64,000 nucleotides of DNA from Desulfovibrio sp. (lineage in GTDB: Bacteria; Desulfobacterota; Desulfovibrionia; Desulfovibrionales; Desulfovibrionaceae): assembly GCA_031291035.1 (NCBI GenBank), contig JAISLI010000050.1, positions 43,846-107,845 of the forward strand. The letters are read 5' to 3'. Each line of letters starts with the position of its first letter. Within the stretch, counting starts at the first letter, position 1. A program made the position numbers and the translations under genes. The notes beneath the pieces are model-generated. The model was not told the origin of the DNA, made no database searches, and worked only from the letters and a program-made list of their open reading frames with translations. This document shows positions 1 to 64,000 of the stretch, in pieces.

Positions 1-710
1 ACCGCGATATCCAGCTGGCGCACGGCGCCCGCCGCGGCATTGCGGGGATTGGCGAAAATTTTCCGGCCGAGTTCTTCCTGGCGTTTGTTCAATTGCGCGA
101 AATCATGTTTATACAGTATCGCTTCACCCCGAACCGCCAGCGAGGCCGGAAACGGCCCTTCGCCGCGCAGGCGCGGGGGTACGGTTCTGATCGTCCGCAC
201 CGCCCGGGTGACCACCTCTCCGCGCGTGCCGTCACCCCTGGTGAGAGCTTCGGCCAGCACGCCGTTTTCAAAAACAATCTCCAGCGCCAGCCCGTCCAGT
301 TTGGGGTCGCACCAGAACGAGAGCGGGCGGCCGGGCAGGGCGCGCGCCATACGTTCGGCAAAGGCGCGCCATTCGGTTTTCGAAAACACTTTTTCCAGAC
401 CGTACATGCGGCTGCCGTGATCTTTTTTGGCGAGTCCTTCCAGCAGTCCGCCGCCCACGCGCAGCGTGGGTGAAGAGGGGCTGCGCAGATCCGGGTATTC
501 GCGCTCCAATGCCTCAAGTTCCCTGAACAGGGCGTCGTATTCATCATCGCTGATTTCCGGCGCGTCCAGAGTATGGTACAGATAGTTGTGCCGGTGCAGC
601 TCCGCGGCCAGCCATTCCATGCGCCGCCGATCCTTTTCGGCGTGCCCGGCCTGGAGTGACGGCCGGCGGGGCTGTTTCATGTACCGGGAAAATCGGTTTC
701 GGGATGACAT
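1..710 (-). CDS. ligA: NAD-dependent DNA ligase LigA, N-terminal part (C-terminus outside window)
   Basis: Reverse-strand frame not in the ORF list reads MSSRNRFSRYMKQPRRPS...DDEYDALFRELEALE...CDPKLDGLALEIVFENG...KRQEELGRKIFANPRNAAAGAVRQLDIA, with the KLDG adenylation motif and NPRNAAAG motif of LigA. Confidence 0.95.
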   Translation of the reverse strand, partial: MSSRNRFSRYMKQPRRPSLQAGHAEKDRRRMEWLAAELHRHNYLYHTLDAPEISDDEYDALFRELEALEREYPDLRSPSSPTLRVGGGLLEGLAKKDHGSRMYGLEKVFSKTEWRAFAERMARALPGRPLSFWCDPKLDGLALEIVFENGVLAEALTRGDGTRGEVVTRAVRTIRTVPPRLRGEGPFPASLAVRGEAILYKHDFAQLNKRQEELGRKIFANPRNAAAGAVRQLDIA

Positions 711-712
711 GG

Positions 713-2743
713 CTATTCCGGCAAAGTGAGAAATTGTTGGCGCAGCATGCGTATTTTGTCGCGCAGTTCCGCCGCGTATTCAAATTCCAGGTCGCGCGCG
801 GCCAGACGCATTTCCTTTTCCAGTTTTTGTATGGCGGCCGCGGCCTCTTCCGCCGTTTTGGGCGCGACGTCCGCCGGTGTCGCCGTCTTGCGTCCGCGCT
901 TGCCGCCACGCGGGGGATCCTTTTCCGAGTACAGCGAATACAAGGGAGATTCAAGGCTTTTGCGGATGGTTCTGGGAATAATGTTGAACCGTTCATTGAA
1001 GGCCGACTGTTTCGTCCGGCGTCGGGTCGTCTCGTCAATGGCGGCTTTCATTGAAGGCGTCATCGCGTTCGCATAGAGGATAACCTGGCCGTTCACGTTG
1101 CGCGCGGCCCTGCCGAATGTCTGGATCAGGGAACCGGTGGAACGTAGAAAACCCTCCTTGTCCGCATCCAGGATGCAGACAAGGGAAACTTCTGGGATGT
1201 CAAGACCTTCGCGTAAAAGATTGATGCCCACAAGCACGTCGAAGTCCCCCAGGCGAAGGGCGCGGATGATCTGAATGCGCTCCAGCGTGTCAATGTCGGA
1301 ATGCAGGTATCTGGCCCTGATGCCCATATTGCAGCAATATTCCGTTAAATCCTCGGCCATGCGTTTTGTCAGCGTGGTTACCAGCACGCGCTCCCCGCGC
1401 GAAGTCCTGGCTCGGCATTCGCCCAGCAGGTTTTCCATTTGGCCTTTCACCGGGCGCACATCCACACGGGGGTCCAGCAGCCCCGTGGGGCGGATGATCT
1501 GCTCGGCGCCGCCGCCGCCGGCCACGTCGCGCTCATAGCGGCCGGGAGTGGCCGACACGTACACAGCCTGATTTGTCAGGGCGGAAAATTCCTCAAACCG
1601 CAGGGGGCGGTTGTCCAGCGCCGAGGGCAGGCGAAAACCGTAATCCACAAGCGTCTGCTTGCGGGACCGGTCTCCCTTGAACATGCCGCCTATCTGCGGC
1701 ACTGTAATGTGCGATTCATCCACAAAAAGCAGAAAGTCACGGGGGAAATAATTGAGAAGGCAGGATGGAGGCTCACCCGGCCTGCGCCCGTCCAGATGGC
1801 GGGTGTAGTTTTCGATGCCGTTGCAATAGCCGAGCTCCTCAATCATCTCCAGGTCAAGCCGGGTACGCTGCTCCAGCCGCTGGGCCTCCACAAGCCTGCC
1901 CTGTTCCCTGAACCAGGCCAGACGCGCTGCCAGTTCCTGACGGATATCGGCAGCGGCGCGCCTGAGATTGTCATGCGCCGAGACATAGTGGCTTGCCGGA
2001 AAGATGACGCTTTTGGCCGTCTCCGACAAAACCTCGCCGGTAATCGGGTCTATCTCGCGCATGGCCTCCAGCTCGTCGCCGAAAAATTCCAGGCGTAGCG
2101 CTCTTTCGTGGTGATACGCGGGTATGATTTCCAATACGTCTCCGCGCACACGGAAGGCGCCGCGGTGCAGATCATAGTCATTGCGTTCGTAATGCACTTC
2201 AACGAGACGGGCCATGAGGGAATCCATCGTCAAGCGCTGCCCCGTCTCGACGGGAATAACCATTTTGGCGTAGTATTCCGGCGACCCCAGGCCATAGATA
2301 CAGGATACGGAAGCCACGATGATCACGTCGCGCCGCGTCAGGAGGGCGTGCGTTGCCGCATGGCGCAGTTTTTCAATATTGTCGTTGATGGCGGAATCTT
2401 TTTCAATATAGGTGTCTGAAGCCGGAACGTAGGCTTCCGGCTGGTAGTAGTCGTAATAGCTCACGAAATATTCCACCGCATTGCGCGGAAACAGCTCGCG
2501 GAATTCGTTGTAAAGCTGCGCGGCCAGCGTTTTGTTGGGCGCGAGCACTAGGGAGGGGCGGTCGCAGCGGGCAATGACGTTGGCCATGGTGAAGGTTTTT
2601 CCGGAGCCGGTAACGCCCAGCAGCACCTGGGAGCGTACGCCCGCCCGCAGGTTGTCCGTCAGCGTCGCAATGGCCGCCGGCTGATCGCCGGTGGGGGTGT
2701 AATCCGTCTGAAGCTGAAAGAGAGCGGAGGAATCGTTTTTCAT
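713..2743 (-). CDS. uvrB: UvrABC system protein B
   Basis: [45 protein letters not shown]-terminal UVR motif. The true start is probably MKNDSS at 2743; the upstream ORF extension is repeat-derived. Confidence 0.97.
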
Positions 2744-2809
2744 GTGCCGGTGAAAATCATAGGTATTCTCGCCGTTCTCCGCAACAGCATTTTTGCCGGT
2801 TCCCCATCC

Positions 2810-2855
2810 CGCCGTAAAGCGCCGAAGGGAGCGTTTAAAAGGCAAAATGCTCTAA
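2810..2855. repeat. IS630-end-like repeat between prmC and uvrB
   Basis: CGCCGTAAAGCGCCGAAGGGAGCGTTTAAAAGGCAAAATGCTCTAA is nearly identical to 48488-48533; terminal GCAAAATGCTCTA matches the IS630 remnant end at 63389-63401. Confidence 0.75.
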
Positions 2856-3712
2856 TTGCTGTAGCCCTTCACGGCGCAGGTGCAGCGTTCCAGACCGGCT
2901 AGGTCACGAAATGTTTTTGCCTTGCGGAAAGAGCCGGCGCCGTCAAACAATGCGCGCGCGCGCGCGCCCTGTTCCGCGCCGTGTTCCACAAGCGCCAAGC
3001 CGTTTTTTTTGAGTGCGCGCGCGGCCAGACGGATGGCGGCTTCAAGATGGGCGGCGCCCTCAAGGGGAGAAAAGAGCGCTTCGTGCGGTTCGAAGCGCAG
3101 CACTTCAGCCATGACCCGCGCTGTTTCGGACTCCCCGATATAGGGAGGGTTGCTTACCACAAGATCGCAGGAGCATGATTGTAGCGGCGCACGGCGCATA
3201 TCTGCCTGAACATACGTGAGTTTTGAGGACGCTTCAAGTCTTCGGGCGTTGATTTTTGCGACTTCAAGCGCCTTTCCGGAAATGTCCAGGAGCATGCCGC
3301 GCCAGAGCCTGCGTTCCAAAACCAGGGTTATGCCGATGCATCCGGAGCCTGAGCCGACATCCACAAAAAACAGGCGGCGGGACTCCGGCAGAAGCGCAAG
3401 GGCCGTCTCAACCAGTAATTCCGTTTCGGGGCGCGGGATCAGGGTATCCGGGGTAACGTGAAAATTACGGCTGAAAAATTCTTTTTGACCGAGAATATAG
3501 GCCAGAGGCTCTCCGTTGATCCTGCGGAGAACCAGCTGGTTCAGCAGTGAAATCTGTTCCTCCGCCAACGCCCTGTCAACACCGGCGATACAATCCAGAG
3601 GGCTGATTTCAAGAAGGTGGCAAACCAGAAGCCTGGCGCACAGGAGCGGGCTGTCCACCCCGGCGGCGCCGAGTCGCCGTCCGGCTTCCGTTACATAACG
3701 GCGCAGACGCAT
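2852..3712 (-). CDS. prmC: Peptide chain release factor N5-glutamine methyltransferase
   Basis: FVDVGSGSGCIGITL SAM-binding motif and NPPYI catalytic motif; PrmC/HemK N-terminal helical domain. Confidence 0.95.
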   Translation of the reverse strand: MRLRRYVTEAGRRLGAAGVDSPLLCARLLVCHLLEISPLDCIAGVDRALAEEQISLLNQLVLRRINGEPLAYILGQKEFFSRNFHVTPDTLIPRPETELLVETALALLPESRRLFFVDVGSGSGCIGITLVLERRLWRGMLLDISGKALEVAKINARRLEASSKLTYVQADMRRAPLQSCSCDLVVSNPPYIGESETARVMAEVLRFEPHEALFSPLEGAAHLEAAIRLAARALKKNGLALVEHGAEQGARARALFDGAGSFRKAKTFRDLAGLERCTCAVKGYSN

Positions 3713-3777
3713 CGCGGGCGAAAGCCGGGGTTGCGGCGGCGGACCTGAGCCTGCTCCATAAGCGTCAGACGGGCGGG

Positions 3778-4479
3778 CTATTTCCCCGATGCGTCGGCAT
3801 CCTGCGCATCGACAATGCGTACGCCGAACTCCGCCACGCCGGAGGGCGGATCGTAAAAAAGCGCCATGAAGGGGACTTCTTCGTCCCGCGGCACATTGAT
3901 GTTATTGGAGAGAATTTCTATTTTGTTGTTGAGGAACGACTCCATTTCCTTTTCGCTCAAAACCTGTAACTGAAAAAGCGAAAGCTGTGTGCCGGCCATC
4001 TGCTTTTTGACGGAAAGGGTATTCCTGTCCTTGTCGTAAATGGCGGCCTCCACGGCGATCAGGGCCTTGGGCCGGGAGGAACCGTTGACAACCTTTCCCT
4101 CGATTACCATAACCTTGCCGATTTTTTCATTGTCAACATAATATTGCCGCACATTGCGCATGGTCAACTCGGCGACTTTCTGCGCGATATCCTCCATTGG
4201 GGGCGTCGCCGGGTTTTGCCGGCCGTACCAGAAATATCCCAGAAGGCCGCCCGCAAGGCAAAGCGCAAGCAAAAGGGCGGCAAGCGCTGTCTTGCGGCCG
4301 TATTTTTTTTTGTCCCGGACCTTTTTTGCCGGATCCGACGGCTGTTCTAACGCCTTTGCGTCCGGCACCGAACAGGGAAAAACGGTTTTGCAGACGGAAC
4401 AGCGCAGCTTCGCGCCGTCCCGCGCGAGATCTTCAGGCAGATTGAATCTGCTGGCGCACTTGGGGCATTGAATTTCCAT
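3778..4479 (-). CDS. MJ0042-type zinc-ribbon / DUF3426-like membrane protein
   Basis: MEIQCPKCASRFNLPEDLARDGAKLRCSVCKTVFPC followed by one TM segment and a DUF3426-like domain. Confidence 0.8.
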   Translation of the reverse strand: MEIQCPKCASRFNLPEDLARDGAKLRCSVCKTVFPCSVPDAKALEQPSDPAKKVRDKKKYGRKTALAALLLALCLAGGLLGYFWYGRQNPATPPMEDIAQKVAELTMRNVRQYYVDNEKIGKVMVIEGKVVNGSSRPKALIAVEAAIYDKDRNTLSVKKQMAGTQLSLFQLQVLSEKEMESFLNNKIEILSNNINVPRDEEVPFMALFYDPPSGVAEFGVRIVDAQDADASGK

Positions 4480-4487
4480 TGAATGTT

Positions 4488-5030
4488 TTACTCCGCTATA
4501 ATCTCGCAAACGGCCGGCAGGGAGCGCCAGCGTTCGGCATAGTCAAGTCCGTAACCTACCACGAAGCCTCTGTCCACATGAAAGGCGGCAAAGTCGATGC
4601 GCACCGCGACTTCCCGGCGTTCATGCTTGTCGATGAGCGCCGCCAGACGCAAGCTGCGCACATGACGCATGGCCAGTCTCTCCAGCAGGAAATTCATGCT
4701 CCGGCCGCTGTCCACTATATCTTCCACTATCAGCACGTGTTTGTCGTTCAGAGGAATGTCCGCGTCCTTGTTGATGACTACCCGCCCCCGGCTTGTGGAA
4801 CTGTTTCCGTAGCTGAAAAGACGTACGAAATCCACTTCGATGTTTTTGTTGCGCAGACAGCGCACCAGATCGCTGCAAAATATAAAGGCGCCTTTAAGAA
4901 CGCATAGTACCACAAGCGCCTCCTCACCATAAAGAGCATCAATCTCTTTTGCAAGTTCTTGCAGGCGCAGCGATATCTGATGTGGAGCGAAAAGTTCTCT
5001 CAATCCCGCCGCCCGCGGTGCGTCAGTCAC
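4488..5030 (-). CDS. hpt: Hypoxanthine phosphoribosyltransferase
   Basis: VLCVLKGAFIFCSDLVR and VLIVEDIVDSGRSMNFL (PRPP-binding motif). Confidence 0.92.
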   Translation of the reverse strand: MTDAPRAAGLRELFAPHQISLRLQELAKEIDALYGEEALVVLCVLKGAFIFCSDLVRCLRNKNIEVDFVRLFSYGNSSTSRGRVVINKDADIPLNDKHVLIVEDIVDSGRSMNFLLERLAMRHVRSLRLAALIDKHERREVAVRIDFAAFHVDRGFVVGYGLDYAERWRSLPAVCEIIAE

Positions 5031-5568
5031 ATTTTTTCTCCTTGCTTTGGCGGGATGCCGAAGTTGCGCCGGCGATGGACGCCATTGGCCTGTTTTTATT
5101 CCCGGAAATATCCAGCAATACGGCGATTTCGTCGCAGTCAGGGTACTTGGGGCAGTTCACGCAATCCGCCCAGATTTTTTGCGGCAGAACATTTTTTTCC
5201 ACCACGCTGAAACCAAGGTTGATAAAAAAGGCGTCCTGATACGTCAGGGCAAAAATTTTTTTCAAATGCAGTAATTCGCATTCGCCGACGCAGGCCTCCA
5301 CAAGGCGACGGCCCAAACCCTGACGCTGCAACTCGTCGCGCACAACCAGGGAACAGATTTCACCAAGGTCTTCCCATATTGGCGCCAGCGCGCAACAGGC
5401 GACGATGTCTCCTTCCGGCGATTCGGCCACAAAAAAGTTGCGAATGTGACTGTAAAGGTAGATGAGGGCGCGCGGCAGCAAAAGGCCCTGTTGGGCGGAA
5501 TACAGCAAAAGCGCGTGCATCGCCCTCACATCGTTCTGATGCGCCTTGCGTATGGTGCATTGCTTCAT
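5023..5568 (-). CDS. GNAT-family N-acetyltransferase (ArgA-like N-acetylglutamate synthase)
   Basis: IRKAHQNDVRAMHALL...EICSLVVRDELQRQGLGRRLVEACV acetyl-CoA binding motif; overlaps hpt start. Confidence 0.75.
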   Translation of the reverse strand: MKQCTIRKAHQNDVRAMHALLLYSAQQGLLLPRALIYLYSHIRNFFVAESPEGDIVACCALAPIWEDLGEICSLVVRDELQRQGLGRRLVEACVGECELLHLKKIFALTYQDAFFINLGFSVVEKNVLPQKIWADCVNCPKYPDCDEIAVLLDISGNKNRPMASIAGATSASRQSKEKKCD

Positions 5569-5573
5569 CGTAT

Positions 5574-6032
5574 TCAGTATTCAAGAAGTTTGTCGATAAC
5601 CATTCGCAATGTTGCGTTGTCAAGAATTCCCGGTTCTGAAATCATCAACAGGCCGTTTTTTGAATAAAAGGCGTTGTGCGGGATGCTGCTGACGCGGTAA
5701 GCTCCGGTTATGTCCCGGCCGGCCATGTATACCGGGTAGTTTACTCCCATATTTTTAATGAAGGATTCCACCTTGTCGGGATCTTCATCCACGGAAAGCC
5801 CGACAAATATGACGCCTTTGCCGGCATATTCGCGGACAGCGCGGGAGAGTTCGGGAATCTCCGCCCGGCAGGGGGGGCACCAGGTGGCAAAGAAATTGAT
5901 GGCGATCACCTTGCCCCTGTGTTTGTCCAGCATGTCCGAAAGGCTGTTCAGGTCAAGCCCGGTGGGAGGCAGGGCAAAGGCGGCGCAGGGCATGAGCAGG
6001 CTGAATATGAAAAACAGAAAACAATGTTTCAC
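5574..6032 (-). CDS. TlpA/ResA-like thioredoxin-fold protein (exported)
   Basis: N-terminal signal peptide; NFFATWCPPCRAEIPEL with CxxC active site. Confidence 0.88.
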   Translation of the reverse strand: MKHCFLFFIFSLLMPCAAFALPPTGLDLNSLSDMLDKHRGKVIAINFFATWCPPCRAEIPELSRAVREYAGKGVIFVGLSVDEDPDKVESFIKNMGVNYPVYMAGRDITGAYRVSSIPHNAFYSKNGLLMISEPGILDNATLRMVIDKLLEY

Positions 6033-6051
6033 GGCGGCTTCTCCAATATAA

Positions 6052-8451
6052 TCATGCCCGCAAAAGATTCTTCGCGGCGCGCACGGCGCTCACCGCGTCG
6101 GCGGCGTAGGCGTCGGCGCCGATGGCTTCGGCAAAAGCCCGGGTGACGGCGGCTCCCCCCACCATGACGCTGATGGGCAAGGCGCGTTCCCTGACCAGAC
6201 GTATTGTGTCTTCCATACGCACCATGGTGGTTGTCATCAAGGCCGACAGCCCGATAATATGCGCATTGTGCCGTACCGCGCAAGATACAATGGTCTCGGC
6301 AGGCACGTCCTTGCCCGCGTCAATCACCTCAAACCCGTGGTTTCCAAGTAAAAGCGCCACAATGTTCTTGCCGATGTCATGGATATCTCCCTCCACTGTG
6401 GCCATAACCACGACAGGGCGGGATTTGGGGAGCCGCCGGCTTTCCAGAAGCGGTTTCAGATGCGCAAAGGCCGTCTGCATGGTTTCGGCGGAACGGATAA
6501 GCTGCGGCAAAAAATATTCGCGGCGCTCGTAGCGCGCGCCGACTTCCGTGATGGCCGGAAGCAGCGCGTCCTGCATCAGCCGGAAGGGTTCCGCCCCGCC
6601 GGCGATCTCGGTGTTGAGAAAATCCAGCACGTTTTCCTTGTCGCCGTTCAGCACCGCCTCATGGAGGTTCGCGCTCGCGTGCTGTTTGCCCGTACTCCCC
6701 GTCCGGCCGCCTTCATGTTTCCAGGCGGAGTAAGAACTGATAAAGGCGGCCGCGTCCTTGTCGTCCCCTTCAAGTACGGCAATGGCCTCCACCGCTTCCC
6801 GCACGCGCGGGGCGGAAGGATTGGCTATGCAGGAATTGAGTCCGGCTCCCGAGGCCAGCGACAGGAATGTGGCGTTGAGCAGATCCCGTGCCGGCAAACC
6901 GAAAGAAATGTTGGAGAGGCCGATTATCGTCGGCAGTCCTTCCCTGCGGCACCACCTTGCCATTTCCAGGCATTCCCTGCCCCCTTCAGATGCGGAGGAT
7001 ACGGTCAGGGCCAATATGTCAATCAGGATCAGGCGTCTGGGTATGCCAAGACTTTCAGCCCGCGCCATCAGTTCCCCGACGATGCGAATCCGCTCGACGG
7101 CCTTGCGCGGCAACTCCGCCCCTTTGAGCGGCAAAAGAATAAACGGGGCGCCGAAATTTTTGCACAGCGGCCCCAGTGTTTCCATGCGCCCCTGCTCTCC
7201 GCTGACAGAGTTGACAAGAAAGGAACCCGGACACCAGGGCAGCGCGGCGGCTATGGCGTCGGAATTCGAGGAATCCAGCGAAAGCGGGTGGGGCAAGCGC
7301 GCGGAAAGAAGGCGCGTCAGTTCCGGTAGAAGGCGCACTTCATCCGCCGGAGAAATGCCGACATTGACATCCAGAACGCGCGCGCCCGCGCCCGCCTGTT
7401 CATCCGCCAGATGCAGGGCCGTTGTGAAACAGTCTTCCCGAAGTTCTTGGGCCAGAATTTTTTTGCCCGTCGGATTGATGCGCTCTCCAATAATGACGAA
7501 GGGCTCGTCCGCGCCGATGCGCACCAGTTGCGAGCGGCTTGTCAGACTGACAGCGGCCCGCGGCGCCGTGGGGGCGCTGTCGCAACGCATGTCGCGCACA
7601 GCCGACGACAGGGCGGCCAGATGTTCCGGGCCGGCGCCGCAGCATCCGCCGAGCACGCGCGCGCCCTTCGCGGCGAAGAGCGCCGTTTTCCGCGCGAATT
7701 CCTCCGGCCCTAGGGGAAAAATTGTCTCGGCGCCGCGCAGTTCCGGCATGCCCGCATTGGGTTCGGCCAGAACGGGGCAGGAACAGACAGACAGCATTTC
7801 TTCAATGACGGTGAGCAGTTGCTCAGGCCCGACGCTGCAATTGGTGCCGACGACATCCACGCCCATATTCTGCATTGTCTCGGCAAAAACGGCGGGCGTG
7901 GTTCCGGTCAGACTCAGGTTTTGCTCAAAGGTCATGGAAACCATAACCGGCAGGCCGCATTCCCGCCGTGCCGCCATGACGGCGGCTTTGGCTTCCGCCA
8001 GGTCAAATTGGGTTTCAATGAAAATCAAATCCGCTCCGCCGGCGACAAGCCCCCTGATCTGCCGGGCAAAGGCCTCAAGGCACTCCTGCGGTTCAATTTC
8101 GCCCAAAGGTTTTATAAACTGTCCCGTGGGACCCACATTTCCGGCGACAAAGCAGGGCCTTCCGATTTCGCGTCCCGACCGGCGCGCCATCTCGACCAGC
8201 TTTTTGTTGATTGAGAACACGTCCGCGTTTTTCGGCAGCTTGCGGGGATTGCCCCCAAAAGTGCAGGAGGTTATAATATCCGCTCCGGCATTCAGATAGG
8301 CCTTGTGAATCGTTCGCAGCAAATCCGGATTTTCAATGCAGAACAGTTCAGGATGCACGCCGGCCGGCATCCCCGCCTTTTGCAGCATGGTGCCCATTGC
8401 GCCGTCAAGCAGAAGGATTCGTCCCGATGAAAGCGCCTGTCTGAATGTCAT
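6052..8451 (-). CDS. metH: Cobalamin-dependent methionine synthase, short form (Hcy-methyltransferase + pterin-binding + B12-binding domains)
   Basis: LLDGAMGTMLQ, GGCCGAGPEH zinc site, FVIIGERINPTGKK pterin domain, VEGDIHDIGKNIV (DxHxxG) B12 domain. ORF ends right after the B12 domain. Confidence 0.93.
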   Translation of the reverse strand: MTFRQALSSGRILLLDGAMGTMLQKAGMPAGVHPELFCIENPDLLRTIHKAYLNAGADIITSCTFGGNPRKLPKNADVFSINKKLVEMARRSGREIGRPCFVAGNVGPTGQFIKPLGEIEPQECLEAFARQIRGLVAGGADLIFIETQFDLAEAKAAVMAARRECGLPVMVSMTFEQNLSLTGTTPAVFAETMQNMGVDVVGTNCSVGPEQLLTVIEEMLSVCSCPVLAEPNAGMPELRGAETIFPLGPEEFARKTALFAAKGARVLGGCCGAGPEHLAALSSAVRDMRCDSAPTAPRAAVSLTSRSQLVRIGADEPFVIIGERINPTGKKILAQELREDCFTTALHLADEQAGAGARVLDVNVGISPADEVRLLPELTRLLSARLPHPLSLDSSNSDAIAAALPWCPGSFLVNSVSGEQGRMETLGPLCKNFGAPFILLPLKGAELPRKAVERIRIVGELMARAESLGIPRRLILIDILALTVSSASEGGRECLEMARWCRREGLPTIIGLSNISFGLPARDLLNATFLSLASGAGLNSCIANPSAPRVREAVEAIAVLEGDDKDAAAFISSYSAWKHEGGRTGSTGKQHASANLHEAVLNGDKENVLDFLNTEIAGGAEPFRLMQDALLPAITEVGARYERREYFLPQLIRSAETMQTAFAHLKPLLESRRLPKSRPVVVMATVEGDIHDIGKNIVALLLGNHGFEVIDAGKDVPAETIVSCAVRHNAHIIGLSALMTTTMVRMEDTIRLVRERALPISVMVGGAAVTRAFAEAIGADAYAADAVSAVRAAKNLLRA

Positions 8452-8503
8452 GGGTTTTTCCTGCGGCGTAATGGAAACAGTTTCCTGTTATTGCTGAAAA
8501 GCA

Positions 8504-8532
8504 TTGAAAAAAATAGGTTAAAACGATATGAT
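8504..8532 (+). promoter_or_regulatory. Putative sigma70-type promoter upstream of rpoH
   Basis: TTGAAA (8504-8509), 17-nt spacer, TATGAT (8527-8532); AT-rich context. Confidence 0.5.
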
Positions 8533-8751
8533 GTCATGTGCTGTTTTTTTCGGATCAAAACCTGATTAGGCTAATTATATCCGATTATTATATTTATACA
8601 ACAGTTGGTGATTCAGGGTTTGCCTCCGGCGCGCGAAGCCGCCGGCTTCGCGAGAAACGGGGCGGCCCTGCCGCCGCCGCGAATCGACAAACGCCGCGAT
8701 ACGCTGAATTGAAATCATGATGTTCGGATACGACTGCCCTGGTGCGCAAGT

Positions 8752-9804
8752 ATGATGAGAAGCAAAAAAAATAGCAAGGCGGAGGCCAGGCCGACGGTTG
8801 AGGTTCTGCCGGCATCGCGGGATGCGCCTGAAGTCGGGGAGGATGTGCTCGATTCGTTGGATATGCCCCCCGAAGACAGCCTTGAAGCGGACGATTTTTC
8901 CGACCCGTCCCTGCCTGTTCCCGCCTGTTCCCGCCTGCCCAAACTCGCGGGCGGCGGAGACAGCCTGTATTTGTATTTGCGCGAAGTGAGCCGTTTTCCC
9001 CTGCTCACGCCGGAAGAGGAGCATGAAATGGCTTTGCGCGTCCGGGATCATAATGACCCGGATGCCGCTTTCCGGCTTGTTTCTTCCCATCTGAGGCTTG
9101 TTGTGCGCATTGCCATGGATTTTCAGCGCCGCTGGATGCAGAATGTGCTTGACCTCGTCCAGGAAGGCAATGTGGGACTGGTGCGCGCCGTCAACAAGTT
9201 TAATCCGGACAAGGGCATCAAATTCTCCTATTACGCATCTTTCTGGATCAAGGCCTATATTCTCAAATTCATAATGGACAACTGGCGGATGGTGAAAATC
9301 GGGACCACGCAGGCGCAGCGCAAGCTCTTTTATAATCTGAACCGGGAGCGGCAGAAGCTGATCGCCCAAGGCTATGTTCCGGACAATGCGGCTCTTTCCA
9401 AAAAGTTCGGCGTCAGTGAGGACCAGATTGTGGAAATGGATCAGCGCCTTTCTTCCGCTGACGTTTCCCTCAACGCGCAGGTCGGGGACGAGTCCGGCGC
9501 CACCCGCATGGATTTTTTGCCGGCACTGGAGCCCGGCATAGAGCACAGGCTGGCATCGGACGAAATATCGGGCATCGTGCGCGAGCGCCTCAAGGTCATT
9601 AGCCCCGAACTCAACGAAAAGGAGCTTTACATTTTACACAACCGCCTGCTGACGGACGAACCGGTGACCTTGCGCGAGATAGGCGAGAGGTATAATATCA
9701 CAAGGGAACGGGTGCGACAGCTTGAGGCGCGGCTTCTGGAAAAAATTCACGAACATCTTGCCGGAAATATCACCGATTTTTCCGACGCATGGATACAGAC
9801 GTAA
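8752..9804 (+). CDS. rpoH: RNA polymerase sigma-32 family factor
   Basis: LYLREVSRFPLLTPEEEHEMALRV, DLVQEGNVGLVRAVNKFNPDKGIKFSYYASFWIKAYILKFIMDNWRMVKIGTTQAQRKLFYNL (RpoH-box-like region), C-terminal region 4 HTH. Confidence 0.93.
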   Translation: MMRSKKNSKAEARPTVEVLPASRDAPEVGEDVLDSLDMPPEDSLEADDFSDPSLPVPACSRLPKLAGGGDSLYLYLREVSRFPLLTPEEEHEMALRVRDHNDPDAAFRLVSSHLRLVVRIAMDFQRRWMQNVLDLVQEGNVGLVRAVNKFNPDKGIKFSYYASFWIKAYILKFIMDNWRMVKIGTTQAQRKLFYNLNRERQKLIAQGYVPDNAALSKKFGVSEDQIVEMDQRLSSADVSLNAQVGDESGATRMDFLPALEPGIEHRLASDEISGIVRERLKVISPELNEKELYILHNRLLTDEPVTLREIGERYNITRERVRQLEARLLEKIHEHLAGNITDFSDAWIQT

Positions 9805-9820
9805 GGTGACGGAAACAGGA

Positions 9821-11551
9821 ATGAAATCCAGGACGCTTGTCCTGTTCTGCGCGCTTCTGCTGGCGGCGTTCCCGGTATCTTTTCTGGGGTGCAGCGGCTG
9901 CGTCGGCAAGAAGGCGGACAAGGCCGCCCCCGCCGTCAGCGCCGACCGGCCGCCGGAAACGCGGCCCGCGCCTTCCGAACTTTCCGCCGGAGCTCTCGAC
10001 ACCTACGCCTACCTGGTTTTTGCCTCATGTATGTACGATGAGGATGAAAAAGGTCTCTTTGAGGCAAGGGAACTGATGAAGCGGGCCAAACTTCCGGCAA
10101 AAGCGTGGATGGAGGGCGGCGTGTGGCTTTTGGGGCTGAGATCGCCCCATGCCGCGCCTTTTCTGGAAGACGCGCACAGCTTGTGGCCGGATGACGCGTC
10201 GCTCAACCTGCTTTATGCCGAGGCGCTGATAAACGACGGCGGGATAGAGCGGGCAATCGCGCTTATTCGCGCGTATCTGCGGAAAAATCCGGACTCCTTT
10301 GACGCGCGTCTTGAACTTGCCCTGCTTCTGGTCAAGAACAGGGAATTTATGGAAGCGGAGGAACTGCTCGGAGCCATTCCGGCAAAAAAACGGACGCCCC
10401 TTGTCAACTATTATTTTGCGAGAGCATTGATCGGCATGCAGCGTCAAACCGAGGCATTGCCTCTGCTGCAGGCCGTTGTCAGGGAGCAGCCGGATTTTGT
10501 GGAGGCGCTTGCGGAACTGGCCTTTGTTCACGAGCAGCGTTCAAATTTGCCGGAGGCGCGCAAGGTTTACGAACGCATTCTCAAACTTGACTTTGCCGCG
10601 CCGGACGTGCTGTTGCGTCTCATCAACATTTCCCTTCGGCTCCGGCAGCCGGAAAAGGCGCTCAAGTATATGCAACGGGGGCCGGACACAAAGCAGTTCC
10701 GCCTGGCGGTGGCGGGCATGTTCATGGATTTTCAGCATGCTCTTCAGGCGGAAAACATCCTGAAAAAAATCGCGGTGGAGGGCGACAAAAGCGGTGAATC
10801 CCACATTTTGCTTGCGGATGTCGCGTATCAACAGCGGCGCGATCTGGCCGGCGCGCTTGCCTGGCTTGACAAGGTGCCGGCGGAAAGCAAACACGCGGGA
10901 CAGGCGCAATTATTGCGCGCGCGCATTCTGGCCGAGGCCGGCCGGGGCGCGCAGGCTCTTGAGGAGACCCGCAGGGGACAGCAAAAATTTACGGACCTCT
11001 CCGATTTCTGGGAGATGGAAATCCGTATTCTGGCCCATGAAAAAAAGATGGCGGAAGCGCTTGAAGCCGCCCGCAAGGCCGTTGGGCTCTGGCCCAAAAA
11101 TTCGGATTTGCTGTTTTTGCTCGGCTCGCTGCTTGATGAAACAGGCGATAAAAAAGAGGCTTTCAGGGTGATGGAAACAATTTTGGAGAGCCACCCGGAC
11201 AACTTTCAGGCGCTCAATTATGTGGGTTACACCTTGTCCGAGGAAAATCATGATCTGGACAGGGCGCTGGAACTGATTGTCAAGGCCGACCAGCTTTCGC
11301 CGAACAAATCGTACATAGTGGATTCCCTCGCCTGGGCGCTTTTCAAGGTTGGCCGAGCGCAGGAAGCCCTAGTTGAAATCCGCCGGGCGGTGGACCTGGG
11401 AGGGCAGCCGAACCCTTCCATCTGGGAGCACTACGGCGATATTGCCCGGCATCTGAATCTCAGGGATGAAGCCCGCAAGGCTTACCAAAATGCTCTGGAT
11501 CTCAAACCGGCCAATGCCGAGTCCTTGCGCCGCCGTCTGTCACAGCTATGA
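9821..11551 (+). CDS. TPR-repeat lipoprotein
   Basis: Lipoprotein-like signal FPVSFLGCSG from MKSRTL at 9821; multiple TPR helices. Confidence 0.85.
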   Translation: MKSRTLVLFCALLLAAFPVSFLGCSGCVGKKADKAAPAVSADRPPETRPAPSELSAGALDTYAYLVFASCMYDEDEKGLFEARELMKRAKLPAKAWMEGGVWLLGLRSPHAAPFLEDAHSLWPDDASLNLLYAEALINDGGIERAIALIRAYLRKNPDSFDARLELALLLVKNREFMEAEELLGAIPAKKRTPLVNYYFARALIGMQRQTEALPLLQAVVREQPDFVEALAELAFVHEQRSNLPEARKVYERILKLDFAAPDVLLRLINISLRLRQPEKALKYMQRGPDTKQFRLAVAGMFMDFQHALQAENILKKIAVEGDKSGESHILLADVAYQQRRDLAGALAWLDKVPAESKHAGQAQLLRARILAEAGRGAQALEETRRGQQKFTDLSDFWEMEIRILAHEKKMAEALEAARKAVGLWPKNSDLLFLLGSLLDETGDKKEAFRVMETILESHPDNFQALNYVGYTLSEENHDLDRALELIVKADQLSPNKSYIVDSLAWALFKVGRAQEALVEIRRAVDLGGQPNPSIWEHYGDIARHLNLRDEARKAYQNALDLKPANAESLRRRLSQL

Positions 11552-12336
11552 AAACCCGCGTTCTTTTCGCCCTGCTCATCCTTCTTTCGGCTTGCGCAAA
11601 GCCGGCCGCGGTCGACGTGACGGAGGAAAAGCGAAACGGGATGGACAATTTGCGGAACTATCTGGCTTCGGCGGATGTGCCCTCCACGCCGTTTCATGTG
11701 CGGATGAGCCTGCGTTTCGGCTCCGCCGAGGATACGCGGCGGGTGACGGCCCTGTTCTGGGGCAACGGCGAAGATCGCCTGCGGCTTGACGTCATGGCGG
11801 GCATTGGAGTCACAGCGGCAAAAATCGCAGAGGACGACCGGCATTTCCTCGTATACAGCCCCAATGAAAACAAAGCCTGGTTTTTTCAGGGAACGGCGAA
11901 ACCCCTTTTGCGGATAGGGGTTCCCATACCGTTTCATCTCAGTCATCTGGCGAATCTGCTGAATGGACGTTATGCCCGCGTTTTCGGGAAGGAGTGCGGC
12001 CAGGGAGAATTGTCGCAGGATGGTCTTTTGCGTTGCGAGCTTGCCGGCAAACCCGGCGGCAGTCTGACCATCGACGCCGACGGGTTGCCGCGTCTCTGGC
12101 ATGAAAACCGGAAGGACGGTGGGTGGGAAATGCGGATTGTTTATAGCGAGGACGCGCGCGGTTTGCCGCATCGCCTGATGCTCACGGCGGAAGACGGCAA
12201 ACGCGCCGTTGTTCTTGTCAAGGAACGCGAAAAACCGTCAACGCCTTTTACAGACGGGCAGTTGCGCCTTGCCTTGCCGGAGGATACGCCGCTTTTGCCG
12301 TTGGCAAAGTACAAATCCGTCCTCCGCGGGCAATAA
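11548..12336 (+). CDS. Putative lipoprotein, LolB/DUF4292-like
   Basis: Lipobox LLILLSACAKP; 4-bp overlap with upstream TPR gene. Confidence 0.65.
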   Translation: MKTRVLFALLILLSACAKPAAVDVTEEKRNGMDNLRNYLASADVPSTPFHVRMSLRFGSAEDTRRVTALFWGNGEDRLRLDVMAGIGVTAAKIAEDDRHFLVYSPNENKAWFFQGTAKPLLRIGVPIPFHLSHLANLLNGRYARVFGKECGQGELSQDGLLRCELAGKPGGSLTIDADGLPRLWHENRKDGGWEMRIVYSEDARGLPHRLMLTAEDGKRAVVLVKEREKPSTPFTDGQLRLALPEDTPLLPLAKYKSVLRGQ

Positions 12337-12456
12337 GCGAATTGACATTGAAATTGTATAATTGTTCCGTGGAGATTTGTCCGCAAACTGGTTTTGCGGC
12401 GTTGCGAATGACACAGCGGCGCATGTTGCGGCTGTCGGATTTATCGGGGAGGAGTC

Positions 12457-12906
12457 GTGCGGCGCATTCATATCGCTTCCGATCACGCGGGTTTTGTCCT
12501 GAAACGGATATTGGCGCGGAATCTGGCGGAGCGGGGTTGCGAGGTCGCGGATGACGGACCTTTCACGGAGGAAAGCTGCGACTATCCCGTTATGGCGCAC
12601 AAACTCTGCCATGCCGTCGCGCGTGAGGGCTGCCTTGGCATTCTGGTTTGCGGTTCCGGCATCGGCATGTCCATGGCGGCCAACCGGCACCCCGAAATCA
12701 GGGCGGCTCTCTGCACGACGGAACTGCACGCGGGCTTGGCGCGCCGGCACAACAATGCCAATGTTCTCTGTCTCGGCGCCAGAATTACCGGTGTGGAACT
12801 CGCCATGTCCATTGTGGCGGCATTTCTGGAAAACGACTTTGAGGGCGGCCGCCATGCGCGCCGCATCGGCCTGCTCGCGCCGCTTGCCGAAAACCTTGAA
12901 ACCTGA
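12457..12906 (+). CDS. rpiB: Ribose-5-phosphate isomerase B
   Basis: IASDHAGFVLK, GILVCGSGIGMSMAANR, RHNNANVLCLGAR; GTG start. Confidence 0.93.
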   Translation: MRRIHIASDHAGFVLKRILARNLAERGCEVADDGPFTEESCDYPVMAHKLCHAVAREGCLGILVCGSGIGMSMAANRHPEIRAALCTTELHAGLARRHNNANVLCLGARITGVELAMSIVAAFLENDFEGGRHARRIGLLAPLAENLET

Positions 12907-12914
12907 GGCACAGC

Positions 12915-14366
12915 ATGCTGTTGTATAATACCCTCGGACGCAAAAAAGAAGAATTCATACCTGTCAGGCCCGGCAGGGCAACCATGTATGTTTGCGGCAT
13001 AACAGCCTATGATTTCTGCCATATCGGACATGCGCGGTCAGCCGTTTTTTTTGATGTTCTGGCGCGCCGTCTGCGCCATTCAGGCCACAATCTCACATTC
13101 GTGCGCAATTTTACCGATGTGGACGACAAGATTATCGCGCGGGCCAACAGCGAGGGGCGTGATTGGCTGGAGGTGGCGAACACCCACATCGCCGCCTTTC
13201 ATGAGGACATGGACCGTCTGAAGGTTTTGCGCGCGGATTTTGAGCCGCGCGCGACAGAGTATATTCCGCAGATACAGGAAATTTGCGTGACCTTGATTGC
13301 CGCGGGCAAGGCCTATGCGACTCCCTCCGGCGACGTGTATTTTCGCGTGCGGGCCTGGCCCAGGTACGGCCGGCTCTCGGGACGCGGTCTGGATGAACTG
13401 CTTGCCGGAGCGCGGGTCGTCTCCGGAGAGGAGAAGGAAGACCCGCTGGACTTCGCCCTCTGGAAGGCGGCGAAGAACGGCGAACCGTTCTGGGAGAGCC
13501 CCTGGGGCAAGGGCAGGCCGGGCTGGCATATAGAGTGTTCCGCCATGAGCGCTCCCTGGTTGCCCCTTGATATACACGGCGGCGGGCAGGATTTGATTTT
13601 TCCGCATCACGAGAACGAGATCGCCCAGTCTGAGGCCGCCGGCAATGCCGCTCTGGCGAACTACTGGATACACAACGGTTTTGTGCAGACGAACGCGGAG
13701 AAAATGTCAAAATCTTTGGGCAATGCTACTACAATTCGCGCGATGTTAAAAAATTATCTGCCGGAAACATTACGTTTTTTTATTTTGAGCAAGCATTACC
13801 GCAGTCCCGTCGATTTTACGCAGCAAAGCATGGATGAAGCGGAAAAGGCCCTTCGTCGCGTCTATTCCGCTCTGCTGGAGGCAAGCGGCGCCCTCGCGCG
13901 CGGAAAATGGAAAAATTCCGCGTTGCCCGAAAACATGCGCCGGGAATGGGAATCACTGCCGGAAGCCTTCGAGGTCGCCCTTGACGATGACGTCAATACG
14001 GCCCAGGCGCTGGGACAGATTTTTTCACAGACGAGGCTTGTAAACCGTCTGCTGGAGGACAAAAATCTGCGCGGCAGCGAAGGCGGGCGTAAAATGCTGG
14101 CGGAATTCCTTGAGCGCGCCTTTGACTGGGAACGCCAGCTCGGTCTTTTCGGCGCCACGCCGGCCGCGTTTCTGGAGGAGCTGCGGGATATCCGCGTCCG
14201 GCGAAAAAATCTCGACAGGGGACGCATCGCAGACCTGCTCAAACGGCGGGAAATTGCCCGCGCCGGGGAAAATTTTGCCGAATCCGATGAACTGCGCGAC
14301 AGGCTTGCCGAATCCGGCGTCACCGTGCGCGACACGCGGGAAGGCCAGATTTGGGATTTGGAGTGA
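12915..14366 (+). CDS. cysS: Cysteinyl-tRNA synthetase
   Basis: YVCGITAYDFCHIGHAR, GWHIECSAMS, KMSKSLGN. Confidence 0.98.
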   Translation: MLLYNTLGRKKEEFIPVRPGRATMYVCGITAYDFCHIGHARSAVFFDVLARRLRHSGHNLTFVRNFTDVDDKIIARANSEGRDWLEVANTHIAAFHEDMDRLKVLRADFEPRATEYIPQIQEICVTLIAAGKAYATPSGDVYFRVRAWPRYGRLSGRGLDELLAGARVVSGEEKEDPLDFALWKAAKNGEPFWESPWGKGRPGWHIECSAMSAPWLPLDIHGGGQDLIFPHHENEIAQSEAAGNAALANYWIHNGFVQTNAEKMSKSLGNATTIRAMLKNYLPETLRFFILSKHYRSPVDFTQQSMDEAEKALRRVYSALLEASGALARGKWKNSALPENMRREWESLPEAFEVALDDDVNTAQALGQIFSQTRLVNRLLEDKNLRGSEGGRKMLAEFLERAFDWERQLGLFGATPAAFLEELRDIRVRRKNLDRGRIADLLKRREIARAGENFAESDELRDRLAESGVTVRDTREGQIWDLE

Positions 14367-14370
14367 CCCC

Positions 14371-15780
14371 TTGACGACAGCCCTGTCTCTTTTGCTCCGC
14401 CGCGCCCTGACTTGGTTTCTGGCCGCAACCTTTGTCGTTCAGGCGCTGCCCGCGCCCGCCCACGCGTTTCTTTTCGGCGGGGTCACGATCAGGGACGAAA
14501 AGGAGATGGGCCGGAAATTTGACGCCATGATCCGATCAAATCTGTCTGTCATTGACGATCCCGAGGTCAGGCAATACGTCATGTCTCTCACTGAACGTCT
14601 TGTCCGGACCATGCCGAAACAGCCCTACACCTTCAACGCGTCGGTGATCCTGAACAACGCGCTTAACGCTTTTGCCGTGCCCGGGGGCTACATTTATGTT
14701 TTTTCCGGCCTGATTATGAATTTCGACAGCGAGGACGAGCTGGTCGGCGTCATGGCCCACGAACTTGCGCACGTCACGCAGCGGCATGTCGCTTCGCGGC
14801 TTGAGCGGGCGCAGTTTGTCTCCCTGGGTTCGTTACTGCTTGCCGTCGCCGGCATAGCCGCCGGAGGTCCCGGAGGCGGAGCGGTGGCCGTGAGCGCCCT
14901 GGGCGCCGGTCAGGCTACCATGCTCAATTACAGCCGTCTTGACGAGACAGAGGCCGATCAGATAGGTCTGCAATACTTGGTCGCCGCCGGATACCCGCCG
15001 GAAGGCATGGTGAACGGCTTCAAGGTGCTTCGGCGGAAAAGCATGATGAGCGGCGCTTCCGTACCCTCCTATCTCTCCACGCATCCCGCCATAGGCGAAC
15101 GCATAAATACCCTTCAGTCCAGGATAGCCGCCATGCCCGACAAAGCGCGGGAAAGTCCTTCGGAGAACCGGCGCTTCAAGCGCGTGAACACGCTGCTTTG
15201 GGCTCGCTACGGCGACGAGCAGGCGGCCCTGCAGCGTTTTTCCAAAAACGACGCTCTTTCCTGCATGGGCAGAGGGATTGTGCTGAACCGGCTGAACAGA
15301 ATTCCGCAGGCTTCCGCGGCCTTTGACAAAGCTTTGGCGGCCGCTCCGGACGATGCCCTGGTGTTGCGCGAGGCCGGCGTGTTTCACTTTCGCAGGGGCG
15401 AGATGCGGCGTGCCGGGGATCTGCTTGAAGCGGCGCTGCGCCTGGACCCGAAGGATTACATGGCCGCTTTTTACTACGCCCGCATGCTGGACGAGACCGG
15501 ACGCGGCGGAGCCGCCGGATATTATGAAGACGTTCTGCGCCATGTGCCGGAGGATGCCGAAGTGCATGAGGCCTATGCGCGTTCGCTGGGAAAATCCGGC
15601 AGGCAGTTTGAGGCCTATGTTCATCTGACGTACAGCGTGCTGTACGCCGACAGGCAGAAACTGGCGGAGCGCTATTTTGCGAAGGCGCGAAGCCTTGCTG
15701 AACACGCGCCGGACAAGCGCCCTTTTCAGCGTTTGGAAGCGGCGTACAAAGAACGCAGGGAAATGTGGAAAAAACGATGA
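14371..15780 (+). CDS. M48-family metalloprotease with TPRs (BepA/YfgC-like)
   Basis: [10 protein letters not shown] zinc motif, signal peptide from TTG start at 14371, C-terminal TPRs. The ORF-track start at 14110 overlaps cysS and is spurious. Confidence 0.88.
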
Positions 15781-16337
15781 CGGAGACGCACGGCACCACC
15801 ATTCTGCTGGTCAGGCGCAACGGCCGTGTCGCCATGGCCGGGGACGGGCAGGTGACATTCGGCCAGAACATGGTCATGAAACAGACTGCCCAGAAGGTGC
15901 GCCGCCTCAGCGACGGCACCGTCCTCGCGGGTTTTGCGGGCGCCACGGCTGACGCCTTCACGCTTTTTGAACTTTTTGAGGAGAAGCTCAAGCATTTCAG
16001 CGGCAATTTGCTGCGTTCCGCTGTGGAACTGGCGCGGGAATGGCGCAGGGACAAATACCTGCGCAGGCTGGAAGCCATGCTGCTCCTTGCCGATGCCGCG
16101 CATTTGCTTGTTCTTTCGGGAAACGGCGACGTCATTGAACCGGATGACGGGGTCACCGCCATCGGAAGCGGCGGGCCATACGCTCTGGCGGCCGCCCGGG
16201 CGCTGCTTGAGCACAGCGAACTCGACGCCGGGGAGATCGCCCGCGCGGCCATGGGCATTGCCGCGGACATTTGCGTGTACACAAACCGTCATCTGACCAT
16301 AGAGACGCTGGCCGCGGAAACGGAAAAGGCAGGCTGA
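15777..16337 (+). CDS. hslV: ATP-dependent protease subunit HslV
   Basis: [42 protein letters not shown] overlap with upstream gene. Confidence 0.95.
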
Positions 16338-17249
16338 ATGCCCCCTTCCCCTGTCCGGCTTTCAACCGGCTGCAAGGTCAATTTCGGCCTTCGCATTGTC
16401 GGCGTGAGGCCGGACGGCTACCACGAGCTGGACTCCATTTTGTATCCCCTGCCGTATCCGCGTGATGGGCTGACCATTCGCCGCGCGTCCCGGGACGGAA
16501 TCAGGGTTGTTTGTTCCGACCCGGACATTGACGCCGAAAATAATACCCTGACAAAAGCCTACGCGGCCTTTGCGGAAGTTGCGGGCCCGGTTCCCGGTCT
16601 TGAAGTTTTCCTGCAAAAACGCATTCCCGTCGGAGCCGGTCTCGGCGGCGGCAGCGGCAATGCGGCCGCACTGCTGCGCTGGCTGAACAGGGAAAGCGCG
16701 CGCCCGCTGAATATGGAGGCCCTGGCCGGGCTCGCCCTGACCGTGGGGGCCGACACGCCGTTTTTTCTGCGGGCTTCCCCCTGTCGTGTTCAGGGTATCG
16801 GAGAGAGAATCACGCCCGTCGCATTGGACTTGTCCGGCTGTCCGTTGGTTCTGGTCTGCCCGGACATTCAGGTCAGCACAGGCCGGGCCTACGCCGCCTA
16901 CGACGCGTCGCTCCTGCCCCCAAAACCTCTTGCGGGGCGGAAGCGCTTGACAAAATCCGTATCGGGGGATAAATGTTCTCCCCTGTTTGAGGCGGCACGG
17001 AGAACATATTTCCGCGACACTCCGGGGAATGGTCTTGTGAACGATCTGGAGGCGGTCGTCTTTCAAGGACAGCCGGCACTGGCCTCCATCAAGGCCGGAC
17101 TGTTGCGGCTTGGCGCCGACGCGGCATGTATGAGCGGGAGCGGTTCAAGCCTGTTTGGCCTGTTTCCCCGGCACGGGGCGGAGTCGGCCGCAAAGGCCGC
17201 GTTCGCGTTGCGGACAGGGCGGAGGCGCGTATTTCTGCTGAGTTTGTGA
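16338..17249 (+). CDS. ispE: 4-diphosphocytidyl-2-C-methyl-D-erythritol kinase
   Basis: KVNFGLRIVGVRPDGYHELDSI, KRIPVGAGLGGGSGNAAALL (GHMP motif). Confidence 0.96.
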   Translation: MPPSPVRLSTGCKVNFGLRIVGVRPDGYHELDSILYPLPYPRDGLTIRRASRDGIRVVCSDPDIDAENNTLTKAYAAFAEVAGPVPGLEVFLQKRIPVGAGLGGGSGNAAALLRWLNRESARPLNMEALAGLALTVGADTPFFLRASPCRVQGIGERITPVALDLSGCPLVLVCPDIQVSTGRAYAAYDASLLPPKPLAGRKRLTKSVSGDKCSPLFEAARRTYFRDTPGNGLVNDLEAVVFQGQPALASIKAGLLRLGADAACMSGSGSSLFGLFPRHGAESAAKAAFALRTGRRRVFLLSL

Positions 17250-17254
17250 CGTGC

Positions 17255-17329
17255 TGGGATGTAGCCAAGTGGTAAGGCAACGGGTTTTGGCTCCGTCATA
17301 CGAAGGTTCGACCCCTTCCATCCCAGCCA
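17255..17329 (+). tRNA. tRNA-Gln (anticodon TTG), CCA encoded
   Basis: TGGGATG...CATCCCA acceptor pairing, D-loop AGCCAAGTGGTAAGGCA, anticodon loop TTTTGGC, T-loop GGTTCGACC, encoded GCCA 3' end. Confidence 0.95.
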
Positions 17330-17420
17330 ATTGGAGCACGTCACGTTGGAGCGAATTGGGGCAGTTCACCCGGCTCCTGTCCGCCGGGCTGGAAGCAGTC
17401 AGCGGATGGAGCCGGCTGTG

Positions 17421-17459
17421 GATTGAAACGAGTGAATTGTTTCAAACGTTAATTGCTGT
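17421..17459. repeat. Copy of dispersed intergenic repeat (module GATTGAAACGAGTGAA + GTGAATTGTTTCAAACGTTAATTGCT)
   Basis: Matches 34336-34352 and 34418-34447 with few mismatches. Confidence 0.7.
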
Positions 17460-17557
17460 AGTACACGCCCGCCTGAGCGGCTTGATGCGTTTGCCTTTAT
17501 GTCCCGCGGCGGTGCGGCAAAGACGGGCTCCGGCTTTTACCGGAGGACAGGCACAAC

Positions 17558-18505
17558 ATGTTCGGCGCTATGAAAATTGTTACCGGAGGCTCAAATCCGG
17601 AACTGGCCAGGGGCATTTGCGACCATCTTGGTTGCCGACTCACGCCCACGCTTGCCACGACTTTCAGCGACGGCGAGCTGCGTATTGAAATCGGTGAAAA
17701 CGTCCGCGGCGATGATGTGTTCGTTGTCCAGCCTGCCTGTCCTCCGGCGGTCAACCGCAATCTCATTCAGCTCTGCCTGATGCTGGACGCGCTCAAACGC
17801 GCCAGCGCCGGCCGCATAACCGCCGTCATTCCCTATTACGCCTATGCCCGGCAGGACCGCAAGGTCAGTCCGCGCTCGCCGATAAGCGCGAAACTGGTGG
17901 CGGATTTTATCAGTGTCGCCGGGGCCGACCGCGTTGTCACCATAGATCTGCATGCCGGTCAGATCCAAGGTTTTTTCAACTGCCCGGTGGACAATATTTT
18001 TGCCGCGCCGGTCATGCTGGACACTTTGAGGGAATTCGGAACAGAAAACATTGTCATGGTTTCGCCGGACGCGGGAGGGGTTGAACGCGCGCGGGCCTAT
18101 GCCAAACGGCTCAACGCTCCCCTCGCCATCGTGGATAAACGCCGCGACCGGCCCAATCAGGCAATGGCCATGTACGTCATCGGCGATGTGGAGGAACGGG
18201 TCGCCATTATGGTGGACGACATGATCGACACGGCGGGCACGCTTTGCGCCGGCGCGGAAGTTCTGCTCAAATGCGGCGCGCGGAAAATTGTGGCCTGCGC
18301 GACCCATCCTGTTCTGTCGGGGCCCGCCATTGACCGCATCAACGCCACGGAGGCCCTTACCCAGGTCATTGTCGCCGATACCATACCCGTGGGCGACAAA
18401 ATTGAGCGTTGTCCGAAACTCAGGATTATTTCCGTAGCGGCGCTTCTTGCCAAAACCATTCACAACATCCATACGGGTTCATCCGTGAGCGTGTTGTTTG
18501 TGTAA
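17558..18505 (+). CDS. prs: Ribose-phosphate pyrophosphokinase
   Basis: IPYYAYARQDRK, TIDLHAGQIQGFF, MVDDMIDTAGTL. Confidence 0.97.
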   Translation: MFGAMKIVTGGSNPELARGICDHLGCRLTPTLATTFSDGELRIEIGENVRGDDVFVVQPACPPAVNRNLIQLCLMLDALKRASAGRITAVIPYYAYARQDRKVSPRSPISAKLVADFISVAGADRVVTIDLHAGQIQGFFNCPVDNIFAAPVMLDTLREFGTENIVMVSPDAGGVERARAYAKRLNAPLAIVDKRRDRPNQAMAMYVIGDVEERVAIMVDDMIDTAGTLCAGAEVLLKCGARKIVACATHPVLSGPAIDRINATEALTQVIVADTIPVGDKIERCPKLRIISVAALLAKTIHNIHTGSSVSVLFV

Positions 18506-18520
18506 TGAAGGAGAGGAACC

Positions 18521-19132
18521 ATGAGCATTGAAAAGACGTTATGCGTGCAAAAGCGCGAACAGTCAGGCAAAGGCCCCAGCGGCCGCCTGCGCGCGCGGAA
18601 CCTCGTCCCCGGCGTGTTCTACACCGGGGGAGGGGGGAATATTTCCGTCCAGATTCCGGCGCTTCCGCTGGACAAAATGTATGAGGAAATGGGGCATACC
18701 ACTGTGTTTAACCTCGAAATAGACGACAGCGGACAAAAATCCGTCCATCCGGTTCTGATTTGGAGCGTGCAGCGTCACCCCTACAAAAAAGCTTTCAGGC
18801 ATATTGATTTTTATGGCGTGGACTTGGACAGGGAAGTGAAAGTCGAGGTGCCCCTGGAATTTGTGGGCACGGCGCGCGGGGTGAAATTGGGGGGCACGCT
18901 GGAAACCTATCGCGAAACGCTGCGCCTTGCCGGCAAGCCCTTGGATATTCCCCGGAAAATCACGATTGACGTGACAGACATGGGCATCAATGACACCGTG
19001 ACGGTTCAGGATTTGCGGTTGCCGGCCGGTGTGCTCCCCGCCGGTGGCCGAAATTTCGTCATTGTCAGCGTTCTGGCAAAATCCAAAGACGAAACTGAAG
19101 GCGAAGCGGCGGAGTCCTCTTCCACCGGCTAG
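18521..19132 (+). CDS. rplY: 50S ribosomal protein L25/CTC
   Basis: L25-type N-terminal domain (GKGPSGRLRARNLVPGVFY), TL5/CTC C-terminal domain; upstream of pth. Confidence 0.93.
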   Translation: MSIEKTLCVQKREQSGKGPSGRLRARNLVPGVFYTGGGGNISVQIPALPLDKMYEEMGHTTVFNLEIDDSGQKSVHPVLIWSVQRHPYKKAFRHIDFYGVDLDREVKVEVPLEFVGTARGVKLGGTLETYRETLRLAGKPLDIPRKITIDVTDMGINDTVTVQDLRLPAGVLPAGGRNFVIVSVLAKSKDETEGEAAESSSTG

Positions 19133-19153
19133 CCTCTTTTTGGTATTGAACAT

Positions 19154-19182
19154 AGAGCAATTTCGCTTTGAGATTGTCGCTA
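19154..19182. repeat. Degenerate copy of AGAGCAA.TTC.CTTTGA.ATTG end-like repeat
   Basis: AGAGCAATTTCGCTTTGAGATTG compared with AGAGCAAGTTCACTTTGAAATTG at 48405. Confidence 0.5.
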
Positions 19183-19186
19183 GAGT

Positions 19187-19792
19187 ATGGAATATCAAGG
19201 GGCGCTGATCGGTCTGGGCAATCCGGGGCCCCGGTACGCCGGCACGCGCCACAACATGGGTTTTCTGCTGGTTTCCGCTCTGCTTGCGCGCGCCGGGGAG
19301 GAAGGGCGGCTTGACGAACTCAACGGTTCCCGTTTCGGCTGCGAGCTCTACAGGGTTCATCTGGCGCAATTGGGCGGAGTCTGGCTCGCGGCAAGGCCCC
19401 TGACATTCATGAATGAGAGCGGCCGTTGCGCGCGGCCGTTGCTTGCATGGCACAAACTGCCGCCGTCGCGTCTTGTTGTGGCGCATGATGAGCTTGACAT
19501 TCCGGCGGGTGAGCTGCGTTTCAAGCGGTCCGGCGGAAACGCCGGGCACAACGGCCTGAAATCCGTTGCCGAATGCCTCGGTACGCAGGATTTTTTCCGG
19601 CTCCGGATGGGGATAGGGCGTCCGTCGTGCAAGGGCGATGCGTTGAACTGGGTGCTTGGCCGTCCGGACGAAGCGGATTCCGGGCTGCTGAACGCCGCGC
19701 TGCCCAGGGCGCTTGACGTGCTGTTCGCTTTCGCCGGAACGGGTCTTGAGGCGGCTGCCCGGCTGGCCCGTCACCAGGGCGGTTCAAGTTGA
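19187..19792 (+). CDS. pth: Peptidyl-tRNA hydrolase
   Basis: LIGLGNPGPRYAGTRHNMGF, HDELDIPAGELRFKRSGGNAGHNGLKS. Confidence 0.97.
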   Translation: MEYQGALIGLGNPGPRYAGTRHNMGFLLVSALLARAGEEGRLDELNGSRFGCELYRVHLAQLGGVWLAARPLTFMNESGRCARPLLAWHKLPPSRLVVAHDELDIPAGELRFKRSGGNAGHNGLKSVAECLGTQDFFRLRMGIGRPSCKGDALNWVLGRPDEADSGLLNAALPRALDVLFAFAGTGLEAAARLARHQGGSS

Positions 19793-19813
19793 AAAAGGCG
19801 GTTGGTTTCCGCG

Positions 19814-20380
19814 TCAATACCGCGCTTTCAGCGGCTCTCCCTCTTCCCACAGGCATTGCCATTCGGCGGCATAGTGTCCGGTCAATTCCGGCGCTTCGCG
19901 GATGAGCAGGACATTCTCGGCGTTTTTGTTCACCGCCGCCGGGTAATTGAAACTGCCTGTCCGCACATGCCGCCCGTTCCCTTCCTGCCCGCTACTCCGG
20001 GGAGAGGGCCAGCCGAAACAGGGTGATTTCCCGCATAATACGCTCCTTTGAGGAAATTAATCGCCTTTGTAAAATTGCAGGCGCTGTTTGCCCGGGTAAT
20101 CCCCCCGCACGCCGTATGCACACAAACGGAACAGACTCTTTCAGGCCATACCATGTCTTTTTGGCGTCCCTGCAAGAATCCCCAAGATACGCTTCCGCAA
20201 AACATCGCCGATTTTGGAGAAAGGCGCGTTATACGGCGGAGTTAATGTGTGTGGCAAAAATCGGGCCAAAATCGTCGGTTTCAGCCCGCGCCGCTTTCCC
20301 GGATACGCCTCAGGGGCATGGCGTGCGCTCGCGGCACAGGATAAAAAGATACTTGCCAGACCTGAAAAAATCTTTACCAT
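19814..20380 (-). pseudogene. Decayed phospholipase-D-superfamily endonuclease (Nuc-like)
   Basis: Reverse frame ending at 19814 reads GRHVRTGSFNYPAAVNKNAENVLLIREAPELTGHYAAEWQCLWEEGEPLKARY*, a Nuc/PLD C-terminus. A signal-peptide-like start (MVKIFSGLASIFLSCAASA) lies at 20380; the middle is out of frame and carries stops. Confidence 0.65.
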
Positions 20381-20460
20381 TCACAGGTTATGATGACCGA
20401 GCGGGAGTCTCCGCCATTTTTTCACGCTGACAACGGAATTCCGCCTGGGGAACGGAGCTG

Positions 20461-22059
20461 ATGGGTCCTCTCTCCACCCGGCACCGCATGGGCGCGGCGG
20501 CTCTGTTGCTGGCCGGCAGCGCCGTCCTTTCCCGCATCATGGGTCTTGCGCGGGACAAGGTCATCTCCTGGCAATTCGGCGCGGGCGCCGAAGCGGACAT
20601 GTATTTCGCGGCGTTTGTGGTGCCGGATTGCCTCAATTATCTGCTGGCCGGCGGTTTTATGTCCATCACCATCATCCCCCTGCTGGCGCGGCGCTTTCAG
20701 GAGGACGCGGCGGACGCCTGGCGTTTTTTTTCCTGTGTTTTTTGCTGGATGCTCGTGGCCGCGAGCCTGCTCACCCTGCTGTGCATGTTCTTCGCCGAAC
20801 CGCTGGCCCGCCTGGTTGCCCCCGGTTTTACGCCGGCCCGGTGCGCGCGGCTGGCTTTCTTCATGCGTCTTGTTCTGCCGGCCCAAGTGTTTTTTCTTTG
20901 CGGGGCCTGCTTCACGGCCCTGCTGTACATGCGGCGGCAGTTCGGCGTGCCCGCCCTGACCCCCCTTGTTTACAACGGCTGCATCATCGCGGCGGGTTTG
21001 ATTCTGCCCGCGGCAGCGGGGGCGGCCGGCATTTCCGTGCAGGGCATGACGGGCTATTGCATCGGCGTGACCGCCGGCGCGGCGCTGGGCGCTTTTTTTC
21101 TTCCTTGGCGCATAGCGGCGCGGGGGGGGCTGCATATTCAGCCCGTCTGGCGGCACGGACTCATGGGGCGTTTCCTGTTCATGGCCCTGCCGCTCATGTT
21201 GGGGCAGACCATCGTCATGCTGGATGAGCAGATCCTGCGCGTGTTCGGCAGCCTTGCCGGAGAAGGCGCGGTAAGCCTGCTCAACTACGCGCGCCGCATT
21301 GCCCAGGTTCCGGTGGGGCTAGTGGGGCAGGCGGCGGCGGCGGCGGCATATCCTTTTCTGGCAAGCCTGATCGCCCAGGGGGATGAAACCCGTTTCAGCG
21401 ATGCCTTGTGTTCGGCCCTGCTGACGGGACTGGGTCTGATCATCCCCTGCGCTCTCTGCATGGCGGCCTGCGCCTGGCCCCTGCTCGGCGCGATATTTCA
21501 GGGCGGACGATTCGGCGCGGCGGAAACGCTGGCCGCGGTGCCGCTGACGCGGATCATGCTTGCCGCCACGCCTTTCTGGCTTGTGTATATGGTGCTGGTT
21601 CGCGGATATTATGCCCGGGGGGATACGCTCACGCCCGCCCTCACCGGCACGGTGATGACCGCGCTGTGCCTGCCCGTCTATTATTTTTGGGCCGCGCCGG
21701 CTGGCGCGACAGGCATTGCCGCGCTTTCCGGCCTGAGCGTGAGCCTGTATGTAATCTGGCTTGCGGGTATATGGAGGCGTCGATATGGGCGGGGAGCGTT
21801 TGGAGGGCTTTTTCGGTCCGGCCTGCGCGCTCTGGCCTGTTCATCGCCGGGCGCGGCCCTGGCTTGGTATGTCTGCCGGCTCTGTATGGAGAAACTCTCC
21901 CTGCATCCCGTAATGGCCTCCTGTCTGGCTTTGGCGGCCGGGGGCATTTCCTTCGCCCTGGTTTTTGTGCCGCTCTCCCGTTTTCTGGCTCCGACGATAC
22001 TGGAACCCGTTTTCCGCCGTCTGCGCGCCACTGCCGAAACAAACGAACAGAGATCGTGA
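20461..22059 (+). CDS. murJ: Lipid II flippase MurJ (MviN)
   Basis: LSRIMGLARDKVISWQFGAGAEADMYFAAFVVPD, multiple TM segments, MVLVRGYYARGDT. Confidence 0.95.
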   Translation: MGPLSTRHRMGAAALLLAGSAVLSRIMGLARDKVISWQFGAGAEADMYFAAFVVPDCLNYLLAGGFMSITIIPLLARRFQEDAADAWRFFSCVFCWMLVAASLLTLLCMFFAEPLARLVAPGFTPARCARLAFFMRLVLPAQVFFLCGACFTALLYMRRQFGVPALTPLVYNGCIIAAGLILPAAAGAAGISVQGMTGYCIGVTAGAALGAFFLPWRIAARGGLHIQPVWRHGLMGRFLFMALPLMLGQTIVMLDEQILRVFGSLAGEGAVSLLNYARRIAQVPVGLVGQAAAAAAYPFLASLIAQGDETRFSDALCSALLTGLGLIIPCALCMAACAWPLLGAIFQGGRFGAAETLAAVPLTRIMLAATPFWLVYMVLVRGYYARGDTLTPALTGTVMTALCLPVYYFWAAPAGATGIAALSGLSVSLYVIWLAGIWRRRYGRGAFGGLFRSGLRALACSSPGAALAWYVCRLCMEKLSLHPVMASCLALAAGGISFALVFVPLSRFLAPTILEPVFRRLRATAETNEQRS

Positions 22060-22078
22060 TGCGCGGCATCTTCCCGCA

Positions 22079-22783
22079 CTACGGGTTTCCGGCGTCAAAA
22101 ACACGCACAATATCACCGGCCTCCATATCCGGCCACAGGGGCAGCAGGGAAAGCCGCCGGAAGTCCTCCGGGCTGTCCACGTCCAGCTTGATTTCCGGAC
22201 GGCGAAGCCACAGCTCTTTCGGGTCAAAGGTGGAGATGCGGAAGTTATCCGCATTGTCCCATATATAGTTGAGGCAGTGCTCGCGTTGCGAGGGCAGGGT
22301 GGCCTTGCCCTCCAGCTCTTCCAGCAGTTCGCGGGAGAGGACTTCCGCCCCGAGGCCGTCCGGCCAGAGGTTGCCGCGCGGTATGTGGTTGTAGGCGTAA
22401 TCACAGGCGGCATGCGCGTAGTGGGCGAGCAGGCGGTCAACGGCCTCTCCCCAGACGAGGGGATTGTCCGCGCACACGCGCACCACGGTTGCCGCGTCAG
22501 CAGCCCTGGCCGCCAGCGCCATGCGCGTCAGCACGTCGTCTTCCGGGCCTGTCGCGCAGGGCACGCCGTGACGCCGCAGGTGTTCACGCAGAACGGCGTC
22601 GCGGTCCGTGTCCGGCATGGCAACCATGATGCCGTCCAGTTTCGCGGCGCGCGCAAGCCGCCGCGTCACCCAGTCAATAAGGGGAAAATCCCGCAGGCAG
22701 AGCAGGGATTTCATGGGCAGGCGGCTGGAGCCGAGGCGCGCTTGCACCAGGGCCACGGTTCTGCCGGAGGATTTTTTCGTCAT
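22079..22783 (-). CDS. SpsF-like cytidylyltransferase family protein
   Basis: ALVQARLGSSRLPMKSLL...RVCADNPLVWGEAVDRLL, IKLDVDSPEDFRRL. Confidence 0.85.
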   Translation of the reverse strand: MTKKSSGRTVALVQARLGSSRLPMKSLLCLRDFPLIDWVTRRLARAAKLDGIMVAMPDTDRDAVLREHLRRHGVPCATGPEDDVLTRMALAARAADAATVVRVCADNPLVWGEAVDRLLAHYAHAACDYAYNHIPRGNLWPDGLGAEVLSRELLEELEGKATLPSQREHCLNYIWDNADNFRISTFDPKELWLRRPEIKLDVDSPEDFRRLSLLPLWPDMEAGDIVRVFDAGNP

Positions 22784-22826
22784 GTCCGTACCCGGGGTTG
22801 CCGGCGGCGACAGCGCGCGGCCGCTT

Positions 22827-24434
22827 TCAATTTTGCAGTTTCTCCAGCATCAGGGCCACCACCCGCGCCTTGTTGCCGGTAAAGTCCATCTTCGCCAGCC
22901 GCCCGAAAAAACGCGCGCGGCGCGGATACTTGAGCATGGCCAGAAAAACATTGCGTATTCTGGCGTCGCTTATCCTGTTCATGATTCCCAGAAAAGCAAA
23001 GCCGTTGCGCGGTCTGGCAAAGGTATGCCTTGCTTCCCGCCCGTGATGGGCCGCCACGACGGCGGGCACGCGCATGTGCGCCAGTTCGTAGACCGTGCGG
23101 CCGGCTGAGCAGACAGCCAGATCGGCGCCTTCCATCATGCGGCTCATGACGTTTGTGGCCCAGGTAAATTCCAGCAGGGGGTTGGCGAGTTTTTTCAGAT
23201 GCTCCTCCATGTCCTGCCTGTGGGCATAGCCCGGCCCCGCCACAAGGCGGATGGCGATGTCGCGGGCGCGGCACACAGGTTCAATAATATCCAGCACACG
23301 GCGCGAAAAATTCTGCGAATCCGTGCCGCCGAAAGTGACGAGCACGGTGTTCGCGCGGGGTCTCAGATCGTTGCGCGCCGCCCCCACAAATTCGTCGCGC
23401 AGGCAGAAATATTCCGGCCCGCAACGCAGCCGCCCAGTGTTTTCGCCGCTTTCGTACAGGGCGTTGATCACCACATCCGCCATTTCCGCGCCCGGTCCCT
23501 CGTCCTCAAAGTTGACGCAACGCGCCCCGGCGGCCACAAGGGGGGTCATATAGAGCACATCCGTGTTCAGGATGTCGTTGACAACCATGTCCGGTCTGAG
23601 GGAGAGCACGGTATCCGCCAGCGGCTCAGATCCCTGGCGCACTATTTTGTAGTCTTTCCGGGCTATGCTTTCCACCGCCAGTTCGCTCTGTCGCGTACAG
23701 ACAAAGGATATTTTGTGGCTGGAGATTTCATGGGCCAGCATGAGGGCGCGAAAAACGTGTCCCAGTCCTATGGCGGGATACCCCGCCACAACAAAGACGA
23801 TGTGCCGCCGCAGGAGCAGGCGTTCGCATATCCACCAGTCCTGGTAGTTCTGTATTTCAATGGCCCGTTCGTTGAGAAAATAGGGGATGATTTTGCGGCA
23901 GGAGGCGTTTTTTTCCGTAAACAGGGCAAGGCGGAGGATGATGAGAGCGCGGCTTTCCACCAGAAACTGGTCTTCCTTGTCGCCCAGCAGCCCCTCCAGC
24001 GTGTCGCCCCGCACGTTCCAGATGCGCTGGCGCACACTTTTGACCGTTATCAGGCTGTCGGCGTTTGCCGCGCGGTATTTTTTCCAGGCGTCTTCCATGT
24101 CGGGCCAGGTCAAAAGCGGGCAGGAGGCTCGCAGGATGCAGCAATGTCCGTAACGGGGGGCGAGTTCCGCAAGGGCATCGCGCAGTTCCACCACGATGTC
24201 CAGGCTCCTGAGGCGCAAATCGCTGTTGCGGCGGCATTCCACCCCCGCGCGCCCGCAGATGATTTCTATTTCCTGACTGTCCGTGACGACAAAAACGTCC
24301 TCACCGGGCGCGAAAGCGCGCGCGGTATGGATGGCCCGCTCAATCAGGGTGATGCCGGCCAGGCGTTTGACAAGCTGATCCGGTATGACCGCGTTTTTTT
24401 TGACCGCCGGTATGACGACGCAACGCTCTTTCAC
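22827..24434 (-). CDS. Two-domain protein: CMP-sugar synthetase-like domain fused to PseG/SpsG-like domain
   Basis: N-terminal half resembles cytidylyltransferases (ERAIHTARAF...VVTDSQEI...LRASCPLLTWPDMEDAW). C-terminal half HIVFVVAGYPAIGLGHVFRALMLAHEI...VLVTFGGTDSQNFSRRVLDII is PseG/SpsG-like. Confidence 0.8.
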   Translation of the reverse strand: MKERCVVIPAVKKNAVIPDQLVKRLAGITLIERAIHTARAFAPGEDVFVVTDSQEIEIICGRAGVECRRNSDLRLRSLDIVVELRDALAELAPRYGHCCILRASCPLLTWPDMEDAWKKYRAANADSLITVKSVRQRIWNVRGDTLEGLLGDKEDQFLVESRALIILRLALFTEKNASCRKIIPYFLNERAIEIQNYQDWWICERLLLRRHIVFVVAGYPAIGLGHVFRALMLAHEISSHKISFVCTRQSELAVESIARKDYKIVRQGSEPLADTVLSLRPDMVVNDILNTDVLYMTPLVAAGARCVNFEDEGPGAEMADVVINALYESGENTGRLRCGPEYFCLRDEFVGAARNDLRPRANTVLVTFGGTDSQNFSRRVLDIIEPVCRARDIAIRLVAGPGYAHRQDMEEHLKKLANPLLEFTWATNVMSRMMEGADLAVCSAGRTVYELAHMRVPAVVAAHHGREARHTFARPRNGFAFLGIMNRISDARIRNVFLAMLKYPRRARFFGRLAKMDFTGNKARVVALMLEKLQN

Positions 24435-24444
24435 GGCAGGGCCT

Positions 24445-25629
24445 TCAACGCAGGGAGGCCAGCGTTTCCCGTGTCGCCGCGAGCATGTATTCCAGATCGG
24501 CGTCGCTCAGCCAGTGCTGAAAGGGAAAGGACACCATGCTGTCGAAAAAGGCGTCGCCGTTGGGGCAGGCGGCCTCGCCAAAGCCGAGGCGCCGGTAAAA
24601 ATCGTAGCGGTCGAGGGGAATATACTGCACAACGCATTTTACGCCTTTCTCGCACATGCCCCGCATGAAGTCGTCCCGCATTTGCGGCCCCGCGGTCACG
24701 CGCGCGGCCAGCAAGTGGTAGTTGTGGCGGCGGTCGGCCACACGGTGAAATTCTAGTTCCGGGCAGTCGTCCAGCGCGTCTATGAAATAAAGCGCCCGGG
24801 TCCGTTTTTCGTCGTTGATTTTGTCGATGCGCTCCAGCATCTTCGCGCCCAACGCGCACTCCACCTCGCCCAGGCAGTAATTGCCCGGCATAAGCGGCTC
24901 ATCGTCCAGCATGGGCATATCCACGTTGCCCATGGCCGGTTTCCAGTAATCTGGTCTTGCAAAGGCGTAGGCGCAGTGCCCGTTGTGGCGCAGGGCGGGG
25001 ATAACGGCCGCGATGGCCGGATCCTTGACGTAAAGCATGCCCCCTTCGCCCAGAGTGGTGAGGTTTTTGTGCGAGTGGAAAGAAAAAATGCCCATGTCGC
25101 CGAAACTGCCCGCCTTTTGTCCGTCCACCTCGGCGCCGATGGCCTGCGCCGCGTCCTCTATGAGAATGAGACCGCGTTTTCGGCACAGGGCGGCTATTTC
25201 CGGCATATCGGCCGCATAGCCGTACAGGTGCACCACAACCACGGTCCTGGTGCGGGGGGTGATGGCTTTTTCCACAGTTTCGGCCGTCACCACGCGAGTG
25301 CGCAAATCCACATCGGCCCATGCCGGACGCGCGCCTTTTTTGAGATAGGGATAGGCTGAGGCCGTAAACGTGTGGGCCGGGATGACCATTTCGTCTCCCG
25401 GCCTGAAACGGCAGAGCTGGGCGGACATTTCCAGCGCCGCGCAGCCGTTCGAGACGGTAAAGCAGCTTCCTTCCGGCACATTCTGGTAGTTGGCGAATTT
25501 GCGTTCAAACTCGTCGCGGTAATGGCCTTGGGTGAGCGGATCGGCGTTGCGCATGGCCTCCACGGCCACGGCGATTTCCTCCTCCGTGTAACGTATGGAG
25601 CGGCCGCTGAAGTTGACTTTGATATTCAT
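24445..25629 (-). CDS. DegT/DnrJ/EryC1/StrS-family PLP aminotransferase (sugar aminotransferase)
   Basis: VSNGCAALEMSAQLC, GDEMVIPAHTFTASAYP, LIEDAAQAIGAEVDGQKAGSFGDMGIFSFHSHKNLTTLGEGGM (PLP-lysine context). Confidence 0.92.
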   Translation of the reverse strand: MNIKVNFSGRSIRYTEEEIAVAVEAMRNADPLTQGHYRDEFERKFANYQNVPEGSCFTVSNGCAALEMSAQLCRFRPGDEMVIPAHTFTASAYPYLKKGARPAWADVDLRTRVVTAETVEKAITPRTRTVVVVHLYGYAADMPEIAALCRKRGLILIEDAAQAIGAEVDGQKAGSFGDMGIFSFHSHKNLTTLGEGGMLYVKDPAIAAVIPALRHNGHCAYAFARPDYWKPAMGNVDMPMLDDEPLMPGNYCLGEVECALGAKMLERIDKINDEKRTRALYFIDALDDCPELEFHRVADRRHNYHLLAARVTAGPQMRDDFMRGMCEKGVKCVVQYIPLDRYDFYRRLGFGEAACPNGDAFFDSMVSFPFQHWLSDADLEYMLAATRETLASLR

Positions 25630-25658
25630 GGCGTTCCCCTGTAGCGCTCTCCCGATAA

Positions 25659-26459
25659 TCAAACCATCAACAATTCGCGTTTTGGCTCCGGGAGGGCGCT
25701 ACGGATTTCTTCGGCAAGATCTTTTTTATTCCCGACAGAAAATAAGTCTGTTTGACCGGCGCAAGACTTCAGGCGCTTTACCGCTGCCGAATAGTATTCT
25801 TTTTCTGCTTCTATTCCGATGAATTTCCTGTTGTTCATTATTGAGGCGACACCTGTTGAGCCCACACCCATAAACGGATCAAATATTGTATCTCCATCAT
25901 TAGATGCAATTTTTAACAGGTGTGTCAGCAACTTAACGGGTTTTTGTGTTGGATGGTTTGGTTTTTTTAATCTTTCCGGATTCATGCAAATTGAGGATTC
26001 AAAAAAATTGTGCATTTCATTTTGTTTTCCAAAATTCCATGTATGGCCCTTGTTCCACATACAAACAATAAGTTCGCAGCTGTTAAGAAATCCGGCTTTT
26101 CGGAATTTGGGAACAGGGTTTGTCTTGTGCCAGACAAAAAACTGAAATGTATCAAATAAATGGTCAAATGTTTCGTGCCATTTGCCGATCAGATTGTAAC
26201 TGCAAAATGCCATAATATTGCCGGTCGGTTTGATGACGCGAACAAATTCCTTTTGCAGATCCAGAGGGTTAAAATTTTTTTTATCCCATTCGGCCAGATC
26301 ATTATTTATTTCTTTTCTCCATGCAAATTTCATGTTGCCGGTGGAATATGCGCCTAAATTATAAGGAGGATCAGTCAAAATCAAATCAATGCTCGAAGTT
26401 GGGATTTCCTTAATTTTTTCAAATGTGTCTGCATTATGTAAAAAATTTTTTTCCATTGA
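25659..26459 (-). CDS. DNA methyltransferase, beta-type motif order (adenine-N6/cytosine-N4 family), apparently orphan
   Basis: IDLILTDPPYNLG motif IV near the N-terminus, HPTQKP, and FDPFMGVGSTGVASI motif I near the C-terminus; start MEKNF at 26459; visibly AT-rich compared with flanks. Confidence 0.92.
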   Translation of the reverse strand, partial: SMEKNFLHNADTFEKIKEIPTSSIDLILTDPPYNLGAYSTGNMKFAWRKEINNDLAEWDKKNFNPLDLQKEFVRVIKPTGNIMAFCSYNLIGKWHETFDHLFDTFQFFVWHKTNPVPKFRKAGFLNSCELIVCMWNKGHTWNFGKQNEMHNFFESSICMNPERLKKPNHPTQKPVKLLTHLLKIASNDGDTIFDPFMGVGSTGVASIMNNRKFIGIEAEKEYYSAAVKRLKSCAGQTDLFSVGNKKDLAEEIRSALPEPKRELLMV

Positions 26460-26479
26460 AGACGCCTTTGCGGAGTAGC

Positions 26480-27574
26480 TCACATCCTTCTGAAGCGCCC
26501 GATGAGGTTTTCCTTGGTGAGGATTTTTTTGTAGTCCGGCCCGAGACGGTTGGTCAGCGGTTTTTCATGCGCGATGCTCGCCTCGTACAGTGCCTCGTAC
26601 TGCGCCTCCGTGAGATTTTGACAGATGCCCCGGGGCAGGTCGATGCCCTGGCGGTTGATCATGGTCATGAAATCCCTGTATTCATCCGGATAGATGTCCT
26701 CCTGCACCGAGAGGGAGTAACAGTTGGCGATGCCGTGCGGCATGTGCAGCACCATGCTCAGCCCCGCGGAAACGGGATGCACCGTGCCCACGAAACCGGC
26801 CGCCATGCCGCCGATAAAGGAAGCTATCATCATGGTTTCGCGGTTTTTTTCGCTCATCATGTCTTTGGAGAGAAAGACAGTTTTGCACAAATCCATGGCC
26901 TTGGCGGCCAGGGCGTCAACCACGACATTACGATAAGAACCGGAAAGGCTTTCAAAGCAGTGCATCCAGGTGTCAATGCCCGTATAGAAATACTGGTTGC
27001 GGGGGACGCTCGCCGTGAGATCGGGATCCAGCAGCACTTGGTCAAACATGGTGTGATCGCTGTTCATGCCCAGTTTGATGTTTTTTTCCTCGTTGCACAC
27101 AATGCCGGTGCGCGAGGTTTCCGATCCGGTGCCGGCGAGGGTGGGAATCGCTATTTTGTAGGGCGCGGGATTTCCGACAAGCTCCCATCCCTGATAGTCT
27201 TCGGCCTTGCCGGGATTGGTAAGGAGATTGCCCACGCATTTGCAGGTATCCATAGTGGAGCCGCCGCCCAGAGCCAGCAGGGCGCAGGGAGCGCGCCCGT
27301 TCAGAAAATCCTTGACGTCGGCGGCGCAGGCGTCCACGCTTCGGGTTGTCGGCTCATTTGTGGTATCGACATAGACAACCATGTCGCGGCGTTCCAGGGG
27401 CAGGCGGGAGACCATGTCCGTGCGGCTGAACCAGTGGTCGATGAAGAAAACCGCCGGGCTTCGCGGCTGCGCGCCGCGTAGCGGGCGCAGAATGTCGCCG
27501 AGCCGGGCCAGAGCGCCTTTGCCCACCATGTAGTGCCCCACATTTTTCGCATTGCGGTACATATAGCCCCTCAA
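26480..27574 (-). CDS. kdnB: Iron-containing alcohol dehydrogenase, KdnB-like (3-deoxy-octulosonate 8-oxidase type)
   Basis: [84 protein letters not shown]. Family is clear; the KdnB subtype is from recalled similarity plus the adjacent aminotransferase and cytidylyltransferase. Confidence 0.7.
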
Positions 27575-28437
27575 TATTTGTATGAGACGTGCTCTTTCCA
27601 GGCAGTGACGGCGTTCCTGAGCAGCAGGGCGATGGTCATGGGGCCGACGCCGCCCGGCACCGGCGTTATGGCCGAGGCCCTGCGCTTCACACTTTCAAAA
27701 TCCGCGTCGCCCTTCAGCCCCTGCGGGGTGCGGCTGATGCCCACGTCAATCACCACCGCGCCTTCCTTCACCATCCCGGCCGTGATAAAGCCGGGCCGGC
27801 CCATGGCCAGAAAAAGAAAATCCGCCGTCCGGCATTCCGCCGTCAGGTCCGCCGTGTGGGAATGACATACCGTGACTGTGGCGTTGGCGTAAGGGCCCGG
27901 CCGGGAAAGCAGCATGGCCAGCGGTTTGCCCACAATATTTGACCGCCCGACGACCACGGCCTTTTTACCGGCGGGCGAGAGCCTGTAGCATTTCAAAAGC
28001 TCCATGACGCCGGCGGGCGTGCAGGGAAGAAAACCCGGCAGTCCGATGGAGAGCCTGCCCACATTTTCCGGGTGAAAGCCGTCCACATCCTTGGCGGGGT
28101 CAATGACCAGCAGGCAGGCTTGGGCGTCCAGATGCGGCGGCAGGGGAAGCTGGAGCAATATGCCGTCCACATCGGCGCGGACGTTGCATTCCCCGATCAG
28201 GGCGAGCAGATCCCCCTGACATGTTTCGGCGGGCAGGCGGTAAACGAAGGAGTTTACGCCCGCCGCCGAGCAGGCTTTTTCTTTGTTGCGGACATAGACC
28301 TGCGAGGCCGGGTCGTCCCCCACAAGGATAACCGCCAGCCCCGGCGGCCGGCGGCCGGCGGCCACGCCTTCGGCCACTTCGGCCGCCAGCGATTCTCGCA
28401 GGGCCAGGGCTGTTTTTTTGCCGTCAATAATGACCAT
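27571..28437 (-). CDS. folD: Bifunctional methylenetetrahydrofolate dehydrogenase/cyclohydrolase
   Basis: [58 protein letters not shown]. Confidence 0.97.
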
Positions 28438-28480
28438 TTCCGATGCCGGGGCGGAGCGCGCGACGCCACCCCGTCCCCAT

Positions 28481-30653
<2,173 letters not shown>

Positions 30654-30664
30654 GCGCGCTTTGC

Positions 30665-31090
30665 TCAGAGCAGATCTTCCGGCCCGACGGGAACAATGCC
30701 GTTTTTGTCCAGAATCGCCGTGGCGGCGGCGTTGTCCTCCACGCGGAATACCACATAGGCGCTGCCGCTTTTGCGTGTGACAAAAGCGTAGAGGTATTCC
30801 ACATTTATGCCGGCCCCGGCGATGACGCGCAGGATTTTGCTGAGGCTGCCGGGCGTATCGGCCAGACTTACGGCCAGCACCTGGGTGAGAGATACCGCAA
30901 AGCCGGCTTCGCGCAGGACGGCGAGCGCCCTGTCCGCCTCGCTGACAATAAGGCGCAGCACGCCGAATTCCGCCGTGTCGCCTATGGAGAGGGCGCGCAA
31001 GTCAATGCCGGCCCCGCCCAGTGTTTCGGTAATTTCCAGCAGATGGCCGGGCTTGTTTTCCACAAAGACGGAGAGCTGATCTATGGTCAC
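30665..31090 (-). CDS. ACT-domain protein (tandem ACT)
   Basis: QLSVFVENKPGHLLEITETLGGAGIDLRALSIGDT and VLAVSLADTPGSLSKILRVIAGAGINVEYLYAF. Confidence 0.9.
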   Translation of the reverse strand: MTIDQLSVFVENKPGHLLEITETLGGAGIDLRALSIGDTAEFGVLRLIVSEADRALAVLREAGFAVSLTQVLAVSLADTPGSLSKILRVIAGAGINVEYLYAFVTRKSGSAYVVFRVEDNAAATAILDKNGIVPVGPEDLL

Positions 31091-31101
31091 GGCGCACCCC
31101 C

Positions 31102-32397
31102 TCAGATTTTGCGCTTGTCGATAACGCGCACGGCCTTGCCTTCGCTTCTGGCGATGGTGCGCGGCGCCACCAGCGACACCTTGGGCGAGATGCCCAGCAT
31201 GGATCGCATGGCCCCCACCAGATTCTTCTCCCGCTGGGCCACTTGTCTGACCGTATCCGAAAACATTTCCGGCGTCAGTTCCACCTGCACTTCAAAGGTA
31301 TCGGTATGGCTGACCCTGTCCACAACGATGAGATAGTTGGGCGAGTAGCCTTCCTGAAGAAGCACGGTTTCTATCTGCGAAGGGAAGACATTGACGCCGC
31401 GAATGATGAGCATGTCGTCCGTGCGTCCCATGAGCTTGCCCATTTTGATGAGCGTTCTGCCGCAGGCGCAGGGTTTGCGGCTCAACGTGCAGATATCCCG
31501 CGTGCGGTAGCGCAAGACGGGAAAGGCCTCCTTGGAGATGGTTGTAAACACAAGCTCGCCCCTGGTCTCCTCCGGCAGGGTTTCCCCCGTATCGGGATCA
31601 ATGATTTCCGGGATGAAATAGTCCTCATTGATATGCATGCCGGTTTGCGCGGCGCATTCAAAAGAAACGCCCGGTCCGGCGATCTCCGTCAGGCCGTAAA
31701 TGTCGTAGGCCCTGATGCCCAGCTTGGCCTCAATATCCCGCCGCATTTCCTCGCTCCACGCTTCCGCGCCGAAAATGCCCGCCTTCAGGCGGATTTTGTC
31801 CCGCAGGCCCTTGGCAATGACGGATTCCGCCAGGTAGGCCGCGTAAGATGGCGTACAGCACAGGATTGTGGACCCCAGATCGCACATGAACTGTATCTGT
31901 CGCTCCGTATTGCCTGAAGACATGGGCAGCGTCATGGATCCCAGCATGTGGGAGCCGCCGTTCAGGCCCGGCCCGCCGGTGAAAAGACCGTAGCCGTAGC
32001 AGACATGAACCACGTCGTCTTTTGTGCCGCTCGCCGCCACAATGGCGCGGGCGCAACATTCATCCCATTTGTCGATGTCGTTCTGTGTGTAAAAGGCCAC
32101 CACACGTTTGCCCGTCGTGCCGCTTGTGGACTGTATGCGCACCACCTCGCTTCTCGGCACGGCGAGCAGCTTGTAGGGATAGGCCTCCCGCAGGTCGTCC
32201 TTGGTCAGGAAGGGCAGTTTCGGCAGATCGTCCACTGTGCGCACATCCGCCGGCGTGACGCCTTTTTTGTCCATCATTTCACGATAATAGGGCACAGATT
32301 CATAAACGCGTCTGACGGTTTGCGTCAGCCGTTCAGACTGCAGGGCGCGCATTTTTTCATACGACGCGCATTCAATGTCCGGTGTGAAGTAGTTCAT
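31102..32397 (-). CDS. Phenylacetate-CoA ligase family protein (PaaK-like), copy 1
   Basis: VRIQSTSGTTGKRVVAFYTQND, YDIYGLTEIAGPGV, RTDDMLIIRGVNVFPSQIE. Confidence 0.93.
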   Translation of the reverse strand: MNYFTPDIECASYEKMRALQSERLTQTVRRVYESVPYYREMMDKKGVTPADVRTVDDLPKLPFLTKDDLREAYPYKLLAVPRSEVVRIQSTSGTTGKRVVAFYTQNDIDKWDECCARAIVAASGTKDDVVHVCYGYGLFTGGPGLNGGSHMLGSMTLPMSSGNTERQIQFMCDLGSTILCCTPSYAAYLAESVIAKGLRDKIRLKAGIFGAEAWSEEMRRDIEAKLGIRAYDIYGLTEIAGPGVSFECAAQTGMHINEDYFIPEIIDPDTGETLPEETRGELVFTTISKEAFPVLRYRTRDICTLSRKPCACGRTLIKMGKLMGRTDDMLIIRGVNVFPSQIETVLLQEGYSPNYLIVVDRVSHTDTFEVQVELTPEMFSDTVRQVAQREKNLVGAMRSMLGISPKVSLVAPRTIARSEGKAVRVIDKRKI

Positions 32398-32569
32398 TGG
32401 CGGCTCCCGGGATGGTTGCGGGCGTGCCCTCTCGCCGCGCCCGGTCCCATAACTAGCCCGGCGGCCCGGAATATGTCAATCGCATTGGCGATTTTTTTCT
32501 TGTGCCTGCCCGGACTTTCTGATAGTTTCCATTCCCCGTTCGGGGAATTTTGTATCCGGAGGCTGGAAT

Positions 32570-34273
32570 ATGGCACAAACGGAAACCGCGCACGAGGACA
32601 TCAACTTCGAAAGCGCCCTGGAAAACTATCTCAACCCCGACTTCGGCGATCTGGAGGAAGGCTCCATCGTCAAGGGGGAGATTGTCCGCATTGACGACGA
32701 CGCCGTGCTTGTCGACGTGAACTTCAAGTCCGAAGGGCAGATCCCGACGGTGGAGTTCCGTGACGCCGCGGGCGACATCACCATCAGTGTGGGCGACAAG
32801 GTGGATGTATACGTTCAGAAGAAAAACGAGCAGGACGGTACAATCATCCTTTCCTTTGAAAAGGCCAAGCGCATGCAGGTCTTTGACCAGCTTGAGGATG
32901 TGCTGGAAAACAACAGCGTCATCAAGGGGCTTATCATGCGCCGCATCAAAGGCGGCTATACAGTGGACATCAGCGGCGTGGAAGCCTTTTTGCCCGGTTC
33001 TCATGTGGATTTGCGCCCCGTGCCGGACATGGACGCACTCGTCAACCAGGAATTTGAATTCCGCGTGCTCAAGATTAACCGCCGCCGGAGCAACGTCATT
33101 GTTTCCCGCCGTGTTCTGCTTGAAGAGGAGAGGGATTCAAAGCGGCAGGATTTGCTCCGCACCCTGGAGGAAGGGCAGACCGTCGTAGGCAGGGCCAAAA
33201 ATATTACGGAATACGGCGTCTTTGTAGATTTGGGCGGCCTGGACGGACTTTTGCACATCACCGACATAAGCTGGAAGCGCATACGCCATCCGAAGGAGGT
33301 CATCTCCGTAGGACAGGAACTTTCCCTGAAGATTCTTTCCTTCGACAGGGACAACAACAAGGTTTCCTTGGGGCTGAAACAGCTTGTGCCGGATCCTTGG
33401 CAGGACATTTCCGGCCGCTTTGCCGAGGGAATCCGTTGCTCGGGCAAGGTCTCCAATCTTGTGGATTACGGCGTTTTTGTGGAGCTGGAGCCGGGCGTCG
33501 AGGGTCTGGTGCATATTTCCGAAATGTCCTGGACACGCAAACTTCGCCATCCTTCCCAAATGGTTCACCCCGGCGATGAGGTTGATGTGGTTGTTCTGGG
33601 CGTGGATGCCGACAAGAAACGCATCAGTCTGGGCATGAAGCAGGTGCGTCCCAACCCTTGGGAAATGGTGGCGGAAAAATATCCCGAAGGCACCGTTCTT
33701 GAGGGAATTATCAAAAACATCACCGAATTCGGCATGTTTGTGGGCATTGAAGACGGCATTGACGGCCTTATCCACGTCTCGGACATTTCCTGGACCAAAA
33801 AAATCCGTCATCCCAATGAGGTGTATAAGGTAGGCGACACGGTGCAGGCGAAGGTGCTTACCGTTGACCAGGAGAACGAAAAATTCACTCTGGGCGTCAA
33901 ACAGCTTGTGCCGGATCCGTGGAGCCATGTTCCTGCCACGTATCCCGCGGGTTGTTCCGTCAAGGGCACGGTCACCAATGTGACGGATTTCGGCCTTTTT
34001 GTGGAGGTTGAGGAAGGCATTGAAGGCCTGGTGCATGTTTCGGAGCTTTGCGGAAAAAAGGGCAAGCCTTCGCTGGAAGTCTACAAGGAGGGCCAGGAAA
34101 TTCAGGCGAAGGTCATCTATGTCAGCGCCGAGGAACGGCGGCTGGGGCTCTCCATCAAGCAGATCAAGGATGAGGAGGAACGCCGCAAACCGGCCTATAT
34201 TCCCGTCCAGGAAGCCGGGCAGAATCTCGGCGACCTGCTCAAGCAGAAGCTGGAAGAAAACGAAAGCGTCTGA
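32570..34273 (+). CDS. rpsA: 30S ribosomal protein S1
   Basis: Six S1 RNA-binding repeats ([22 protein letters not shown] and paralogous repeats). Confidence 0.97.
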
Positions 34274-34294
34274 CCACGGTTCGCGGATATTTTG

Positions 34295-34320
34295 AAAGGC
34301 GGCCGTCGGCCGCCTTTTTA
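34295..34320 (+). terminator. Rho-independent terminator of rpsA
   Basis: GGCGGCC-GTC-GGCCGCC followed by TTTTT (34298-34319). Confidence 0.9.
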
Positions 34321-34323
34321 TCT

Positions 34324-34450
34324 GGAGCGGTTCACGAATGAAACGAGTGAACCGCTCCGCAAGGATTTGCTGGCAAATCCTTGCCGCGAAACAGGAGCAG
34401 GCGGGCTTTGCCCGCCGTGAGCGAACTGTTTCAAGCGTTAGTTGCTCTAA
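34324..34450. repeat. Tandem three-hairpin intergenic repeat (reference copy)
   Basis: Perfect inverted repeats: GGAGCGGTTCAC/GTGAACCGCTCC (34324-34358), GCAAGGATTTGC-TG-GCAAATCCTTGC (34359-34384), GGCGGGC-TTT-GCCCGCC (34400-34416). Tail GAACTGTTTCAAGCGTTAGTTGCTCTA. Confidence 0.9.
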
Positions 34451-34463
34451 CGGGGGACAGGGC

Positions 34464-35747
34464 ATGAAACCCTTCCGCTTCATACCGCGGCTTGACGACG
34501 AACAGCTGCGCGCCGCGCAGCTTGAAGGTCTGCGCTATACCCTGACGCAGGCGGCCAAAAGTCCCCAGTATCGCGCCAGACTGGACGCCTGCGGCGCGCG
34601 GGCGGAAGAGGTTTCAAGTCTTGACGATCTGCGCCGTCTGCCCACTGTGGACGCGGAAGACCTGCGCGAGGGCTATCCCTTCCCCCTGCTCTGCGTGCCC
34701 GAGAAAGAGGTGATACGCATACACGCATCCAGCGGCACCACGGGCAGGCGCAAAATTCTGGCCTATACGCGGCGCGACGTGGAAATGTTTTCCACCCAGA
34801 TGGCCCGCTGCTTTGAACTGGCCGGGCTTACGGAAGAAGACCGCATGCAGGTGGCTGTGGGCTACGGCCTGTGGACGGCCGGCGCGGGTTTTCAGGGGGG
34901 CAGCGAAATGTTGGGCATGCTGACCATACCCGTGGGCCCCGGCAATCTGGAAATGCACCTTCAGCTTTTGCGGGACGCGGGGGCCACCTGTTTCGGCGCC
35001 ACCGCCTCAATGGCCCTGTTGCTGGCCGAAGAAGTGGAGCGCTCCGGCCTGCGCGGTGAACTGCGCCTCAAAAAAGTGATATGCGGGGCAGAGGCGCGCA
35101 GCGAAAAAATGCGTCTGGCTATTGAAGACAAACTGGGCCTTGAGGCCAGCTTTGACATAGGCGGCATGACGGAAATGTACGGCCCCGGCACGGCCATAGA
35201 CTGCGCGGCCCATACCGGCCTGCACTACTGGGCCGACCTTTTCATCATTGAAGTGCTTGATCCCGAGACTCTTGAGCCTGTGGCCGAGGGTAAAGTGGGG
35301 GAGATGGTTGTCACAAGTCTGCGCAAGGAGGCCGTGCCCCTGTTGCGCTACCGTACCCACGATCTGACGCGCCTTTTGCCCGGGCGCTGCTCCTGCGGCC
35401 TCAACATGCCCCGCCATGACAAAATCCTCGGCCGCTCGGACGACATGATCATCTACCGCGGCGTGAATATCTATCCTGGTCAGATTATGGAAGTCATAGG
35501 AGATTTCCCGGAGCTGGGCGGGGAGTACCGGATGGAACTCACGCGGGACGGGCACTCGCTGGAGCATCTGTTGCTCACGGTTGAACGGGCGCGGGAGGGC
35601 GGTGGCACGGAGGACGAGGCGCTCGTCAGGGCGCTGGAACGGCGGCTGCACAAAACCCTGCTGGCCCGTGTGGACGTGCGTCTGACGGAGTATGCGTCGT
35701 TGCCGCGCACTTTCGGCAAATCCAAACGCGTTGTGGACAAAAGGTAA
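34464..35747 (+). CDS. Phenylacetate-CoA ligase family protein (PaaK-like), copy 2
   Basis: [56 protein letters not shown]. Start at MKPFRF; upstream extension is in the repeat. Confidence 0.93.
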
Positions 35748-35787
35748 CCGTGTCCTGGCCGGGCAGCGTACGCGGCTCACCGCCTGG

Positions 35788-38736
35788 TCATGAGGCGCAA
35801 AGCCCCGCGTAGGGACACCAGGAGCAGTGCCTGTCCGGCCGCGCGGCAAAAACTGTCGCCCGGGCGAGGTGCGTGAGCGCCAGGGTGAGAGCAAGGCGGC
35901 ACCGCCCGGACGCGGCGGCAAGGTTTGCGTCGTCCAGGCCGTCGAACAGGGGTTCTTCCCTGCCGTCCCCGCTCAGGGGCACTATGCAGGCCCCGCCCGC
36001 GACAAGACCCGTCGCCTCAAGCATGGTCAGATAACAGGGCAGTTGCAGGCTGGGCAAACGCGAGCGCATCTCGTCCAGCAGGGCGTCCAGGCCGTCGCCG
36101 GCCTCCGCGCCCGCGTTTTCCCCCGCGCATACCGCCGACACGCGTTCGAAAAATCCGCTGTCGGTCCACAGGCTGCCGTCCGGCCGTCCGGGATTCCCGG
36201 TTTTGTAATCCAGCACCCAGAGCGTGCGGTCCCGTCCATCCGTTTCAGCCCGTCTGTCAAGGCGGTCTGTCACGCCAGCGAACCGGTATTCGCGTCCATT
36301 CAGGGACAGGGAAACATCAAGCCTTTTCTCCAGAGCCACAACGCGAGTCATGTCGGGCTGGTTGCGCAAATACTGCCCCAGACGGAAGGGCACGGCGGCT
36401 TCCAGCAACATCCAGGAGTCGGCGGGCAGGCGGCGTTCAAGCTCCATCTCTTTTGCGGCGTTATGGAAACAGGCTACCGCCTCGTCCAGGGAAATATCCC
36501 CCCTGTACAGCGGTTTGTCGAGCCGGGGCAGGTAAAGCGTGTGCAATGCCCTGTGCAGGCAGTCGCCCACGGCCGGCGGGTCATCACCCTCATTGGGGCT
36601 TTTTTGTGGTTTGAGCCTGTACAGATGCTCCCAGGCGAAACGCAATGGACATTTGAGGTATGCGTCCAGCCGTGTGGCGGAAAGCGGGGCGCGCAAAAAC
36701 GATTCAAGTGCCTCGGCGAGACGCGGAACGAGGGGCAGTTTTTTCGGTTCCCTGCGGGGCATGTCGATACCGGGCAGGGTGGCCGCGGCCGTCTGGAGCG
36801 GCGGTTCCCCGGCGGGTATCAGGCGGCCTAGGCGTTGCTCCTCCTCCCAGAGCAGTTGTTCCACAAAGCGGCTGCGGTATTTTTTGCCGTCGAAAAGTTC
36901 TGATCCGCCGGTCCCTTCCTGCCAGTAAAAATGAATTTCCTTTGCCCCGGCGCACAGGCGGTAAAGGGTATGGGCAACGGCGCGGCCGCGCTCGCTCGCG
37001 TCCGGCAGGTCCAGCGCGGCCCGCAGGCTGTCAGGCAGCAGCGGGTCAGCGGCGGGATGGCCGGGCAGTTTGTCTTCAGTGGCGTCCAGAATAAAAACAT
37101 GGTCAAAATGCAGCAGACGGGTTTCCAGCATGCCGATGACCTGGAGGCCGGTGATGGGTTCGGCCTCAAAGGGGACGCGCTCCGCATGCAGAATATGGAG
37201 GGCGATGTTGCGCAGAGTGGCCTGCTGAAAGGGTGTCGTCCGCAAATGCGTGTCGTTGAGCTGCGGCGCGACGCTTGCGGCGAGACGGTACAGCGCCTCG
37301 GCCTCCAGCGGAAAATGCCGCCACATCTCTCCGCCGCGCCTGAGTAAAAGGCCGCACAGTCCGTGCAGCCATGCGGCGATGTGGGCTGTGGTTTCGGCCT
37401 TTTCCAGGGGGCGCAGCAGAGCGTCCATGGTTTCCCCGAGCAGGAGGTAAACGTGCGCGGGCAGGTTTGCGCGGCATTGTTCCAGCAGGGCGTGTACATC
37501 CACAAAACGGTCGCCTTCCAGAATCAGGCTTTCCAGATGGCGCAGTCCTTCGCGCAAAAAAATCCGTTCCCCGTTTTCGTTTTGCAGGGAGAGCATGTTC
37601 AGGCAGGGATGGCGCAGTATCTGCCGTATGTCGCGCCAGTAGCAACGCCCTCCGTCACTTCGCGCGCGCAGTTGGAAGAGGTTTTCCACCAGACGGCACA
37701 AGGAGGATTGTCTGAGCGGGTAGCCCATGGACACGTTGACATCCTTGACGGGCAAATGGTGCAGCACTGGCATGAGCAGGGCGTTGTCCGGCAGCACGAC
37801 GGCAGTGGAAGCGGCATAGCGGGGATCGCGCAGTTTTTCGCGCAGCGCTTCAAGCTGGGAATGGCAGTCATACCCGGCAAAAAAGGAGAAACGCGGACTG
37901 TCCTCCTCTTGCGATGCGGCGGGCGCTGCGGCCTGTGCGCCGGCTTTCCAGCGGGCAAGCCATTCCCTGTGCCCGGCGCAGGACCAGTGAATTTTCGCGC
38001 CGTCAACCAGACCCATGTCGCTGTGCAGACAGATATACGCTCCTTCCCGCCACAGACGGCGGAGCAGGGCGTCTTCCGTGCCGGTCAGCATGTAAAAGCC
38101 AGCCGCCAGCACCGGTCTGTCCGGCGCCGGCGCAAGACGGCGGGGGACAGGGCCTTTGCCCCGCGAGGCCAGCGCGGCCGAGGCGCAGATGAGGCCGGGG
38201 GTCGTCCAGCCGCGCCCGGAGAGCTCGGCCCGCCAGATCCCGGCAATGCGCCCCAGAGCGCCCAGAAGGGCCGCCGCAACGGGACCGGCCTCCACCTCCG
38301 CGTGCATGATGTCTCTGGCCGCCACATCCTGGCGTAGCAGTTCTTCCAGCAGGCCGGCGAGGCGCATGCCCCAAGGAAGAAAAAGCGCCATGTCCATGTC
38401 CGCCAGGCGGGCGGCGATAATTTTGTCGTCCCGGCCCAGCTTTTTAAGGCATTCGTGCAGAAGTCCTGTCTGATCCAGCGGACCGGCCAGGCGGGGGCGC
38501 GTTTTTTCTCCCTCGGCGCTCCAGATTTCCATGGCCTCGGCAATGGTGATCACTTCGGGGAAAGATGCTGCCTTTTCGAGATCATAGAGATGCCGTAAAT
38601 AGCGTTTCGGGCGGTTGTTGGGCACGATAAGCAGGGCCCGGGCCGGGCGGTTTCCGGTCAGGCGCGCGACCAGATTTTTGAGGGCGGTCAAAAAAGGCTG
38701 CCGCCGCGGAAAAACGAGAAAGGGTTCCCGGCTCAT
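35788..38736 (-). CDS. AddB-like helicase-nuclease subunit with PD-(D/E)XK nuclease domain
   Basis: LLIVPNNRPKRYLRHLY, LDYKTGNPG nuclease motif, C-terminal HCSWCPYAGLC and KCPLRFAWEHLY cysteines typical of an Fe-S stapled PD-(D/E)XK domain. Confidence 0.85.
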   Translation of the reverse strand: MSREPFLVFPRRQPFLTALKNLVARLTGNRPARALLIVPNNRPKRYLRHLYDLEKAASFPEVITIAEAMEIWSAEGEKTRPRLAGPLDQTGLLHECLKKLGRDDKIIAARLADMDMALFLPWGMRLAGLLEELLRQDVAARDIMHAEVEAGPVAAALLGALGRIAGIWRAELSGRGWTTPGLICASAALASRGKGPVPRRLAPAPDRPVLAAGFYMLTGTEDALLRRLWREGAYICLHSDMGLVDGAKIHWSCAGHREWLARWKAGAQAAAPAASQEEDSPRFSFFAGYDCHSQLEALREKLRDPRYAASTAVVLPDNALLMPVLHHLPVKDVNVSMGYPLRQSSLCRLVENLFQLRARSDGGRCYWRDIRQILRHPCLNMLSLQNENGERIFLREGLRHLESLILEGDRFVDVHALLEQCRANLPAHVYLLLGETMDALLRPLEKAETTAHIAAWLHGLCGLLLRRGGEMWRHFPLEAEALYRLAASVAPQLNDTHLRTTPFQQATLRNIALHILHAERVPFEAEPITGLQVIGMLETRLLHFDHVFILDATEDKLPGHPAADPLLPDSLRAALDLPDASERGRAVAHTLYRLCAGAKEIHFYWQEGTGGSELFDGKKYRSRFVEQLLWEEEQRLGRLIPAGEPPLQTAAATLPGIDMPRREPKKLPLVPRLAEALESFLRAPLSATRLDAYLKCPLRFAWEHLYRLKPQKSPNEGDDPPAVGDCLHRALHTLYLPRLDKPLYRGDISLDEAVACFHNAAKEMELERRLPADSWMLLEAAVPFRLGQYLRNQPDMTRVVALEKRLDVSLSLNGREYRFAGVTDRLDRRAETDGRDRTLWVLDYKTGNPGRPDGSLWTDSGFFERVSAVCAGENAGAEAGDGLDALLDEMRSRLPSLQLPCYLTMLEATGLVAGGACIVPLSGDGREEPLFDGLDDANLAAASGRCRLALTLALTHLARATVFAARPDRHCSWCPYAGLCAS

Positions 38737-41510
38737 CCCGCATCCGGTCCCGCGGAAAATCGTGAAAGCGTCGCTTCAGGGGGTAGCCTGTCAAGCGGCG
38801 TGCGAAAAATTTTCAGGCGCGGCAGCCAGTCCAGGGGGCGCCAGTCATCGGGAAAGGCCCGCGGGGCCGGATGTGGAGAGGGCGGGGCACAAGCTTCGGG
38901 TTGCCGGCTTTCCGGATATTCCGGCGGCTCGCCGCAAGTGTAGGGCAGTTCAAGGCCGGTCGCCTCCCACAGAATGTCCATGCCCTTGCAGAGTGAGGGC
39001 ATGTTTTTCCGCGGGCCGACGCCGGTGCGGAAGATATGGAGTTCTTCCCTGGCGCGGGTAAGGGCGACATAGAGCAAATGCAGGTTTTCCCGCGCCTGCC
39101 GCGCGCAGCGCGCGTAATAGATCTGCCCCAGGTTTTTGTGCGCCGGGGCGGCCAAGTGTAGTCCCGCCGTCTCCAGCAGCACCGGAGCAGAGTCGTTGCG
39201 GACGGTAAAGCCCGTCCAGGGCAGAATGACAACCGGCGCTTCCAGCCCCTTGGACTTGTGTATGGTCATCACGCGCACGGCGTCCATGTTTTCCGGCATG
39301 GGGACTTTTTCCTCCCCGCCCGTCTCCTGCCAGAAGGCGAGAAAAGAAGCCGTGTCGCCGAGTCCTTTTTCTTCCGCGCTGTAGAGCACTTCCATAAAAC
39401 GGCGCAAAAATGTCCGCGCCCCGGGAAAGCGCGCCTCCACATCCAGCCGGGCAAACCACTCCTGCACAATGTCGTACGGGGTCATCAGGCCGGATTGGGC
39501 AGAGAAAGGCGCGAAAAGAGTTTCCCATACCGGATGGACCCCAGTCCGGAAATGTTTGTGAAGGGGGAATCCGGCGGACAGAAGATTGTGCGCCTCATTC
39601 CAGGAGAGATTGCCCGCTTTCGGGTGCTCCCGCACTATTGATCCGGTAAGCACTGTCCAGAACGCTATATCGTCGTTCGGGTTGTCCAGGAAGGACAGCA
39701 GGGCCACAGTCTGAACGATGAGCGGGTGGGCAGCGAGCAGCAGGCTGTTTTCCGTAACGACGGGCAGCCCATCCAGGGTCAGTCGTTCCGCCACGGCCGC
39801 GGCCTGATTGTTGCTGCGGGTGAGTACCAGCACATCGGCCAGTTTTCTGCGCCGGGAGATGTCCTGCCGCAAAAGGCCGCAAAGGCGCGTGAGCACAAGC
39901 TCCGTCAACTCGCGGGTGCTGTCTGCCTCAAGCGCCTCCGCCCGCACAAATCCGCCGCGCCTGCCTTCGGGCGTTCGCTGACCGCAGCCGTCAAATGCCT
40001 GTTGCACTTTGCGCGCCGAGCCGCGCAGAATGTCGGGCGGCGTGTCCTGCGGAAGCAGGGCTTTCATGACTTCCAGAGCTGTTTCCGGCTGCTGGAGGGG
40101 TGAAAAGAAGGAGTTGTTGTGGGCCGTGATTACAGGGCCGCTGCGCCAGTTGAAGGGCAGGACGTCCCGCGTCATGCCGGGGGCAAGGCGGTTCAGGGCA
40201 TCGTCTTCAAACACGGCGTCGAAGAGTTCCGGCTCTCCGCCGCGCCAGCCGTAGATGGATTGTTTCACATCGCCCACGCAGGTCAACGTGCCGCCGCGCG
40301 AAAGGGCGTCCTCCACCAGCGGTTTCAGCGTCTGCCACTGCTCCCGGCTGGTGTCCTGAAATTCATCCAGCAAAAAATGGCGCAGGCGGCTGCCGAGGCG
40401 GCAGAGGGCATCCGGCACGCCGTTTTCCCGGTGCAGCGCCGTTTGGGCAAAGGCGGGCACGAGCAGGGCGGGCAAATTGCCCTCGTTCTCAAGGTTGCGC
40501 ATAAAGGCCCGCGCAAGGGTTCGCGCCAGTTCGACAAAGGGGAAAAGTTTCAGGGCCTCCTCAAGCGCGGGGCCGTGCAGCATCCAGTTGTCCCGGGCTT
40601 TGACCAGATTTGCGAAAGCCGCTCCGGCCATCGCCGGCAGGACGGTATTTTTGAGAAAAAGTTCCTCCGCGTCATCTTTCCGGGGGCATCTGGAAGCGCC
40701 GTCCGCTTCGCCGTTCGCCGCTTTCCGCATGGCGGCAAGCGCCGCCGTGCGCCACGGCAGGCGGTGTTCCGCGGCCACGGCAAGCATGCCCCGGGCCGCT
40801 GTCGCGACATCTTCGAGAAGGGAGTCGCGGAGCTTCACGATTTCATCCCTGGGGCTCAGATCGTCATAGTCCCCGCGCAGGGCGGCGTCAAAGAGGGCGC
40901 GCAGACGCCGGAGCAGCCTCTCTCCGGCCAGAAAGCCGCCGCTTGTGCTCTGCGCGGCAAGCGCTCCGCAGGCCGCGCCCAGAAGCGCGCGCATGGGCGC
41001 ATCCTTCTGTGCGGCCCGTTCAATCAATGTGTCCAGATAGGGGAGGAGAGCGTCCTCCGAGGAAAAAACCGGGGCGAAATCCGGCGGCAAGGCCAGATCC
41101 AGAGCGGCGGCGCGCACGATGAGGTGCACCAGACTGTCAATGGTGCGTATGTTGAGCGCGCTCAAATCCCGCACGATTTTGTTCACCCAGACATGCGCCG
41201 TTTCCGCCGGCATGTCGCGGGCAATATCCCCGGACCGTCCGAGAGCGGCGAGTTTCAGCCGCCGTATGACCCTGCCGCGCATTTCCAGAGCCGCTGCGTT
41301 GGTAAAGGTGACGGCCAGAATGTCGCCCAGACCGGGGCTTGATTCGTCAAGGGAGAGGCAGGCCGCCCGGGAACCGCCGCCGGGGTCGCTTTTTGCCAGG
41401 AGGCGCAGAAAGCGCGCGGTCAGTTCAAAGGTTTTGCCGGAACCGGCGGAAGCCTTGATTTGAGTGAGGCGCGTCACGGTTCTTTTGAGTAGCACCGATG
41501 CCGGCCTCAT
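38733..41510 (-). CDS. UvrD/Rep-type helicase, AddA-like
   Basis: QIKASAGSGKTFELTARFL (Walker A), LLDEFQDTSREQW, CVGDVKQSIYGWRGGEPELF, VMTIHKSKGLEAPVVILP, ALTRAREELHIF; 4-bp overlap with AddB-like gene. Confidence 0.9.
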   Translation of the reverse strand: MRPASVLLKRTVTRLTQIKASAGSGKTFELTARFLRLLAKSDPGGGSRAACLSLDESSPGLGDILAVTFTNAAALEMRGRVIRRLKLAALGRSGDIARDMPAETAHVWVNKIVRDLSALNIRTIDSLVHLIVRAAALDLALPPDFAPVFSSEDALLPYLDTLIERAAQKDAPMRALLGAACGALAAQSTSGGFLAGERLLRRLRALFDAALRGDYDDLSPRDEIVKLRDSLLEDVATAARGMLAVAAEHRLPWRTAALAAMRKAANGEADGASRCPRKDDAEELFLKNTVLPAMAGAAFANLVKARDNWMLHGPALEEALKLFPFVELARTLARAFMRNLENEGNLPALLVPAFAQTALHRENGVPDALCRLGSRLRHFLLDEFQDTSREQWQTLKPLVEDALSRGGTLTCVGDVKQSIYGWRGGEPELFDAVFEDDALNRLAPGMTRDVLPFNWRSGPVITAHNNSFFSPLQQPETALEVMKALLPQDTPPDILRGSARKVQQAFDGCGQRTPEGRRGGFVRAEALEADSTRELTELVLTRLCGLLRQDISRRRKLADVLVLTRSNNQAAAVAERLTLDGLPVVTENSLLLAAHPLIVQTVALLSFLDNPNDDIAFWTVLTGSIVREHPKAGNLSWNEAHNLLSAGFPLHKHFRTGVHPVWETLFAPFSAQSGLMTPYDIVQEWFARLDVEARFPGARTFLRRFMEVLYSAEEKGLGDTASFLAFWQETGGEEKVPMPENMDAVRVMTIHKSKGLEAPVVILPWTGFTVRNDSAPVLLETAGLHLAAPAHKNLGQIYYARCARQARENLHLLYVALTRAREELHIFRTGVGPRKNMPSLCKGMDILWEATGLELPYTCGEPPEYPESRQPEACAPPSPHPAPRAFPDDWRPLDWLPRLKIFRTPLDRLPPEATLSRFSAGPDAG

Positions 41511-41695
41511 GTCAAACCGCATGCGTCCCGCGCTCCGCGGATGTTCCGGCAACGTCCGCTTTTCGGAAAGCTGGCGACGCGCCTTGAAAGCCGCGGCGCG
41601 CAGCAAAAAGCCTTTTCATATTTTTGTAACATGTAATAGTATGGCTGTGCGCTGTTCCGCAACAGCAGCGGGGTATCAGGTCAGGGGAATGTCAG

Positions 41696-42336
41696 GTGGA
41701 AGACCGGAGTTATGCGGCGTTTCCGGTAACGGCGCCGTTTGGGGGCGATGTCATGCCTGGGGAAAAAACGAGACGATCTGTCTCAAAAAGATTGCTGAAC
41801 CGCCTGTCTGCGCTATCGTTTCTTTTGTTGTTACATCAGCCGTCTGCGCGTTTATAATCAGTAGGATGCAAAGAACAAACGAAAACGGCTGTAATGTTCG
41901 ATTTGGACTACTTTAAAAAGATAAATGATGGTTATGGGCACGCTGCCGGCGATGAAGTTCTGAGACGTGTCGTCGATAGAGTAAAAGCTGGCATCCGTCC
42001 CTATGATTTGTTTGCGCGTTACGGGGGGGGGAAGAATTTATATTGTTTATCTCGGATATTGATGAGACAGGCATAGCAGCCCTTGTGGAGCGTTGCAGGC
42101 GGAGCATTGAATCAAAGCCTGTCGACTATGAAGATTGCGCCATACCAGTTACCGCCAGCTTCGGCATTGCCGGGGTAGATCCGGATAAAGGACTGAATAC
42201 GGCGATCATGTTTGCGGACCACGCGCTGTATCAAGCTAAAAAGGAAGGACGCAACGGGGTTGTGCTGCATAAGCCGGATGCCGGAAATAAAACGAGTGAA
42301 CCGCCCTGCAAGGATTTGCCGGGGAATCATTGGTAA
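41696..42336 (+). pseudogene. GGDEF-domain (diguanylate cyclase-like) pseudogene
   Basis: Frame 1: MPGEKTRRSVSKRLLNRLSALSFLLLLHQPSARL* then [46 protein letters not shown]. Other frame: [28 protein letters not shown]...ASFGIAGVDPDKGLNTAIMFADHALYQAKKEGRNGVVL. Frame break at G9 (42023-42031), plus an in-frame stop. Confidence 0.88.
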
Positions 42337-42395
42337 GGCGAAATCACACTTTCGCCGCAGCCGGCAGATAAAATTGCAGGACGCAATTTTATCTG
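42288..42395. repeat. Copy of dispersed multi-hairpin repeat
   Basis: AAAACGAGTGAACCGCCCTGCAAGGATTTGC matches 34341-34370. Hairpins GGCGAAA/TTTCGCC (42337-42356) and CAGATAAAATTGC-AGGAC-GCAATTTTATCTG (42365-42395). Confidence 0.85.
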
Positions 42396-42444
42396 GAATC
42401 ATAATAAGTTAACATTCCAGCGCTCTTGCGCGGGAGGGGGAAAT

Positions 42445-43068
42445 ATGCGTCATCTGAGCCACAGCGCCTGGCTGTGCTTTCTTGTGCTCTGTCTTGCCCC
42501 GCAGTGCGGTCTGGCCGGTGAAAGTATCCGTGACATAAGCGCCAGGGAAGTCTTTACCCTTCTGCCCGACACGATTTTTGAGAACACGGTGGAGGGTCTG
42601 GGTGAAAGAGAAAAACAGCGTCTGCTTGCCGACGGTCAGGCAAAATTTTGGCAGCTGGCGGAAGAGACAAAAGATTTCCTGCTTTTTTCCGCGCTTCCCT
42701 TTCACGACAGCGCTGTGGCTCTGCGCCTTTTCTGTGACGCGGACGGAGAGTTCTGTCTTGCGGCGACAGGCACTATCGGAGGTTCTCTGTGCACCCTGGA
42801 ACTTTGGCGGATGGACAATGCGGGCAGAATTGTGCCCGTTGACGGCCCGCCTGAACCGGACATCAGGGATTTTTTGCGGCCCGGTCAGGTTTTGCCCGGC
42901 GGTATCCAGCCCTCCACCGTCGTTTGTCTGGATTTTGACGGTCTGAAGGCGCAACCGCTGTTCTGGAGCAGCGCCGGCCTTGTGCATCTGCCTGTTGCCC
43001 GCGAAGTGCGCTATCAGTGGAACGGCAAGGCTTTTGAAAAACGGATTTCGGTAAGGGCGGCGCCATGA
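42445..43068 (+). CDS. Hypothetical exported protein
   Basis: Signal peptide MRHLSHSAWLCFLVLCLAPQCGLAGE with upstream GGAGGGGG RBS; no recognised family. Confidence 0.7.
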   Translation: MRHLSHSAWLCFLVLCLAPQCGLAGESIRDISAREVFTLLPDTIFENTVEGLGEREKQRLLADGQAKFWQLAEETKDFLLFSALPFHDSAVALRLFCDADGEFCLAATGTIGGSLCTLELWRMDNAGRIVPVDGPPEPDIRDFLRPGQVLPGGIQPSTVVCLDFDGLKAQPLFWSSAGLVHLPVAREVRYQWNGKAFEKRISVRAAP

Positions 43069-43116
43069 GCGTTCGGAGGCCACCGTTCGTGGCCGAAGCC
43101 CTATGACCGCGCCGGT

Positions 43117-44301
43117 TCACCTGCCGGTCGGCTTCGACAGTTCTTCGCCCACACGCCGCAACGCCGCTTTGAGCGCGTCATCCGCCACGGCGTAGGAGAG
43201 GCGGAAGCAGTTGTCGTCGCCGAAGGCCGCGCCGGGCACCACGGATACGAGCGCCTTGTCCAGCAGATGGGCGCACATGTCGGTGGAGTTTTTTATGGCG
43301 TCCGTGTACAAGCGGCCCACATCGACAAAAAGGTAAAAGGCCCCGTCCGGCTGCGGGCACACGGCCAGAGGCCATGAGCTGATGATTTTCATGGCGGCGT
43401 CGCGCCGACGCCGAAAGGCGGCGCGCATGTCCGCCACGCAGTCCAAGGGCCCGGCAAGAGCGGCCAGCGCGGCTTTCTGGGCAATGGAGCAGATGCCGGA
43501 AGTGCTTTGCCCTTGCAGGGCCGAGAGTTTTTTGATGAGATCCGGATGCCCCACAAGCCAGCCCACGCGCCAGCCGGTCATGGCGAAGGTTTTGGAAACG
43601 CCGTTGAGCACGGCCACCAGATCGGGGTATCTGGCAAACCAGTTGATGGCGCTGGCCGCTGTGGCCGGCTCAAAGACAAGCTGGTCGTAAATCTCGTCGC
43701 TCAGCACAAAAATTTTGTGGGCTATGGCCCAGTTCACCAATGCGTCCAGTTCCGTCTGGGTGTACACCACACCTGTGGGATTTGAGGGAGAATTGAGGAT
43801 GAGCAGCTTGGTTCTGGGAGTGCGCCACGCTTCCAGCATGTCCGGCGTTATTTTGAAGCCCCTGTCCGCTCCGGCGAGGATGGTGACGGGCCTGCCTCCG
43901 GCAAGCTCCACAATGGGCGGGTAGCTCAGCCAGTAAGGCGCGGGGATGATGGCCTCGTCCCCCGGGTTGAGAAGTCCCTGCGCGAGATTGAACAGGGCGT
44001 GCTTGGCCCCCGCCGAAACAATGACCGATTCGGGCGGCACGGGCACACCGTATTGCCGCTCAAAATATCCGCCCACCGCCTTGCGCAGTTCCGGGATGCC
44101 CGGCGCCGCCGTATAGCGTGTAAAATTGGCGTCTATGGCCTTTTTGGCCGCCTCGCGTATGTGCGCGGGAGTGGGAAAATCCGGTTCGCCGATGGCGAGG
44201 CTGGTGACGTTAATGCCCTGGCCCCTGAGTTCCTGGGCGCGGGCGTTCAGGCTGATGGTCAGGGAAGGCTGGAGAGACTGGAGACGATCGGCGACGGGCA
44301 T
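43117..44301 (-). CDS. Class I aminotransferase (aspartate aminotransferase-like)
   Basis: INVTSLAIGEPDFPTPAHIREAAKKAID, LNSPSNPTGVVY, VLNGVSKTFAMTGWRVGW. Confidence 0.92.
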   Translation of the reverse strand: MPVADRLQSLQPSLTISLNARAQELRGQGINVTSLAIGEPDFPTPAHIREAAKKAIDANFTRYTAAPGIPELRKAVGGYFERQYGVPVPPESVIVSAGAKHALFNLAQGLLNPGDEAIIPAPYWLSYPPIVELAGGRPVTILAGADRGFKITPDMLEAWRTPRTKLLILNSPSNPTGVVYTQTELDALVNWAIAHKIFVLSDEIYDQLVFEPATAASAINWFARYPDLVAVLNGVSKTFAMTGWRVGWLVGHPDLIKKLSALQGQSTSGICSIAQKAALAALAGPLDCVADMRAAFRRRRDAAMKIISSWPLAVCPQPDGAFYLFVDVGRLYTDAIKNSTDMCAHLLDKALVSVVPGAAFGDDNCFRLSYAVADDALKAALRRVGEELSKPTGR

Positions 44302-44370
44302 GACTGATTCCTTTTTGAGAGTGTTGACATAGTATTCTGACTGACGCGCCTTCTTTTTCGCAATACCTGT

Positions 44371-45684
44371 TTACAACACGCGGTAACATACCGCGGGTTC
44401 CGTGAGCAGCCCCGCGTCCATCACGCGCTTCAGGGCATTGTTCATGGCGCGCGTCGTGGTTTCGTGCGTCATGAATACCAGGGGCGCCGTATCGCCTTCC
44501 CCCGACTTCTGTATCATCTGCGCCACGCTGACCTCCTCGGCCGCCATGGCTCCGGCCAGATCCCGCAACACGCCCGGCCTGTCCCGCACCGTAAGGCGCG
44601 CATAGAAAGAGGATCGCCCTTCTCCCCGGGGCAGAACGGCGGCGTTGGGCAGATCCTGCCGCGCGAAGCCCGTATTGTCCGCCCGTTCGCCGCGTGCCAC
44701 GGCCACCAGGTCGGAAAGAACAGCCCCGGCCGTGGGCAGGTCGCCGGCCCCGCGCCCGTGAAAGAAGAGAGAACCCGCCGCGTTGGCCTCCACGCGGACG
44801 GCATTGTAGACGCCGTTCACATTGGCAAGCAGATACCTGTTAGAGACAAGCGCGGGGAAAACTCCCGCCTCCAGGCACATGCGGCCGTCGGCATCGAAAA
44901 TTTCCCTGACCTGGCCTATGAGTTTGATCCGGTAGCCGAATTCCCCGGCAAGGCGGATGTCCGTGGTCGAAAGATTGCGTATGCCGCGTATGGAAAGAGC
45001 GGCGTAGGGATAGTGGACGCCGTAGGCCAGACGTATGAGCAGGATGAGCTTGTGGGCCGCGTCGTGCCCGTCAATGTCCAGCGTGGGATCGGCTTCGGCG
45101 TAGCCGAGTTCCTGCGCCTGTTTGAGGGCGGCGCTGAAATCCACATTGCCGCTTGTCATTTCGGAAAGAATGTAGTTGCTGGTTCCGTTAAGAATGCCGA
45201 GCAGCGAAATGACGCGGTTGCCCGTGAGGCTTTCCTTCAGGGTCTGGACGATGGGTATGGCTCCTGCCACGGCGGCCTCATAGCGCAACGCGAGGTCCCT
45301 GCCCTCGGCCTTTTTGAACAGAACAGGCCCTTCCTCGGCAAGCAGAGCCTTGTTGGCCGTGACAACATGCTTGCCCCTGTCGAGCGCCCTGTCAATGAGG
45401 GCGCGGGCCTGATCAATGCCGCCGATGAGTTCCGCAAGCGCGTCAATCTGGGGGTCGTCCGTAAGGGCCGTGGGGTCTGTGGTGAGTTCCGCGTTTGCGG
45501 GCAGGGGCACATTGCGGGCCTTGCGCGTGTCGCGCACGAGAATGCGTTTGACGGCAATATCGCGCCCGGCGCGAAGGCGGATAAGTGCCGCGTTTTCTTC
45601 AAGCAGACGGGCAAGTCCTCCGCCGACAGTGCCGAAACCGGCCAGTCCGACGACGAGCGGCCCGCGGTCGGGGGCCTGTCTCAT
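44371..45684 (-). CDS. hom: Homoserine dehydrogenase
   Basis: [44 protein letters not shown]-terminal ACT domain. Confidence 0.96.
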
Positions 45685-46862
45685 TGCGGCGCTCCTGAAA
45701 GCAGCCGCCTGATGCCGGCAATGGCCTGGCGCGTACGGTGTTCGTTTTCTATGAGGGCAAAACGCACATATTCGTCGCCGTAAGAGCCGAAGCCCAACCC
45801 CGGAGAAACCGCCACATGGGCTTCAGTGAGGAGAAGTTTGGAAAATTCCACAGAACCCATTTTGCGGAAAGACTCGGGTATGCGCGTCCAGACAAACATG
45901 GTGGCTTTGGGTGAAGGGGTTTCCCAACCGATGCGGTTAAGCCCTTCAATAAGCCTGTCGCGTCGTTCGCGGTAGATTCCGCATATCTCCCTTACGCAGG
46001 TGTCGGGGCTGTTCAGGGCCACTGTGGCCGCGATCTGGACGGGCTGAAAAATGCCGTAATCCAGGTAGCTCTTGACGCGCGAAAGGGCGTGGACAAGACG
46101 GGCGTTACCCAGGCAAAAGCCCACGCGCCAGCCGGGCATGGAATAGCTTTTGGACATCGTGTAAAATTCCACGCCCACATCCCTGGCTCCCTCGGTCTGC
46201 AGAAAACTCGGGGCGGCATAGCCGTCAAAAACCAGATCGGCGTAAGCCAGGTCATGGATGACCCAGATGCCGTTCTCTTTGGCGAACTCCACAATTTTTT
46301 GGAAGAAGTCCGGCGTGGTCACTTCGGTTGTGGGGTTGTGCGGATAACAGAGAAAGAGTACCTTGGGTTTGGGCCATGCCTGGCGCGTGGCGGTGGTAAG
46401 GTCTTCAAAAAAGTCGCGCCCGGGGCCTATGGGCACGCTGCGCACGTCGGCGCCGGCGATGACGGGAGCGTACTTGTGGATGGGATAGGTGGGGTCGGGG
46501 GCCAGCACCACATCGCCGGGATCAAGCATGGCAAGGGAGAGGTGGGCAAGGCCTTCCTTGGAACCCATGGTGACTATCGCTTCGGAGTCCTGATCCAGGT
46601 GGACGTTGTAGAGGCGGGCGTATCTGTCGCACACGGCTTTGCGCAGATTGGGAATACCCCGTGAGAGCGAATAGCGGTGATTGACGGGTTTGCGGGCCGC
46701 TTCCGCGAGCTTGTCCACGATATGGGCCGGCGTGGGGATGTCCGGATTGCCCATGCTGAAATCGACGATATCGACATTCTGACGGCGCAACCGCATTTTG
46801 AGATCCCCCACAACGGAAAAAACATACGGGGGCAGGCGTTGGATGCGTGAAAATTCTTCCAT
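45681..46862 (-). CDS. Pyridoxal-phosphate aminotransferase (AlaC/LL-DAP aminotransferase-like)
   Basis: [63 protein letters not shown] overlap with hom. Confidence 0.9.
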
Positions 46863-46882
46863 CTCTCCATTTTCTCCTCAAG

Positions 46883-48202
46883 TTACTCCTTCCGCCATTT
46901 TTCGGGATCCAATTCCTTCTCGTGCTTGGAAACCACGACAGCGGCCACGATGTCGCCCGTCACATTGAGACAGGTGCGCCCCATATCCATGATGGCGTCA
47001 ATGCCGAGCATCATGGCATAGGCGGCGGCCACGGCGGATCCCGCTTCTATTTTCAGCCCGATGGATTCCAGCACCATGAGCAGCATGATGACGCCCGCGC
47101 CGGGCACGCCCGCCGCGCCGATGGCGCCGAGGCTCGCCGTTATCATGACGGTGATCTGCTGTTCAAAGGTCAGCGGTTTGCCTATGGCAAAGCCGATGAA
47201 CATGCTGCAAAGGGAAAGATAGATGGCGGTTCCATCCATATTGATGGTCGCGCCTATGGGCAGCGTGAAGGAAGAAATGGAGCGCGGAACGCCGAGATTT
47301 TCCTCGCTTACCCGCAGGGAAACGGGCAGGGTGGCGTTGGATGAGCGCGTCACAAAGGCCGTTATCATGGCCTCCTGCGCGCCGCGCAAAAATTTGCCGA
47401 AGCTCAGGCCGTGCAGCGCGATCGCTCCTCCGAAGCCCACAACAACATGCAGCGCAAAGCTCACATAGGCGATGACCAGGACAAAAATCAGCGGTCCCGC
47501 CACCTTGGGGCCTTGCGTGGCGAACACGTTGGAAATCAGGACAAAAACGCCTATGGGGGCGTACTGCATGATCCCGCCGATCAGTCTGTACATGGTTTCG
47601 GCGCAGGCGCCGCAAACGCGGTAAAGCGTATCGGCCGGCTTGCTCAGCCGTTCGTCGGAGGAGTCGCGGACGATTGAAAGGGCTATCCCGAACGTCAGGG
47701 CAAAGAAAATGATGGGCAAAACTTGCCCTTTGGCGAGGGCATCAATGGGATTGGCGGGCACGATGTTCAGAAAAATGCTGGAAAGCGACGGCGCTGCGGC
47801 TGTTTTGCCCTGTATGGCGGCGTTTGCGGCAAGGTTGAGGCCGTCGCCGGGTTTGAAAAGGTTTGCCATGGTCATGCCGATGCAGAGGGCCACCACCACA
47901 AGAATGAAGTAAAAAAACAGCGTTTTCAGGCCGACGCGGCCGAGCCGCGCCGGGTCAATACTGGCGGCGCCCGTGATGAGTGAGAAAAAAATTACCGGCA
48001 CGACAATCATTTGCAGCAACCGGATAAAAATGTCCCCGAAAAATTTCGTATATCCGACAAAAGGCCCCGCCAGCGACGGGATGTATGCCAGAACAACTCC
48101 GACAACAGCGCCGGCCAGCATGCCGCCGGTTATCCGGATCAGAAGATTTGTGCCGAAATACCAGCCAAGTATTCCTTTTTTGTGTACAGTCTGCCCAGCC
48201 AT
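46883..48202 (-). CDS. Dicarboxylate/amino acid:cation symporter (DAACS family)
   Basis: VPVIFFSLITGAASI, TRSSNATLPVSLRVSEENLGVPRSISSFTLPIGATINMDGTAIY, GVPGAGVIMLLMVLE. Confidence 0.93.
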   Translation of the reverse strand: MAGQTVHKKGILGWYFGTNLLIRITGGMLAGAVVGVVLAYIPSLAGPFVGYTKFFGDIFIRLLQMIVVPVIFFSLITGAASIDPARLGRVGLKTLFFYFILVVVALCIGMTMANLFKPGDGLNLAANAAIQGKTAAAPSLSSIFLNIVPANPIDALAKGQVLPIIFFALTFGIALSIVRDSSDERLSKPADTLYRVCGACAETMYRLIGGIMQYAPIGVFVLISNVFATQGPKVAGPLIFVLVIAYVSFALHVVVGFGGAIALHGLSFGKFLRGAQEAMITAFVTRSSNATLPVSLRVSEENLGVPRSISSFTLPIGATINMDGTAIYLSLCSMFIGFAIGKPLTFEQQITVMITASLGAIGAAGVPGAGVIMLLMVLESIGLKIEAGSAVAAAYAMMLGIDAIMDMGRTCLNVTGDIVAAVVVSKHEKELDPEKWRKE

Positions 48203-48404
48203 GTTTGTCACTCCTCGCAAGATGTTAATTTCCCGGCAGCGCGCGAAAATCTTCTCCCATCATCTGCCATTTTCACGGCGACATCAAGCACTTTATCCTG
48301 ATTTGCCGCATTCGGGTCAAGCCGTTGTTTCAATGTCCGGCGACAATCCAAACTGAGATTCCGTCAGCGTCATAGCACACGAATCATTTTTTCGTTCCCA
48401 TATC

Positions 48405-48533
48405 AGAGCAAGTTCACTTTGAAATTGCTCTGGCGGCGGGGCGGATGCACCGCTGCCCGCCCATGAGGCGCAGGCGAAACCGCGTTTCGCCGTAAAGCGC
48501 CGAAGGGAGCGGTTCAAAAGCAAAATGCCCTAA
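48405..48533. repeat. Small (~129 bp) element bounded by IS630-end-like sequences (MITE candidate)
   Basis: Left AGAGCAAGTTCA-CTT-TGAAATTGCTCT imperfect palindrome; right CGCCGTAAAGCGCCGAAGGGAGCGGTTCAAAAGCAAAATGCCCTAA matches 2810-2855. Confidence 0.6.
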
Positions 48534-48751
48534 GATCGTTGCACAATAAAGTGACGTTTATTTCAAGATATTGGTGAATTATGCAAAGACCTTATTAGGA
48601 ATATTAATATACTTGCCCTGCTGTAGCCGTTTCCACCCGGCCCTGGCGCGCAGACACAATCAACAGCGGGTCTTGCGGCAACAAACCACAGTTCCGGTGT
48701 TATGGGAATTGTCCAGTTCGACGCGATACGGACCCTTTCACATGTCAAACG

Positions 48752-48789
48752 AATACCGCGCGTCGCCGGGAATACCGCGCGTCGCCGGG
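48752..48789. repeat. Perfect 19-bp tandem duplication (AATACCGCGCGTCGCCGGG x2)
   Basis: Direct reading of 48752-48770 and 48771-48789. Confidence 0.95.
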
Positions 48790-48901
48790 AAGCAATATAT
48801 TTCTGTCTCAAGCCGGCGGGAAAAGCGGGCTTGCCATCAGGTCAAAATTATCTTATAAAGTTTCACGCTTGTGGAAAGGCCGGCAAGCGAAGGAGAGCCG
48901 A

Positions 48902-49255
48902 ATGAGAAAATTGTTGTTCCTGCTGTTGTCCGTTGGTCTGTTCTCGTCCAACGCGCTGGCGGAAACCGGTGTTTTGGGGTCATGGCATCAAAAAAGCACG
49001 AATATGACCTTCACCATTACCTCCGAGGGCAAAAATTATTTTGTAACGCATGAATTTCCCACGGGAGAAACAAAAACATACAAATTGACCCCTGTTGTCC
49101 GGCCCGCTTCCGGTATCAGGGGATTAAAATTTCACAGAAAAGATGACAACCCCAACGTCTTTTTCCGGCAGCCCGAAACATATGTCATCAACCAGGACGG
49201 AAGCCTGATGTTCAACTACAGCGCGGAGTCGGCCGCTCTGCTTCCCGCCCCGTAG
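48902..49255 (+). CDS. Small hypothetical exported protein
   Basis: Signal peptide MRKLLFLLLSVGLFSSNALAE with RBS GAAGGAGAG; no recognised family. Confidence 0.7.
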   Translation: MRKLLFLLLSVGLFSSNALAETGVLGSWHQKSTNMTFTITSEGKNYFVTHEFPTGETKTYKLTPVVRPASGIRGLKFHRKDDNPNVFFRQPETYVINQDGSLMFNYSAESAALLPAP

Positions 49256-49307
49256 GTTTCTTTGTTTGATGGCCCGCGCGCCGGTCGCGTGATGCCCTGT
49301 CGTAACG

Positions 49308-49362
49308 GAGCGGCCCGGCCACGCGAGGCCGGGCCGCTCACCCGTTTCATTCGTGAACCGCG
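49308..49362. repeat. Intergenic hairpin plus reverse-orientation copy of dispersed repeat module
   Basis: GAGCGGCCCGGCC-ACGCGA-GGCCGGGCCGCTC (49308-49339, 13-bp arms), then ACCCGTTTCATTCGTGAACCGC = reverse complement of GCGGTTCACGAATGAAACGGGT, matching 34327-34348 with one mismatch. Confidence 0.85.
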
Positions 49363-49421
49363 TCTGTCGGCAGGCGGGAGTAAAGGCTGAAGCGCTTCGC
49401 TCCTGAACCGCCCTGCGGGAA

Positions 49422-50154
49422 CTACCGGCGGCAGGCAACCAGACCCTGGATGACGAAGCCGAAGGTGCCGTGCCCGTCGTACAAGCGCACGTTGAACGCG
49501 CTGTTAGTGCCGACGGCCGCGCCGTCAAGCCTCACCAGAAACTCGCCCCGGCTGTCCGTGGAGTAAGTTCTGGAACGATCCGCCGCATACGCCGCCCGGA
49601 CGGAAAGCAGGGATCCGGCGGAGGAGTTGAGAAAGCCGACGCCCCAGGACAGGGCGCGATCCCGCGCCGTGCGCAGAGGATCAAAATTGCTGAAATCGCG
49701 GATTTGGCCGCTCGTCCGGTGCCCGCCGCGCGCGGAGTCATGTCGCCCGGTCAGCGGGTCATAGGAGTCATGGCCGGAGCCTCCCCCGTACAGGCCGTGT
49801 TCATTGTTCAGGCCGGAGCGCATGTAGGCGGCGGCGCGTTGGCCGTTCTCCGAAGGGCCGGCATTGCCCATCGCGCCGCCCGCCTTGCGTACCGTGCCGT
49901 CCTGATGCAGGCCCAGGCCCTCGTCTCCGGCCAAGCCCGGCACGGGCGCGGGAACGCCCGAAAAGGGAGGCGATTTGCTCCAGCGGGACGGATGACAGGG
50001 CGCGGGGGGAAGAAGGGGTTACGTTCCAGACTTCCTTAAAATATTTTTTCGGCTTTTTAACGGGTTGCGTCGTCCATCCGATTACCCCGACTGGAGAGGC
50101 GCTGCGCATTGACACAGCCGCCTTGCTGCTGCATAAAGGTTCAGGCAGAAACAT
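49422..50154 (-). pseudogene. Possible decayed gene of unknown function
   Basis: Two partly overlapping reverse-strand frames (MFLPEPLCSSKAAVSM...YFKEVWNVTPSSPRALSSVPLEQIASLFG and PPFSGVPAPVPGLAGDEGLGLHQDGTVRKAGG...RLYDGHGTFGFVIQGLVACRR) look like one frameshifted ORF. Confidence 0.35.
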
Positions 50155-50255
50155 CGTCCTGAACTCGTTTGCGCTGTGTGCGGGAATACGGCGGGAAAAA
50201 CTCCGGCCACATAACGGGTCACTTTCAGGGATGCAACATTGCCGTGAGGAATACC

Positions 50256-51131
50256 ATGCGTATTGATTCCCTGATTTCCAGAGCTGACGCTCCGTTTTTT
50301 TCCCTGGAATTTTTTCCGCCGCCGGACGAAACCCAGTGGCCTGCTTTTTTCAATACGGTGGAACATCTGCGGTCTCTGTCGCCCCTGTTTGTTTCAGTCA
50401 CTTACGGCGCAGGAGGCAATCGCCGATGCAACACTCTGGAGATCGCCAGGGAGCTTGTCGGGCGAGGTCTGGTCTGCATGCCCCATTTGACCTGCGTGGG
50501 GGCGGGACCCGGCTCAATCGGGCGGTTTCTGCAGGATTTGCGCGCTACCGGCGTGGACAACGTGCTGGCCTTGCGGGGAGATGCTCCTGTCGGACAGGAG
50601 GCGTCGTCCGCGGGCCATTTCAGATATGCCTGCGACCTTGTGGCTTTTGTCAGGGAGCGGGCGCCGGATATGGGCATAGGCGTTGCCGCCTATCCGTCCC
50701 CGCATCCGGAATCTCCTACTTTTGCGGAAGACCGCGGATACACGGCCAAAAAATTTCACTCCGGCGCGAATTTCGCCATCACCCAGCTTTTTTTCGACGT
50801 GCGCGAATATGAGGATCTGGTGACCAGCCTGCGCGCCAAGGGCGTGAACGCTCCGGTCGTGCCCGGTATTTTGCCCGTTCAGAGCTTTGAATCCCTGCGC
50901 CGGGTGCTTTCCATGTGCGGAGCGAATATTCCGGGCAAATTCTATTTGAGTCTGGAGGAATCCCGGCAAAAAGGCGGCGAGGAGGCATTGCGCGAGGTCG
51001 GCCTCAATTTCGCCGTGCGGCAGATCCGCCGTCTGCTGGACATGGGCGCGCCGGGCATCCACCTGTACACGCTCAACAGAAGTGACTTGTGCCTGCGCAT
51101 TGCGGCGGAGACGAAGCTGGGGAGAAGCTGA
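50256..51131 (+). CDS. metF: Methylenetetrahydrofolate reductase
   Basis: FFSLEFFPPPDETQW, VSVTYGAGG, HLTCVGAG, NVLALRGDAP; start MRIDSL at 50256. Confidence 0.94.
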   Translation: MRIDSLISRADAPFFSLEFFPPPDETQWPAFFNTVEHLRSLSPLFVSVTYGAGGNRRCNTLEIARELVGRGLVCMPHLTCVGAGPGSIGRFLQDLRATGVDNVLALRGDAPVGQEASSAGHFRYACDLVAFVRERAPDMGIGVAAYPSPHPESPTFAEDRGYTAKKFHSGANFAITQLFFDVREYEDLVTSLRAKGVNAPVVPGILPVQSFESLRRVLSMCGANIPGKFYLSLEESRQKGGEEALREVGLNFAVRQIRRLLDMGAPGIHLYTLNRSDLCLRIAAETKLGRS

Positions 51132-51137
51132 GACGTC

Positions 51138-52292
51138 ATGGATTTGTATCTGGACTGTACACGCGGCATAAGCGGCGACATGACCTTGGCGGCGCTCAGT
51201 CACCTGGGCGTTGACCTGTCGCGTTTTGGGAAAATACTGGCGGGAGCCGGCATTGAATGCCGGATTGAAACCTGGGCGGAAAACCGGGCCGGAGGCCCTG
51301 GACGCCGGGTGGATATAACTTGGGACGACGCCCAGCCGCTGCGGCATCCTGCCGATATCGCGGCTGTTTTTCATCGCCTTGCCGTGAGCCCGGCGGTACG
51401 GGAACGCGCCCTCTCCGTGCTTGACGCCCTGACGCGGGCGGAAGCCCATGCCCACCAAATTCCGCCGGAAAAAGTGCATTTTCATGAAGTGGGAGCCATA
51501 GACACCCTTGCGGACATTGCCGGCGTATGTTGGGCTCTGGAGGAATTGCGGGCCGGAAACATCACGGCCTCGCCTCTGCCCTGGTTTTCCGGCGTGGTGG
51601 AGTGCGCTCACGGCCTTGTCCCGCTTCCGGCTCCGGCCACGGCCTTTCTGATGCGCGGCAAGCCCGTCTATCCCGTGCCGGATCGCGAGGAATTGGTCAC
51701 GCCCACGGGCGCGGCTCTCGTCCATGTACTGGCCGAATCCTTTGCCGGAGGTCCGGCTGGTTGCGTCCACGCCTTGGGTACAGGCTATGGTTCCCGGCCT
51801 TCGTCCACCGGGCTGCGCGTCTGGCAACTGGGGCCTGTGGAGGCGCGGGTACCCCATGCCCGTGGCGGACTTGAACTTGTGACGCAACTGGAAACGCATC
51901 TTGATCATCTGACGGGGGAGGAAGTCGGCAGCGCCCTGAGCGCCCTGGCGAATTTGGGCGAAATACTGGATGTGCTCTGGCTGCCCGGCACCGGCAAGAA
52001 GAATCGTCCCGCGGGCCTGCTCCGCGTGCTGTGCCGTCCCGAAGATGAGGATGCCGCCTGTCGGGCCGTGTTGCGTCATACCCACAGCCTTGGTCTGAGG
52101 AGGCAGCGCCTGGAGCGTCTCGCGCTGCCCAGAGGTCCGGCGACGCTTGACTGCGCCGGGAACAAACTGGCCGCCAAAATCTATGAGCTTGAAGGCAGGG
52201 CGTACATACGGGCCGAGGCCGACGCCGTCAGCGCAAACGCGGCGGAGCGCGGCCTGGGAGCGCCCGCCTTGCGCTTCAGCGCCGAAAAGTGA
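51138..52292 (+). CDS. larC: LarC-like nickel-insertion protein (DUF111)
   Basis: MDLYLDCTRGISGDMTLAALSHLGVD, HFHEVGAIDTLADIAG, LVTPTGAALVHVLA. Confidence 0.88.
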   Translation: MDLYLDCTRGISGDMTLAALSHLGVDLSRFGKILAGAGIECRIETWAENRAGGPGRRVDITWDDAQPLRHPADIAAVFHRLAVSPAVRERALSVLDALTRAEAHAHQIPPEKVHFHEVGAIDTLADIAGVCWALEELRAGNITASPLPWFSGVVECAHGLVPLPAPATAFLMRGKPVYPVPDREELVTPTGAALVHVLAESFAGGPAGCVHALGTGYGSRPSSTGLRVWQLGPVEARVPHARGGLELVTQLETHLDHLTGEEVGSALSALANLGEILDVLWLPGTGKKNRPAGLLRVLCRPEDEDAACRAVLRHTHSLGLRRQRLERLALPRGPATLDCAGNKLAAKIYELEGRAYIRAEADAVSANAAERGLGAPALRFSAEK

Positions 52293-52336
52293 GACCAACC
52301 GCCGTTGCCGGATGATTTGTCCAAGGAGTGCTTGCC

Positions 52337-52915
52337 ATGTCCAGATTCGCCGTTTTTGTTTTTGCGCTGCTGCTTGCCGCGATACAGGGATGCAACGGCC
52401 TTGGCATCCGCAACCCTTTTCACGGCGATCCTCTTACCGGCGGTTCTGAGGCCGCCGCAAGCGGACTTCTGGATATTCCCCTGCCCTCCGGGATGAAACG
52501 TTATCCCTCCCACGGTTACCAAACCTACGGCGCGCACGGCGGCCGTGAAGGTCTTGAAAGTTTGCGCGGCAATATCGACCTGTCCGGGGCAATCCAGAGT
52601 CTTCACGCCTCCCTCGTCCGCCAAGGCTGGCAACTGCGCATCTCTCTGCGCAAGGGAGACAGGGCCGTTCAAATCTACGAGCGGGGCAATGTCTCGGCCC
52701 TGTTGAATTTCCGGCGTCAGACGGTCATGACGATTCTGGAAATCTGGGTTGGCGGTCGTCTGCCCGACGGTTCCATGCCCAATCTTGCCGATGGACATGA
52801 CGGGCAGGCCGCGCCGGAGGGCGGCAGCGAGTCTTTGACGCCGGTTCCCGGTACTGTGGAGCAGTGGGGGGGAGGCGAGCCGTCGGCCCCTCCTCTGCAG
52901 GAACGTGCCTTATGA
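52337..52915 (+). CDS. Hypothetical lipoprotein (DUF4810-like/unknown)
   Basis: Lipobox LLLAAIQGCNG; ATGA overlap with downstream coaBC. Confidence 0.65.
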   Translation: MSRFAVFVFALLLAAIQGCNGLGIRNPFHGDPLTGGSEAAASGLLDIPLPSGMKRYPSHGYQTYGAHGGREGLESLRGNIDLSGAIQSLHASLVRQGWQLRISLRKGDRAVQIYERGNVSALLNFRRQTVMTILEIWVGGRLPDGSMPNLADGHDGQAAPEGGSESLTPVPGTVEQWGGGEPSAPPLQERAL

Positions 52916-54147
52916 CGCGCGGCGTTTTTGACCGAAGCACGCGCTTCGGCGGACGGCGTCTGCATCTGGGCGTCTGCGGCTCAGTGGCCTGCTGCAAATC
53001 GGCGGAACTTCTCAGATCCTGGCGCAAACTCGACATACATGTTTCCGCAACGCTCACCGACGCGGCACAGCATTTTGTAAAACCGCTGCTTTTTGAATCC
53101 CTTGGAGCCTTTCCTGTCTATGAGGGCATGTTCGATTTCCGGACGGATGTTTTTGCCCATCTGGAACCGGGGAGCCGCGCGGATGTTTTTGTGCTTGCCC
53201 CGGCTTCGGCTGACGCTCTTTCGCGCCTTGCCCAGGGCGCCGCGTCGGACATGCTGTCCGCCCAAGTTTTGGCCTTTGACGGCCCGCTTATTCTGGCGCC
53301 GGCCATGAATCCCCGAATGTGGGGCAACAAGGCCGCCAAAGCCAATGTGGACACATTGCTGGAACGGGGAGCAGTGCTGGTTGGGCCGGATTCCGGCGAT
53401 GTGGCCTGCGGGGAGGCGGGGCAGGGGAGGCTCGCGCCCCTTCCGGAAATTTTTCTGGCGGCCTTGCGCGCCTTGGCGCCCCAGGACATGGCGGGCCTCC
53501 ATGTGCTGGTGACGCTGGGGGCGACCCGCGAGCCGTGGGATGGCATGCGTTATTGGTCCAATCCCTCCAGCGGGCTGATGGGGGCGGGGCTTGCTGTTTG
53601 CGCCTGGCTGCGCGGCGCGCGGGTGACGGCTGTCTGCGGCTCCGGCTGCGCGTCGCTTCTGCCGCGGGCCATAACAGCGTGCGGCGTTTCCCGCGCGCGG
53701 GAAATGTTTGAGGCGGCGCGGGACATCTGGCCGCAGACGGATATGGGAATGTTTGCGGCGGCGGTGGCGGATTTTTCTCCAGTGGAAATCGGCGCGCGGA
53801 AATTCAAAAAGTCTCTGGCTCCGGAGGGTTTGAGCATCGCCTTCACCCCCAATCCGGACATTCTCGCCACACTGGCCGCCACCCGCCGCCCGTCGCAGAA
53901 AGTGCTGGGCTTTGCGGCGGAAAGCGCGCCGGACATGCAGAGCCTGCTTGCTCTCGCCAGGGAGAAACGCGCGGACAAGATGGCGGATGTCCTGGCCGCC
54001 AATTGTATCAACAGGCAAGGCAGCGGATTCGGGTCGCCCACCAATGCTGTGGCTGTGACGGATGTCCGGGGGCGTGAGGAAACCTGGCCTGAGCAGGACA
54101 AGGCGGATATAGCCTGGAATTTGTGTTCATGGCTTTTGACACTCTAG
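52912..54147 (+). CDS. coaBC: Phosphopantothenoylcysteine decarboxylase/phosphopantothenate-cysteine ligase
   Basis: LHLGVCGSVACCKSAELLR, APAMNPRMWGNKAAKANVDTL, VLVTLGATREPWDGMRYWSNPSSGLMGAGLA. Confidence 0.95.
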   Translation: MTRGVFDRSTRFGGRRLHLGVCGSVACCKSAELLRSWRKLDIHVSATLTDAAQHFVKPLLFESLGAFPVYEGMFDFRTDVFAHLEPGSRADVFVLAPASADALSRLAQGAASDMLSAQVLAFDGPLILAPAMNPRMWGNKAAKANVDTLLERGAVLVGPDSGDVACGEAGQGRLAPLPEIFLAALRALAPQDMAGLHVLVTLGATREPWDGMRYWSNPSSGLMGAGLAVCAWLRGARVTAVCGSGCASLLPRAITACGVSRAREMFEAARDIWPQTDMGMFAAAVADFSPVEIGARKFKKSLAPEGLSIAFTPNPDILATLAATRRPSQKVLGFAAESAPDMQSLLALAREKRADKMADVLAANCINRQGSGFGSPTNAVAVTDVRGREETWPEQDKADIAWNLCSWLLTL

Positions 54148-54833
54148 AGTTCTACGGCGCTCTCTGGCAGGGACAGGGGATTAGCTGGCTTTTGCTGCCG
54201 GACAAACCGGCGCAACCTTGGTTTGTCTCATCCGCGCGGCGGCGGCAGCCGGTTTCTTCTTTCGCAAGACAAAAGCCTGCCGGCAAGCCGGCGCAGCAAA
54301 AAAAAGACCGGCCCCGGGATACCGCCGGCCCGGCTGCCTGGCAGCCTGTTCCGGCGAATCTCTGGCCCGCTTTCTGGCGCGAGCGTCTTGCGGCAACGAA
54401 GCCCGGCCGGGTTGTCTGGACATACCAGGAGTTGGGGCAGGATATGTGCCGGAAGCCCGACATCCGACGCCGCAACTTTTTTCAGCGCCTGATTGCGGAT
54501 CTCGCGCATCCGGCGGGGACGCACACATTCTTTCCCGTCTGCCTGCCGCAGGCTTGCGCGCAAGACGAACCGGCCGCCGTGACGCGCAATGCCGGGATAT
54601 TCTGGTCCGCTCTGAGGCGGCTTGAGGCCCGCGGCGTTCTGGTGATGGGCGCCGAGGCGGTAAAAACCCTTGATCTGGAAGAGGATGTGCCTCTCTGGGG
54701 CATGACGCGGCGGCACGATTTTTTTGTGTGGCGGCTGCCTGAAGCGGAGGCGGTCGCCATCGACGAAAAGCTTTATTTCACTCTGCTGGAGTTTTTGCGG
54801 AACGCCCTGCGGGATGTGGGGCGTCATATCTGA
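54129..54833 (+). CDS. Conserved hypothetical protein
   Basis: Intact ORF in operon context, MAFDTLEFYGALWQGQGISWLLLP; no recognised family. Confidence 0.65.
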   Translation: MAFDTLEFYGALWQGQGISWLLLPDKPAQPWFVSSARRRQPVSSFARQKPAGKPAQQKKDRPRDTAGPAAWQPVPANLWPAFWRERLAATKPGRVVWTYQELGQDMCRKPDIRRRNFFQRLIADLAHPAGTHTFFPVCLPQACAQDEPAAVTRNAGIFWSALRRLEARGVLVMGAEAVKTLDLEEDVPLWGMTRRHDFFVWRLPEAEAVAIDEKLYFTLLEFLRNALRDVGRHI

Positions 54834-54834
54834 A

Positions 54835-54865
54835 GCGAACTGTTTGTTTCAAGCGTAAACTACTT
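54835..54865. repeat. Degenerate copy of dispersed repeat tail module
   Basis: GCGAACTGTTTGTTTCAAGCGTAAACTACTTTT compared with GCGAACTGTTTCAAGCGTTAGTTGCTCT at 34421. Confidence 0.5.
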
Positions 54866-54892
54866 TTGGACCAACCTGTCCACGGAGGAAGT

Positions 54893-55579
54893 ATGTCCAA
54901 AATGCGTCTTGCCAAGGAGTTCGTCGCGGGGCTGCTCTCAAGCCCTTCATGGCGGGAGCGGATGGACGAAATAACAGACATGGGGCTGACCGGCATCAAC
55001 GCGCTTTTTGCCTTTCTGCCAATGGGCGCGGAGGTCATGCACCGCGCGGCCGCGTGTATGGGGGTGTCCGTGGCGGAGCTTGCCGAACATCGTCCGGAGG
55101 ACGCCCGCAACATTATTCGTCGCCTCATGTGGCACATGAATGAAGATTCAGGCAACATAGGCTGGGGAATCCCGGAGGCCTTCGGCGAAATTCTGGCCGC
55201 CAGCGAAATTCTGGCGGAGCGGTACAAAACCATTCTGATTTCCTACATCATGGATCTCCAGGGGGCTGACAACTATTGCGACAACGCCACCCTGCGGCGT
55301 TCGTGCTATTGGGCCGTGGGCCGGCTGGCCGAGGCACGGCCGGGCCTTGTGGCCAAGGCCCGGCACTGGCTCGCCAACGGATTGGAAGATCAGGATATTA
55401 CCTGCCGCGGCATGGCCGCATGGGCCTTGTCGCAGCTTGTTCCCGACAGGCTGGACGCCCCGGCCTTGCGTGCCCTTGCCGGGGCCGGGCACTCCGAACT
55501 CTGCGTACTGTTTGACGGCAAAAATGTCTTTGAAAAAAGCGTCAGCGCCCTGGCGCGCGAAGCTCTTGAGAGGATATAA
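54893..55579 (+). CDS. HEAT-repeat-like protein (DVU0298-type)
   Basis: Alpha-helical repeats, NCDNATLRRSCYWAVGRLAEARPGL...DQDITCRGMAAWALSQL; start MSKMRL after GGAGGAAG RBS. Confidence 0.7.
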   Translation: MSKMRLAKEFVAGLLSSPSWRERMDEITDMGLTGINALFAFLPMGAEVMHRAAACMGVSVAELAEHRPEDARNIIRRLMWHMNEDSGNIGWGIPEAFGEILAASEILAERYKTILISYIMDLQGADNYCDNATLRRSCYWAVGRLAEARPGLVAKARHWLANGLEDQDITCRGMAAWALSQLVPDRLDAPALRALAGAGHSELCVLFDGKNVFEKSVSALAREALERI

Positions 55580-55621
55580 AACCCGCTTGCGGAAAATATG
55601 GTGTTTTGCGCCGTGAGCCGT

Positions 55622-56218
55622 TCAGAAATCCAGCTTGAACCGCATGCCCATGCCCAGCGACGAATCAGGCTCGTCGCCGGCGCTTTTTTCCCAGGCGAGT
55701 TCGTCCTTGATGCTCAACTCCGGCCCGACAAGTATGCGCAGATCCTCGCCTGACTGCACATCGGCAAAGGCCCCGACGACATGGCGGCCCGTGCGCGCGG
55801 GATTTTCGCCCGGATTTGCGTCCCCGCCGCCTTGCGACCGCACATCCCTGAACGAAGTGCTTTCGTTGCGTATGCTGAGGTTCAGGCCGGTCTGTTTTTG
55901 GCGCATCCGCTCCGCCTGATTCAGCGCCTCGTCAATGGCGGAGGCTGTATCGACCGATTGTTCGGCCTGACTGGCGGGCACGGCTTTTTTTTTCAACTCG
56001 TCTGCGCCCACGCCCTGGTGCCACTGTATGGTCCCGCGGCCGGCGGGGCGGCCGAAAGCCCAGGAAGGGGCATGGAGAGGCTGCGCGCCGGTTTTCTGGT
56101 GCGTTTTTTTTGGGGGGCCGGCTTGCGCCGCATGTCCCTGGCAGGGAGCGAGACAAAGATTCAGGCAGCAGAGAAGCAGGGCCGGAACCGATGCAAAAGG
56201 ACGGCGAATCCGGATCAT
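55622..56218 (-). CDS. Hypothetical exported protein encoded with RND efflux genes
   Basis: Signal peptide; ATGA overlap with upstream OMF gene; C-terminal ...LGMGMRFKLDF ending in Phe. Confidence 0.65.
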   Translation of the reverse strand: MIRIRRPFASVPALLLCCLNLCLAPCQGHAAQAGPPKKTHQKTGAQPLHAPSWAFGRPAGRGTIQWHQGVGADELKKKAVPASQAEQSVDTASAIDEALNQAERMRQKQTGLNLSIRNESTSFRDVRSQGGGDANPGENPARTGRHVVGAFADVQSGEDLRILVGPELSIKDELAWEKSAGDEPDSSLGMGMRFKLDF

Positions 56219-57714
56219 GGCCTTTCTTCAGTTTTACCCGCCGTTTCCCGCGCGCCGGCGGGGACAATAAGGCCTCCCGCGGCATGAGTGTCCTGCCAGC
56301 CGCCGCCAAGGGCCATGCACACGCGCACGATTGCGTTCAGGCGGTCGCGCAGGGCGTTTGCAAGCTGCAGTTCCGCCGAGAAAAGCTGGCGTTCCGCATC
56401 CAGTACGGTCAGGTAATCGCTGTAGCCGTTGTCGTACTGCAGGCGGGCTATCTCGACAGAGCGGCGCAGGCTGTCCACCTGGGAGGCCATGCTGCGCACA
56501 ATGGCGTCGGCCTCGCGTTGGGCCGTGAGCGAGGTGCGCATGTCCTGAAAGGCCGACTGCACGGCCTTGCGGTATACGGCAACAGCGGCCCGCTTCAGCG
56601 CCTCCGCGTCCTTGAGGTTATACCAGTTGCGACCGAAATCCAGAACGGGCAGGGTGCCTGTGACGCCATAGTTCCAGAGGCCCGCCGCCGGTGTAAACAG
56701 GTTGTCCGCGGCGGCGCTCAGCGTGCCGAGCGCGCCGGTCAGCGAAATGGAAGGAAAGAACTGCGCGCGGGCCATGCCGATGTTGGCGTTGTAGGCCATG
56801 AGCATGTATTCGGCCGCGCGTATGTCGGGTCTGCGCTCCAGCAGGGTTGAGGGAAGCCCTTCGGGCAGGACGGGCGGCGAGGGCAGGCGGTGCAGGGGCC
56901 TGCCGCGTTCAAGGGAGCGCTCCATGATCTCGCGGGGAGAGCGGCCGACAATGACGGTCAGCGCGGCTTCCGCCTGATCAACCGCCACGGTGGTCATGTG
57001 GAGCTGGGCGCGGGCTGTTTCCACCTCGGCCTTTGCCCGCAGCCAGTCAAGCTCGGTGATGTCGCCCTGTCTGTAGCGGCTTGTATAGATGCTGAAGGCG
57101 TCTTCCCGCGTTTTGAGCGTGCGCTTCGCCGTATCGAGCTGCATATCCAGCGCGAGTACGGCGAAATAGCCCTGGGCGGTCTGCCCCGCCACGGAAAGGC
57201 GCAAGGCCTCGTGCCCGACAATGGTGTTCATGAGTACGTCGGTGAGGGCCGTATAAGCGTTGCGGTATTTGCCCCACAAGTCCAGTTCCCAGGCGGTGGA
57301 AAGACCGATCTGGTAATTGGTGGTCGAGCGTGATATGCCGGTCGGCGGGGAATTGTAGTCCGGCGCGTTGGGCGCTTTTGCCGAGGCTCCCTCTGACCCG
57401 GCCTGGCCTGTGCCCGTCACATTCGGGAAAAGGGAGGAAGTGGCCACGCCCGCCTGGGCGGCGGCCGAGCCGATTTTGGCCAGGGATTGCGCCAAATCCT
57501 GATTGTTGCGCAGGCTTTCTTCCACAAGGGCGGCGAGCACGGGGTCGTCAAAGCGCGTCCACCAGCCGGTTTCAAGCGGCCCGGCTCCCATGTCAACTTT
57601 GCGCCATTGCGCGGGGATGTCCTGCTCCGGCCGCTCGTAACGCGGCGCCAAGGAGCAGGCGGCCAGCAGAAGCGCCAAAGGCAGGACAAGACAGGTCTTG
57701 TGTGCGGGGGTCAT
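56215..57714 (-). CDS. RND efflux outer-membrane factor (OprM/NodT family lipoprotein)
   Basis: Lipobox LLAACSLAPRYERP, YQIGLSTAWELDLWGKYRN, LPVLDFGRNWYNLKDAEA. Confidence 0.93.
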   Translation of the reverse strand: MTPAHKTCLVLPLALLLAACSLAPRYERPEQDIPAQWRKVDMGAGPLETGWWTRFDDPVLAALVEESLRNNQDLAQSLAKIGSAAAQAGVATSSLFPNVTGTGQAGSEGASAKAPNAPDYNSPPTGISRSTTNYQIGLSTAWELDLWGKYRNAYTALTDVLMNTIVGHEALRLSVAGQTAQGYFAVLALDMQLDTAKRTLKTREDAFSIYTSRYRQGDITELDWLRAKAEVETARAQLHMTTVAVDQAEAALTVIVGRSPREIMERSLERGRPLHRLPSPPVLPEGLPSTLLERRPDIRAAEYMLMAYNANIGMARAQFFPSISLTGALGTLSAAADNLFTPAAGLWNYGVTGTLPVLDFGRNWYNLKDAEALKRAAVAVYRKAVQSAFQDMRTSLTAQREADAIVRSMASQVDSLRRSVEIARLQYDNGYSDYLTVLDAERQLFSAELQLANALRDRLNAIVRVCMALGGGWQDTHAAGGLIVPAGARETAGKTEERP

Positions 57715-60700
57715 ATATTCTCCTCGGCGTCGTTATCATGGCCCTTGCCTTCGTTGGGGTCCGTCTTGCCCTGCAGTTTCAGCGAAAGCCGCATGATTGC
57801 CTTGAAAAAGAAAGGGACGAAGAGCGTGGCTATGCAGGTGGCGGTCAGCATGCCGCCGATGACGGCCGTGCCGATGGCGTGGCGGCTGTTGGCCCCCGCT
57901 CCCGTACTGATGGCCAGGGGCATGCAGCCGAGGATAAAGGCAAGCGAGGTCATGACGATGGGTCTGAAACGCAGACGCGAGGCGTGCATGGCCGCCACGT
58001 CGAGCGAACGGCCGGCGCGCCAGGCTTCAACGGCGAATTCCACAATCAGGATGGCGTTTTTGGAAGCCAGCCCGACCAGAGTGACCAGGGCGATCTGAAA
58101 ATACACGTCATTGGCGAGATCACGCAGCCAGGTGGCCGCCAGCGCGCCGAACACCCCGAAGGGCACCGCCGTGAGCACGGCCAGAGGCAGGGACCAGCTC
58201 TCGTACTGGGCCGCAAGAATTAGAAAAACCATGACAAGGGCCAGCACAAAAATGACGGTGGTATCCGCGCTCGCCAGTTTTTCCTGCAGCGACGAGCCGA
58301 CCCAGCCTAGCGTGTAGTCGCTGGTGAGCGCGGCCTCCGCCGCCCGCTCCATCTCGGCAAGCGCCTGCCCGGAGGAGTAGCCGGGAGCGGGATTGCCCAG
58401 AAAATGCGCCGCCGGGAAGACGTTGTAACGTTCCATGGATTGCGGGGCCGTGCGCCGCTCAAGCGTCATCAGGGCCGAAAGGGGGATCATTTCGCCCTGG
58501 CTGTTGCGTACATACACGTCACCCAAGGAGTCGGGCAGCATGCGGTAGCCGGCCTCCGACTGCATGCGCACCTGGAATGTTCTTCCCATATAGTTGAAAT
58601 CGTTTATATAAGCCGCGCCGAAGGTGGCGCTCATCGCGGTGAAAACGTCCGTGACGCTTATGCCCATGTTCCGGCAGCGCTCACGGTCAAGATTGGCGTA
58701 AAGCTGCGGCGCGCCTGTGGAAAAGAGATTGCGCATATTGCCGATGGCCGGGTATTTTTTGCGCCCGTTTTCCGTTGACATGACTTCGCGCATAAGCTTG
58801 TTGGCCATGTTTTCCAGATCCTGCGCCGCGCCGTCGCCGCGCATCTGAACGTAGCCTTCAAAGCCGCCGGTGGTGCTCATGCCGGGGATGGGCGGCGGCG
58901 TAAAGCCGAGCGTCACGGCCTCGGGCTGCGCCATGGTAAAGCCGCTGATCCTGCCGGCCATATCCTGGGAGGTCATGCCGGCCCCCTGGCGGTCCTTCCA
59001 GGGTTTGAGCTGGACAAAGAAGGTTCCGTAGTTGCTTTTGAAGGAAAAAGAGGAGATGTCAAGGCCGTTGATGGTAAGCGCGTTCAGGGTGGAGGGATCC
59101 TTGAACACAAAATCCGTCAGTTGCCGGGTGACGTTCAGCGTGCGCTGCTGGGAAGCGCCGTCGTCAAGAATCGTCACGCCCACGACGAAGCCCTGGTCTT
59201 CATTGGGCAGGAGGGCGCCGGGCACGGCCCGGAACAGCCATACGATCGCCGCCGCCATCAGCCCGAACAGGAGGAAGGCGCGCGGAGCGGAATCCTTTAT
59301 GAAACGCACGGTGCGCACATAGCCGTGGGTCACTCTGGCGAAGAAATAGTTGAAGCGGACAAAAAGGCGGTTCGGCGCGTGGTCGTGCGCGTGCGGTTTG
59401 AGCAGCAGGGCGCAGAGCGCCGGGGTGAGCGTGAGCGCCACTATGCCCGAAAGCACCACGGAAACGGAAATGGTGACGGCGAACTGTTTGTACATCTGTC
59501 CGGCAAGGCCGCCCATGAAGGAGACAGGGACAAAGACCGCGCACAGCACAAGCACAATGGCGATAACCGGGGCCGTAACCTCGTTCATGGCTTTGGCCGT
59601 GGCCTCCCTGGGCGGCAGATGTTCGGTGCGCATGATGCGTTCCACGTTTTCGAGCACCACGATGGCGTCGTCAACCACAATGCCTATGGCGAGCACAAGG
59701 GCGAACATGGTCAGGATGTTGATGGTGTAGCCTAGGGCGTACAGGCCGGCGAACGTGCCGATGATGGAGACCGGAACGGCGATGCAGGGAATCAGCGTGG
59801 CCCGCCAGCTCTGCAGGAATAGAAAGACGACGAGGAAAACGAGAATCATGGCTTCCACGAGGGTAAAGATTACTTCCCTTATGGATTCCATGACAAAATC
59901 GTTGGTGTCCACCATGAGGTCGTAGGCGATGCCTTCGGGAAAGAGTTGCGCTATTTCGTCGAGTCGCGCCTTCACCCGCTCGCCGGTGGCTATGGCGTTG
60001 GCGCCGGGCAAAAGATACACGCCCGCGCCGCGCGCCGGCTTGCCGTTGCGTTCCGAAACGACGCTGTAGTCCTTGCCGCCGAGGGCCACATCGGCCACGT
60101 CCTTCAGACGCAGCATGGCGCTGTCGGGACCGGAGCGCACGATGATTTCACCGAACTCCTCCGGGGTGACAAGACGCCCCCTGGCGTCGATCTGCCAGGT
60201 GAGTTCCGTTGTGTCCGGCGCGGGAGGATCCCCGAGGCGGCCGGGCGCGAACTGGGCGTTCTGGTCCCGCACGGCGGCGGCCACGTCGCTGACCGAAAGG
60301 CCGTATTTGGCCAGCGCGTCGGGCTTGAGCCAGATGCGGATGGCGTAGTCCATGGTTCCGAAAATCGTGCAGTCACCCACGCCCTCCACGCGCTTGAGTT
60401 CGTCCACCACGTTCGTCTGCAGGTAGTTGTGCAGAAAAACCGGGTCATAGCGGCCATCGGGCGAGTAGAGGCAGATAATCTGAAGAATGGACGGGGAGCG
60501 CTTGACCACGGTTACGCCCTGCCGGCGCACTTCTTCCGGCAGCATCGTCTGGGCCAGATTGACCTTGTTGTTGACGTTGACGAGCGCCATGTCCGGGTTG
60601 GCGCCCAGTTTGAAATAGACGCTGATGGAGCCGGAGCCGGAGCCGGACGAGGCGGAGGAGGTCATGTAGAGCATGTTCTCGACGCCGTTGATGCTGACCT

Positions 60701-60911
60701 CAAGCGGGGCGAGCACTGTCGAGGAGATTGTCTCGGCCGAGGCGCCGGGATAGAATACGCTGACCTGCACCGTCGGCGGCACGAGTTCCGGATACAGGGC
60801 GATGGGCAGCGCTTTCATGGCCAGCGCGCCCACGAGGGTGATCAGGATGGAGATGACCGCCGAAAGAACGGGACGGCGCAGAAAAAAATTGGGTCTGGAA
60901 GATGTGGCCAT
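57711..60911 (-). CDS. HAE1-type RND efflux permease (AcrB/MexF-like)
   Basis: FFLRRPVLSAVISILITLVGALAMKALPIALYPELVPPTVQV, GIVVDDAIVVLENVERIM, 12-TM RND architecture, 1066 aa. Confidence 0.96.
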   Translation of the reverse strand: MATSSRPNFFLRRPVLSAVISILITLVGALAMKALPIALYPELVPPTVQVSVFYPGASAETISSTVLAPLEVSINGVENMLYMTSSASSGSGSGSISVYFKLGANPDMALVNVNNKVNLAQTMLPEEVRRQGVTVVKRSPSILQIICLYSPDGRYDPVFLHNYLQTNVVDELKRVEGVGDCTIFGTMDYAIRIWLKPDALAKYGLSVSDVAAAVRDQNAQFAPGRLGDPPAPDTTELTWQIDARGRLVTPEEFGEIIVRSGPDSAMLRLKDVADVALGGKDYSVVSERNGKPARGAGVYLLPGANAIATGERVKARLDEIAQLFPEGIAYDLMVDTNDFVMESIREVIFTLVEAMILVFLVVFLFLQSWRATLIPCIAVPVSIIGTFAGLYALGYTINILTMFALVLAIGIVVDDAIVVLENVERIMRTEHLPPREATAKAMNEVTAPVIAIVLVLCAVFVPVSFMGGLAGQMYKQFAVTISVSVVLSGIVALTLTPALCALLLKPHAHDHAPNRLFVRFNYFFARVTHGYVRTVRFIKDSAPRAFLLFGLMAAAIVWLFRAVPGALLPNEDQGFVVGVTILDDGASQQRTLNVTRQLTDFVFKDPSTLNALTINGLDISSFSFKSNYGTFFVQLKPWKDRQGAGMTSQDMAGRISGFTMAQPEAVTLGFTPPPIPGMSTTGGFEGYVQMRGDGAAQDLENMANKLMREVMSTENGRKKYPAIGNMRNLFSTGAPQLYANLDRERCRNMGISVTDVFTAMSATFGAAYINDFNYMGRTFQVRMQSEAGYRMLPDSLGDVYVRNSQGEMIPLSALMTLERRTAPQSMERYNVFPAAHFLGNPAPGYSSGQALAEMERAAEAALTSDYTLGWVGSSLQEKLASADTTVIFVLALVMVFLILAAQYESWSLPLAVLTAVPFGVFGALAATWLRDLANDVYFQIALVTLVGLASKNAILIVEFAVEAWRAGRSLDVAAMHASRLRFRPIVMTSLAFILGCMPLAISTGAGANSRHAIGTAVIGGMLTATCIATLFVPFFFKAIMRLSLKLQGKTDPNEGKGHDNDAEENI

Positions 60912-60917
60912 GTCAAC

Positions 60918-62024
60918 CTACTTCCGCGCGGAGGGATTTTGCTCCGCCCCGTCCCCGCTCCGTCTGACGCGCACGACGGCGCCGGGCCGGGCCTTGATGA
61001 TGCCCTCGCTGATGATGCGTTCGCCGCCCTTGAGACCGGAATCCACAAGGTATCTGTCTCCGATGGCCACGCCGAGCGTCACGTTGCGGGCGGAGACCTT
61101 GTTTTCCGCGTCAAGGGCCATGACCAGCGCTCCCTGCTGCGTCAGCAGGACGCATTTTTGCGGGATGAGAATCGCGTTTTTAAGGATGTCCCCTTCCATG
61201 TACAGGCGCACATACTGCCCCGGCATGATCCGCCCCTCCGCGTTGGAAAATACGGCGCGCGCCTTGATGACGCCCGTTCCGGGCTGCACCTGGCTGTCTA
61301 TGAAGGTGACCTCGCCCTCGCCCGGATGCATGCTGCCGTCCAGAAGGCGGAGTCTGGCCTTGTAGCGGTTGCCGGGGGGCGCGGCGAGGCGTCCTTCCAG
61401 GGCGAGGTTGCGTCTTCTCATGTATTCCGGCGCCGCGATGGAAAAGTCTATGTACATGGGATCCGTCTGGTTGACGTGGGTGAGGAGGGAATTGTTGTTC
61501 ACGAGGTTGCCGGGCGTGACGTTTTCCTTGCTGCTGTAGCCGGAAACCGGAGAAACAACTTGGCAGTAGTCCAGATTGATTTTTGCCTGGCGCAGTTCGG
61601 CCTTGGCGCTCTCATAGGCGGCGCGGGCGTTGTCGCGTTCCTTCTGGGAGACGGCGTTCTTTTCATACAGGGGGCGCACGCGTTTCCATTCGCGCTCGGC
61701 GCTGTCGTACTGGGCCTCGGCCTGCTGCATTCTGGCCTCGTACTGGTCGCGTTCAAGCTGGAAGAGCTGTTGGCCTTCCTTTACGAAATCGCCTTCCTTG
61801 TACAGTCGTTTTTCAATGATGGCCTGCACGCGGGCGCGCACTTCCACGGCGCGGGAACCGGCGGCCTGGGCCTGATATTCCGCCGGCCACGGAACGTCTT
61901 CGGCGACAACGTCGTGCGCCGCCACCAGCATGGGAGGGGCTTCATGCTGATTTTTCCTGTCGCCGCATGCCGTGAGGACGGGGCACACGAGAAGAAGCAA
62001 GGGAATCATCAATAGTCTGACCAT
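60918..62024 (-). CDS. RND efflux periplasmic adaptor (AcrA/MexE-like)
   Basis: VEVRARVQAIIEKRLYKEGDFVKEGQQLFQLERDQYEA, VSPVSGYSSKENVTPGNLV; lipobox VLTACGD. Confidence 0.94.
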   Translation of the reverse strand: MVRLLMIPLLLLVCPVLTACGDRKNQHEAPPMLVAAHDVVAEDVPWPAEYQAQAAGSRAVEVRARVQAIIEKRLYKEGDFVKEGQQLFQLERDQYEARMQQAEAQYDSAEREWKRVRPLYEKNAVSQKERDNARAAYESAKAELRQAKINLDYCQVVSPVSGYSSKENVTPGNLVNNNSLLTHVNQTDPMYIDFSIAAPEYMRRRNLALEGRLAAPPGNRYKARLRLLDGSMHPGEGEVTFIDSQVQPGTGVIKARAVFSNAEGRIMPGQYVRLYMEGDILKNAILIPQKCVLLTQQGALVMALDAENKVSARNVTLGVAIGDRYLVDSGLKGGERIISEGIIKARPGAVVRVRRSGDGAEQNPSARK

Positions 62025-62220
62025 AATCCGCTCCGCGTCGGCATCTTGAGTGCGCAATAAAAATACAATTATTTTATAGCGTTGTCGTTTCTGTTCCCAT
62101 TAGGTAAGGAAGTTAGAGAACATATTTCGGAAAAAAAAGCAAGGGAGGCGCTGACGGCGTTTTATCAGTCGGGATGACCCCTTCCTGACGCTGCCGTCAG
62201 CCAAAAAGGGGGACAGGACA

Positions 62221-62319
62221 ATGGGAGAAACATACGGATATATCCGCGTATCCAGCATGGACCAGAATGAAAGCCGTCAGCGCATGACCATGCGCGAGCG
62301 CGCTGTCGCCGAAAATCGT
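62221..62319 (+). pseudogene. Serine resolvase/invertase N-terminal fragment
   Basis: MGETYGYIRVSSMDQNESRQRMTMRERAVAENR resembles resolvase N-terminus (YGYxRVSSxDQN), then switches to acyltransferase sequence. Confidence 0.75.
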
Positions 62320-62972
62320 AACGGAACATTCAGCTTCCGGGACTTCTATTCCAGACGCATACGCAGAATTTTTCCCGCTCTTGTCACAGTATTGGCCGCT
62401 GTGCTGATTTTCGGCTGGTTTGCTCTTTTTCCCGAAAAATACAAATCGCTTGGAAGACATGTATCTGGCGGTTCAGATATGTGACGCAATGCTGTTTGAA
62501 AACAAGACAAAAAGAACCGGGAGCGGATTAAACGAGATTCTTTCAGTTCTGGGGGTGGTATTTTTGGGTCTGGCTTTACTCCTTTCAGGGGATGTGAATC
62601 TCTTTCCGGGCTGGAAGGCCGTCTTGCCCGTGACAGGGGCAACACTGTTTATCGCCGCCGGCCCCGATGCCTGGATAAACAGGGTTCTGTTCTCCAACAA
62701 GCCTGCTGTTTGCATCGGTCTTGTGTCCTATCCGTTCTATTTGTGGCACTGGCCGCTTATATCCTAATGCTTTTGTCATCAACGGAGGGTTTGATGCAAG
62801 CACACGATGACTTCGTATCGGTTTGTTTGCTCTGTCATTTGTACTGGCCTGTCTGACATACTGGTTTATTGAAAAGCCGGTACGGTTTGGCAGAGGCGCA
62901 AGAAATTTCAAGGTAATTCCTTTGATTTTTCTGATTGCGGTTATTGGCAGTGCAGGATTGTATGTGAAATGA
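62320..62972 (+). pseudogene. Acyltransferase-3 (OafA/YrhL-like) pseudogene, internally deleted and frameshifted
   Basis: NGTFSFRDFYSRRIRRIFPALVTVLAAVLIFGWFALFPEKYKSLGRHV // GLNEILSVLGVVFLGLALLLSGDVNLFPGWKAVLPVTGATLFIAAGPDAWINRVLFSNKPAVCIGLVSYPFYLWHWPLIS // IGLFALSFVLACLTYWFIEKPVRFGRGARNFK, in different frames with deletions. Confidence 0.85.
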
Positions 62973-63110
62973 TGCCGTGAGAGTGAAGACTGTCAGCCAG
63001 CTCATGAATGGATGCGCTCACGTCATCACGGTATTGCAGTGTGGTCAATGGTGCTGTAACCATGATGCCACAATTGTTCAAGTAAATCAGACTGATAGAG
63101 AGTAATATCC

Positions 63111-63400
63111 TTGCCTCTTGATAAACAAAGGAAAATCACGCTTATTAAGACTATTATTAGTTTTGATGTAAACAAGTTTTCTTCACGCAATATCGAAATC
63201 AAATACTTGCCGGCGTATAGTCCAGATTTGAATCCTATTGAGAAGATGTGGAGCAAGGTAAAAACAAAATTGCGTGCATGCCAAGCAAGGGATGGGGATA
63301 CTCTTTTCCTGGCAGTCAAGGAAGCTTTCGAGTGCATAACGCCTTCAAACGTGCAAGGGTGGTTTGAAAGCTGTGGATACTTTCAATAGCAAAATGCTCT
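63111..63400 (+). mobile_element. IS630-family transposase C-terminal remnant with one terminal end
   Basis: NIEIKYLPAYSPDLNPIEKMWSKVKTKLRA (IS630 DDE C-terminal motif) ending at TAG 63387-63389; terminal GCAAAATGCTCT abuts TA target at 63400-63401. Confidence 0.85.
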
Positions 63401-63475
63401 AGCGAAACCGCAGACCCACTTCAAATGGTCATCGCGCCAAGAGGCTTTCCATTCAAGGGATTGGGATTCAGACAT
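63401..63475 (-). pseudogene. AlbA_2/Schlafen-like ATP-binding protein, first 25 residues only, truncated by IS630 end
   Basis: Reverse frame from 63475: MSESQSLEWKASWRDDHLKWVCGFA, then R-A-F-C-Y-stop from IS end. Matches the typical start ESxxxEWKxSWRDxxLKWxCGFANA of this family. Confidence 0.7.
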
Positions 63476-63511
63476 GGGGTTTGTCCAGCTTTTTCTCCAC
63501 CCACGGCAATT

Positions 63512-64000
63512 TCATTCTGTACTGCGCCTTGCCGCAATTTTTGTGTAAGCGACACCTATCGTTGCCACAATTTTTTCAGCTTCTTCTGCCGTATTATATT
63601 TGCCGTAGGAGATGCGTATTGATGATCTTACCTGCTTCTCGGTCAGTCCCAAAGCGATCAACACATGGGAAGGCTTGCCTTTCCCTGAATTGCAGGCAGA
63701 ACTTGTGGAAACACAGACCCCTCTCAAATCCAACAAGCGCATCATAGACTCACCAGAAGCATGAGGGAAAGTTACATTTAGCGTACCCGGCAATCGTTCC
63801 GCGTTCTCGGCGTTGATGAGAAGTTCAGGTATCGCGGCTCTCAGTCCGTCAGCCGTCGCCCGAAGTAAAGATGTCAGACGCTCGCGCTCACTAACCATAG
63901 TGGATATGCTTTCTTCTAGCGCATAGCCCAAAGCGACAATGCCTGCCACGTTTTCAGTGCCTGCACGGTGTCCATGTTCCTGCCCGCCGCCAAACACCAA
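63512..64000 (-). CDS. Cysteine desulfurase (NifS/IscS-like), C-terminal part (N-terminus outside window)
   Basis: GGGQEHGHRAGTENVAGIVALGYALEE, STSSACNSGKGKPSHVLIALGLTEKQVRSSIRISYGKYNT. Confidence 0.93.
   Translation of the reverse strand: MVFGGGQEHGHRAGTENVAGIVALGYALEESISTMVSERERLTSLLRATADGLRAAIPELLINAENAERLPGTLNVTFPHASGESMMRLLDLRGVCVSTSSACNSGKGKPSHVLIALGLTEKQVRSSIRISYGKYNTAEEAEKIVATIGVAYTKIAARRSTE

Follow-up and report, generated by a model that had tools for sequence, protein, structure and literature searches.

What kind of element places three consecutive hairpins between rpsA and the next gene of a Desulfovibrio genome? The window, by which we mean the whole 64,000-nt stretch of DNA analysed here, carries these hairpins directly downstream of the rpsA terminator, and the first-pass annotation took them for a dispersed mosaic repeat, a BIME/REP-type or nonautonomous family put together from interchangeable hairpin modules. 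Here, we examine the boundaries, copies, insertion sites and transposon relatives of this unit, which we call family A.

The window copy and its neighbourhood

Direct reading confirms three near-perfect hairpins (34324-34416) with the arms first described, namely 12 bp, 12 bp with a 2-nt loop and 7 bp (Table 1). An outer stem, GAAACAG/CTGTTTC, encloses hairpin 3. The position after the rpsA terminator, whose own hairpin (34298-34319) lies directly 5' of the element, and before a paaK-like gene is also correct. The likely ATG of the paaK-like gene is at 34464, and a 469-aa open reading frame starting inside the element was rejected as an artefact, because the element-free relative G001 does not support it and has a conserved start matching this ATG. 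The window copy is 96.8% identical to the family A consensus over 125 nt.

Table 1. Positions in the window of the family A copy, its parts and the related repeats and transposon remnants.
Feature	Position	Strand	Remarks
Family A MITE copy without flanking TA duplication	34325..34447	+	123 bp; absent from the orthologous G001 site
Hairpin 1, 12-bp arms	34324..34358	+	GGAGCGGTTCAC 34324-34335 / GTGAACCGCTCC 34347-34358
Hairpin 2, 12-bp arms, 2-nt loop	34359..34384	+	GCAAGGATTTGC 34359-34370 / GCAAATCCTTGC 34373-34384
Hairpin 3, 7-bp arms	34400..34416	+	GGCGGGC 34400-34406 / GCCCGCC 34410-34416
Left target duplication	34323..34324	.	TG in the window copy, TA in most copies, one substitution; copy alignment
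Right target duplication	34448..34449	.	TA; copy alignment
Left terminal inverted repeat	34325..34344	+	GAGCGGTTCACGAATGAAAC; TA included, 18/22 positions shared with the ends of the IS630 elements L163 and L142
Right terminal inverted repeat, imperfect	34428..34447	-	minus strand reads GAGCAACTAACGCTTGAAAC
Family A fragment, hairpins 1-2	42286..42332	+	match to family A
Family A left-end fragment	49338..49361	-	match to family A
Family A right-end fragment	54835..54864	+	by eye
Family B full copy (second MITE family)	48405..48532	+	96.9% to the family B consensus
Family B 3' end at TA of family A 3' end	2810..2863	+	GCTCTA/ATTGCTGTA
Fusion of family C (17358-17429) and family A 3' end (17431-17460)	17358..17460	+
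IS630 transposase C-terminal remnant and right end	63183..63401	+	TAGAGCATTTTGCTATTGAAAG on the minus strand; matches the family B right end

A dispersed and colinear repeat family

Dispersal above chance was borne out by a search of the element's own genome (2.04 Mb, 51 contigs), which gave at least 40 scored places for family A among 122 candidates, with a best E value outside the self-match of 8.6e-50; the place counts of families A and B, at least 40 each, are lower bounds. The copies form one colinear unit, TAGAGCRGTTCACGAATGAAAC ... GTTTCAAGCGTTAATTGCTGTA, and the first 30 aligned copies share their ends and sit in unrelated surroundings. The genome has full-length copies outside the window. 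The recurrences that had been listed within the window at 17421, 42288, 49340 and 54835 are real, yet each is only a fragment, the first three being covered by family A matches (Table 1).

Family A or related copies were found in 20 of 79 Desulfovibrio genomes, and exact matches to the family A 3' end among named genomes all fall in metagenome bins labelled Desulfovibrio sp. The genome G017 carries a sister subfamily whose identity to family A is about 79%. Its 30 aligned copies are mostly near-identical, and most are bounded by TAGAGC...GCTCTA with unrelated flanks. In G078, a complete genome of 3.5 Mb, there are 166 matches to the two ends and none to a reversed control pattern.

Transposon ends and target site duplication

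Family A is short (123 bp), contains no transposase gene and ends in imperfect inverted repeats of about 22 nt, TAGAGCRGTTCACGAATGAAAC and TACAGCAATTAACGCTTGAAAC, bounded by TA. Compared consensus to consensus, the left and right ends match at 11 of the 16 inner nucleotides (shuffle p 0.001-0.002). The element is absent at orthologous sites of the nearest relative, G001. At the cleanest empty site (L009/L198), G001 reads CATGTTTTAACCTGG and the copy-bearing locus CATGTTTTA(element)TAACCTGG, a single TA having been duplicated. A second site, L013/L203, is similar (GCGCTAGACAG) with poor alignment farther out, which gives one exact empty site and one nearly so. The sites at L007, L002, L011, L018, L005 and L021 and the window site are likewise element-free in G001, with diverged junctions. 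At the window site, G001 reads TTTTTATCATAAATGACGGGGG and the window TTTTTATCTGGAGC...GCTCTAACGGGGG, so that there has been either a mutation of one end base or a change of the site itself. TA has mutated next to many older copies of the genome that holds the window (G000), as it has on the left side of the window copy.

The target is YTAR in 25/26 two-ended copies of G017, in all 19 of family B and in 8/11 of family A. A 4-bp, IS5-like duplication of YTAR was rejected in favour of TA, because the G..C tips stay constant at CTAA and TTAA targets alike.

IS630 elements of the genus and the candidate transposase

IS630 genes of the genus were identified by DDE_3, those at L142 and L143 also by the NCBIfam model transpos_IS630, and they mostly end a few bases before ...GCTCTA. 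The ends of these elements read TAGAGCGCTTTCCGGTTGAATT and TAGAGCGTTTTCCGAATGAAAAT at L142 (G016), TAGAGCGGTTTCTGAATGAAAAC at L163 (G087), TAGAGCAATTCAACTTTGAAATG at L143 (G022) and TAGAGCATTTTGCTATTGAAAG in the remnants of the own genome. The left end of family A is identical to the L142 and L163 ends at 18 of 22 positions, a moderate identity (inner-16-nt shuffle p ~1e-4), and for family B 20 of 22 positions agree with the ends of L143 and of the remnants in the own genome. A matching element is thus seen in the own genome for family B, as remnants, and for family A in relatives only; G000 yielded no intact IS630 element with exactly the ends of family A, for which G016 and G087 have the best partners.

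Several further elements were seen in this survey. Fragments similar to the IS630 remnant of the window lie at L061 and L062. The complete IS630 element at L143 starts with a TAG that ends the reading frame of the upstream gene. At L058:1384-2510, an IS630-type element with ends unlike TAGAGC has two overlapping frames (151 and 224 aa), possibly a frameshifted transposase gene. G078 contains several copies of a further end family, TAGAGCATTTTACCTTTGAAAA, probably another MITE family.

We conclude that family A is very probably a MITE moved in trans by an IS630/Tc1-mariner-type transposase, with duplication of TA at YTAR. Such an enzyme would cut at the TA within YTAR, and the hairpins would be parts of the ends and the core, palindromic either through their role in transposition or through template-switch repair. 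For family A, we infer an IS630 transposase from the likeness of the ends. Another mover, for example an IS5-family enzyme that targets YTAR, is unlikely. The observed YTAR target is one that some IS5-family elements share, and MITEPsy1 of Pseudomonas syringae, a 100-bp MITE thought to be IS5-derived, uses CTAG/YTAA (PMC3189936). Also, DDE_3 matches were absent from the copy-rich genomes G017, G078, G051, G045 and G055, where some copies are fresh, and in G078 no end pair about 1 kb apart, as an autonomous element would have, occurs among the 100 listed of the 166 matches; therefore, in the genomes lacking DDE_3, IS630 is a candidate mover and an IS5-type enzyme may act instead. Against an IS5-type mover, the IS630 elements of the genus share the TAGAGC tips and a matching inner terminal inverted repeat with the MITEs, and the tips kept at CTAA and TTAA targets point to a duplication of TA rather than YTAR.

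Folding and the possibility of a host function

The RNA of the window element is predicted to fold at -67.3 kcal/mol (z = -7.0 versus shuffles; z = -7.2 for the DNA fold). Among 32 copies compared, 92% of the structure is paired, and 48 cells hold paired changes versus 18.9 in shuffles. About half of these cells stem from a single subfamily difference, so that the independent paired-change events are few. The stable fold, the excess of paired changes and the frequent location of copies right at stop codons (see below) would suit a structured RNA or 3'-end element under selection to serve the host, for instance by protecting the 3' ends of mRNAs. We consider this very improbable, as the sites differ among close relatives, many copies are degraded and the paired changes owe so much to one subfamily difference. 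A known RNA family was rejected, since no Rfam family reached its gathering score in a covariance-model search with the element. An intrinsic terminator is not apparent either: there is no T-tail, and a scan found no site, although it also missed the obvious rpsA terminator and hence is weak. Conservation of the hairpins may come from transposase binding, template-switch repair or RNA.

Origin of the mosaic appearance

There is next to no probability that a RAYT (TnpA-REP) spread these repeats as palindromes of REP/BIME type: family A is palindromic, intergenic and partly mosaic as such repeats are, but it is a colinear 123-bp unit and not a single palindrome of 20-40 nt in alternating orientation, and it has transposon-type terminal inverted repeats and a TA duplication. 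A genome search for an associated RAYT/TnpA_REP transposase found none; all it gave were two degenerate remnants of Y1_Tnp, the better of them beside IS200-like stem-loops. At L055 there is an IS200-like TnpA remnant with one internal stop and stem-loops on its flanks.

The idea of interchangeable hairpin modules likewise found no support, given the colinear full copies with transposon-type ends and TA target duplication. Instead, the mosaic look is due to nested MITE insertions, to internal deletions that took place at short repeats and to fusion of copies with repeats of other families. In the short forms L033, L044, L048 and L051, the segment that separates two TTTGCC repeats of hairpins 2 and 3 is missing, and L036 looks like a palindrome-mediated inversion. 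Family B targets TTAR, and its places are mostly 90-99% identical to the query. In several family A copies, family B is inserted at a TA inside the 3' end, CGTTA/GAGCAATTTC ... GCTCTA/ATTGCTGTA, and this nesting offers a second direct view of the TA duplication. Family C (17358-17429; L273-L291), fused to a family A 3' end in the window, is a third dispersed repeat with about 30 further places. It has a long hairpin, GGGGCAATCCACCCGGCTCC...GGAGCCGGCTGTGGATTGAAAC, ends in GTGGATTGAAAC, which we take to resemble CRISPR repeat ends, and is often preceded by CTTCAGGGAG, presumably similar to IS200/IS605 ends.

Residency at stop codons

Over four sets, 35 of 97 testable copies are inserted exactly at a stop codon, TAA or TAG (family A 7/26, family B 6/24, G017 14/29, G078 8/18). 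Per set, the share is 25-48%, whereas TA sites elsewhere in noncoding DNA fall in a stop codon in 2-6% of cases (odds 13-20, p 4e-5 to 4e-10). The codon-weighted gene calls on the flanks, on which these shares are based, are approximate; an earlier, cruder gene model gave the same answer. At L009, L013, L007, L002, L011 and L018, G001 has a stop codon at the exact insertion place. The TAG stop is restored because the target TA is followed by the element's first base, G, and copies at stop codons would persist through this rebuilding.

From target-base preference, 11%, 7% and 27% of non-genic copies were expected at stop codons and 7/22, 6/21 and 14/29 were observed; the excess beyond base preference in these three sets has p values of 0.007, 0.003 and 0.013. 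Base preference accounts for much of the stop-codon excess, not all of it. The right end of the family A consensus is TAC, and family A occupies stop codons by its left (TAG) end only (7:0), whereas the TAG-ended elements of G017 and G078 do so by both ends (8:6 and 4:4), a contrast that is suggestive only (hypergeometric by-hand estimate ~0.03). We hypothesize tentatively, and short of favouring the idea, that the family is specialised for the stop-codon niche, YTAR targeting and the leading G turning gene ends into harmless harbours.

Comparison with known systems and significance

In kind, family A is ordinary, an IS630-associated MITE family of RUP/Correia type. RUP of Streptococcus pneumoniae (107 bp, IS630-Spn1) is likened to it by description, being about 100 bp long, intergenic and hairpin-forming, with a TA target and ends that resemble an IS630 element, which in that case resides in the same host. 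Apart from its host, family A differs from RUP in its three tandem hairpins, in an IS630 partner that sits in other species of the genus and in the stop-codon residency measured here for the Desulfovibrio elements. The Correia/NEMIS elements of Neisseria are similar in size (100-150 bp), in TA at the termini, in a strong RNA fold and in long terminal inverted repeats. Both Correia ends pair with each other, whereas the left end of family A also forms a local hairpin. MITEPsy1 resembles family A in its scale of about 100 bp and its CTAG/YTAA target (PMC3189936); in contrast, it has a 4-nt duplication and is thought to derive from ISPsy2. BOX of the pneumococcus shares the modular look, but its terminal inverted repeats resemble ISSpn2. 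Repeats that supply stop codons are already known from BOX, which encodes the stop codon of 36 genes, and the available part of that source does not describe exact insertion into a stop-codon TA (PMC3049150).

These results add a genus-wide MITE superfamily to Desulfovibrio, where none has been reported in the literature searched, and genomes such as G017 and G078, where copies are numerous and no IS630 gene is seen, pose a testable question as to the mover. The most interesting part is the unusually clear stop-codon niche, a countable case in which target preference and the first base of the element together make insertion into a stop codon harmless. If the specialisation is real, each such insertion places strong hairpins at the stop codon of an mRNA, and 3'-end processing may change.
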